This document shows positions 1-39,865 of a stretch of 39,865 nt of DNA, in pieces. The DNA comes from Chromohalobacter beijerinckii (GTDB lineage Bacteria > Pseudomonadota > Gammaproteobacteria > Pseudomonadales > Halomonadaceae). The position numbers and the translations under genes were made by a program. The notes under the pieces are model-generated. The model was given only the letters and a program-made list of their open reading frames with translations, had not been told where the DNA came from and ran no database searches. The stretch lies in the NCBI RefSeq assembly GCF_023061185.1, contig NZ_JAKGAK010000025.1:1-39865 (forward strand), in the 5' to 3' direction. Numbering within the stretch: the first letter of the stretch is position 1; the number at the start of each line of letters is the position of its first letter.

Positions 1-206
1 CTGCGCCGCGCCGCCGCAACGGCACGATTTACATCTTCAGCACCACAGGCCGCGACTTTAGTTAGCTCCTCTCCTGTAGCCGGATTCCAAGTGCCCAACG
101 TAGCACCTTCACTGGCTTGGACATGCTGGCCATCAATGAAGGCTCCATCCGGCATGATTAGCCGGTTGCGCAAGTCATGCCAGAAAGACAGGTCATGTGC
201 CGCCAT
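1..206 (-). CDS. Aldehyde dehydrogenase, N-terminal part (cut by window edge)
   Basis: The first 68 codons of a gene reading out of the left edge. The translation begins MAAHDLSFWHDLRNRL and continues with an FIDGQ segment and a WNPATGEEL segment, then VNRAVAAARR. This is the usual NAD(P)-dependent aldehyde dehydrogenase start, closest in style to PuuC-type enzymes that oxidise gamma-glutamylaminobutyraldehyde. The catalytic Cys and Glu lie outside the window, so the substrate cannot be judged. The ATG at 206 is preferred because GGAGA ends 8 bases before it. An in-frame ATG at 221 has no clear ribosome site. A promoter block identical in layout to those of the yjiH and monooxygenase units lies upstream, which suggests a shared LysR-type control. 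An aldehyde dehydrogenase next to a GMC alcohol dehydrogenase fits sequential oxidation of an alcohol to an acid, which is an inference from context. Confidence 0.8.
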   Translation of the reverse strand, partial: MAAHDLSFWHDLRNRLIMPDGAFIDGQHVQASEGATLGTWNPATGEELTKVAACGAEDVNRAVAAARR

Positions 207-227
207 AAGGTGGGTCTCCATCGTAGA

Positions 228-241
228 TTCATTGTTATCAA
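228..241 (-). repeat. Leader element shared with the yjiH leader (copy 1)
   Basis: On the minus strand this reads TTGATAACAATGAA and lies 21 bases before the aldehyde dehydrogenase ATG at 206. The identical 14-mer occurs at 3563-3576, 22 bases before the preferred yjiH ATG. In both leaders it is followed by TGGAGAC, which holds the ribosome site. Same sequence at the same distance suggests a conserved 5' untranslated element, perhaps for post-transcriptional control. Its function is unknown. Confidence 0.5.
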
Positions 242-242
242 A

Positions 243-256
243 CGCCTTTTAAGGCG
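243..256. promoter_or_regulatory. Inverted repeat in the aldehyde dehydrogenase leader
   Basis: The sequence CGCCTT-TT-AAGGCG is a perfect 6-2-6 inverted repeat between promoter block A and the aldehyde dehydrogenase start. The yjiH and monooxygenase leaders lack it. It could be an extra operator or a small RNA hairpin. There is no T-run, so it is not an obvious terminator. Confidence 0.35.
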
Positions 257-263
257 CTCTACT

Positions 264-334
264 CACCATGCTCTCCCCGCCTAGTTAACTAAAATATTTT
301 TATATTAAGAAAAGAATCATTTTTTCCTATCCAA
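264..334 (-). promoter_or_regulatory. Promoter/operator block A with LysR-type box
   Basis: One of three blocks that align without gaps (others at 3944-4014 and 8975-9045). Shared parts on the plus strand are CACCATGC, then 13 bases, then TTAACTAAAATATTTTTAT, then an ATCAT and a CTAT(G/C)CAA segment. On the minus strand the 19-bp stretch 314-332 reads GGAT-N11-ATTC, the T-N11-A form of a LysR-type box. The AT-rich part would sit near the -35 position of the aldehyde dehydrogenase promoter, 79 bases before its ATG. The likely binder is the LysR protein encoded at 4090-5031, which is an inference from proximity. The remaining gene-free stretch, 335-502, shows only a small hairpin-like ATGAG/CTCAT pair around 400-425 and nothing I can name. 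Confidence 0.6.
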
Positions 335-502
335 TACACACACAGATATGGAGAAACCAAAAAGCATACACTGTGCCAAATAGAGCACACACAGCATGTC
401 TGCCACGATGAGATGAACTCATGAGGAGCAACGGCAAGTCCCGCGCGGGTGCCAAGCCAGCCCCTCGACACCGCCTGTCATGCCGTATCCGGACATCAAC
501 GG

Positions 503-527
503 AAAAAAACTCCTCGCGGACGAGGAG
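503..527 (-). terminator. Rho-independent terminator of the yjiH-GMC unit
   Basis: On the minus strand the sequence forms CTCCTCG-TCCG-CGAGGAG, a 7-bp stem with a 4-base loop, followed directly by seven T residues. It lies 33 bases after the stop codon of the GMC dehydrogenase gene and closes that transcript ahead of the aldehyde dehydrogenase promoter. Confidence 0.85.
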
Positions 528-559
528 CTTTCAGGCGCAACGCTGAGACATATCGAGCG

Positions 560-2161
560 CTACAAGGCGTCGGACCTGATCATATCGGCCGCCTTTTCAC
601 CGATCATGATGCTCGGTGCATTGGTGTTGCCCCGCACGATAGAAGGTATGACGGAAGCATCGGCTACCCTCAGCCCCTCGATGCCTCTGACTCTGAGCTC
701 GGGAGTCACAACGGCCATGTCATCTTCGCCCATCTTGCAGGTGCCTACGGGGTGGAACACGGTGGCGGCGTAGTCCCGAATGTAGGCTAGAAGCTGCTCG
801 TCGCTTTGCACCTTTTCTCCGGGAAGCATCTCCTTTCCGCGATAGGGCGCAAACAGCGGATCGGCGAGTATCTGTCTCGCCAGCCGAATGCCTTCGATCA
901 GGACCCTGGCATCCTCCTCATCCGACAGGAAGTTGAAGTCCAGCTCCAACTCCTTGTCAGCATTCAAGCGGACCTCACCTATACTCTTCGGCTTCAGCAC
1001 GCAGGTATGCACCGCATAGCCGTGCCCCCACTCGAAAAGCCGTCCGCGATGACTGCGATAGCCCGGCACGAAGTGAAACTGGACGTCGGGCAACTGACTA
1101 TCGGAGCTCACCCGGGCGAACCCACCGGCTTCGACATAGTTAGTGGAGAGCCACCCCTTCCGCTTAAATATATACTGCCAGGGCGAGGCCAGCACCTTCG
1201 GCAGAGAGCCCCGAGAAAACCCGAGCGTCTTCGGACTCTTTGAACGGACTGTCACCAGACCATCCAAGTGGTCCTGCAGGTTCTTACCCACGCCCGGAAG
1301 ATGGTGTCTAACGCCCACACCCGCCCCGGAAAGCGTCTCTTCAGGCCCGATACCGGAGCGCAGCAGGATGACAGGTGATCCCAACGTACCGGCGCAGAGG
1401 ATCACCTCGTGGTTCACGCGAATCGTGGCCACCTTTCCCTGGCTGCGCAGCGTGACGCCTTTCGCCACCTTGCCCTCCATCAGCACTTCGTCGATCTCAC
1501 AATCGGTCATTACGTGCAGGTTTTCCCGCTTGTCCAGCACGGGATGAATGAAGGCACGATAGCTGGATAAACGCCGCCCGTTGGTCTGCGTCAGGTCGTA
1601 GATACCACAGCCTTCCAGGCGACTGCCATTGAAATCCGGGTTCTCCGGCACGCCAGCGTTTTTCGCGGCATCGACGAACATCCGGGAGAAGGGATTAGGA
1701 TCGCGCGCCCTGTCGACCAGAAGCTCACCGTCGGTGCCATGATAGTCGCGGCTTTGACCGATCATGTTCTTTTCGGACTTCTTGAAATAGGGGAGCACAT
1801 CACGCCATCCCCAGCCGCGACAGCCCAGCGATTCCCAGTGATCGTAGTCGCTGGCATCACCGCGGATGTAGATCATGCTGTTCATGGAGGCAGACCCGCC
1901 CAAGGCCTTGCCTCGCGGCGTATGCAGGCGGCGTCCATTCAGCCCTTTCTGCGGCACGGAGAAGAAATTCCAGCTGAACGTCTTGCTCTTGTATAGCGTG
2001 ATCGTTCCGGCCGGCGTCTGGACTCTCTGGCTGGCATCGCTCCCCCCTGCCTCGATCAGGCAAACCTTGACCGAGGGATCGCTGCTCAACCGATTGGCGA
2101 TCACGCTCCCGGAGGAGCCGGCCCCAACGATCACATAGTCGAACACCATCTCGTCACTCAT
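560..2161 (-). CDS. GMC-family FAD-dependent alcohol/choline-type dehydrogenase
   Basis: A 533-residue member of the glucose-methanol-choline oxidoreductase family. These enzymes oxidise primary alcohols to aldehydes with FAD and pass electrons to the respiratory chain or oxygen. The N-terminal FAD-binding motif GAGSSG is at residues 13-18, and LIEAGG follows at 35-40. The C-terminal catalytic pair is His470 (in FHPVGT) and Asn514 (in GNTNAPSIMIGE). Length is normal for the family (530-560). There is no signal peptide. The gene starts 32 bases after the yjiH-like gene ends, so the two are probably cotranscribed, with a terminator 33 bases downstream. It resembles AlkJ and polyethylene-glycol dehydrogenases as much as BetA. 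The choline role is not assumed because no betB or betI is visible. With the neighbouring aldehyde dehydrogenase it would convert an alcohol to a carboxylate. Confidence 0.9.
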   Translation of the reverse strand: MSDEMVFDYVIVGAGSSGSVIANRLSSDPSVKVCLIEAGGSDASQRVQTPAGTITLYKSKTFSWNFFSVPQKGLNGRRLHTPRGKALGGSASMNSMIYIRGDASDYDHWESLGCRGWGWRDVLPYFKKSEKNMIGQSRDYHGTDGELLVDRARDPNPFSRMFVDAAKNAGVPENPDFNGSRLEGCGIYDLTQTNGRRLSSYRAFIHPVLDKRENLHVMTDCEIDEVLMEGKVAKGVTLRSQGKVATIRVNHEVILCAGTLGSPVILLRSGIGPEETLSGAGVGVRHHLPGVGKNLQDHLDGLVTVRSKSPKTLGFSRGSLPKVLASPWQYIFKRKGWLSTNYVEAGGFARVSSDSQLPDVQFHFVPGYRSHRGRLFEWGHGYAVHTCVLKPKSIGEVRLNADKELELDFNFLSDEEDARVLIEGIRLARQILADPLFAPYRGKEMLPGEKVQSDEQLLAYIRDYAATVFHPVGTCKMGEDDMAVVTPELRVRGIEGLRVADASVIPSIVRGNTNAPSIMIGEKAADMIRSDAL

Positions 2162-2193
2162 GATTCCACCACCAAAGCGTCAGGAAAATAGGG

Positions 2194-3540
2194 TCAGAAG
2201 ATAATATGTGCGGCCAGCGCCACAAGCGGGATCGCGATGATCGTCCTGATGATGAAGATGAGGATAAGGTCCACGAGGCTCAGCGGAATATCCGCCTCCA
2301 GCATAGCGTTGGCGCTTTCGGTAAAGAACACGATCTGTACCAGGGACAACGTACAGACAAAGAACACACTCATCGTGCTGACATCCTGCGAGGCGATGAT
2401 GATGCTGGGCAGCGCCACTTCGGTTATCGCTACCAGCACCGTCGGGGCGATGGCCCCTACATCGGGTAGATTGAACAGGGTTAGGTACGGTTCCACCAGA
2501 ACGCCGAGATAATCCATCACCGGGGTGTAGGTAGCCAATGCCAGCGCAGGAGTCGCAATGGCTACGACGTAGGCCACAACCTTTTGGGCAAACTTCAGAG
2601 AGTTGACGAAGGAGAAGATCGCATTTTTGAGCTGCGCATCGCGGGCTCGTTCCGCGGCGGCATCGCAGGCGCGAAGGAAGATGTTCCTGCCGGAAGCCAC
2701 CTCAGCATTGCGGCTGTCTTCTTTCTGCTCGCCATCGATATAGCAGTCCTTTTTGTTGGACAGTGGCGGCAGTCTCGAGGTCACGATCGCAACAACGAAG
2801 GTCACAATGAAGGTCACGACGACGATCTGAGGAAGATAAGAGGCGATCCCCGCGATCGAAGCAAGTACGGCCATAAAGCCGATATCAGCGACGCTGAAGT
2901 TGGCCGCGATACTAGCGGATTCCCTCTGAGTGTACTTCTTTTCCTTATAGAACTTGTTCGTGATATAGACGCCGACGGCGGGAGATGCCACGAAGGATGA
3001 AACGGCATCCACCGCCGCTCGCCCAGGCACCTTATACAACGGCCGCATCAAGGGCTCCATCAGGGTGCCCACGAACTCCGTGAAGCCGAACTCGGTCAGG
3101 AAGTAGACGAAGAACCCCGCGATAGCAACGGTCAGAAGCACAGTGCCCGCGATGTAGATAGCCATGCCTCCGACATCCTCGCTCAGCATCCATTCGGGTC
3201 CGATATGGAAGATGCAGGCGAGGGAAAACACCAGCGCCATCAGGAAAAGGAAGCCAGAGATCCACCCATCCTTGCCGTGATGCGAGGCCAGCGCCCGGTG
3301 TGAGAAACACCGGGAACAGACCCATGTCATGAACAGTAGCGCCATGGAGATGAGGAGCACGTATTCCAGCCCTCCGCCCAGCAGCGACTTGACCTTTTCC
3401 ACGGCCATCACCAGAGGAATGTCTCTCCCACCCTCGGCGGTCGAGAAAGGCACGAAGAACACACAAACGCCCACAAGGCTGCCAAGGATGGCCTTGATGC
3501 CGCTCGGCATCATACTTTTTATTCGTCCGACATTTTCCAT
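2194..3540 (-). CDS. YjiH-family membrane protein (nucleoside-recognition/Gate domain)
   Basis: A polytopic membrane protein of about 448 residues with roughly 10-11 hydrophobic segments. The central stretch contains the glycine/proline-rich Gate signature seen in YjiH proteins (EPLMRPLYKVPGRAAVDAV, followed by ASPAVGVYITNKFY), and a second Gate-like half lies near the C-terminus around EVALPSIIIASQDVS. The family is thought to be transporters but the substrates are unknown. The frame is open to an ATG at 3600, but GGAGA at 3546-3550 stands 5 bases before the ATG at 3540 (an adjacent ATG is at 3543), so 3540 is chosen. Cotranscription with the GMC dehydrogenase suggests that it imports the alcohol substrate or exports the product, which is an inference. 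Promoter block B is unusually far away, about 425 bases upstream of the start. Confidence 0.8.
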   Translation of the reverse strand: MENVGRIKSMMPSGIKAILGSLVGVCVFFVPFSTAEGGRDIPLVMAVEKVKSLLGGGLEYVLLISMALLFMTWVCSRCFSHRALASHHGKDGWISGFLFLMALVFSLACIFHIGPEWMLSEDVGGMAIYIAGTVLLTVAIAGFFVYFLTEFGFTEFVGTLMEPLMRPLYKVPGRAAVDAVSSFVASPAVGVYITNKFYKEKKYTQRESASIAANFSVADIGFMAVLASIAGIASYLPQIVVVTFIVTFVVAIVTSRLPPLSNKKDCYIDGEQKEDSRNAEVASGRNIFLRACDAAAERARDAQLKNAIFSFVNSLKFAQKVVAYVVAIATPALALATYTPVMDYLGVLVEPYLTLFNLPDVGAIAPTVLVAITEVALPSIIIASQDVSTMSVFFVCTLSLVQIVFFTESANAMLEADIPLSLVDLILIFIIRTIIAIPLVALAAHIIF

Positions 3541-3562
3541 CATCGTCTCCAGATAAAGACTT

Positions 3563-3576
3563 TTCATTGTTATCAA
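3563..3576 (-). repeat. Leader element shared with the aldehyde dehydrogenase leader (copy 2)
   Basis: A perfect copy of the 14-mer at 228-241 (minus strand TTGATAACAATGAA), placed 22 bases before the yjiH ATG at 3540. The downstream TGGAGAC ribosome-site segment is also shared. An in-frame ATG inside the element (3567) could start yjiH but has no good ribosome site. Confidence 0.5.
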
Positions 3577-3890
3577 TCGTCCCCCCAGAAGGCTGACCAT
3601 GAACGGTCATCCAGGGCGATTAGGGAAGGGATGGGGTGTCCCCGGTCACTCAGGACCGCGAACGACTGTTTCGGGGAAAGGGGACGGGGAACGACCGGCA
3701 TTGAACGGCCCGAATTCGCCAGCATGGTCGGGCGATGCCGAGAGCGACCCAAAATAGCACTTTTAGAGCTCACAGGCCGGAAGCATGATGGCACCGTGAG
3801 AGGATTCAAATCGACGCCTAAGAGGGCCGCTTTCGTCGTCATTCGCGCCGGACGCCGATGCCGCCGGCCAGGCAAGTCAGGTGACTGCAT
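3573..3890 (-). CDS. Doubtful 105-codon reading frame in the yjiH leader
   Basis: A frame starting [20 protein letters not shown] lies between promoter block B and yjiH. The ATG at 3890 is preceded by GAGAGA at a 6-base distance and by an A-rich AATAACAAACAG leader, which looks like a genuine translation start. The frame ends 32 bases before the yjiH ATG, inside the shared leader element. The protein is rich in Arg, Pro and Ser, lacks hydrophobic periodicity, and matches no family I know. It may be a short operon leader gene, the remnant of a deleted or decayed gene, or chance. The same segment accounts for the approximately 340 bases by which this leader exceeds the aldehyde dehydrogenase leader. 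Confidence 0.2.
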   Translation of the reverse strand: MQSPDLPGRRHRRPARMTTKAALLGVDLNPLTVPSCFRPVSSKSAILGRSRHRPTMLANSGRSMPVVPRPLSPKQSFAVLSDRGHPIPSLIALDDRSWSAFWGDD

Positions 3891-3943
3891 GGGAGTCTCT
3901 CTTCTGTTTGTTATTGTCGGGTCGTTTTTGTGCCCGTTCAGGC

Positions 3944-4014
3944 CACCATGCATTGTCGCGCTGATTAACTAAAATATTTTTATTCGAAGAACAGCATCAT
4001 GAATTTCTATGCAA
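3944..4014 (-). promoter_or_regulatory. Promoter/operator block B with LysR-type box
   Basis: The second of three aligned blocks. It shares CACCATGC and TTAACTAAAATATTTTTAT with block A at identical spacing. The LysR-type box at 3994-4012 reads GCAT-N11-ATGC on the minus strand. It is the only perfect inverted repeat of the three and therefore probably closest to the consensus. It lies just beyond the 3' end of the LysR gene and points toward the doubtful frame and yjiH, whose ATG is about 425 bases downstream. Confidence 0.6.
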
Positions 4015-4024
4015 CGCACTGAAC

Positions 4025-4050
4025 GGCCGCCTCCCATCTGGAAGGCGGCC
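4025..4050 (-). terminator. Stem-loop after the lysR gene
   Basis: GGCCGCCT and AGGCGGCC form a perfect 8-bp stem around a 10-base loop, 40 bases after the LysR stop codon and directly before promoter block B. There is no T-run, so termination is plausible by position only. Confidence 0.45.
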
Positions 4051-4089
4051 CATCGAGCGTGAACGCGTGCTATGACGCCGGGGGAATCC

Positions 4090-5031
4090 TCAGGAAGCGG
4101 CCAAGCCCTCGTCGAGCTGGGCGAACACCTTGCCGTGAGCCTCGGGGTCACGCGCCAGGCGGTGCATGGCCTCGGCGGCGGGGCTCAGGCGCAATCCACG
4201 CAAGCAGGCGATCCCCATGGAGAGCGGGCGCGCTTCGTCGACCAGTTGCAGCGGCTTGAGACCGCCACCGTCCAGCGATTCCAGCGCCGTGAGCGGCGTG
4301 TTGAACAGCGAGAAACCGAAGCCATTGGCAACCAAGCCGCGCATCATGTCCATCGATTTGGCACGGTGGGCGACGGTCGGCGACAGGCCATGGTGGGTGA
4401 AGATCGACAGAAAATACTCGCGGCTCAGCGGCCAATCCAGCAGGACCATGGGATAGGCGACCAGTTCCTCTAGCGAGACACTGCCGCGTTCACTCAAGGG
4501 ATGATCGGCCGCCACCACGGCATAAGGGGGAAAGCGATATAGCGGCGTGAAATCGATATCTTCGGGGACCTGGAGATCGTAGGTAAAGGCCAGTTCATAG
4601 TCGCCCTGGCCAAGCCCGCGAACGATGTCCACCTGGTTCATTTCATCGCAATAGAGGCTCACCGAGGGATGACGGTCGGCGAAGCGACGCAGCAGTTGGG
4701 GCAAAAAAACCGGGGCGAAAGTGGGGAAAGCCACCAGGCGCAACTCGCCGCCAATTTCCTCGCCCAGCGACAATGCATATTTCTCGAGCCCTTCCGCATC
4801 GCGTAGCAATTCGCGGGTCCGGCTCAGCAACTGCTTACCCGAGGGTGTCAGGGACAAGCCCTGTGCGTGGTGGCGAACGAACAGCTGAAGCCCGGAAATA
4901 TCTTCGATTTGCTGGATCGCCGCCGAGATCGATGGCTGAGAAACATGCAGTTTGCGAGCCGCCTGGGTAACGCTTAACAGCTCCCCGGCGACCACAAAGT
5001 AGCGCAGCTGCTTGAGAGTGAATTGACGCAT
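4090..5031 (-). CDS. LysR-family transcriptional regulator
   Basis: A 313-residue protein with the standard LysR layout. The winged helix-turn-helix covers residues 1-60 (LSVTQAARKLHVSQPSISAAI), followed by a linker helix and a two-lobed effector-binding domain from about residue 90. Members bind T-N11-A boxes and activate catabolic promoters when an effector is bound. It lies on the same strand 143 bases after the M20 deacylase gene and could be the last gene of that operon or have its own promoter; I see no clear promoter in the gap. None of the three conserved promoter blocks precedes it directly, so classical divergent autoregulation is absent. All three blocks in the window contain T-N11-A boxes upstream of catabolic genes, and it is the only LysR gene here, so it is the natural candidate regulator. 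The effector is unknown. Confidence 0.92.
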   Translation of the reverse strand: MRQFTLKQLRYFVVAGELLSVTQAARKLHVSQPSISAAIQQIEDISGLQLFVRHHAQGLSLTPSGKQLLSRTRELLRDAEGLEKYALSLGEEIGGELRLVAFPTFAPVFLPQLLRRFADRHPSVSLYCDEMNQVDIVRGLGQGDYELAFTYDLQVPEDIDFTPLYRFPPYAVVAADHPLSERGSVSLEELVAYPMVLLDWPLSREYFLSIFTHHGLSPTVAHRAKSMDMMRGLVANGFGFSLFNTPLTALESLDGGGLKPLQLVDEARPLSMGIACLRGLRLSPAAEAMHRLARDPEAHGKVFAQLDEGLAAS

Positions 5032-5174
5032 TGGCTCGCTACCATCGCTGGAGAATCGGTCCCCCCTACGATAGGCGTAGGGAAATCCGGCTCAGCATAT
5101 CAGGTACCGACGTCAAGCGTCCTGGCTCCCTGCCTCTTCGGCGACAATGGCCAATGCCCGAGATCGGGCGCTAA

Positions 5175-6383
5175 TCACGCCGGTGCGGGGCGCGGGAACT
5201 CGCCTTCCGCCAGACGGTGTGCCTCGGGGCCGGCGAGCGTCGCCGCCAGCCGTGCCAAGAATGCTTCGCAGCGGGCCAGTTGGTCGCGCGTCACGAATTC
5301 ATCGGGCTGGTGCCCTTGGTCCATGCTGCCGGGCCCGCAGACCAGGGTCGGGATTCCCAGCTCACGCTGGAAGAGCCCGCCTTCGGTGCCATAACCGATG
5401 CGCGCCAGGTCCCGGTCGTCGAGCAGCGTCATGATGAAGTCCACCAGGGCATGGTCGTCGGCCATCGACAGCCCCGGATAATCGCCTAGACGCTCCAGGC
5501 GAATGCTCGCCTCGGGCGCGGTTTCGCGCATCTCGGCTTCCAAGGTTGCGGCGACGGCCATCAAGGCGTCGAGCAGCGCCCCGGGGTCGTCCTCGGGGAC
5601 GTTGCGGATCTCGATGTCCAGCCGACAATCCTGCGGCACGATATTGAGCGCCGCCCCGCCCTGAATGGTGCCAACCTGTAGCGTGGTGTGGGGTACCGCA
5701 AAGCGCTCATCGAAGGGGCCGTGGCTCGCCTTGGCCGCGGCCGTCTCCTCGACCCAGTCGATCAAGCGGGCGGCAACGTGGATGGCATTGACGCCCCGAG
5801 GCGCCATGCCGGAGTGGCAAGCCTTGCCACGTACATGCAGCCGCGCCGCCAGCTTGCCCTTGTGCGCAGTGGCCGGGCGCATGGAGGTCGGTTCGCCGAC
5901 CAGGCAGGCGGCCGGTAACACCGGCTGATGCGCGAGGTCCGCCAGCAGCGTGCGCACGCCCACGCACCCCACCTCCTCATCATGGGAGAAGGCCAGATGC
6001 ACGGGCACGGCCAGTTCGGCATCCACCAGTGCGGGCACGGCGGCCAGCACGACGGCCAGAAACCCTTTCATGTCGGCCGTGCCGCGACCGAACAGGCGCT
6101 CGCCCTCAATGCTCAGCCGGAATGGATCGAAGCGCCAGTCCTGGCCAGTCACCGGCACGGTGTCGGTATGCCCGGAGAGCATCACGCCGGGGCGATCCGC
6201 CGGACCAATGGTGGCATAGAGATTGGCCTTTTCGCCGCTTGCGTCGGGCACCCGCCGCGACGCCACGCCATAGCGAGCCAGGTAGTCTTCGATGAAGGCA
6301 ATCAGCGTCAGGTTGGAGCGGTGGCTGGTGGTGTCGAAGGCCACCAGTTCGGCAAGCAGGTCGACGACGGTGTCTTGGGACAT
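5175..6383 (-). CDS. M20-family deacylase, ArgE/acetylornithine deacetylase-like
   Basis: A 402-residue metallopeptidase of the M20 family that hydrolyses N-acyl amino acids or related amides. Metal-site motifs are in order: SGHTDTVPV (around residues 70-78), GRGTADMKGF, HDEEVGC with the general-base Glu, GEPT, and GSMDQGHQPDEFV near the end. Length and motifs match ArgE (about 385). However, the position at the end of a monooxygenase-RidA-DUF1028 operon makes a catabolic N-acyl or amide substrate more likely than arginine synthesis, so no symbol is given. The start ATG at 6383 has only a weak GGGGTT ribosome site. The gap to the preceding DUF1028 gene is 102 bases, the widest in the operon. 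Confidence 0.88.
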   Translation of the reverse strand: MSQDTVVDLLAELVAFDTTSHRSNLTLIAFIEDYLARYGVASRRVPDASGEKANLYATIGPADRPGVMLSGHTDTVPVTGQDWRFDPFRLSIEGERLFGRGTADMKGFLAVVLAAVPALVDAELAVPVHLAFSHDEEVGCVGVRTLLADLAHQPVLPAACLVGEPTSMRPATAHKGKLAARLHVRGKACHSGMAPRGVNAIHVAARLIDWVEETAAAKASHGPFDERFAVPHTTLQVGTIQGGAALNIVPQDCRLDIEIRNVPEDDPGALLDALMAVAATLEAEMRETAPEASIRLERLGDYPGLSMADDHALVDFIMTLLDDRDLARIGYGTEGGLFQRELGIPTLVCGPGSMDQGHQPDEFVTRDQLARCEAFLARLAATLAGPEAHRLAEGEFPRPAPA

Positions 6384-6485
6384 GGAGAACCCCGGATGGT
6401 CAGGGAAGAAAGCAAGGCAGCGACGCGAGACTGAGCCCTCGCCTTGTGCAACGGCGATGGTCCAGGCAGACCTGCCCAGAAGATA

Positions 6486-7160
6486 TCAGCGCTCGTCGCC
6501 CGGCACGCCGTAGGACGGCGAGGCATCGGGGCGCGAGGCACGCAGCACGTAGGCGTCGCGCTGCGGCAGATAGTGCTCCCAGATCATGCGTAGCTCGGCC
6601 AACGGAGCGACGTGCCAGTCGACCCGCAGATCGACCACCGGCCAACTGGCCCGGTCGGTGACCTTGAGCCCCGCCGAGAACACCGGCCCCATCTCGCCGC
6701 CTGCGGCCAGGCCGGCATCCATGGCAGCCAGCAGGCGCTCGGCGAGCTCACCGTCATGGGCCTCGAACGCAGCGACCATGGCGTCGATCACGCCCTCGTC
6801 GGCGAGCATGTTGCCGCCCGCCACGCAGTCCCGCCCTTGTCGGGTGGCATGTATGCCCAGGGTTTCGGCACCGCTGTGCACCGCGCTAGCCCCCTTGGCA
6901 TCGAGGACCTGGAGTTGGCGCCACTGCGGATAGGTTTCATGCTCGCGAAGACGTGCCATCACGCCCTCGGCGTCGAGCCCCTCCTCCAGCAGTTGCACGC
7001 CCAGTTGTCCCAGCGCGGGATTGGTCACGTTCTGCGTCAGTACCGCTCCCTTGCCGGGGGCGATGAAGGGACAACGGCTGGCCACGCAGATGCTCGAGGA
7101 ACTGATGGCGGTACCGAACTGACCGGTCTCGCGGCAGAAGCCGGCAATGGAAAAGGTCAT
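6486..7160 (-). CDS. DUF1028 family protein (Ntn-hydrolase-like fold)
   Basis: A 224-residue protein beginning MTFSIAGFCRETGQFGTAISS and containing GAVLTQNVTNPALG, both hallmarks of DUF1028. Members are thought to adopt an N-terminal-nucleophile-hydrolase-like fold and are often encoded beside RidA and M20 peptidases, but no reaction is established to my knowledge. The ATG at 7160 overlaps the RidA stop codon by 4 bases (ATGA) and has AGGAGA 7 bases upstream, so translation is probably coupled. The company of RidA and a deacylase suggests hydrolysis of an amide or imine product in the same pathway, which is an inference. Confidence 0.85.
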   Translation of the reverse strand: MTFSIAGFCRETGQFGTAISSSSICVASRCPFIAPGKGAVLTQNVTNPALGQLGVQLLEEGLDAEGVMARLREHETYPQWRQLQVLDAKGASAVHSGAETLGIHATRQGRDCVAGGNMLADEGVIDAMVAAFEAHDGELAERLLAAMDAGLAAGGEMGPVFSAGLKVTDRASWPVVDLRVDWHVAPLAELRMIWEHYLPQRDAYVLRASRPDASPSYGVPGDER

Positions 7161-7597
7161 GAGTGGTTCTCCTCGTCGTCTGACTCCTTCGGTATAACGG
7201 CGATGATGTCGATCTCCATCAGCCATTCGGGCTGGGCCAGGCCTGCCACCACCAGGCCGGTGGAGATCGGGAAGACGCCCTTGAGCCAATTCCCCACCTC
7301 GCGGTAGACAGGCTCGCGGAATCGCGGGTCGGTGATGTAGGTGGTGGTCTTGACGATGTGGCTGAGGTCGGAGCCGGCTTCTTCGAGCAACTGCTTGACG
7401 TTCTTCATGGCTTGCTCGGCCTGGGCCCGTGGATCGCCCAAACCGACCAGCCGCCCCTCGAAGTCAGCGCCTACCTGGCCACGGACATAGACGGTATTGC
7501 CCGCCTTCACCGCCTGGCAGAGATCGTTGTCCAACGCCTGATTGGGATAGGTTTCCTTGGTGTTGAACATGCGGATTCGGGTATGCGTCGGCATCAT
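7157..7597 (-). CDS. RidA-family (YjgF/YER057c/UK114) deaminase
   Basis: A 146-residue RidA-fold protein. The family hydrolyses reactive enamine/imine intermediates, releasing ammonia, and works as a trimer. Visible features are the N-terminal RIRMFNTKETYP segment, VYVRGQVGAD, QAEQAMKNVKQLLEEAG, VKTTTYIT and a C-terminal substrate-loop region (LVVAGLAQPEWLMEIDIIAVIP). The conserved Arg of classical RidA near the C-terminus (usually in the R.xVxV strand) is not obvious, so this is probably one of the Rid subfamilies tied to a specific pathway. The start at 7597 overlaps the monooxygenase stop codon (ATGA) and has GAGGG upstream. The stop overlaps the DUF1028 start in the same way. The arrangement recalls RutC acting next to the monooxygenase RutA. 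Confidence 0.88.
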   Translation of the reverse strand: MMPTHTRIRMFNTKETYPNQALDNDLCQAVKAGNTVYVRGQVGADFEGRLVGLGDPRAQAEQAMKNVKQLLEEAGSDLSHIVKTTTYITDPRFREPVYREVGNWLKGVFPISTGLVVAGLAQPEWLMEIDIIAVIPKESDDEENHS

Positions 7598-8946
7598 TCG
7601 GCCCTCGCGCTGGCGCTGTATGTCGGGGGTGGCGTCGCAGCGGTATCCCGCGGTGCCGTCGTTGATTGCGCTTGCAGGTGATAGTCGAGATACCGGCGCT
7701 GTGTGGCGATGTGGTCGGCAATATGCTTGGCATCGTGCCAGACACCCCAGATGAAGCTGGAACCCCGCCGTGACAGCCACGGCAAGCCCAGGAAGTAGAC
7801 GCCGGGTTCGGTGGAGATACCGCGCTGATGATGCGGCTTGCCGTCCGCATCGAAGGCATCGACATCCAGCCAGCTGTAATCAACCTTGAAGCCGGTGGCC
7901 CAGACGATCGCGCTCACGCCGGCCGCCTCCAGGTCGAGCTCTCGCAACGGCTGGGTGACGCACTCAGGATCGGGGGTAATGCGGCGCGCATCGGGGTCTT
8001 CCGGCAGGTCGAGCCCGTTGTGCGCAATGTACGCGTCGGCGTCATCCAGCAGCGCGCGAAGGTTCTCGTCACCACGGGCCAGGTTGTCGGCCAGGTCCGG
8101 GCCGAAGGTCGCCACACCGTCGTCGAACGTTTGCGTTCTCCCCACCAGTGTCATGCCTCGATGAGCGAGTTCTCGGAAGTCCACCGTACGGCCGCCGCGG
8201 GCGCCACTGACGGCGATGGTGACGTGCTCGGTGCCGGGCTGCATGGCCTCGGCGTCCCACTTGCCGAGCACGCCCAGCCACCAGCAGAAGTCACGGCCGC
8301 GATAGGTACGCGGCGGCCGGTCGTGAGGCCCGACCGAGAGATACACGCGCTTGCCGGCCCGCAACAACTCATCGGCGATCTGCACGCCGGAGGAGCCGGC
8401 ACCGACGACCAGCACCGCCCCGTCGGGCAGTTGCTCTGGATGGCGATACTCGGAGGAATGGAGCTGTCTCTGAGACCCGTTGCGGGGCGCGATGGCAGGA
8501 ATGACGGGGTGCTGGAAGGGGCCGGTCGCCGCGACCACGCGATTGGCTACGATCACGCCCTGCGAGGTCTCGACGGTGAACCCCAGACTGCCCTCGTTGC
8601 GCGTCACCCGATGAACGTCCACGCCCGTGCGGATAGGGGCGTCTATCTGGCGTGCATACGCCTCGAAATAGATCGCCACGCTCTCCTTGGAAGGAAAGTC
8701 GTCGGCGCCGATACGAGCGTCGACGGCATCGAATGTCAGACCCGGAAAACGGTCGTGCCAGGCTGGGCCGTTGGCGACCAGCGAATCCCAGCGAGCCGTG
8801 CGCCAGGCTTCGGCGATACGGTGGCGCTCCAGCACGAGATGCGGCACGCCGAGCTTGCCCAGGTGCTCGCTCATGGCCACGCCGGCCTGGCCGGCGCCGA
8901 CCACGAGCGTATCAATATGCAGGTTATCGAGAGTGAGCTCGGTCAT
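7594..8946 (-). CDS. Flavin-dependent monooxygenase, CzcO-like (class B type)
   Basis: A 450-residue NAD(P)/FAD-dependent enzyme of the flavin monooxygenase/Baeyer-Villiger-like group. The FAD motif VVGAGQAG is near the N-terminus and the NADPH motif VVGAGSSGVQ lies in the middle. Between them QLHSSEYRHP replaces the textbook FxGxxxHxxxY/F motif in relaxed form. The ATGF motif (VWATGFKVDYSWLD) and a C-terminal GVWHDAKHIADHI helix follow. Such enzymes oxygenate N or S atoms or insert oxygen next to a carbonyl. The start ATG at 8946 has AAGGAGA 6 bases upstream; a longer frame to 8976 lacks this. It is the first gene of the operon and is preceded by promoter block C. The likely role is the opening oxidation of the pathway substrate, which is an inference. 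Confidence 0.88.
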   Translation of the reverse strand: MTELTLDNLHIDTLVVGAGQAGVAMSEHLGKLGVPHLVLERHRIAEAWRTARWDSLVANGPAWHDRFPGLTFDAVDARIGADDFPSKESVAIYFEAYARQIDAPIRTGVDVHRVTRNEGSLGFTVETSQGVIVANRVVAATGPFQHPVIPAIAPRNGSQRQLHSSEYRHPEQLPDGAVLVVGAGSSGVQIADELLRAGKRVYLSVGPHDRPPRTYRGRDFCWWLGVLGKWDAEAMQPGTEHVTIAVSGARGGRTVDFRELAHRGMTLVGRTQTFDDGVATFGPDLADNLARGDENLRALLDDADAYIAHNGLDLPEDPDARRITPDPECVTQPLRELDLEAAGVSAIVWATGFKVDYSWLDVDAFDADGKPHHQRGISTEPGVYFLGLPWLSRRGSSFIWGVWHDAKHIADHIATQRRYLDYHLQAQSTTAPRDTAATPPPTYSASARAE

Positions 8947-8974
8947 CGGCGGTCTCCTTGTTGTTTGTGACGAC

Positions 8975-9045
8975 AACCTTATGAGCCGCGCTTGGTTAGT
9001 TAAAATATATTTATTAACTATTGGGAATCATAAAAACCTATGCAA
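8975..9045 (-). promoter_or_regulatory. Promoter/operator block C with LysR-type box
   Basis: The third aligned block. It reads GTTAGTTAAAATATATTTAT where A and B read TTAACTAAAATATTTTTAT, followed by ATCAT and CTATGCAA at the same spacing. The LysR-type box at 9025-9043 is GCAT-N11-ATTC on the minus strand. A weak -10 candidate, CATAAG, lies at 8978-8983. With the box centred near -65, transcription would begin near 8969, 23 bases before the monooxygenase ATG. The short leader contains AACAACAA (8958-8965) abutting the ribosome site. Confidence 0.6.
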
Positions 9046-9190
9046 AGGCGCGCTATCCAGCGTCTCTCTCACAGCATCCGTCCATATAGTTCCACACCTG
9101 CTGGCGGCCACCGGGGACGGTGTCACGCGCGTGTCATCATCCGATGGATAGGCTGGAGACCTCACTTTTCTCACCACAACGCGAGGTCCC

Positions 9191-9775
9191 ATGAATATCA
9201 TCACCCCTTTCCTGATCGCCGCCGGCTTGCTGTTCACCGCGTCCGCCCAGGCGCAGCCGAACGTCTTCGACTATCCGCAACCCGATGACGCACCGGCCAG
9301 CTTCCATGTGGTCAACGAGATTCCCGCCGGGAGCTTCACCAAGTACGAAATCAATGCTGAGCACGGCCAGTTGATCGTCGACCGTTATGTCTCGATGCCG
9401 GTTCGCTACCCCGCCAACTACGGCTCCATCACCAGCTCAGCGGGTGGCGATGGCGACCCGCTGGACGCGCTGGTGCTCACCCGTGACAGCATCTATCCCG
9501 GCGCCGTGATCGAGGTCCGGGCCATCGGCGTACTGCGGATGGTCGACGACGGTGAAGCCGACGACAAAATCATCGCCGTGCCCACCGATGCCGTGGATCC
9601 CAGCTACGCCGACGTCGAGGAAATCGAGGACCTCCCGTCCATGCAAGCCGAACGGCTCAATGCCTTCTTCCGCGTTTACAAGGACCTGCCGGAGGGCGGC
9701 GATATCGAATTGAACGGCTTCGGCGATGCCAGCGAGGCGCGTGACATCCTGTCCCAAGCCTTCGATGCCTACTAG
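9191..9775 (+). CDS. ppa: Family I inorganic pyrophosphatase with signal peptide
   Basis: A 194-residue class I pyrophosphatase that hydrolyses pyrophosphate to two phosphates with Mg2+. The catalytic set is intact: KYEI, DR, YG, the signature GDGDPLDALV, then D-x-GE-x-D-x-K (VDDGEADDK), and YKDL near the end. It is unusual in carrying an N-terminal Sec-type signal peptide, with a hydrophobic segment at residues 3-16 and an AQA cleavage site after residue 21. It is therefore predicted to act in the periplasm, whereas the household enzyme is cytoplasmic. The spacing of the active-site residues matches E. coli Ppa. The gene stands alone between the minus-strand catabolic operon and a convergent membrane-protein gene. 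It may serve phosphate scavenging from extracytoplasmic pyrophosphate; the cytoplasmic form is presumably encoded elsewhere. Confidence 0.92.
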   Translation: MNIITPFLIAAGLLFTASAQAQPNVFDYPQPDDAPASFHVVNEIPAGSFTKYEINAEHGQLIVDRYVSMPVRYPANYGSITSSAGGDGDPLDALVLTRDSIYPGAVIEVRAIGVLRMVDDGEADDKIIAVPTDAVDPSYADVEEIEDLPSMQAERLNAFFRVYKDLPEGGDIELNGFGDASEARDILSQAFDAY

Positions 9776-9811
9776 GCGCCGCAGTAACGTAAAACCGAGC
9801 CCTTCCCTTCA

Positions 9812-9845
9812 ACGCCAACGGCGCCCCTTTGGGTGCCGTTGGCGT
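9812..9845. terminator. Stem-loop between pyrophosphatase and Yip1 genes
   Basis: ACGCCAACGGCGCCC pairs with GGGTGCCGTTGGCGT over 15 positions with one G-U wobble, around a 4-base loop. It lies between convergent genes, 37 bases after the pyrophosphatase stop. A poor T-run follows on either strand, so it is a probable bidirectional terminator by position. Confidence 0.6.
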
Positions 9846-9912
9846 CTGCTTCGCATGTGCATTCCAGAGTGCTTACCGGGCGCTGCTCGACACACTCCGT
9901 TTCAGCGACTTT

Positions 9913-10515
9913 CTACAAGTCGATGCCCAACAACTTGGCGCCGTAGCCCCACAGCAATACTGTCACAGCTAGCAACGCCTCAAGTACCAGCACGCCGATA
10001 CCCAGCGTCGAGCCGGTGACGATGAAACCCTCTTCCGCGCCGATGTCGAGGAAGTTGGGAATACCCAGATACAGCAGATAGGCGCTATAACAGAGCCCGA
10101 TGATGGTCGCCAGCATGCACAGCCAGACCAATGGGTAGAGGGCGACGACGCCGCCGACGAACATCGGCGTAGCGACATACCCGGCAAAGATGATGCAGCG
10201 TCGACGACTCGGGGGACTGGCATAGCGTTGCGCCATCCAGTGAATCACCGAACCCATGAAGCCCACCGCCAGCAAGATCGCCACATAGAAGGCGACCCCC
10301 GCGAAGAAGGCGTCCAGATAGTTGAGTTGGATGGTGTGCCCACCACCGAAATCCCAGCCAACCTGAGTGGTACCAATGAACGCACACACCACCGGGATCA
10401 GTGCCATTACCAGAACATGGTGACTGTAGAGGTGGATGATGGTCTCCCTTTCGTCGTGGATCTGCTTCCATTCACGATTCGGGTGCGCCAAGAGTCCCCA
10501 GACATGCGTGAGCAT
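9913..10515 (-). CDS. Yip1/YohC-family inner-membrane protein
   Basis: A 200-residue membrane protein starting MLTHVWGLLAHPNREW, very like E. coli YohC, with five hydrophobic segments and the Yip1 domain. The ATG at 10515 is chosen because GGAGGAGG lies 8 bases upstream; the longer frame to 10563 has no ribosome site. The function of bacterial Yip1 proteins is unclear, with membrane stress or envelope roles suggested. It is transcribed alone toward the pyrophosphatase gene. Confidence 0.82.
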   Translation of the reverse strand: MLTHVWGLLAHPNREWKQIHDERETIIHLYSHHVLVMALIPVVCAFIGTTQVGWDFGGGHTIQLNYLDAFFAGVAFYVAILLAVGFMGSVIHWMAQRYASPPSRRRCIIFAGYVATPMFVGGVVALYPLVWLCMLATIIGLCYSAYLLYLGIPNFLDIGAEEGFIVTGSTLGIGVLVLEALLAVTVLLWGYGAKLLGIDL

Positions 10516-10655
10516 AGAAAACACCTCCTCCATCGCCGATGTACGTATCACGTCGCGGCCCACGTAATGATTCGATGCGCCGCGACGTTTTTATCAGTGT
10601 AGTCAGTATTTTGGTCAGTAATATCAGATTTACCGATTGAAACGGCATACACATT

Positions 10656-10686
10656 AAAAAGCGACACTCATGGCGAGTGTCGCTTT
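10656..10686 (-). terminator. Terminator of the fadBA operon
   Basis: On the minus strand AAAGCGACACTC pairs with GAGTGTCGCTTT around a short loop and ends in a run of five T, 38 bases after the fadA stop codon. A T-run is also present for the opposite strand, so it may work both ways. Confidence 0.9.
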
Positions 10687-10723
10687 GTGGTCGCTGTACT
10701 TCAGGCGAAAAGCGGATAGTGCG

Positions 10724-14112
<3,389 letters not shown>

Positions 14113-14453
14113 TCAGGGCTCTCCCTGCTGTTGGCCTGGACCTCACGATTCACGAAGGAGGCATGCGCCGAGCTCGGGCGTGGCGCTGCTCCTCGCACAC
14201 TTTCATACAGTCGTTTGAATGTAGATCAGCTTGCGCCAGCCAAGCGGTGGCGTCAAGTCTTCCGCCATTAGCGAATGGTCGCGTTGAAACACGTCCCATC
14301 GAGAACATCCCGACGAGGCACATCCCGACAAGACAGCTCCCGGACACGACCGACTCCTGATAGGATAGGCATCTTTGCGATCCGCCAACCATCGCGCCGC
14401 TTTTTTACGCACTCCCTTTTATTACACGCTGCATCGGAACATCCACACGCCTC
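14113..14453. other. Gene-free divergent region between fadB and the DUF5924 gene
   Basis: A 341-base stretch between divergent genes. Apart from the palindrome at 14202-14219, I see no RNA gene or convincing hexamer pair. A T-rich patch (about 14400-14423) directly before the DUF5924 gene may be part of that gene's promoter. Confidence 0.5.
14202..14219. promoter_or_regulatory. Putative fatty-acid-responsive operator upstream of fadBA
   Basis: TTCATAC-AGTC-GTTTGAA is a 7-4-7 inverted repeat with 6 of 7 matches, about 90 bases before the fadB ATG. Its form resembles the GAAAC-N4-GTTTC-type sites of the TetR-family regulator PsrA, known in Pseudomonas to control fadBA. The assignment is by resemblance only. 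Confidence 0.4.
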
Positions 14454-15584
14454 ATGTCCTTACCCGCTAGCGCGACACTGCTCGCTCGCATTACGCCGCT
14501 TGTCGAAAAGCTCAAACGCTATGCCTGGCTGTGGCCGCCGACGGCGTTCGTCATCGGCTTGCTGGGGTTTTTCCTGGTCAATCGTCAGCAATGGCTGGGC
14601 GCAGTGCTGGCCTTGGGATTGCTGTTCGCCTGGTGCCTGTTGTTGGCCGAGAGTCTCTTGACCCGGTTGCTCAACTTTCACGGCCAGCCGGGTCTGCCAC
14701 GCATGGTGACGACCTTCATCGCGCAGCTCATTCACCAGGAGACGTTATTCTTCGCATTGCCGTTTTTCCTTGCCACCACGGTGTGGGCAAGCGGACAGGC
14801 GGTGTTCACGTTGCTGCTGATCAGCTGCGGCCTGCTGGCGATTCTCGACCCCTTGTATTTCGGCCTCGCGCAACGCCATCGCTGGTTGTACTTCATGTTC
14901 CATGCGTTGTGCGTGTTCGTGGTGGTGTTGGTGACATTGCCGATCATGCTGCATCTGACCACCGGTCAGAGCCTGCTACTGGCTATCGTGGCCATGGCGA
15001 TCTTCAGCGTGCCCAGCCTGATCAACCTGATCCAGCCCCAAGGACTGTGGCGTTGGCTGGCAATGATCGGGCTGATCGTGGTGTTGGCCTCAGTGGCCTG
15101 GATGGGCCGGGTGTGGATTCCTCCGGCAACGCTATGGCTGTCCGGCAGTGCACTCTCGCCAGGGTTCGATGTCGAATCGCGGGAGCCGCGCGGCGAAAGC
15201 GTACTGACCCCATCGACACTCTCGGGGCAAGGCTTGTACGCTTACACCGCGATTCGCGCGCCACGCGGTCTACGCGAGAAGATCTATCATGTCTGGCGCC
15301 ACGATGGCGAAGTGGTCGATCGCATACCGCTGATCATCCGGGGTGGACGCGAACAGGGCTACCGTGCCTGGACGCATAAGCAAAATTTCCCCTCGGCATC
15401 GCAAGGTAGCTGGCAGATCGATGTGATGACGGCCACCGACCAGCGAATCGGCACACTGCGTTTTCGTGTCGACGAAGACGCCTCGAAGGCCACGCATGCC
15501 GATGGCGACATCCATTCACCCCCGGGTTTGCCTGGCTGGAACATCCGTCACTTGGTCGCCGGTTCGACTCAAGACGATGAATGA
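14454..15584 (+). CDS. DUF5924/DUF2914 inner-membrane protein
   Basis: A 376-residue protein in two parts. The first about 230 residues have some seven transmembrane segments and resemble DUF5924. The last about 130 form a soluble beta-rich domain resembling DUF2914 (LYAYTAIRAPRGLREKIYHVW and the WQIDVMTATDQRIGTLRF strand). Neither domain has a known reaction; the soluble part probably faces the periplasm. The ATG at 14454 has a poor ribosome site, but no better start exists near the hydrophobic N-terminus. It is divergent from fadB and followed by slyA on the same strand, so it is probably a single-gene unit. Confidence 0.75.
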   Translation: MSLPASATLLARITPLVEKLKRYAWLWPPTAFVIGLLGFFLVNRQQWLGAVLALGLLFAWCLLLAESLLTRLLNFHGQPGLPRMVTTFIAQLIHQETLFFALPFFLATTVWASGQAVFTLLLISCGLLAILDPLYFGLAQRHRWLYFMFHALCVFVVVLVTLPIMLHLTTGQSLLLAIVAMAIFSVPSLINLIQPQGLWRWLAMIGLIVVLASVAWMGRVWIPPATLWLSGSALSPGFDVESREPRGESVLTPSTLSGQGLYAYTAIRAPRGLREKIYHVWRHDGEVVDRIPLIIRGGREQGYRAWTHKQNFPSASQGSWQIDVMTATDQRIGTLRFRVDEDASKATHADGDIHSPPGLPGWNIRHLVAGSTQDDE

Positions 15585-15604
15585 AAGGTCGACGATAGTG
15601 TGAC

Positions 15605-15650
15605 TTGCAATAGCACGTCGCACTCGGGACAATCCCGTTAGGTTCCTAAC
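15605..15650 (+). promoter_or_regulatory. slyA promoter with overlapping palindromic operator
   Basis: TTGCAA (15605-15610) and GACAAT (15628-15633) are spaced 17 bases apart and make a fair sigma-70 promoter. A perfect inverted repeat, GTTAGG-TT-CCTAAC, at 15637-15650 covers the expected transcription start, 13 bases before the slyA ATG. MarR/SlyA proteins usually repress their own genes from such sites, so this is probably the autorepression operator. Confidence 0.65.
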
Positions 15651-15663
15651 CAATACAAGGCCC

Positions 15664-16110
15664 ATGCATCAGGATATCGGACTCAAACTGTCGCGCGTAC
15701 CACGCCTGTGGCGCGCCATCCTCGACGAACGCCTGGCTCCCCTGGAGCTGACGCAGACACGTTGGGTGACGCTCTACCACCTGTCGAAAATGGGTGATGG
15801 TCAGCCGCAATGCGATCTGGCTCGCTCAATCGGCGTGGAAGCTCCGTCCTTGGTCAGGACACTCGACCAACTAACCGAACAAGGGCTCATCGAGCGCCGC
15901 CCCAGCGATGAGGACCGTCGCACCAAGCGCGTCTACCTCACCGACAAGGCGACGCCACTGCTCAAGAAGATCGAAACCGTCGTCGAGCAGGCGCGTATCG
16001 AAATGATCGAAGGCTTGAGCGATGACGACATCGACCAGTTGGACGCTATACTGACGCGCATCGAGAAGAATGGGCAGCAGCTGCTGTCACGCTCGTCTTG
16101 CGAGGAGTGA
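15664..16110 (+). CDS. slyA: MarR/SlyA-family transcriptional regulator
   Basis: A 148-residue winged-helix regulator. The opening DIGLKLSRVPRLWRAILDERL and TQTRWVTLYHLSKM are close to SlyA of enteric bacteria (144 residues). The recognition helix lies in CDLARSIGVEAPSLVRTLDQL, the wing is RRPSDEDRRTKRVYLT, and a C-terminal helix supplies dimerisation. SlyA proteins control stress and membrane genes and may be relieved by small anionic aromatics. The gene stands alone, with its own promoter/operator and a 13-bp stem-loop downstream. Confidence 0.88.
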   Translation: MHQDIGLKLSRVPRLWRAILDERLAPLELTQTRWVTLYHLSKMGDGQPQCDLARSIGVEAPSLVRTLDQLTEQGLIERRPSDEDRRTKRVYLTDKATPLLKKIETVVEQARIEMIEGLSDDDIDQLDAILTRIEKNGQQLLSRSSCEE

Positions 16111-16131
16111 GCGATCACTTGGTATTGCCCT

Positions 16132-16161
16132 GAGCACCGCGTGAGCCATCACGCGGTGCTC
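16132..16161. terminator. Stem-loop after slyA
   Basis: GAGCACCGCGTGA and TCACGCGGTGCTC form a perfect 13-bp stem with the 4-base loop GCCA, 21 bases after the slyA stop and 31 bases before the end of the convergent gene. There is no T-run; it probably terminates both strands. Confidence 0.65.
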
Positions 16162-16192
16162 GTGCGTGGCGGTACTCACTTATGCAGCAATG

Positions 16193-16693
16193 CTATTTAT
16201 GATGGCGGCCACTTCCAGCCAGTTGGTCGACGAGACCGACCAGTGCGCGCAGTGATGGCTCGAATGCCTTGGCCTCGCGAGATTCCTCCCACCACAACGT
16301 CAAGCCTTGCGGCGCCGACGCCACGACCAGCGCGTCATCGGGCAAAGCAAGCAGTACCTCTTTCAAGCGGCGCTCATTGTCGTCGCTCAACGGTGGCAAC
16401 GGTGCCTGGCGCCAACGCCATCCCTCCATGGCTTCCTGCAACCGATCACTGGCGTGGGCATCACGCACCAGCGTGAAATCACTCCCCGGCGCGGCTTGCG
16501 GATAACGCCAGCGATACCCTACCAAGCCGTCCACCGCCTCCAGCGGCGGCTTATCGGCACGGATCGCTGCGCCCGATTCGCGCGCTGCCACCCGCAACGC
16601 ACTGCGACGCTTTTCATGAATCCCCGGCCGGAGCCACAAGGCTGGCGAAAGGATGAGAAATACCGCCAGCCCCAAGAATAGAAAGATCTCCAA
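16193..16693 (-). CDS. Membrane-anchored hypothetical protein
   Basis: A 166-residue protein when started at the TTG at 16693, which has GGAGA 5 bases upstream and gives the N-terminus (M)EIFLFLGLAVFLILSPALW, a single transmembrane anchor. The longer frame to an ATG at 16807 would run through the stress-protein promoter and is unlikely. After the anchor comes a basic stretch (EKRRSALRVAARESG) and a soluble cytoplasmic domain with GYRWRYP and a LTLWWEESREA strand. I do not recognise the family. Topologically it is like ZipA or other single-pass proteins, but without sequence support. It is divergent from the universal stress gene with only 93 bases between. Confidence 0.7.
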   Translation of the reverse strand: MEIFLFLGLAVFLILSPALWLRPGIHEKRRSALRVAARESGAAIRADKPPLEAVDGLVGYRWRYPQAAPGSDFTLVRDAHASDRLQEAMEGWRWRQAPLPPLSDDNERRLKEVLLALPDDALVVASAPQGLTLWWEESREAKAFEPSLRALVGLVDQLAGSGRHHK

Positions 16694-16724
16694 GCCTGTC
16701 TCCGTAGACGATTGATCTAAAGCA

Positions 16725-16753
16725 TTGTCTCGTCGATTCGGCAAGCCTAAAAT
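16725..16753 (+). promoter_or_regulatory. Sigma-70 promoter of the universal stress gene
   Basis: TTGTCT at 16725-16730 and TAAAAT at 16748-16753 are separated by 17 bases, a close match to the consensus, and predict transcription from about 16760, 27 bases before the ATG. Confidence 0.65.
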
Positions 16754-16786
16754 GGAAGCGTTCATCGACAAGGTGGGAGATACCCC

Positions 16787-17242
16787 ATGAGTAACGAATA
16801 CACGCACGTTTTAGTCGCCGTCGATCTGACCAAGGATTCCCGCAAGGTACTCGAGCGTGCGATTCCCATCGCCGAACGCAACCATGCCAAGCTGTCGATC
16901 ATGCATACGCTCGAACCACTGGGATTCGCCTATGGTGGCGATATCCCCATGGATCTGACCAGCATTCAAGATCAGCTCGACGATCATGCCAAGCAGCGGC
17001 TCGCGGAAATCGCCGATCCTCACGGGATCTCGGCGGACAACCAGTACGTCGTGGTCGGCATGCCGGATACCGAGATCCATCGTTTCGCCGCCGAACACAA
17101 TGTCGACTTGATCGTAGTGGGCTCGCACGGGCGTCACGGTTTCGCCTTGCTGCTTGGTTCGACCTCTACCGGCGTGCTACACGGCGCGCAATGCGATGTG
17201 CTAGCGGTACGCGTGGGGAAAGACGGGGAAGTCGACGAATGA
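16787..17242 (+). CDS. Universal stress protein, UspA family
   Basis: A 151-residue single-domain Usp protein. It starts with the HVLVAVDLTKDSRKVLERA strand-helix, has a conserved HTLEPLG turn, and ends with the nucleotide-loop region VVGSHGRHGFALLLGSTSTGV. That loop resembles the ATP-binding GxxG-(8-9)x-G(S/T) motif but has eight, not nine, spacer residues. Usp proteins are cytoplasmic, dimeric and induced by growth arrest or stress. GGGAGA stands 6 bases before the ATG. It is a single-gene unit with its own promoter and a downstream stem-loop. Confidence 0.92.
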   Translation: MSNEYTHVLVAVDLTKDSRKVLERAIPIAERNHAKLSIMHTLEPLGFAYGGDIPMDLTSIQDQLDDHAKQRLAEIADPHGISADNQYVVVGMPDTEIHRFAAEHNVDLIVVGSHGRHGFALLLGSTSTGVLHGAQCDVLAVRVGKDGEVDE

Positions 17243-17249
17243 CCGTATG

Positions 17250-17278
17250 CGCCGGGCACGTCGAACGTGCCCGGCGCG
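17250..17278. terminator. Stem-loop between usp and uup
   Basis: GCGCCGGGCACG and CGTGCCCGGCGC form a perfect 12-bp stem with a 5-base loop between convergent genes. There is no T-run, and it is read as a bidirectional terminator by position. Confidence 0.65.
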
Positions 17279-17285
17279 CCGCCAC

Positions 17286-19235
17286 TTACTCGCCCTCGGC
17301 CATTGCTTCCAGTTCCATCCAGCGCGACATTGCCTCATCCAGCTCGGCTTGCTTGGCCTCCAGTGCTTCCAAGCGCCGAGTAACTGTCTCAGCATCTTGC
17401 TGGTAGAACTCAGGGGCGCCCACTTCCGCTTCGAAGTCGGCGATGTCGGCTTCCAACGTCTCGATGGTGGCCGGCAGTTGATCCAGTTCGCGCTGCAACT
17501 TGTAGGAAAGCTTGACCCGCTTGGACGTAGCCGACGCCGTTGAGGCCTCGCTCTTGCTGGGTTCAGGACTGGCGGGCGCGGACGTCGAGGGCTCGGCCTC
17601 ACGGGCCGGCAGCACGTTCGCCGCATTGCCGAACTCGCCAGGCGCCGGGGGCAACTTGCCGCCCTGACGCACCCAGTCGCTATACCCGCCGACATACTCC
17701 TGAACGCGACCTTCGCCCTCGAAGGCCAGTACGCTGGTGACCACGTTGTCCATGAAGGCGCGGTCGTGTGAAACCAGCAGCAGGGTACCGTCGAAATCGA
17801 GCAGCAACTCCTCGAGCAACTCGAGTGTCTCGACGTCCAAGTCGTTGGTCGGTTCGTCAAGCACCAGGACGTTGGCCGGCTGGGTGAACAACTTCGCCAG
17901 CAATAAGCGGTTGGATTCCCCGCCCGAGAGGGCCTTGACCGGCTGACGAACGCGGTCCGGCGAGAACAGGAAGTCTTGCAGGTAGCTCATGACATGCTTG
18001 TCCTTGCCACCCACCTGAACGCGGTCGCTGCCCTGAGCCACGTTGTCGTAGACCGTCTTCTCGAGTTCGAGCCCGGCACGCAGCTGATCGAAATAGGCAA
18101 CGCTCAGGTTGGTGCCCATCCGTACTTGTCCTTCGGAGGGCTCGAGCTCCCCCAGCAAGATCTTCAGCAACGTGGTCTTGCCGGCGCCATTGCGACCGAT
18201 GAAGCCAATACGATCGCCACGCTGAATTTCAAGCGATAGATCGCGCACCACCCAATCGTCGCCGAAACGTTGACTGACACCGGTGAGTTCAACGACGCGC
18301 TTGCCGGTACGCTCGCCGCTGTCGACGCTGAGCTGCGCGCGGCCCACGCGCTCACGACGTTCGGCACGCTCGCCACGCATCTTCTCGAGCGCCCGCACGC
18401 GACCTTCGTTGCGCGTGCGGCGTGCCTTGATGCCCTGACGAATCCAGCTCTCTTCTTTAGCGAGCTTCTTGTCGAATTCGGCGCGCTCTCGCGCTTCGAC
18501 CTCAAGCTCATGCTGCTTTTGCTCCTGATACGCCGCGTAATCACCGGGATAACGCCCCAGTAATCCGCGGTCGAGCTCGAGAATATTGGTCGCCAGTCGC
18601 GACAGGAAGGCCCTGTCGTGGGTAATGAATAGCACCGAACCATTGAAGGCGAGCAACTGCTCTTCCAGCCAGCCAATGGTATCCAGGTCGAGATGGTTGG
18701 TCGGCTCATCGAGCAACAGCACATCCGGGTTGGCTACCAGGGCGCGCGCCAGTGCCACGCGACGCCGCCAGCCCCCGGAGAGGCTTACCATTTCGGTATC
18801 TTCCGGCAGCCCCAGACGCGAGAGAATGGTGTCGATGCGTTGATGAAACGACCAGCCATCCACCGATTCAAGCTGGGTTTGCAGCCGCTCAAGCTCGTCC
18901 ATGTCGGGCGAATCGCTCATCACCAGGTGGTGATAAGCGCTCAGCAAGGCGCCTGCCTCGGGCAGGCCCTGGGCGACCACATCGAAAATGGTGTTACCGC
19001 TGGCATCCGGCAGTTCCTGCGCCAGAACGCCCACCTTCAGTCCCGGCGCGCGCCAGATGTGTCCTCCATCGGGCAACGCCTCACCGGCAATCAGCTTGAG
19101 GAGCGTCGATTTGCCCGTGCCGTTGCGCCCCACCAGCGCCAAGCGCTCTCCTTTCTCCAAGGTGAGTTCGGCATGATCCAGCAGGACCTGGGGGCCGTAA
19201 GCCAATTGCACCTGTTCCAGACGTAACAGCGTCAC
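17286..19235 (-). CDS. uup: ABC-F ATPase Uup
   Basis: A 649-residue ABC-F protein with two nucleotide-binding domains and no membrane segments. The first domain has Walker A GRNGTGKST, signature LSGGW and Walker B LLLDEPTNHLD. The second has GRNGAGKTT, LSGGES and LVLDEPTNDLD. They are joined by a charged linker (about residues 240-300, rich in Arg and Glu). A C-terminal coiled-coil extension after an Ala/Ser/Pro-rich spacer (residues about 535-649) marks it as Uup rather than EttA or YheS. Uup acts on ribosomes, affects transposon excision, and its C-terminus binds DNA in E. coli. It is a single-gene unit facing the usp gene. Confidence 0.95.
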   Translation of the reverse strand: MTLLRLEQVQLAYGPQVLLDHAELTLEKGERLALVGRNGTGKSTLLKLIAGEALPDGGHIWRAPGLKVGVLAQELPDASGNTIFDVVAQGLPEAGALLSAYHHLVMSDSPDMDELERLQTQLESVDGWSFHQRIDTILSRLGLPEDTEMVSLSGGWRRRVALARALVANPDVLLLDEPTNHLDLDTIGWLEEQLLAFNGSVLFITHDRAFLSRLATNILELDRGLLGRYPGDYAAYQEQKQHELEVEARERAEFDKKLAKEESWIRQGIKARRTRNEGRVRALEKMRGERAERRERVGRAQLSVDSGERTGKRVVELTGVSQRFGDDWVVRDLSLEIQRGDRIGFIGRNGAGKTTLLKILLGELEPSEGQVRMGTNLSVAYFDQLRAGLELEKTVYDNVAQGSDRVQVGGKDKHVMSYLQDFLFSPDRVRQPVKALSGGESNRLLLAKLFTQPANVLVLDEPTNDLDVETLELLEELLLDFDGTLLLVSHDRAFMDNVVTSVLAFEGEGRVQEYVGGYSDWVRQGGKLPPAPGEFGNAANVLPAREAEPSTSAPASPEPSKSEASTASATSKRVKLSYKLQRELDQLPATIETLEADIADFEAEVGAPEFYQQDAETVTRRLEALEAKQAELDEAMSRWMELEAMAEGE

Positions 19236-19355
19236 GCGTAACCACCTCGTTGACAGACATTCGTAGTAAAGACACTAGTGTAACGCATGGTCGCCTCCTA
19301 GGTCCGGGGGTAGAATGGTGGGTTTTCGCGACTCATTGGGCTGGAGAGATCTTCC

Positions 19356-20204
19356 GTGACACACGACGACGCCAATCCGCTACCTGACGCGCTGCGCATG
19401 ACATCGCCCGCGCCCCTGGTCGACATCGGCGCGAACCTGACGCACGAAAGCTTCGCCAAGGATGTCGACGCCGTACTCGGGCGTGCCCACGCGGCCCAGG
19501 TAGCGACCCTGATCCTCACCGGCACCGACATGGCGCACAGTGAACAAGCCGCCGCTCTGGCGCATCGCCATGACGGCCTCTACGCCACGGCGGGACTGCA
19601 CCCGCATATGGCGAGCCACTGGGATGCCACGCTGGAGAGCGCCATGCGGGCGTTGCATACCGATGCCAAGGTCGTCGCCGTAGGCGAATGCGGGCTGGAC
19701 TTCAACCGCAACTTTTCCACCCCTGCCGAGCAAGAACGCGCCCTCGAAGCCCAGCTCGGCCTGGCCGTCGAAAGCGGCCTGCCGCTATTTCTGCATGAGC
19801 GCGACGCCGGCCCCCGGATGCGCGAAATCCTGCGTCACTGGCGCGACGATATCGGCGACGCCGTTATCCATTGTTTCACCGCCGATCGCGAGACCCTGCA
19901 TGGCTACCTGGATCTCGATGTGCATATCGGCCTGACCGGCTGGCTGTGCGATGAGCGCCGCGGCCATCATCTGCGCGAGATCGTCGGCGACATTCCTGCC
20001 GAGCGCTTGATGGTCGAAACCGATTGCCCGTACTTGTTGCCGCGCAACCTGCCGGCCAAGCTCAAGGGACGCCGTCACGAACCGGCACTGCTGCCTTGGA
20101 TCGTCCGTGAGATCGCCCATTGGCGCGGTGAAAGCGAGGCGACGCTGGCCGCCGCAACGACGGCCACAGCACGCCGATTCTTCCAACTCGACGAGGAGCA
20201 ATGA
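19356..20204 (+). CDS. tatD: TatD-family metal-dependent hydrolase/DNase
   Basis: A 282-residue TIM-barrel hydrolase very similar to E. coli TatD, a 3'-5' exonuclease acting in DNA repair. Matches include LVDIGANLTHESFAKD, TAGLHPH, VVAVGECGLDFNRNFSTP, VIHCFT, GLTGWLCDERRG and VETDCPYLLPRNL, which together supply the metal ligands. The start is the GTG at 19356, with GGAGAG 6 bases upstream. About 18 extra residues precede the E. coli start. It is closely followed (one base) by the next gene, so they are cotranscribed. Confidence 0.95.
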   Translation: MTHDDANPLPDALRMTSPAPLVDIGANLTHESFAKDVDAVLGRAHAAQVATLILTGTDMAHSEQAAALAHRHDGLYATAGLHPHMASHWDATLESAMRALHTDAKVVAVGECGLDFNRNFSTPAEQERALEAQLGLAVESGLPLFLHERDAGPRMREILRHWRDDIGDAVIHCFTADRETLHGYLDLDVHIGLTGWLCDERRGHHLREIVGDIPAERLMVETDCPYLLPRNLPAKLKGRRHEPALLPWIVREIAHWRGESEATLAAATTATARRFFQLDEEQ

Positions 20205-20205
20205 C

Positions 20206-20682
20206 ATGGACTTTCCCGGTTTCATCACCATCGAAACCGGCGACGAGGACGCGCTTCCCGTCGCCATTTCCTGGGCCCTGCCCGATGGCCAGATCAAGCA
20301 TGCGCTGATCCAACCCGACGACGACTGGCTCGACGAGGATCTCCTCAAACTCGGCGACTATAGCCTAGACGAACTGCGCAGCCTGGGCCTCAGCCCCCTG
20401 GACGTGTTGCGCGAGCTGGAGACCGATCACTTCAACGTGACACTCTATACTGCGGGGGTTGGCGACGACGAGGCTGCACTATCGCGCCTGTTCGAGGACT
20501 TCGCGGTGACGCCTTTCGTCGAACTGGCGCCGGCAGAAACGCTCTACCCCGACCTCGGCCCGGGAGAATGGACGCGCGCCCGGGGCGAACTGTTCGGCGA
20601 TCTCGGGCTCGAGCCCATGCGCGCCGATCACGAAGTGCAGGTCATGCTATATCTGCACCAGCGCTTGCGCGGCGAAGAATAG
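20206..20682 (+). CDS. Hypothetical protein, cotranscribed with tatD
   Basis: A 158-residue acidic protein starting MDFPGFITIETGDEDALPV, with AGGAG 8 bases upstream and its ATG one base after the tatD stop. The order of segments (ITIETG, then AISWALPDGQIKHALIQP, then SLDELRSLGLSPLDVLREL, then DHEVQVMLYLHQRL) loosely follows the DEDD exonuclease (RNase H-like) fold. However, the first catalytic Asp-x-Glu becomes Thr-x-Glu and other acidic residues are uncertain. It may be an inactive exonuclease-like protein tied to TatD, or unrelated. It is soluble and cytoplasmic by composition. Confidence 0.65.
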   Translation: MDFPGFITIETGDEDALPVAISWALPDGQIKHALIQPDDDWLDEDLLKLGDYSLDELRSLGLSPLDVLRELETDHFNVTLYTAGVGDDEAALSRLFEDFAVTPFVELAPAETLYPDLGPGEWTRARGELFGDLGLEPMRADHEVQVMLYLHQRLRGEE

Positions 20683-20693
20683 CGCCGATGGCG

Positions 20694-21230
20694 TTATCTC
20701 CAATGCAAGGGGTAACGCCGATGGCGCGCCAGGTTATTGATCAGCACGGCCACGCTCAGCATGATCACGCAACCCGCCGCCACGGGAATGAACGCGAAGT
20801 GCCACGCTAATCCATGGACGTCGTCACTGCCAATGACGGCGATCAATGCCGTGGCACCCCCTGGCGGATGCAGGGTATGCGTAAGCTGCATTATCAGGAT
20901 CGCAGTCGAGACCGCCGCCGCCGCTGCGATCCACCCCGCCCCAAGCAACTGAAAGCATGCCACTCCCACCAAGGCTGATAGCACACTTCCGCCAATCACA
21001 TTGCGCGGCTGCGCGAGCGGGCTCTCGGGCGCAGCGTAAAGCAGCACCGAGGTAGCCCCAAACGAGCCGATCAGCAGCAAGCTATGGGCAGCTATCAATG
21101 CCTCACTGAGCAGTCCCACACCTGCCATGCCGAGGAATCCGCCAACCCATGACCACAAGGCGTCACGCACGCAGGGACGGGCTCGCTTGAGTGGCTCGCC
21201 ACGCATCTTTCCCAGATATGTTTTGACCAT
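20694..21230 (-). CDS. HPP-family membrane protein
   Basis: A protein of about 178 residues with four to five transmembrane helices and the family motif HTLHPPGGATALIA. HPP proteins are inner-membrane proteins; some plant and cyanobacterial members have been linked to nitrite transport, but the role in this group is unknown. The start is uncertain. The ATG at 21230 (MVKTYLGKMRG) is used; a GGGGAAG lies 13 bases upstream, and the open frame continues to 21308. It converges on the tatD-linked gene. Confidence 0.8.
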   Translation of the reverse strand: MVKTYLGKMRGEPLKRARPCVRDALWSWVGGFLGMAGVGLLSEALIAAHSLLLIGSFGATSVLLYAAPESPLAQPRNVIGGSVLSALVGVACFQLLGAGWIAAAAAVSTAILIMQLTHTLHPPGGATALIAVIGSDDVHGLAWHFAFIPVAAGCVIMLSVAVLINNLARHRRYPLHWR

Positions 21231-21320
21231 AACGTTTGCATGTCTTCCCCAATAGGGAAAAACGCATCTCTTATCACTTAGAAAATAAAGGCGCTGCCGC
21301 TCAGGCAAGCGCTGTGTTCA

Positions 21321-21866
21321 TTACGTCGCGAGGCGAGCCTGACCCTCGGCGATCGCTGCCTCGCGCGATAGCCCACGACGGTAGAAGGCATGTAATGCAT
21401 CGCGAAATGCCGCCGCTCGAAGAGGGAGGCCGGTCTCGCGATAGCGAGCCGCGCGGGCATCGACACGTGCGGCGAAGGCGTGTCGGTCGACCTCGATGCC
21501 GTCCAGGTTATCGACACTGACGTTAAAACGCAGATCGCACGCCTCGCTGAACAGCGATTCGAGCGCCTGGGGGGCGATCTCGACGCTTTCGAACTCGCGT
21601 TGCCGCGCCTCATCGCGGCCGTCCGGCGCGTACCAGTAGCCATAATCCTCGAGCTGACGGCGACGTTCCCCGGCGATGCACCAATGACTGACTTCATGCA
21701 GCGCACTGGCGAAGAAGCCATGCGCAAAGATGATCCGATGCATGGCGTGCTCGCTGTCGGCGGGACAGTACAGGGGCTCATCATCACCGCTAACCAGGCA
21801 TGTTCGATACGGCACGGCAAAGATGCCGTCGAACACGGCGATGACGTCGTCGATATGATGCTCCAC
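21321..21866 (-). CDS. epmC: Elongation factor P hydroxylase EpmC (YfcM)
   Basis: A 181-residue protein closely matching E. coli EpmC/YfcM, which hydroxylates the beta-lysyl-lysine of elongation factor P after EpmA and EpmB have added it. Shared segments are GDDEPLYCPAD, RIIFAHGFFASALHEVSHWCI (the metal-binding HEVSH at residues 57-61), DYGYWYAPDGRD and FNVSVDNLDG. The start is the GTG at 21866, with AAGGAGG 5 bases upstream. It is transcribed alone, divergent from the MATE gene. Confidence 0.95.
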   Translation of the reverse strand: MEHHIDDVIAVFDGIFAVPYRTCLVSGDDEPLYCPADSEHAMHRIIFAHGFFASALHEVSHWCIAGERRRQLEDYGYWYAPDGRDEARQREFESVEIAPQALESLFSEACDLRFNVSVDNLDGIEVDRHAFAARVDARAARYRETGLPLRAAAFRDALHAFYRRGLSREAAIAEGQARLAT

Positions 21867-22002
21867 GCGGCCTCCTTCGAAAGCGGAGGCACATTATAGG
21901 CACTCTGCCACACGATGAAAGGCATCCTGGGGCCGCTAGAAGAAAGGCGTCCTCGGCGCACCCTTGCTAGAATGCCGCTTTTACCTATCCGGGAGGACTG
22001 AT

Positions 22003-23460
22003 TTGACCGCGCCACAGGCCTTGTTCGCCCATAGCCTTCGTGAATCGCGCCTCTTGATGCGCCTGACACTACCCATCTGCGGCGCGCAATTGGCGCAGTC
22101 GGGCATGAGCGCGGTCGATATCATCATGGCGGGGCGTGCCAGTGCCACCGACTTGGCTGCCGTCTCGGTCGGCTCCAGCCTGTGGCTGCCGTTGATGCTT
22201 TTCATGACCGGCGCCCTGATGGGGCTCACGCCCATCGTGGCGCAGTTGTTAGGAGGCCAGCGCCAGACGGCTATTCGTCCTTACGTCCATCAGGCGCTGT
22301 GGATCGCCTTGCTGCTGGGTGGGCTCTCGGCGGCGGCTCTGTGGTTCGGCGTCGGCCCGATTTTTCGACTCATGGATGTCCCCAGCCACGTGGCCGAGCT
22401 TTCCGCCGGTTATCTGGCTGGCGTGGCGTTTGGTATGCCGGGTATTGGCCTTTATCAAGCCTTGCGCGCCTTCTCCGATGGCATGAACCATACCCGTCCT
22501 GCCTTGTGGATCAGTCTCCTGGGTCTGGGCTTCAACATTCCCTGCAACTACGCGCTGATCTATGGGGGGCCCGGCATCGTCTCGCTGTTCGGTGCTCTCA
22601 CCCCCGACTGGGTCGCCGCGTTGCCTGCCCTGGGCGCTGTGGGCTGTGGCATCGCCACGGCAATTTCCATGTGGGTGATGTGCCTGGCGATGATGATCTA
22701 TACGCGGCGAGCACGCGCATATGGTGAGGTCAGGCTATGGCATTCGCCGGTACCGCCTCGCCGGAGCGACATTCTTGAGCTATTGCATGTTGGCGTGCCC
22801 ATCGGCGTGGCAATCTTCGTCGAGGTCACACTGTTCACCCTGATCGCCTTGTTCGTGGCACGCCTGGGGGAAGTCGTCGTCGCCGCCCACCAGATCGCGC
22901 TCAATTACACGTCGATCCTGTTCATGCTGCCGTTGTCGCTGAGCATGGCACTCACCGTGAGGGTGGGTAACACGCTGGGGCGCGGTGATATGCACGAGGC
23001 ACGCTTCGTGGCCTGGAACGGCATCGTCGTGTGTCTGCTGGTCGCGTTGTTCAATGACGCCATCTTGTGGGCGACGGCCTCGCCCATCCTCGCCCTCTAT
23101 ACGTCGAACGCGGAGGTGCATGCGCTGGCCATGTCGCTGGTCACCCTGGCGATGCTCTATCAGATATCCGACTCACTCCAGGTCAACCTGGCCGGCGCGC
23201 TACGCGGCTACAAGGACACCCGCATCATCATGTTGATCACGGTGTTGTCATATTGGCTGATCGGCCTGGCAGGCGGCCATTGGCTGGGTCGCGGCTGGGA
23301 AGGCCATTTCGCGCCCTTCGGGATTCATGGCTATTGGCTGGGGCTGTGCGCCGGGCTGACGGTGGCCGCCTTGCTGCTCGGCTGGCGTCTGCATCATCGC
23401 GCCCGCCGTAGCCTGGCGGTAAGCGACGACTCCTCGCTCGGGACCGCGACTAAAGACTAA
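22003..23460 (+). CDS. MATE-family multidrug efflux protein (NorM/MdtK-like)
   Basis: A 485-residue inner-membrane antiporter with twelve predicted helices in two repeats. Typical features are the N-terminal LPICGAQLAQSGMSAVDIIMAG, VGSSLWLPL, GALMGLTPIVAQLLGG and, in the second half, AHQIALNYTSILFMLPLSLSMALTVRVGN. These match NorM/MdtK, which exports cationic drugs with Na+ or H+. The start is the TTG at 22003, with GGGAGG 7 bases upstream; an upstream in-frame TTG at 21964 lacks a ribosome site. It is divergent from epmC. Confidence 0.92.
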   Translation: MTAPQALFAHSLRESRLLMRLTLPICGAQLAQSGMSAVDIIMAGRASATDLAAVSVGSSLWLPLMLFMTGALMGLTPIVAQLLGGQRQTAIRPYVHQALWIALLLGGLSAAALWFGVGPIFRLMDVPSHVAELSAGYLAGVAFGMPGIGLYQALRAFSDGMNHTRPALWISLLGLGFNIPCNYALIYGGPGIVSLFGALTPDWVAALPALGAVGCGIATAISMWVMCLAMMIYTRRARAYGEVRLWHSPVPPRRSDILELLHVGVPIGVAIFVEVTLFTLIALFVARLGEVVVAAHQIALNYTSILFMLPLSLSMALTVRVGNTLGRGDMHEARFVAWNGIVVCLLVALFNDAILWATASPILALYTSNAEVHALAMSLVTLAMLYQISDSLQVNLAGALRGYKDTRIIMLITVLSYWLIGLAGGHWLGRGWEGHFAPFGIHGYWLGLCAGLTVAALLLGWRLHHRARRSLAVSDDSSLGTATKD

Positions 23461-23480
23461 GCGCTGGCGCTTAACTTTAG
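23450..23480. repeat. Nested inverted repeat at the MATE stop codon
   Basis: CTAAAG-AC-TAAGCGC-TG-GCGCTTA-A-CTTTAG. An inner perfect 7-2-7 palindrome is framed by a second 6-base pair of arms, spanning the MATE stop codon. It could terminate the MATE transcript or serve as an operator for dctB, which starts 82 bases further on. There is no T-run. Confidence 0.5.
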
Positions 23481-23561
23481 GCAAACCGCCGCTCATCATG
23501 TGAACGTGGCCATGTGGCCCCGCGATACGCCACGTCATTTGCCACGAGTCAGCACGTTCCC

Positions 23562-25475
23562 ATGCCCTTTCAGCGCCGCTTTCCAGTCCCGCTACGCCCG
23601 CGCACACTCTTGGTGCTGGGCGTCATCGCCGGTTTGATCCTTTGCATGTGGCAAACGTCGCGCCTGGCACGCGAGCAAGCGCTTCAGGCGCTACGTCAAG
23701 ATGCCGAGAACGAGTTGCGTCTGTCGGCCGCAAGCCTCGTCGGCCATTTGTCGCGGCACGATTACCTACCGGAACTGCTGGCGTCGCGCGAAATGGTCAA
23801 GCGCTTCCTGAGCGACCCCGACGCTCAGGACCCGATGCCTTTGAACCGGCTACTGGATCGCTTCCGCGCCACCGCCAATGTGTCGGACATCTATTTGCTC
23901 GACCACACCGGTGAAACCATCGCCGCCAGTAACTGGCATCGACCCGATACGTTCATTGGCCAGAACTATCATTTTCGCCCCTATTATCAACAAGCGATGA
24001 ACGGCGAAAATGGCAGTTTCTATGGGCTGGGCACGCAATCCCAAGACCGCGGTTACTATTTCTCGGCACCGGTGTGGCTCGACGAGACCGCTGCCGAGGC
24101 TCGCCCCGATGGCGTCATGGTGCTCAAGGTTCTGCTCGACACGGTGGAAGCGGGGTGGGCCGAGCAGGATGCCGAACTCCTGGTCACCGATCATGATGGA
24201 GTCATCTTCATGGCTAGCCATCCCGAGTTGCGTTTGACGACCATGGCGCCGTTGACGACCGCTCAGCGCCAGGCCGTGACCGCTTCCCGACGCTACGGGG
24301 ACGCAGCGCTACCGCCCTCGGGGCTACGTGAACATCATCGCCGAGATACCCGTACGCGTCTCGTGGGCTTCGACTCGGGCCCGCTCGCCGGGCAACGCTA
24401 TCTAAGCCTGGCCCGTCCCATGGCCGATTTCGACTGGCATATTCATATCCAAAAACCGCTGACGCCCGTCCATCAGGCCCAGTGGCTAGCGGCCGTGCTG
24501 GCCGGCGGGCTCTACGGGCTCATCGCGCTAGGCGTCGGCATCGGTTGGCAGCGCCTACGCTTGCGTCGCGAGCGGGAACGCTTCGCGGAGCGCGAGCGAC
24601 ACACCCTGGCCCAGGCACGGGACGAGCTCGAACGCCACGTAGAAAGCCGAACCCGTGATCTGGTCGCCACCAACCGTCGGCTGTCGGCGGAGATCGAGGA
24701 GCGCCAACGTGCCGAAGATAGTCTACGCGCCACACGGGATGAGTTGGTTCAAGCCGCCAAGCTCGCCGTCCTCGGGCAATTGGCCGCCGGCATCAATCAT
24801 GAGCTCAACCAACCACTGGCGGCCATTCGCGCCTATACCGAGAACGCGCGCGCCTTCATCGCTCGACAACGAGTCGAGAGCGCCGACGCCAATCTGGCCC
24901 AAGTCCTCGAGCTCACCGAGCGTATGGCGGATATCAGTGCCCAGCTCCGCCAGTTCTCGCGCAAGAGCGGCGACAACCTCACGGCAGTGGCCGTCACGCC
25001 CTGCTTTGCGTACGCGCTGCGCCTGTTTCAATCGCGCATTCAGGAAAGCCAGGTCACCATCGCGCAGCATTGGCCCACGCAGGAGGCATGGGTACGTGCC
25101 GACCCGGTACGGCTCGAACAGGTGCTGGTGAATCTCATCGGCAATGCCCTGCAGGCAATGAGCGAGATACCCGAGCCCCGCCTGACACTCGCTATCGTCG
25201 CCGAAGCTACATGCGTCCATCTGGATGTCATCGATAATGGGCCAGGCATTCCCGAAGCGCATTTGACACGCATTTTCGAGCCCTTCTATACCACGAAGAC
25301 CATGGGCAGTGGGCTGGGGCTAGGGCTTTCGATCTCGCGACGCATCATCGAAGATCTCGGTGGCCAGCTCGACGCCAGCGGTCATAATGACGGCGGCGCC
25401 CATTTCCGTGTCACACTTCCCCGCATCGCGGATCCCGATGATCCCGCGCGCCCCGAGGAAAGCTCTCATGCATGA
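23562..25475 (+). CDS. dctB: DctB-type sensor histidine kinase
   Basis: A 637-residue membrane kinase of the DctB group. A first transmembrane segment lies at about residues 14-30 and a second near residue 310. They enclose a periplasmic double-PAS sensor domain (YLLDHTGETIAASNW, FRPYYQQAM, GYYFSAPV), which in DctB binds C4-dicarboxylates. A coiled coil then leads to the kinase core: AAGINHELNQPLAAIR (phospho-His), NLIGNALQAM (N-box), DNGPGIP and GSGLGLGLSISRRII. The ATG at 23562 is preferred; it has no strong ribosome site, and a GTG at 23514 is an alternative. It overlaps dctD by 8 bases, so the pair is coupled. Confidence 0.92.
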   Translation: MPFQRRFPVPLRPRTLLVLGVIAGLILCMWQTSRLAREQALQALRQDAENELRLSAASLVGHLSRHDYLPELLASREMVKRFLSDPDAQDPMPLNRLLDRFRATANVSDIYLLDHTGETIAASNWHRPDTFIGQNYHFRPYYQQAMNGENGSFYGLGTQSQDRGYYFSAPVWLDETAAEARPDGVMVLKVLLDTVEAGWAEQDAELLVTDHDGVIFMASHPELRLTTMAPLTTAQRQAVTASRRYGDAALPPSGLREHHRRDTRTRLVGFDSGPLAGQRYLSLARPMADFDWHIHIQKPLTPVHQAQWLAAVLAGGLYGLIALGVGIGWQRLRLRRERERFAERERHTLAQARDELERHVESRTRDLVATNRRLSAEIEERQRAEDSLRATRDELVQAAKLAVLGQLAAGINHELNQPLAAIRAYTENARAFIARQRVESADANLAQVLELTERMADISAQLRQFSRKSGDNLTAVAVTPCFAYALRLFQSRIQESQVTIAQHWPTQEAWVRADPVRLEQVLVNLIGNALQAMSEIPEPRLTLAIVAEATCVHLDVIDNGPGIPEAHLTRIFEPFYTTKTMGSGLGLGLSISRRIIEDLGGQLDASGHNDGGAHFRVTLPRIADPDDPARPEESSHA

Positions 25476-26853
25476 AACGTCCGCCATTCCTGTCATGCTC
25501 GTCGACGATGAGGCCCATCTGCGTATCACCGCCAGCCAGACATTGGAGTTGGCGGGCTATGCGCCCGATGTGCATGAAAGCGCGGAATCTGCGCTCGCGG
25601 CATTGAGTACGGACTTCCCAGGCGTGCTGGTTAGTGACATCCGCATGCCCGGCATGGATGGCATGGCCTTGCTGCGCGAAGTCCGCCATCGCGACCCCGA
25701 CTTGCCGGTGGTATTGATCACCGGGCACGGCGATATTTCCACCGCCGTGGAAGCCATGCGCGATGGCGCCTGGGACTTTTTGGAGAAGCCTTTCGCGGGA
25801 GAACGCCTGGTGGAGGTCGTTCGGCGTGGCATCGAGAAGCGTCGCCTGAGCCTGGAAAATCGTCACCTGAAGGCTGAACTCGAGGCGCAGCAATCGACTC
25901 CGGGGCCCCGCCTGGTGGGGCGCGCGCCCGCCATTCAGCAACTCGCCTCGATGGTGCAGCGTATCAGCCAAGTCGAAACCGATGTGTTGCTCTACGGCGA
26001 GACGGGCACCGGCAAGGACCTGGTCGCACGCGCCGTTCACGAGCGCAGTTCGCGCGGCGGCAAACCCTTTGTCGCCATCAATTGCGGGGCCGTGCCGGAA
26101 AGCACCATCGAATCCGAGTTATTCGGGCATGAAAAAGGCGCCTTTACCGGCGCGGTGGAACGTCGCGTGGGCAAATTCGAACATGCCAACGGCGGCACCG
26201 TGTTCCTCGACGAAATCGAGTCGATGCCGCTGTCGCTGCAGGTCAAGCTGCTACGTGTGCTTCAGGAACGTGCCGTGGAGCGTCTCGGGTCGAATGACTT
26301 GGTGACACTCGATATACGCGTGATCGCTGCCACCAAGACGGACCTCAAGCTCGCCGCCGAGGCGGGACAATTTCGCGAGGATCTCTATTACCGACTCAAT
26401 GTGGTGACTTTGCCGATTCCCTCGCTACGCGAGCGCCGCGAGGATATTCCCTTGCTCTTTCAGCACTTCGTTGCCGTCTCCGCCAGCCGCAGCGGGCTGG
26501 AAGCGCCGCCGCTCGACAGTCAGGGGGTTTCTGCCTTGCTGGCCCACGATTGGCCGGGCAATGTCCGCGAGCTACGCAATGTCGCCGAGCGCTACGTGTT
26601 GCTGGGGGCGACCTGTGACTATAGCCTCGAGACGCTACTTCAAGGCGCGCATAAAGATAATGGCGATTTACCGCTTGCCCAACAGGTCGAAGTGTTCGAA
26701 AAGAGCGTGATCAATCAAGCACTGGTTCGCTACCAGGGATGCGTCACCGATATATGCGATCGACTGGGCGTGCCTCGCAAGACACTTTACGACAAACTGA
26801 AAAAACACGGCTTGAAGGCTGAGGATTACCGCCACATCGTCGAGACGGAGTAA
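25468..26853 (+). CDS. dctD: DctD-type sigma-54-dependent response regulator
   Basis: A 461-residue NtrC-family activator. The receiver domain (residues 1-120) carries LVDDE and the phospho-acceptor Asp in [11 protein letters not shown]. The central AAA+ domain has GETGTGKD (Walker A), [13 protein letters not shown] (the sigma-54 contact loop) and [12 protein letters not shown]. The C-terminal Fis-type helix-turn-helix is [23 protein letters not shown]. The start at 25468 has GAGGAAAG 6 bases upstream and lies inside the end of dctB. It should bind the two sites at 26934-26984 and activate the sigma-54 promoter of the adjoining transporter. Confidence 0.95.
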
Positions 26854-26933
26854 CCTCGCTTACTTGAGGCGGCGCTATTCTCGGCGCTTGAATAAGCCCC
26901 ATCGCCCTCCTTCCCCCTATGCATCAGTCTCTC

Positions 26934-26951
26934 TGTGCGGAAATCCGCACA
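26934..26951. promoter_or_regulatory. DctD upstream activator site 1
   Basis: TGTGCGGAAATCCGCACA is a perfect 8-2-8 palindrome, of the kind bound by DctD as tandem upstream sites. It is centred about 130 bases before the sigma-54 promoter. Confidence 0.8.
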
Positions 26952-26966
26952 AGGTGTAGGCCACTT

Positions 26967-26984
26967 TGTGCGGACTTCCAGCCA
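26967..26984. promoter_or_regulatory. DctD upstream activator site 2
   Basis: TGTGCGGACTTCCAGCCA has the left arm TGTGCGGA identical to site 1 and a degenerate right arm. The centres of the two sites are 33 bases apart, three helical turns, as expected for cooperative binding of two dimers to one strong and one weak site. Confidence 0.72.
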
Positions 26985-27061
26985 TGACAGGTCGACACCT
27001 CTTCCACCTTCGTCGAATAGATGTGGCGTAACTTAATGAAAAATAAAGATTAATCAAAACA

Positions 27062-27077
27062 TGGAATGGCGGTTGCC
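27062..27077 (+). promoter_or_regulatory. Sigma-54 promoter of the TAXI-TRAP operon
   Basis: TGGAATGGCGGTTGCC carries GG at -24 and GC at -12 with exactly 10 bases between, plus the TTGC of the consensus. Transcription would start near 27087, leaving a leader of about 78 bases. The AT-rich stretch at 27020-27060 between activator sites and promoter includes AATCAAAACATGG, one base off an IHF site, and could bend the DNA. Confidence 0.8.
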
Positions 27078-27164
27078 CTGATAGTACGTATTTAACGAGT
27101 TTGATGCCCAGCATCGCTCGGCAATGGATACGCATAACCACAATCGATATCGGGAGAATTCGCC

Positions 27165-28142
27165 ATGTCTATCAAGACACACGCCTTGACCGCCACTATC
27201 GCGGGGGCCATGTGCCTCGCCACCGTGGCACAAGCCGACCGTGAGGATTGGCCGGAAAACTTTACCGTGGGCACCGCCAGCCAGGGTGGCACTTACTTCG
27301 TGTATGGCTCCGGCTGGGCCAACATGATCGCCGATGAACTAGGGCTCTCGGGGGGCGGCGAAGTCACCGGTGGCCCCAACCAGAACCTGGCCCTGGTACA
27401 CACGGGTGAGGTGGCTCTTGGCCTGACCACCATGGGCCCAGCGGCCGATGCCGTGGCCGGCAAGAGCTCACTGGCGCCGGGCGTTAAAATGGACAATGTC
27501 TGTGCGCTGTTCCCAATGTACGAGACGCCGTTTTCCATCACCACGCTCGCCGACAGCGGTATCGAGTCGATCTCCGATATTCCCGACGGGGCCAGCATCG
27601 GTTTCGGCCCAGCGGCTTCCACCTCGGATACCTACTTTCCGGCCATGCTCGAAACGCTGGGTGTCGAGTTCGACCGTCGTAACGGCGGCTGGAATGATTT
27701 GGGCGGACAATTGCAGGACGGCCTGATCGACGTCATCGCCTTCGCCGCCGGTATTCCGATTCCCGCCGTCAGCCAACTCGAGGTGCAAACCGACGTCAAT
27801 ATCGTCGAGTTCACCGAAGAGGAACAGGCCAAGGTGATGGAAGAATTCCCGGTCTCGGCATTCTCGATTCCCGCCGATACCTACCAGACCCTCGAAGACG
27901 ATGCGCGCGCGGTCTCCATGTGGAACTTCACCATCGCCGGCTGCGACCTCCCCGAGGACTTCGTCTATGAGATCACCAAGCTGAGCATGGAAAACAACGA
28001 CAAGATGCGCGATATCCACCGCAGCGCCGAGTTCAGCGTTCCGGAGAACCTCAAGTACAACACCGTACTGCCCTTCCATCCGGGTGCGGTGCGCTGGTAC
28101 GAGGAAAATGGCTACGACATCCCCGAAAAACTGAAGCGCTAA
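27165..28142 (+). CDS. TAXI-family TRAP transporter substrate-binding protein
   Basis: A 325-residue periplasmic binding protein with a Sec signal peptide (cleavage after VAQA, residue 24). The TAXI-family pattern is visible in NFTVGTASQGGTYFVYGSGW, GPNQNLALVHTGEVALGLTT, IPDGASIGFGPAASTSD, AFAAGIPIPAVSQLE and, at the end, FHPGAVRWYEENG. It is very acidic, fitting a halophile. GGGAGA stands 8 bases before the ATG. It delivers substrate to the fused permease encoded next. The nearby DctBD pair suggests dicarboxylates or a related organic acid as ligand, although DctBD normally controls DctP-type systems. Confidence 0.92.
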   Translation: MSIKTHALTATIAGAMCLATVAQADREDWPENFTVGTASQGGTYFVYGSGWANMIADELGLSGGGEVTGGPNQNLALVHTGEVALGLTTMGPAADAVAGKSSLAPGVKMDNVCALFPMYETPFSITTLADSGIESISDIPDGASIGFGPAASTSDTYFPAMLETLGVEFDRRNGGWNDLGGQLQDGLIDVIAFAAGIPIPAVSQLEVQTDVNIVEFTEEEQAKVMEEFPVSAFSIPADTYQTLEDDARAVSMWNFTIAGCDLPEDFVYEITKLSMENNDKMRDIHRSAEFSVPENLKYNTVLPFHPGAVRWYEENGYDIPEKLKR

Positions 28143-28161
28143 GTCGGTCGTTTAGCTAAAC

Positions 28162-28192
28162 GCCACCCCGCGTCGCCACGATGCGGGGTGGC
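28162..28192 (+). other. Intercistronic stem-loop between TAXI binding protein and permease genes
   Basis: GCCACCCCGC and GCGGGGTGGC form a perfect 10-bp stem with an 11-base loop, 20 bases after the binding-protein stop. There is no T-run. Such a structure between a binding-protein gene and permease genes usually protects the upstream mRNA or partly ends transcription, giving more binding protein than permease. Confidence 0.65.
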
Positions 28193-28228
28193 ATGCATGC
28201 CATCCTATTCACACCCAAGGGTGTTTTC

Positions 28229-30406
28229 ATGTCTCAACATTCTCAATCCCGTGACGAGGGAGCCGACGACGTCGTCCAGTCCGTCAATGCCGACGGTGTC
28301 GACGAGGTCGCCGTCGAATCCAACCGACGTCTCTACGGTGGATGGCAATGGTGGTTGTTCGGCACCCTGGCCATCGTCTATTCACTGTTTCATCTGGTCT
28401 CGCTCAACCTCTACCCTCTCGAGACTTGGTCGTTTCGTATTTTGCACATCGCCGGTGCCCTGATATTGGGCTATGGCTTCTACGCTGGTACCCAATTCGC
28501 CGAGACTCCACAGGCGCGCTCGAGTGCTTGGCTGCGTTGGTTGAGCTATGCCATGTTGATCCCTGCGCTCTATGCCTTGGTCCGGGTGGCGATGATGTAC
28601 CAAACGATGAACGACGGCGCCATGCGCATCGCCCCCGAGATTGAAGCCTGGCACTTCGGCTATCCGTTGCTGCTGGCCACCGTAGCGGGCATCGTACTGT
28701 CATGGAGCTATCGTCAGGTTCGCGACGGGCTGTCGCCAGCGGATGCGGTGTTGATGGCTTGCTCGCTGGCCGTGGCCGGCTACCTGCTGGTGATGTTCAA
28801 CAGTCAGCTACGCGCCTCCACCGGCACGCCATTCGCTCCCATGGGGATTTCCTACGCGGCCATTGCCGGTTCGCTGCTGATTCTGGAATTGACGCGCCGC
28901 GTCGCCGGTCTCGCGCTGGTCATCATCTCCACGATCTTTTTGGTTTATGTCTTTGTCGGCCCGCATCTTCCAGGCTTTCTCGGCTACCCGGGTCTCTCGG
29001 TGGGTCGATTCTTCAGCCAGGTCTACACGGATGCCGGCATTCTCGGCCCTACCACCGCCGTTTCCTCGACCTACATCATCTTGTTCATTATCTTCGCGGC
29101 GTTTCTGCAGGCCTCTAAGGTCGGTGACTATTTCGTCAACTTCGCCTTTGCCGCCGCCGGCCGTGCACGTGGCGGCCCCGCCAAGGTCTCGATCTTCGCG
29201 TCAGGTTTGATGGGCATGATCAACGGCACCTCCGCCGGCAATGTGGTCTCCACCGGTTCGCTGACCATTCCGCTGATGAAGAAAGTCGGCTATCCCGCAC
29301 GCAGCGCTGGCGCCATCGAGGCAGCCGCTTCCACTGGCGGTCAGATCATGCCCCCGATCATGGGCGCCGGGGCCTTCATCATGGCCGAGATCACCGGCAT
29401 CCCTTATACCGAGATCGCCATCGCTGCCTTGATCCCGGCAATTCTGTATTTCGCCTCGGTTTATTTCATGGTCGATTTCGAGGCCGCTCGTAAAGGCATG
29501 CACGGCATGCGCAAGGACGAGATCCCGCGTTTCTCGAAACTCGTCAAACACGTCTACCTGTTCGCGCCGATCATCATTCTGATCGCGGCGCTGTTCATGG
29601 GTTACTCGGTGATTCGCGCGGGCACGCTAGCGACGGCATCCGCCGCCGTGGTGAGCTGGGTCTCGCCTAACAAGATGGGAATACGCGCCATCCTCAAGGC
29701 ACTGCAGCTGGCCGGGACGATGTCGATTCAGATCATCGCCGTGTGCGCCTGTGCCGGGCTGATCGTCGGCGTGATCGCGCTGACAGGGGTTGGAGCCCGC
29801 TTCTCGTCGTTGCTGCTCGGCCTGGCCGGCGTCAGTCAATTGTTGGCGCTACTCTTCGCCATGTGCATCAGTATCCTGCTGGGCATGGGCATGCCGACCA
29901 CCGCTGCTTACGCCGTCGCGGCATCCGTGGTGGCTCCCGGCTTGATCGACATCGGCATTCAGCCACTGGTGGCGCACTTCTTCGTGTTCTATTTCGCGGT
30001 CGTCTCGGCCATCACACCGCCGGTGGCGCTAGCGTCCTACGCGGCAGCGGGAATCTCGGGCGACAACGCCATGGGAACCTCCGTGGCCTCGTTCAAGATT
30101 GGCCTGGCGGCCTTCATCGTGCCGTTCATGTTCTTCTACAGCCCAGCCATGCTGATGGAGGGCTCGTGGCTACAGATCCTGCGTGTCGGTGTCACTGCGA
30201 CACTCGGCATCGTGCTGCTGTCAGCCACCGTGCAAGCGTGGTTCTTCGGACCGGTCAAGGCGTGGCAGCGCCTGGTGATGCTGATAGGTGCGCTGTGCAT
30301 GATTTATGGCGGCATCTACACCGATATCATCGGCCTGATGATCGGCGTGGGACTGTTCGCTATGCAACGCACTCGTAATGGCACGTCTACCGCCACGCCG
30401 CGCTGA
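28229..30406 (+). CDS. TRAP transporter fused permease (DctQM type)
   Basis: A 725-residue membrane protein fusing the small (4-helix, DctQ) and large (12-helix, DctM) TRAP subunits, as is usual for TAXI systems. The large part shows FASGLMGMINGTSAGNVVSTG, STGGQIMPPIMGAGAFIMAEITG and, in the second repeat, LLGMGMPTTAAYAVAASVVAP and FYFAVVSAITPPVALASYAAAG. These systems use the Na+ gradient. The ATG at 28229 has AAGGGTG upstream; earlier in-frame codons fall inside the stem-loop. Cotranscribed with the binding protein from the sigma-54 promoter. Confidence 0.95.
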   Translation: MSQHSQSRDEGADDVVQSVNADGVDEVAVESNRRLYGGWQWWLFGTLAIVYSLFHLVSLNLYPLETWSFRILHIAGALILGYGFYAGTQFAETPQARSSAWLRWLSYAMLIPALYALVRVAMMYQTMNDGAMRIAPEIEAWHFGYPLLLATVAGIVLSWSYRQVRDGLSPADAVLMACSLAVAGYLLVMFNSQLRASTGTPFAPMGISYAAIAGSLLILELTRRVAGLALVIISTIFLVYVFVGPHLPGFLGYPGLSVGRFFSQVYTDAGILGPTTAVSSTYIILFIIFAAFLQASKVGDYFVNFAFAAAGRARGGPAKVSIFASGLMGMINGTSAGNVVSTGSLTIPLMKKVGYPARSAGAIEAAASTGGQIMPPIMGAGAFIMAEITGIPYTEIAIAALIPAILYFASVYFMVDFEAARKGMHGMRKDEIPRFSKLVKHVYLFAPIIILIAALFMGYSVIRAGTLATASAAVVSWVSPNKMGIRAILKALQLAGTMSIQIIAVCACAGLIVGVIALTGVGARFSSLLLGLAGVSQLLALLFAMCISILLGMGMPTTAAYAVAASVVAPGLIDIGIQPLVAHFFVFYFAVVSAITPPVALASYAAAGISGDNAMGTSVASFKIGLAAFIVPFMFFYSPAMLMEGSWLQILRVGVTATLGIVLLSATVQAWFFGPVKAWQRLVMLIGALCMIYGGIYTDIIGLMIGVGLFAMQRTRNGTSTATPR

Positions 30407-30430
30407 TTTGCGGGGATCGTGCCACCTCCA

Positions 30431-30465
30431 CACGCCCCCGTTCGGCTTGGCCGTTCGGGGGCGTG
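30431..30465 (+). terminator. Stem-loop after the TRAP permease gene
   Basis: CACGCCCCCG and CGGGGGCGTG form a 10-bp stem with an inner CGGC/GCCG pair, 25 bases after the permease stop. There is no clear T-run; it is a probable end of the TAXI-TRAP transcript. Confidence 0.6.
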
Positions 30466-30573
30466 ACGTGTAGTAACCGAAAAAACACGACCTCGGTGCT
30501 TAACTTTCCACGTTGGCCTGTGCTAATAGTGAAGTGAGGTCTTGGCCTATTACTGCTGCGCAAGGAGGTTGCC

Positions 30574-31278
30574 ATGGGTAACGTTTCGTCCCCACGCACC
30601 GCCCGGGTCATTGACCTGGACACCATGAGGCAGCGACGTCAGGCCCAGCGCCGCATTCTACGCTTGGCGCCTGAGCTGGATGGACTTGAGATGCTGTATC
30701 ACCTGGCTTCGGACCCGGACACACTGTATGGCATGCCGCTGTTGGCCTGGGGACTCCGCGAAAGCGGCGAGGTGGTAGGCCTCCTGGTGCCCTGGATGGA
30801 AACTCTGACCGCCTGCCATGAGATGGACAGTCCCGATAATGGGCGCTTTTTCGGCTATCGTGATCCCGAAACGGAAGAGATCTTCCACACACCGCCCGAG
30901 CATAAAGTCTATGAACTGGAACACGCCGCCGCGTATTTCGATTATGAAGAAACGTCGGCACCGACCCTGATACAGCAGTTGCCCGATACCCAGGGTACGC
31001 ATGCGCTGTGCCTCGCCAGCGACGGGGAGAGCTGGCAACTCAAGCAGGTATTTGGCTGGCGCTTGTACAACGACGGCAACATGGAATCGCTACTCGTCGA
31101 CGAGAAACGTGTCGAGCAGACGCCGATCGTGGCTGGCGATGCCTGCCTCTATGCCGGCCATAGCCGCCATGCGACGGTGTATTACTTCCAGCGTCATATC
31201 GCCAATCAGATCAAGCAACAGGACCCCACCACAATGGAGGCCCTCGCCGTGATGACGACGCCTTCCTCATCGTCTTGA
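30574..31278 (+). CDS. Conserved hypothetical protein
   Basis: A 234-residue soluble protein starting MGNVSSPRTARVIDLDTMRQ, with AAGGAGG 5 bases upstream. Notable segments are PELDGLEMLYHLASDP, PLLAWGLRESGEVVGLLVPWM, GYRDPETEEIF, ESLLVDEKRVEQTPIVAGD and the end HIANQIKQQDPTTMEAL. I recall similar proteins in Pseudomonas-related genomes without a known role. It has no membrane segment or signal peptide. It is convergent with tusA, only 12 bases away. The function is unknown. Confidence 0.75.
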   Translation: MGNVSSPRTARVIDLDTMRQRRQAQRRILRLAPELDGLEMLYHLASDPDTLYGMPLLAWGLRESGEVVGLLVPWMETLTACHEMDSPDNGRFFGYRDPETEEIFHTPPEHKVYELEHAAAYFDYEETSAPTLIQQLPDTQGTHALCLASDGESWQLKQVFGWRLYNDGNMESLLVDEKRVEQTPIVAGDACLYAGHSRHATVYYFQRHIANQIKQQDPTTMEALAVMTTPSSSS

Positions 31279-31290
31279 CGGAGAAGGGCG

Positions 31291-31545
31291 TCACGCTAGA
31301 CGAATGACATAGCGATAACGCTCGTCTTCTTCCTGCGACTGGGCGACGAGTTCATGGCCCAGGAAGGTACAGAACTTGGGGACGTCGCGCGTCGTGGCGG
31401 GGTCCGTGGCGATGACTTCCAGAAGTTGGCCAACGTTCATGTCCCGTACCTGATTGTGCATCATCATGATCGGTTCGGGACAATACAGGCCAGATGTATC
31501 CAGCACGGCATCCGGCGTGGGCAGGGACGTATCGGGATCGGACAT
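31291..31545 (-). CDS. tusA: Sulfur carrier protein TusA
   Basis: An 84-residue SirA/TusA-fold protein with [15 protein letters not shown], where Cys22 is the persulfide-carrying residue. TusA takes sulfur from IscS and passes it through TusBCD-TusE to MnmA for tRNA thiolation. The length matches E. coli TusA (81). It follows rlmM on the same strand by 57 bases, so the two may be cotranscribed. Confidence 0.93.
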
Positions 31546-31602
31546 AAATGACGTAACCTCGTGTTCGCTCAGGTTCGATGATGCGCTATCGCCGTGGCGA
31601 CC

Positions 31603-32676
31603 TCAATCCTGCAAGTACACATGCACGGTCACTTCCTCGCGATCGTGGTAAAGGTGTCGAGCGCGTATCCGTGCCCGCACACCGGCTCGATGCAGGCTAT
31701 CCTCAAGGCGTGCCAGGCAACGTGCCACTTCTTCCCAGCGCTTCTTCATGGGCAGTTTCAGGTTGAAGATCGCTTCACGGCACCACTGCTTGATCAACCA
31801 GCGCTCCACCATGTCGATGACGCGCATGGGTTTATCGACGATGTCGCACACTAACCAGTCTAGGCGCATCGGGGGCTCCCAGACGAAGGCATCCTCGCGC
31901 AAGTGCTCGACTTGCCCCGTGGCCATCAGCGTCGCGTCCATGGGGCCATTGTCGATGGCATAGACATACATGCCTTGGCGCACGAGCTGATAGGTCCAGC
32001 CTCCGGGTGCGGCGCCGAGATCGGCCGCCTGCATGGCATCGTTGAGGCGCGCCGGCCAGGCGTCACGCGGTACGAAGACATGCCAGGCTTCTTCGAGCTT
32101 GAGGGTCGAGCGACTCGGCGCTTCACGCGGGAACTTCAGGCGCCATATGCCGCCGAGATGCTCGGCACGGTTACCAGGGAAGCTGATCGCCAGCTGGACA
32201 CGATCCCCTGCCGTCCAGAATAGATGCAAGCGCCGGCCACCCGCCTTACGACGCAGCGCACCGCGCTTTTTGAGCGTGCTTTCCAACGGTTTGCTCAAGG
32301 CTTTCATCAAACCGGCCAGCGCCTTCTCTTCGTTGGTATCCGGCGTTTCCTGCCAGACCGATTCGAACGACCAGCCGCTGGCGACGACGAGTTCGATGAT
32401 CGCCGTCAGCCGGTCGTCGCGCGGCAAGTCTTCCAGGGGCGGAAACGCCACCAGCGATTGTCGCGCGAACACCAGAGCCTCGAGCGGTAGGCGACGATGC
32501 ACGTCATTGGCAGGTGTAGAGGGGCCGAGCACGAAACGCACATGGCCGCTGCCCGGCGCCGCGATGGGGTATCCCACCTGCCCCATGTCGGCGACCTTGT
32601 CCGAGAGTTCGGCGCTCAGGTCCTTCTCGAAACCGGGACGGCAATAGAGTAGCCACTCGTGCGGACAGACGGCCAT
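31603..32676 (-). CDS. rlmM: 23S rRNA C2498 2'-O-methyltransferase RlmM
   Basis: A 357-residue protein matching RlmM (366 in E. coli), which methylates C2498 of 23S rRNA with S-adenosylmethionine. An N-terminal THUMP-like region is followed by a Rossmann domain with DLGAAPGGWTYQLVRQG (SAM site), then VDWLVCD-like DWLVCDIVDKP, and LKLPMKKRW with a catalytic Lys. A GGAG lies 7 bases before the ATG. Housekeeping gene upstream of tusA. Confidence 0.95.
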   Translation of the reverse strand: MAVCPHEWLLYCRPGFEKDLSAELSDKVADMGQVGYPIAAPGSGHVRFVLGPSTPANDVHRRLPLEALVFARQSLVAFPPLEDLPRDDRLTAIIELVVASGWSFESVWQETPDTNEEKALAGLMKALSKPLESTLKKRGALRRKAGGRRLHLFWTAGDRVQLAISFPGNRAEHLGGIWRLKFPREAPSRSTLKLEEAWHVFVPRDAWPARLNDAMQAADLGAAPGGWTYQLVRQGMYVYAIDNGPMDATLMATGQVEHLREDAFVWEPPMRLDWLVCDIVDKPMRVIDMVERWLIKQWCREAIFNLKLPMKKRWEEVARCLARLEDSLHRAGVRARIRARHLYHDREEVTVHVYLQD

Positions 32677-32804
32677 GTTGGACTCCAGAATCGGCGGGCC
32701 GGCAGTCTAACGAGCGGAGAGTACGCGAGGCAAGCAATCATGCCCCGCGTCCTGTTGCGTCTCTGACCGTACCACGCGCGTCTGACGCCATACTATGCTA
32801 CATA

Positions 32805-33932
32805 CTACGCTAAGCGCCGCTGAGTCTTTTCATCGAACAAGACGGCGCGACTCAAGTCGGCGCGCAATGCGACACGGTCTCCCGCCACTACGCGACTCTT
32901 CGGACCGAGGCGAGCCGTTACCTCATTGCCACCCAGCCACGCTTGCAGCAAGGTATCCGCACCGGTCGGCTCGACTACTGTCGCCGTCACCTCGAGCCGC
33001 GTGCCTTCACCTGACGTTTCTTGTATGGCGTCGTCTTCGAGAAAATGCTCGGGTCGCAGCCCCAGGATCAGGTGCTCACCGACGCGAGCCGATAGTTCCT
33101 GCGTGCCACGCTCTACCGGCCATGGCAACGTCAACGCCGTCCCGCCTTGTTCCTCATCGTGGACTTGCAAGGCATAACCGCTTGCCTGACTCACGAGCGT
33201 GACGGACAGGAAGTTCATCGATGGCGAGCCCATGAAGCCTGCCACGAACATGTCCACTGGATCGTTATACACCTCATGGGGCGTACCTAACTGCAAGATT
33301 TCTCCGTCGCGCATCACCGCAATTCGATCGGCCAGCGTCATGGCCTCGATCTGGTCGTGTGTGACATAGACGATGGTGGTCCCGAGACGCTGATGCAATT
33401 TCTTGATCTCGGTACGCATTTCCACGCGCAGCTTGGCATCCAGGTTCGAGAGCGGTTCGTCGAACAGATAGATCTGCGGCTCGCGCGCCAAGGCGCGGCC
33501 CATGGCCACGCGCTGGCGCTGCCCACCCGATAGTTGTGAAGGCTTACGGTCAAGCAGCGGCGTGATTTGCAACAGCTCAGCCACGCGCGAGACCGCCTCT
33601 TCGCGCTGGGCCTTGGGCATCTTGCGCATCTCCAACCCGAAGGAAATGTTCTGCCGCACGTTCATGCTCGGATAGAGCGCATAGGACTGAAACACCATGG
33701 CGATATCGCGCTCGGACGGCGTATGCCAGGTCACGTCTTCATCACCGATGCGTATTTCGCCACTGGTGACGGGCTCGAGCCCGGCGATGGTGTTCATCAA
33801 TGTCGATTTCCCGCAGCCCGAGGGGCCGACCAGGATCAGGAATTCCCCGGAATCGATCGCCAGGGAGATATCCTTGAGTACCTGCGTGCTACCGAACGTC
33901 TTGTTGACGTGACGGATGTTCAAAGCGGACAT
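32805..33932 (-). CDS. gtsD: Sugar ABC transporter ATP-binding protein (MalK/UgpC type)
   Basis: A 375-residue ATPase of the carbohydrate-uptake family. Walker A is GPSGCGKST, the signature LSGGQRQRVAMGRAL, Walker B IYLFDEPLSNLD, and the switch His in VTHDQ. A C-terminal OB-fold regulatory domain follows from about residue 235 (LRPEHF motif). The ATG at 33932 has AGAGG 6 bases upstream. It is the last gene of gtsABCD, 14 bases after gtsC. MalK-type ATPases can serve several transporters, so sharing is possible. Confidence 0.92.
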   Translation of the reverse strand: MSALNIRHVNKTFGSTQVLKDISLAIDSGEFLILVGPSGCGKSTLMNTIAGLEPVTSGEIRIGDEDVTWHTPSERDIAMVFQSYALYPSMNVRQNISFGLEMRKMPKAQREEAVSRVAELLQITPLLDRKPSQLSGGQRQRVAMGRALAREPQIYLFDEPLSNLDAKLRVEMRTEIKKLHQRLGTTIVYVTHDQIEAMTLADRIAVMRDGEILQLGTPHEVYNDPVDMFVAGFMGSPSMNFLSVTLVSQASGYALQVHDEEQGGTALTLPWPVERGTQELSARVGEHLILGLRPEHFLEDDAIQETSGEGTRLEVTATVVEPTGADTLLQAWLGGNEVTARLGPKSRVVAGDRVALRADLSRAVLFDEKTQRRLA

Positions 33933-33946
33933 AATGACCTCTGTAA

Positions 33947-34825
33947 TCAACCCTTGACGGATCCCGCGGTCAACCCGCGCACGAAATATTTTCCGGCCAG
34001 CACATACACCACCAATGTCGGCAAGGCGGCGATCATGGCCGCTGCCATGTCGACGTTGTACTCCTTAACGCCGGTGGAGGTGTTGACCATATTGTTGAGT
34101 GCCACCGTCACCGGCTGCGAGTCGAAGCCCGCGAACGACACCCCAAACAAGAAATCATTCCAGATCTGGGTGAATTGCCAGATGACCGTCACGGTGATGA
34201 TGGGACCCGATACCGGCAGCAGAATGCGCCAGAAAATACGCCAGAAACCCGCGCCGTCTAGCTTGGCGGCAGCGATCATTTCATCGGGTATCGACACGTA
34301 ATAGTTACGGAAAAAAAGCGTGGTGAACGCGATGCCATACACCACATGCACAAGCACCAAGCCACTGGTGGAACTCGCTAGCCCCAGCCAGCCCAACGTC
34401 CTCGCCATGGGCATGAGCACCACTTGGAACGGCACGAAGCAGCCGAAGAGCAGTAGGGCAAAACATAGGTTCGCGCCCCGAAAACGCCATTTGGTCAACA
34501 CGTAACCATTAAGCGCGCCTACAAAAGAAGAAATCGCCACAGCGGGGACGACGATGGCTATCGAGTTGAGGAAGTATCCCGACATGCCATCACAGCGCAT
34601 GCCTGTACAAGCCGAGCTCCACGCCTTGCTCCAGGCTTCGAAGGAAATCGTGCTGGGCAGCGATAAGAGGCCGCCGGCACGAATGTCATCCAGAGGTTTC
34701 AGCGATGTCAGAAGCATTACCACGAGCGGCAATAGATACACCAACGCCGCCACGATCAGCAGCGTATATAGCCCGGCTCGCCATAGTCGTGCCGAGGTCG
34801 TGTGTCGACGTACCATGTTAGCCAT
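33947..34825 (-). CDS. gtsC: Sugar ABC transporter permease 2
   Basis: A 292-residue inner-membrane permease with six helices and the EAA loop EMIAAAKLDGAGFWRIFWRILLPVSGP, the ATPase contact. The YVLTKWRFRG segment is typical of MalG-type permeases. It overlaps the end of gtsB by 8 bases and has GAGGG 7 bases upstream. It pairs with GtsB to form the membrane channel for glucose-type sugars. Confidence 0.92.
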   Translation of the reverse strand: MANMVRRHTTSARLWRAGLYTLLIVAALVYLLPLVVMLLTSLKPLDDIRAGGLLSLPSTISFEAWSKAWSSACTGMRCDGMSGYFLNSIAIVVPAVAISSFVGALNGYVLTKWRFRGANLCFALLLFGCFVPFQVVLMPMARTLGWLGLASSTSGLVLVHVVYGIAFTTLFFRNYYVSIPDEMIAAAKLDGAGFWRIFWRILLPVSGPIITVTVIWQFTQIWNDFLFGVSFAGFDSQPVTVALNNMVNTSTGVKEYNVDMAAAMIAALPTLVVYVLAGKYFVRGLTAGSVKG

Positions 34826-35747
34826 GTCGCTGCCCTCGCAATTCGGAATACAGATACGGCACCAGGATCGCCAATACGCCGCACAGCATCATGATCGCGC
34901 TCGCCGACCCTAGACCGATCTGCCCCCGTGTAAAGGTGTGCGCGTACATGAAGGTGGCGGGCAGGTCGGTCGCATAGCCGGGGCCGCCGCCCGTCAGCGC
35001 CATGACAAGATCGAAACTCTTGATGGCGATATGGGCGAGAATCATCACGGCGCTGAACACTACGGGACGCAGGCTCGGCAAGACGATACGTGTGTAGATA
35101 CGCGGCAAACTGGCGCCATCCAGCGCTGCTGCCTGAAAGAGGCTATCGTCGATACTCCTGAGACCGGCCAGGAACAAGGCCATTACGAACCCGGACGCTT
35201 GCCATACGGCGGCAATCACCAAGGTGTAAATCGCCATGTCGCTATCGACGAGCCAGTTGAAGGTGAAGTCTTCGAATCCCCAGCCACGTACCATGGCCTG
35301 GATACCCAGCCCCGGATTGAGCAACCAGCGCCAGACGACCCCCGTCACGATCAAGGAAAGCGCCATCGGGTAGAGATAAACCGTGCGCAGCGCACCTTCC
35401 TGTCGAATACGTTGATCGAGAAAAACCGCTAGCAGTAGCCCTATCACCAGACAGCTCACGATGAACAAGCCACCGAACACCACCAGGTTAGTAGCCGCCA
35501 CGTGCCAGCGTTCATTGGCAAAAAGTCGCGCGTACTGCGCGAAACCCACGAAATCGTATTGCGGCAACATCCGCGAGTTGGTCAATGACAGCAGAAACGT
35601 CCAGAGCATGTAGCCATAGACGAAAAACAACGCCACCCCGAGCGAGGGAGCGACGACCAGACGGGGCAATACACGTTCAATATGGCCCGCCAGAGAGCGA
35701 CGGTGTCGTCGCTCGCCGGTAGCAGGCGCAGATACATTTGATGGCAT
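34818..35747 (-). CDS. gtsB: Sugar ABC transporter permease 1
   Basis: A 309-residue permease of the MalF class with six main helices and the EAA loop FQAAALDGASLPRIYTRIVLPSLRP, followed by LTGGGPGYATDLPATFMY. The ATG at 35747 is preferred over 35771 because AAGGAT stands 8 bases upstream. It is separated from gtsA by 71 bases containing a stable stem-loop. It works with GtsC and GtsD. Confidence 0.92.
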   Translation of the reverse strand: MPSNVSAPATGERRHRRSLAGHIERVLPRLVVAPSLGVALFFVYGYMLWTFLLSLTNSRMLPQYDFVGFAQYARLFANERWHVAATNLVVFGGLFIVSCLVIGLLLAVFLDQRIRQEGALRTVYLYPMALSLIVTGVVWRWLLNPGLGIQAMVRGWGFEDFTFNWLVDSDMAIYTLVIAAVWQASGFVMALFLAGLRSIDDSLFQAAALDGASLPRIYTRIVLPSLRPVVFSAVMILAHIAIKSFDLVMALTGGGPGYATDLPATFMYAHTFTRGQIGLGSASAIMMLCGVLAILVPYLYSELRGQRHG

Positions 35748-35773
35748 CGACGATATCCTTTTGACAGACACAA

Positions 35774-35809
35774 TTGCTCGCTACCGACTCAAGCCTCGGC
35801 AGCGAGCAA
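35774..35809 (-). other. Intercistronic stem-loop between gtsA and gtsB
   Basis: TTGCTCGCT and AGCGAGCAA form a perfect 9-bp outer stem, and CCGA/TCGG an inner stem, each separated by one unpaired base, around an 8-base loop. It starts 10 bases after the gtsA stop. As with the TAXI operon, it probably raises binding-protein mRNA over permease mRNA. Confidence 0.7.
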
Positions 35810-35818
35810 CGACTCACC

Positions 35819-37072
35819 TCACTCGGCCGCGCGTACGGCGCTGACCAGTCGCTCTGAGGCGGTTTCGGCCTTCATGTCAGGATCATTGAAGAAGTTGGTG
35901 ATGACATCGAACACCGCACCTTGCTGGCTATCCGACACTGCCATGCCATGTGCCAGACTGGGCACCAGCGCATCTTCGTCCATGGCGACATCGAAGGCCT
36001 CACGCGAAGCCTTGGCGCAGGCATCGAAATCGTCGAGGGAGACGTCCAAACGAACCGGAATCGACCCTTTGGCTTGGTTGAACTGAACCTGGAAATCCTT
36101 CGACAGAACGATACTCGCCAGGTCCAGTTGGGCCTGTTGCTTACCTTCGTCGTCGACATCGAACATGGCCAGGCTATCGGTGTTGTAGGAGAACATGCTT
36201 TCGGTCATCGGCGGGGCAACGCATTCGTAGTCCTCGCCCGGCGTCATGCCCGCAGCGGTGAACTCTCCCTTGGCCCAGTCGCCCATGATCTGCATGGCCG
36301 CTTTGCCATTGATGACCATCGATGTAGCGATGTTCCAGTCACGGCCGGCGATGTTGTCATCCATCGTGCCGCGTAGCTTCTTGAAGGTCTTGAGCGCTTT
36401 GATCATGGTGTCGCTGGTAAGCGCCTCAGGGTCCAGGTCGACGAACGCCTTGCGATAGAAATCGCCACCCCCGATCCCCATCATGACCACTTCGAAAACG
36501 GTCGCATCCTGCCAGGGCTGGCCACCGTGAGCGAGAGGAATGTAGCCCGCCTCACGAATCTTGTCGGCGGCGTCAAAGAACTCGTCCCATGTCTGCGGCA
36601 CATGATCAACGCCCGAATCTTCTAGAACCTCGGGGTTGGCCCAGATCCAGTTGATGCGATGAATATTGACGGGGACTGCGGCATAGTGACCGTCGACTTT
36701 ATCGGCGGCGGCGATTTCCTCGGGAAGGAAGTCGTCCCACCCATCGGCTTCGGCAGCTTTATCGATGTTACCGAGGAACCCCATGTCGCCCCACTCTTTA
36801 ATCAAAGGCCCCTTGATTTGCGCTACCGCCGGTGGGTTTCCCGAAATCGCACGCGATTTGAGCACCGTCATGGCGCTATCGCCCGCGCCGCCGGCAACCG
36901 CGAAGTCTTTCCAGGTGTGGCCCTTGGCCTCGAGTTTTTCCTTGAGCAGATTGGCGGCCTTGGCTTCGCCTCCCGAGGTCCACCAATGGAGGACTTCGAT
37001 TTCAGCGGCATTGGCCTGTCCCACGGCAGCAGCCAGCAGAGCACCTGCGGCAAGCGCATGGATCGTTTTCAT
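35819..37072 (-). CDS. gtsA: Glucose-type ABC transporter substrate-binding protein
   Basis: A 417-residue periplasmic sugar-binding protein with a Sec signal peptide (cleavage after ANA, residue 22). The mature protein starts AEIEVLHWWTSGGE and shows GNPPAVAQIKGPLIKEWGD, YAAVPVNIHRINWIWANP, PLAHGGQPWQDATVFE, AGRDWNIATSMVINGKAAMQ and the KGSIPVRLDVS segment. These agree closely with the glucose-binding protein GtsA of Pseudomonas putida. AAGGAG stands 8 bases before the ATG. It is the first gene of gtsABCD. No OprB-type porin gene follows in this window, unlike the Pseudomonas arrangement. Confidence 0.93.
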   Translation of the reverse strand: MKTIHALAAGALLAAAVGQANAAEIEVLHWWTSGGEAKAANLLKEKLEAKGHTWKDFAVAGGAGDSAMTVLKSRAISGNPPAVAQIKGPLIKEWGDMGFLGNIDKAAEADGWDDFLPEEIAAADKVDGHYAAVPVNIHRINWIWANPEVLEDSGVDHVPQTWDEFFDAADKIREAGYIPLAHGGQPWQDATVFEVVMMGIGGGDFYRKAFVDLDPEALTSDTMIKALKTFKKLRGTMDDNIAGRDWNIATSMVINGKAAMQIMGDWAKGEFTAAGMTPGEDYECVAPPMTESMFSYNTDSLAMFDVDDEGKQQAQLDLASIVLSKDFQVQFNQAKGSIPVRLDVSLDDFDACAKASREAFDVAMDEDALVPSLAHGMAVSDSQQGAVFDVITNFFNDPDMKAETASERLVSAVRAAE

Positions 37073-37430
37073 GGCGTAACTCCTTATGGTTGTTATCGCG
37101 ACATGGGTCGCTAATCACGAGGGGATGCCCCGTGTCTTACCAGTTTCGGGAGCGGCCAGCGAAGCGTCGACGGGGCAAGGAAGAGAGAAAGAAGGCCCAA
37201 AGGGCGGTCATGCCCAGCACTGTTCACGCTCGAATGAATGGCGCAATCCGTGACTGTTATCGTTATTACGTCAGTCCCTTGTTGGCGACCATGAGCCAGC
37301 GGATCGAACGCCCCCGATCCCTGGGTTCGAGCGTAGCGTATGCCAACATGCGTTTGGGTTACCGAGTCTTACAAAGTCTTGGCGACATATTGCAGCTCTG
37401 TAATATTCAACTCAGCCACATCTAGGGAAC
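37073..37430. other. Gene-free region between gtrS and gtsA
   Basis: A 358-base stretch with the expected gtsA promoter. An inverted GACTG/CAGTC pair frames TTATCGTTATTACGT near 37252-37276 and is a possible response-regulator site. CGATAACA (minus strand) occurs twice, inside that pair and again 18-25 bases before the gtsA start. No clear terminator for gtrS or consensus hexamer pair is visible. Confidence 0.45.
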
Positions 37431-38873
37431 TCAATGCGCCAAGGGTAGGCTTAGCCGGACGTTCAATCCTCCGGCAATGGATTCCTTCAAGTAGATCTCC
37501 CCACCGTGGGCTCGCACGATATGCCGAGCAATGGCAAGCCCCAGACCACTGCCCCCCGTGTGACGACTCCGTGAAGGCTCGAGCCGCACGAAAGGCTCGA
37601 AGACACGTTCCCGCTGTGCCTGGGGAATACCCGGCCCATCGTCACTGATGCCGATGACAATATGCTCGTAATCCCGGTGAAGTGCGATATCCACATGCTG
37701 CGCATAAAAAATGGCGTTCTCTATGAGATTGGCCAGACAACGCTTGAGTGCCAAGGGCTTCGCCGACAGCCATCCCGCATGCCCTTCAAGGTGGATCGAA
37801 GCACCTTCATGCACGGCAAGCTCCTCCATGAGATCTTTCACCAGCGCGTCTATGTCGATCGCAGAGGCCGTCTCATGGAGATCCAACCCTTTCACCGAAG
37901 CCAAGGCCCCTTTCACCAACTGATCCATTTCATCCAAGGAGCGTATGAAAGCCTCACGCTGAGCGGGTGAGTCGAGCATCTCGGCACGCAGGCGTAAGCG
38001 TGTGATAGGGGTTTTGAGATCATGCGAAATAGCGGAAAACAAGCGTTCGCGCTCCTCGACCTGATGGCGGATCCGTTCACTCATGCGATTGAACGCCATC
38101 GCAGTATCACGCAATTCACGTGGCCCGCGTTCAGCAAGCGGTGGCGATTCCAGATCGTCTCCCAGACGTCTTGCCGCTTTGGCCAGGATCGAGAGCGGCC
38201 GCGTCGACCTGCGTATTCCCCATAACGACAACATGATGACCGTCAGCAAGACGGCCATGGAGACGAAAAGTCGATCCCCGGATAACCAAGTGGCATCTTC
38301 CAGGGACTCCGCCATGGGAAGGGAAGTCGCGACGAATAACCAATTGCCCCCTTCGAGAGGCATTTGCACGATGAGAATAGGCGTCGACAACGGTGTGATC
38401 GCCAAGCTGCGGTGCGCCCAATGTGCGGGAAGCTCCGCAAGGGGAACTTCATTATTGAATACACGCAGGTCGCCGGGCTGTGAAAACCCGATGTACATCT
38501 CGCGTTGCCCAAGCTCTTGCTCGAGCCCATCTCGCAAATTAGCGGCCACCATCTCACGTGCGTTGCCCCCACTCGTACTCGGCAAGGCGATGCGGTGATC
38601 GTTGACGCTGACGAAGAAGCGAGTCCCGCCCATATCGCGCAATTGATCGAGCACGATGTGCCGATACTCATATGGCAACGAACTGAAATAACGTACGGTG
38701 GCGGCCAAACTTTCGGCTAGATGACGCGACAGAGTATCGAGCCTCACCAGGCGCTCACGGTTTTCCTGCCAACTCCAGATCCCGTAGCTGGCAATCTGCG
38801 CACCTAACACGCCCAGCAGCATGATCAATACGAAACGGCCCCTGAGGGTTCGCGGACGCCACCACCGCTTCAC
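37431..38873 (-). CDS. gtrS: Sensor histidine kinase, GtrS-like
   Basis: A 480-residue membrane kinase. A first helix at about residues 12-32 and a second near 200-218 enclose a periplasmic sensor. A HAMP linker follows, then SAISHDLKTPITRLRLRAEML (phospho-His), NLIENAIFYA, DDGPGIP and GGSGLGLAIARHIV. The start is a GTG that overlaps the gltR stop codon (GTGA), so the pair is translated together. By position beside gts genes it is the likely counterpart of Pseudomonas GtrS, which senses ketogluconate-type signals. The sequence alone shows only an EnvZ-class kinase, so the symbol rests on context. Confidence 0.82.
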   Translation of the reverse strand: MKRWWRPRTLRGRFVLIMLLGVLGAQIASYGIWSWQENRERLVRLDTLSRHLAESLAATVRYFSSLPYEYRHIVLDQLRDMGGTRFFVSVNDHRIALPSTSGGNAREMVAANLRDGLEQELGQREMYIGFSQPGDLRVFNNEVPLAELPAHWAHRSLAITPLSTPILIVQMPLEGGNWLFVATSLPMAESLEDATWLSGDRLFVSMAVLLTVIMLSLWGIRRSTRPLSILAKAARRLGDDLESPPLAERGPRELRDTAMAFNRMSERIRHQVEERERLFSAISHDLKTPITRLRLRAEMLDSPAQREAFIRSLDEMDQLVKGALASVKGLDLHETASAIDIDALVKDLMEELAVHEGASIHLEGHAGWLSAKPLALKRCLANLIENAIFYAQHVDIALHRDYEHIVIGISDDGPGIPQAQRERVFEPFVRLEPSRSRHTGGSGLGLAIARHIVRAHGGEIYLKESIAGGLNVRLSLPLAH

Positions 38874-39583
38874 ATCACCGATTCCACGGGGGCTGCCAGG
38901 ACATAACCTGCTCCGCGCACGGTGCGGATCAATTGCGAATGCTGGGCATCTTCTCCCAGGCGCTGACGCAAGCGGCAGACGTGTACATCGATGGAGCGAT
39001 CCAAGGGCGGCGCTCGGCGTCCCCGGCTAAGGTCGAACAAGCGCTCGCGGGACAGCACCTGCTCAGGATGATCCAGAAATACACCCAGCAGTTGATAATC
39101 CGCTCCCGATAGATGACTTCGGTTACCCGCATCGTCGATCAACTCACGCGTAATCCTATCGAGCGACCAGGGCCCGAATCGGACGATGCGTGTGGCCGCG
39201 GCTGGTAATGGTTTGACGCGGCGCAAGATCGCCTTGACGCGTGCCAGTAGTTCACGCGGATTGAACGGCTTGGCCAAATAGTCGTCGGCTCCTAGTTCGA
39301 GTCCGAGAATACGGTCGGTTTCATCCACACTCGCGGTCAGCATGATGATGGGCAAGCTGCTATGCCGGCGAAGATCGCGACAAAGCGACAATCCATCTTC
39401 TCCCGGCATCATGATGTCGAGTATCAGTAAATCGGGATCTTCATCGCGTATCAAGGTAGGTAAGGCATCGCCGTCTTCCCCCAATACGACCTTGAAGCCA
39501 TGTCGCTCGAGGTAAGTTTGCAACAGCTCACGAATTTCGGCGTCGTCATCGATGACGGCCACTGTCGTATGATTCATCGTCAT
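38870..39583 (-). CDS. gltR: OmpR-family response regulator, GltR-like
   Basis: A 237-residue regulator. The receiver domain has the acidic IDDD pocket at residues 11-14, phospho-acceptor Asp56 (LILDIMMPGEDG), Thr83 and Lys105 (AKPFNP). The C-terminal winged helix covers about residues 135-232, with SGADYQLLGVFLDHPEQVLSR, RSIDVHVCRLRQRLG and RTVRGAGYVLA. It is probably the activator of gtsABCD, as GltR is in Pseudomonas. A 5-3-5 inverted repeat (GGGAG-ACG-CTCCC, 39587-39599) lies 3 bases before the ATG and contains the ribosome site, so it could dampen translation. Confidence 0.88.
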   Translation of the reverse strand: MTMNHTTVAVIDDDAEIRELLQTYLERHGFKVVLGEDGDALPTLIRDEDPDLLILDIMMPGEDGLSLCRDLRRHSSLPIIMLTASVDETDRILGLELGADDYLAKPFNPRELLARVKAILRRVKPLPAAATRIVRFGPWSLDRITRELIDDAGNRSHLSGADYQLLGVFLDHPEQVLSRERLFDLSRGRRAPPLDRSIDVHVCRLRQRLGEDAQHSQLIRTVRGAGYVLAAPVESVM

Positions 39584-39865
39584 AGTGGGAGACGCTCCCT
39601 GCCGCTGCTTCCCAATTCGACAGAAGGCACTGCGGATATTTGTTGGTTATCGTCGCGATTCTTTATCGATGATGCGATGGCCTCCCCTACGCATCAAGCG
39701 AATCATGGGGCGACACGACCAAAGGGGGAGGAATATAACGTACATACGCAATATGGGTGAGTTTTATGAGCGCTGTGACGATACTCGACGTAGTAGTTTT
39801 TCATTCGACAGCATCAAACGCGTTGTTTTTTCAGCCCCATAAACGATAAAACCCCAGCTTCGAAA
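39584..39865. other. Gene-free right edge upstream of gltR
   Basis: A 282-base AT-richer stretch holding the gltR promoter, with no gene seen. At the very edge the plus strand reads AAAACCCCAGCTTCGAA. If continued by GCTGGGGTTTT beyond the window, it would be a bidirectional terminator of the next gene. This is an inference from half a hairpin. Confidence 0.3.

Follow-up and report, generated by a model that had tools for sequence, protein, structure and literature searches.

We identified three promoter blocks in a 39,865-nucleotide stretch of Chromohalobacter beijerinckii DNA (the window, which is the whole of contig C18) that are most probably the promoters of a single regulon under the HinK-like LysR regulator encoded at 4090-5031, a reading to which we assign a probability of about 0.86, with binding by this protein predicted and the inducer and enzyme roles deduced by comparison with known systems. 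The pathway would be histamine/imidazoleacetate (hin) catabolism, which leads from histamine through imidazoleacetate to aspartate, if the enzymes function as their families suggest. An initial annotation of this DNA had placed blocks at 264-334, 3944-4014 and 8975-9045, with shared words at fixed spacing and a T-N11-A box in each and all pointing toward minus-strand genes, and these features are as described. It had also proposed that one LysR protein controls several units of one pathway, a view strongly supported by the presence of the motif in 30/30 genomes with the LysR and by its position ahead of the same catabolic units in other genera, and a search with an HMM of the LysR family agrees that the window encodes one such protein (E<=10, frames of at least 60 aa). 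The genes concerned are as follows.

7594-8946, minus strand: FAD monooxygenase (FMO), hinF-like, proposed imidazoleacetate monooxygenase (Pfam/NCBIfam; order as in hinFLHG)
7157-7591, minus strand: RidA, hinL-like, enamine deaminase (PF01042; HinL is named an enamine deaminase)
6486-7160, minus strand: DUF1028 protein, hinH-like by position (PF06267; gene order)
5175-6383, minus strand: M20 amidohydrolase, hinG-like (PF01546; PA5390, hinG, is a probable peptidic bond hydrolase)
4090-5031, minus strand: LysR regulator, HinK-like (PF00126/PF03466; PDB 3fzv and 6m5f, E ~1e-60)
2194-3567, minus strand: membrane protein with a Gate domain (YjiH-like), perhaps a transporter, located behind block 2 (PF07670)
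560-2161, minus strand: GMC oxidoreductase, next in the yjiH unit (PF00732/PF05199)
1-207, minus strand: 5' fragment of an aldehyde dehydrogenase (ALDH), hinD-like (73% identity over 67 aa to the ALDH of genome G013)

All three blocks contain, without mismatch, the 43-nt minus-strand core GNATNNNNNNNNNTGATNCNNNNNNNNNNATAANNNTATTTTA, which has the form GNAT-N9-TGATNC-N10-ATAA-N3-TATTTTA. Without gaps, blocks 1 and 2 agree at 55/77 positions, and the earlier description of the blocks as near-identical is too strong for block 3, because it shares 42/77 positions with block 1 and 40/77 with block 2; blocks 1 and 2 have a 19-nt word, read from the sequence, in common without any difference, and block 3 agrees with it at 16/19. 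Scanning of the whole genome (3,340,801 bases in 60 contigs) for the core returned three exact occurrences, all inside the window, and none of the reversed control, such that the exact core is confined to the three blocks and is not scattered elsewhere. At up to three mismatches, one other site was found (two mismatches, contig C4), again with no match of the reversed control. The shorter pattern ATCAT-N6-CTATSCAA at up to two mismatches gave 49 matches genome-wide (the three blocks exactly, none with one mismatch and 46 with two) versus 26 for its control. The blocks had further been regarded as copies of one promoter; the motif is kept across genera, and copying need not be assumed. The additional site (C4:77579-77621 in G000, L210) is kept in 9/10 same-genus genomes (it is absent from G008), and 7 of the 9 genomes carrying it are without LysR or FMO orthologs.

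Presence of the motif follows presence of the regulator. Among 275 Halomonadaceae genomes scanned for the core at up to two mismatches, 39 carried it, with no control match seen, and 30 encoded a LysR ortholog (58-100% identity; next best 41%), a count that leaves out four further genomes reaching E<=1e-60 only via distant LysRs. The core was present in 30/30 genomes with the ortholog versus 9/245 others, these nine being seven same-genus genomes with the C4-type site and two (G254 and G026) with one two-mismatch site each; near the C4-type, G254 and G026 sites, a search confined to panel genes found one ABC ATPase at 32% identity. FMO orthologs (at least 69% identity) occur in 29/275 genomes, which are the LysR set minus G024, with G034 and G246 (FMO at 60%) left out of the count. 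G024 has the LysR and a two-mismatch core and no FMO ortholog at E<=1e-120, indicating, in this one genome, that the motif can stand without the enzyme.

The genes behind the motif were surveyed in the neighbourhoods of the 30 genomes, which hold 64 sites at up to three mismatches, each core being assigned the panel gene that followed it on its own strand at a distance of no more than 700 nt. A block lies upstream of FMO in 28/29 genomes (27 at up to two mismatches), of ALDH in 17/18, of a sodium:solute symporter (SSS) in 7/12 and of a class II aldolase in 5/9, while 5/12 SSS and 4/9 aldolase genes have no block directly upstream. No core at up to three mismatches was found in the FMO promoter of G044 or the ALDH promoter of G112, nor in two 20-kb loci (L093 and L094) where FMO relatives of 60% identity adjoin distant LysR genes only. 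At six of the 64 sites the first 700 nt hold no panel gene, and two of these (in G044 and G024) precede an ABC transporter at ~1.1 kb. In G112, G139 and G175, lysR is divergent from FMO and the block lies between them.

Alignment of 60 sites on the search pattern yielded a logo in which each block can be divided into two boxes and a -10-like hexamer; the 60 genomic sites come from related genomes and are not independent, and selection by pattern inflates the searched letters only, not the flanking logo positions.

9025-9043, minus strand: block 3 box A, dyad resembling GSAT-N11-ATSC, centred at ~-65 and predicted to be where LysR recognises the promoter (exact core and 60-site logo)
8994-9016, minus strand: block 3 box B, ATAAnnATATTTTA plus weaker outer half-sites, centred at ~-36 and predicted to be the activation site (logo)
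8976-8981, minus strand: block 3 -10-like hexamer TAAGGT (logo positions 62-67, outside the search pattern)
3994-4012, minus strand: block 2 box A, perfect GCAT-N11-ATGC (alignment and core match)
3963-3985, minus strand: block 2 box B (core match; homology with sister genome G004 stops at 3961)
3945-3950, minus strand: block 2 -10-like hexamer CATGGT (sequence and logo position)
314-332, minus strand: block 1 box A (alignment and core match)
283-305, minus strand: block 1 box B (core match and logo)
265-270, minus strand: block 1 -10-like hexamer CATGGT (sequence and logo position)

The gap between box A and box B is fixed at 8 nt. Outside the searched letters, the logo has T at -1, before box A, in 53/60 sites, and, after box B, A at 46 in 57/60 and C at 49 in 50/60, and in the hexamer at 62-67 T, A and the final T occur in 41, 44 and 44 of the 60 sites, respectively; part of the letters of the ATAAnnATATTTTA core of box B lay in the search pattern. 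The window blocks thus have a T-N11-A dyad upstream of the target, as LysR-type promoters do, and, given the predicted -10 hexamer and the usual distance from -10 to start, box A would be centred at ~-65 and box B at ~-36 from the start. LysR-type promoters generally have a recognition site at ~-65 and an activation site at ~-35, and the predicted arrangement would correspond to this layout. A scan of 1-9300 with the plain sigma-70 consensus found no promoter-like site, a result that can be expected of activator-dependent promoters.

Two further sequences recur in the window. AANAANAA occurs in leaders downstream of blocks (window copies at 8958-8965 and 3908-3915, minus strand), on the sense strand in 17/60 leaders versus the antisense strand in 1/60, with a mean of 1.7 in shuffles and 24/3300 in random windows. 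We take it to resemble the Hfq/Crc catabolite-repression motif, and it may add catabolite repression over LysR control. TTGATAACAATGAA is present on the minus strand at 228-241 and 3563-3576, in the start regions of the ALDH fragment and yjiH.

Assignment of the pathway comes from gene families and gene order. In a review, the P. aeruginosa genes hinF (PA5393), hinL (PA5392), hinH (PA5391) and hinG (PA5390, a probable peptidic bond hydrolase) are described together with hinD, hinA and hinC, encoding an aldehyde dehydrogenase, an APC-type transporter and an aminotransferase, and with HinK, a LysR protein adjoining hinDAC that binds the hinD and hinF promoters, which have a motif in common, and responds to imidazole-4-acetate as effector; P. 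putida U has the additional hin regulators HinB and HinJ (PMC8231116). A Brevibacterium paper names HinF an FAD monooxygenase, HinL an enamine deaminase and HinH and HinG amidases (PMC6467879). The window order FMO-RidA-DUF1028-M20 matches these families and their order and we therefore read it as hinF-L-H-G, an assignment that rests on family and order and not on alignment to the named Pseudomonas Hin proteins. Two units recur in relatives, one of FMO-RidA-DUF1028-M20 with lysR and one of ALDH-APC permease-class III aminotransferase; the latter, which stands behind a block, corresponds to hinD-A-C. Breakdown of ectoine, homarine or polyamines had been considered and was dropped once the hinFLHG order was recognised. 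The window gene behind block 1 is a 5' fragment only because the contig ends there, and its frame is intact through the last codon. Neither a hinC ortholog nor the remainder of hinD was found in the window's own assembly (best matches 58% and 57%), and therefore histamine itself may not be the substrate. Among the matches listed in the histamine/imidazole literature, none concerned hin genes in Halomonas or Chromohalobacter, which does not prove their absence from print.

We propose that the LysR protein, probably as a tetramer, would hold box A (~-65) and box B (~-36, overlapping the -35 region), and that binding of an inducer, most likely imidazole-4-acetate as for HinK, would activate transcription. 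Block 3 would drive the hinF-L-H-G-like genes, whose products would convert imidazoleacetate into aspartate, and perhaps also lysR, the last gene of the operon; block 1 would drive the hinD-like aldehyde dehydrogenase, and block 2 the yjiH-GMC module, which occupies the position of a sodium symporter in the sister genome.

The window LysR matches structures 3fzv and 6m5f at E ~1e-60, and the LysR beside the FMO of G044 matches them at 1e-163; the latter protein belongs to another clade and is 41% identical to the window LysR over 264 aa. We infer that 3fzv and 6m5f are P. aeruginosa HinK and that the Pseudomonas-type clade is that of HinK. In a tree of LysR proteins from hin-type loci, the window LysR falls in a supported Halomonadaceae-Oceanisphaera clade of 31 rows that stands apart from the 37-row Pseudomonas-type clade, and it is therefore not in the Pseudomonas HinK clade; the outgroups are few and on very long branches, so the root carries no meaning. 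G044 (L090, L201) has both a window-type and a Pseudomonas-type LysR, with its hin-like genes split over two places.

Beyond the family, a class-wide scan of 369 genomes found 26 places outside the window's genome (one exact, one with one mismatch and 24 with two) and 13 control matches, counted by eye; the exact match (G464, L321) lies upstream of a 73% FMO relative. A matrix made from the 60 sites was scored on the best 80 of at least 548 FMO relatives in public genomes, mostly Pseudomonas and Burkholderiaceae, and on L321. The region upstream of FMO scored >10 bits in 36/81 loci, 34 of them independent once L231 (the contig of G016 again) and L321 (a locus that the motif itself had led to) are left out. 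Such scores were reached upstream of RidA in 0/78, DUF1028 in 1/79, M20 in 1/79, ALDH in 1/31, AT3 in 2/19, lysR in 0/54 and GMC in 0/9 of these loci, and many other Pseudomonas FMO promoters lay below 10 bits, some below zero (PA7, -6.8). With this matrix, therefore, the footprint at hinF reaches outside the family in part, and that at hinD does not.

Within the regulon, the least secure connection is that between block 2 and yjiH-GMC. The core end of block 2 lies 402 nt from yjiH. When the first 9700 bases of the window were compared with G004, the two were 95-98% identical from 3961 to 9700, and below 3961 there was no match at E<=1e-5 to the first 50 kb of the 57-kb G004 contig, placing the limit of homology two bases past box B of block 2. 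In G004 the identical core leads to a sodium symporter, whereas in the window it leads to yjiH-GMC. (A short ORF between block and symporter in G004, at L084 7026-7220, may encode a small partner protein.) No GMC match at E<=1e-170 was found in the other 274 family genomes. GMC relatives of 57-78% identity, the two highest values resting on partial genes at the edge of a stretch, occur in 10/80 hin-type loci elsewhere (the best 80 of at least 548), in Pseudomonas, Paraburkholderia and Mesorhizobium; yjiH had no match in the same 80 loci, and among the 64 sites in the neighbourhoods of the 30 genomes it stands behind a block in the window alone. The break in homology at the edge of the block and the distribution of GMC suggest that the yjiH-GMC module was probably gained and joined at the block 2 operator. 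A more speculative proposal, which we consider distinctly doubtful, is that the LysR operator is a fixed socket for exchanged entry modules, with yjiH-GMC now in block 2, and that the GMC enzyme produces the aldehyde by oxidation of an imidazole alcohol such as imidazole ethanol (histaminol), replacing the histamine transaminase as the entry to imidazoleacetate breakdown.

These data also bear on other explanations of the blocks. The LysR regulon could be real and block 2 the leftover promoter of an exchanged symporter unit, with yjiH-GMC separately controlled, as the ~400 nt between block and gene, the end of G004 homology at the block edge and the absence of yjiH behind a block in any other neighbourhood examined would all allow; however, block 2 matches the core exactly and in the correct orientation, leaders are similarly long (397-519 nt) in the seven symporter units of relatives, and hin-type clusters of Pseudomonas, Paraburkholderia and Mesorhizobium repeatedly include GMC genes, and we regard this explanation as unlikely while giving it real weight. 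It is improbable that a different regulator of this pathway uses the blocks as its operators and that LysR merely travels along. Motif, LysR and FMO do occur together in nearly all cases, and P. putida U has the further hin regulators HinB and HinJ (PMC8231116), but the T-N11-A dyad of box A stands in an arrangement consistent with LysR promoters, the 60% FMO relatives beside distant LysR only (L093, L094) are without the core at up to three mismatches, in three genomes lysR points away from FMO across the block, and G024 keeps LysR and a two-mismatch core without FMO. As for a mobile or general promoter element, or a chance likeness of AT-rich DNA, the core is AT-rich and two blocks have 19 exact bases in common, yet three exact sites in 3.34 Mb with a control of 0, and sites that track the regulator across genera, leave these readings next to no probability, and we reject them on the whole-genome scan.

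With this regulon under a HinK-like LysR, a set of Halomonadaceae genes with generic labels (DUF1028, RidA, GMC) would gain an operator model at the level of single bases, a named pathway and a predicted inducer open to direct test. The regulon also offers a clear case in which the operator stayed while the module behind it changed. Provided that the -10-like hexamer is genuine, the blocks would resemble LysR promoters in general in having a T-N11-A dyad near -65 and another site near -36; unlike them, they have a wider box B, with outer half-sites 15 nt apart, and a nearly fixed ATAAnnATATTTTA core. With the HinK regulon of P. aeruginosa and P. putida U, the system shares a LysR regulator, the families and order of hinF-L-H-G in FMO-RidA-DUF1028-M20 and, in relatives, the hinD-A-C equivalent ALDH-APC permease-aminotransferase and an operator common to both units (ALDH 17/18). 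It differs in that the regulator belongs to a separate clade and the PA7 FMO promoter scores below zero under the present motif, in that the window has three blocks with yjiH-GMC behind one, and in that lysR adjoins the hinFLHG-like unit in many relatives whereas hinK of PAO1 adjoins hinDAC. For HinK, a further study reports binding at T-N11-A boxes of promoters outside the hin set, including that of pqsR, in contrast to the three-site picture obtained here (PMC10912698). The hin gene system is already known from Pseudomonas and is found here with one module swapped, and block 2 is its new part.
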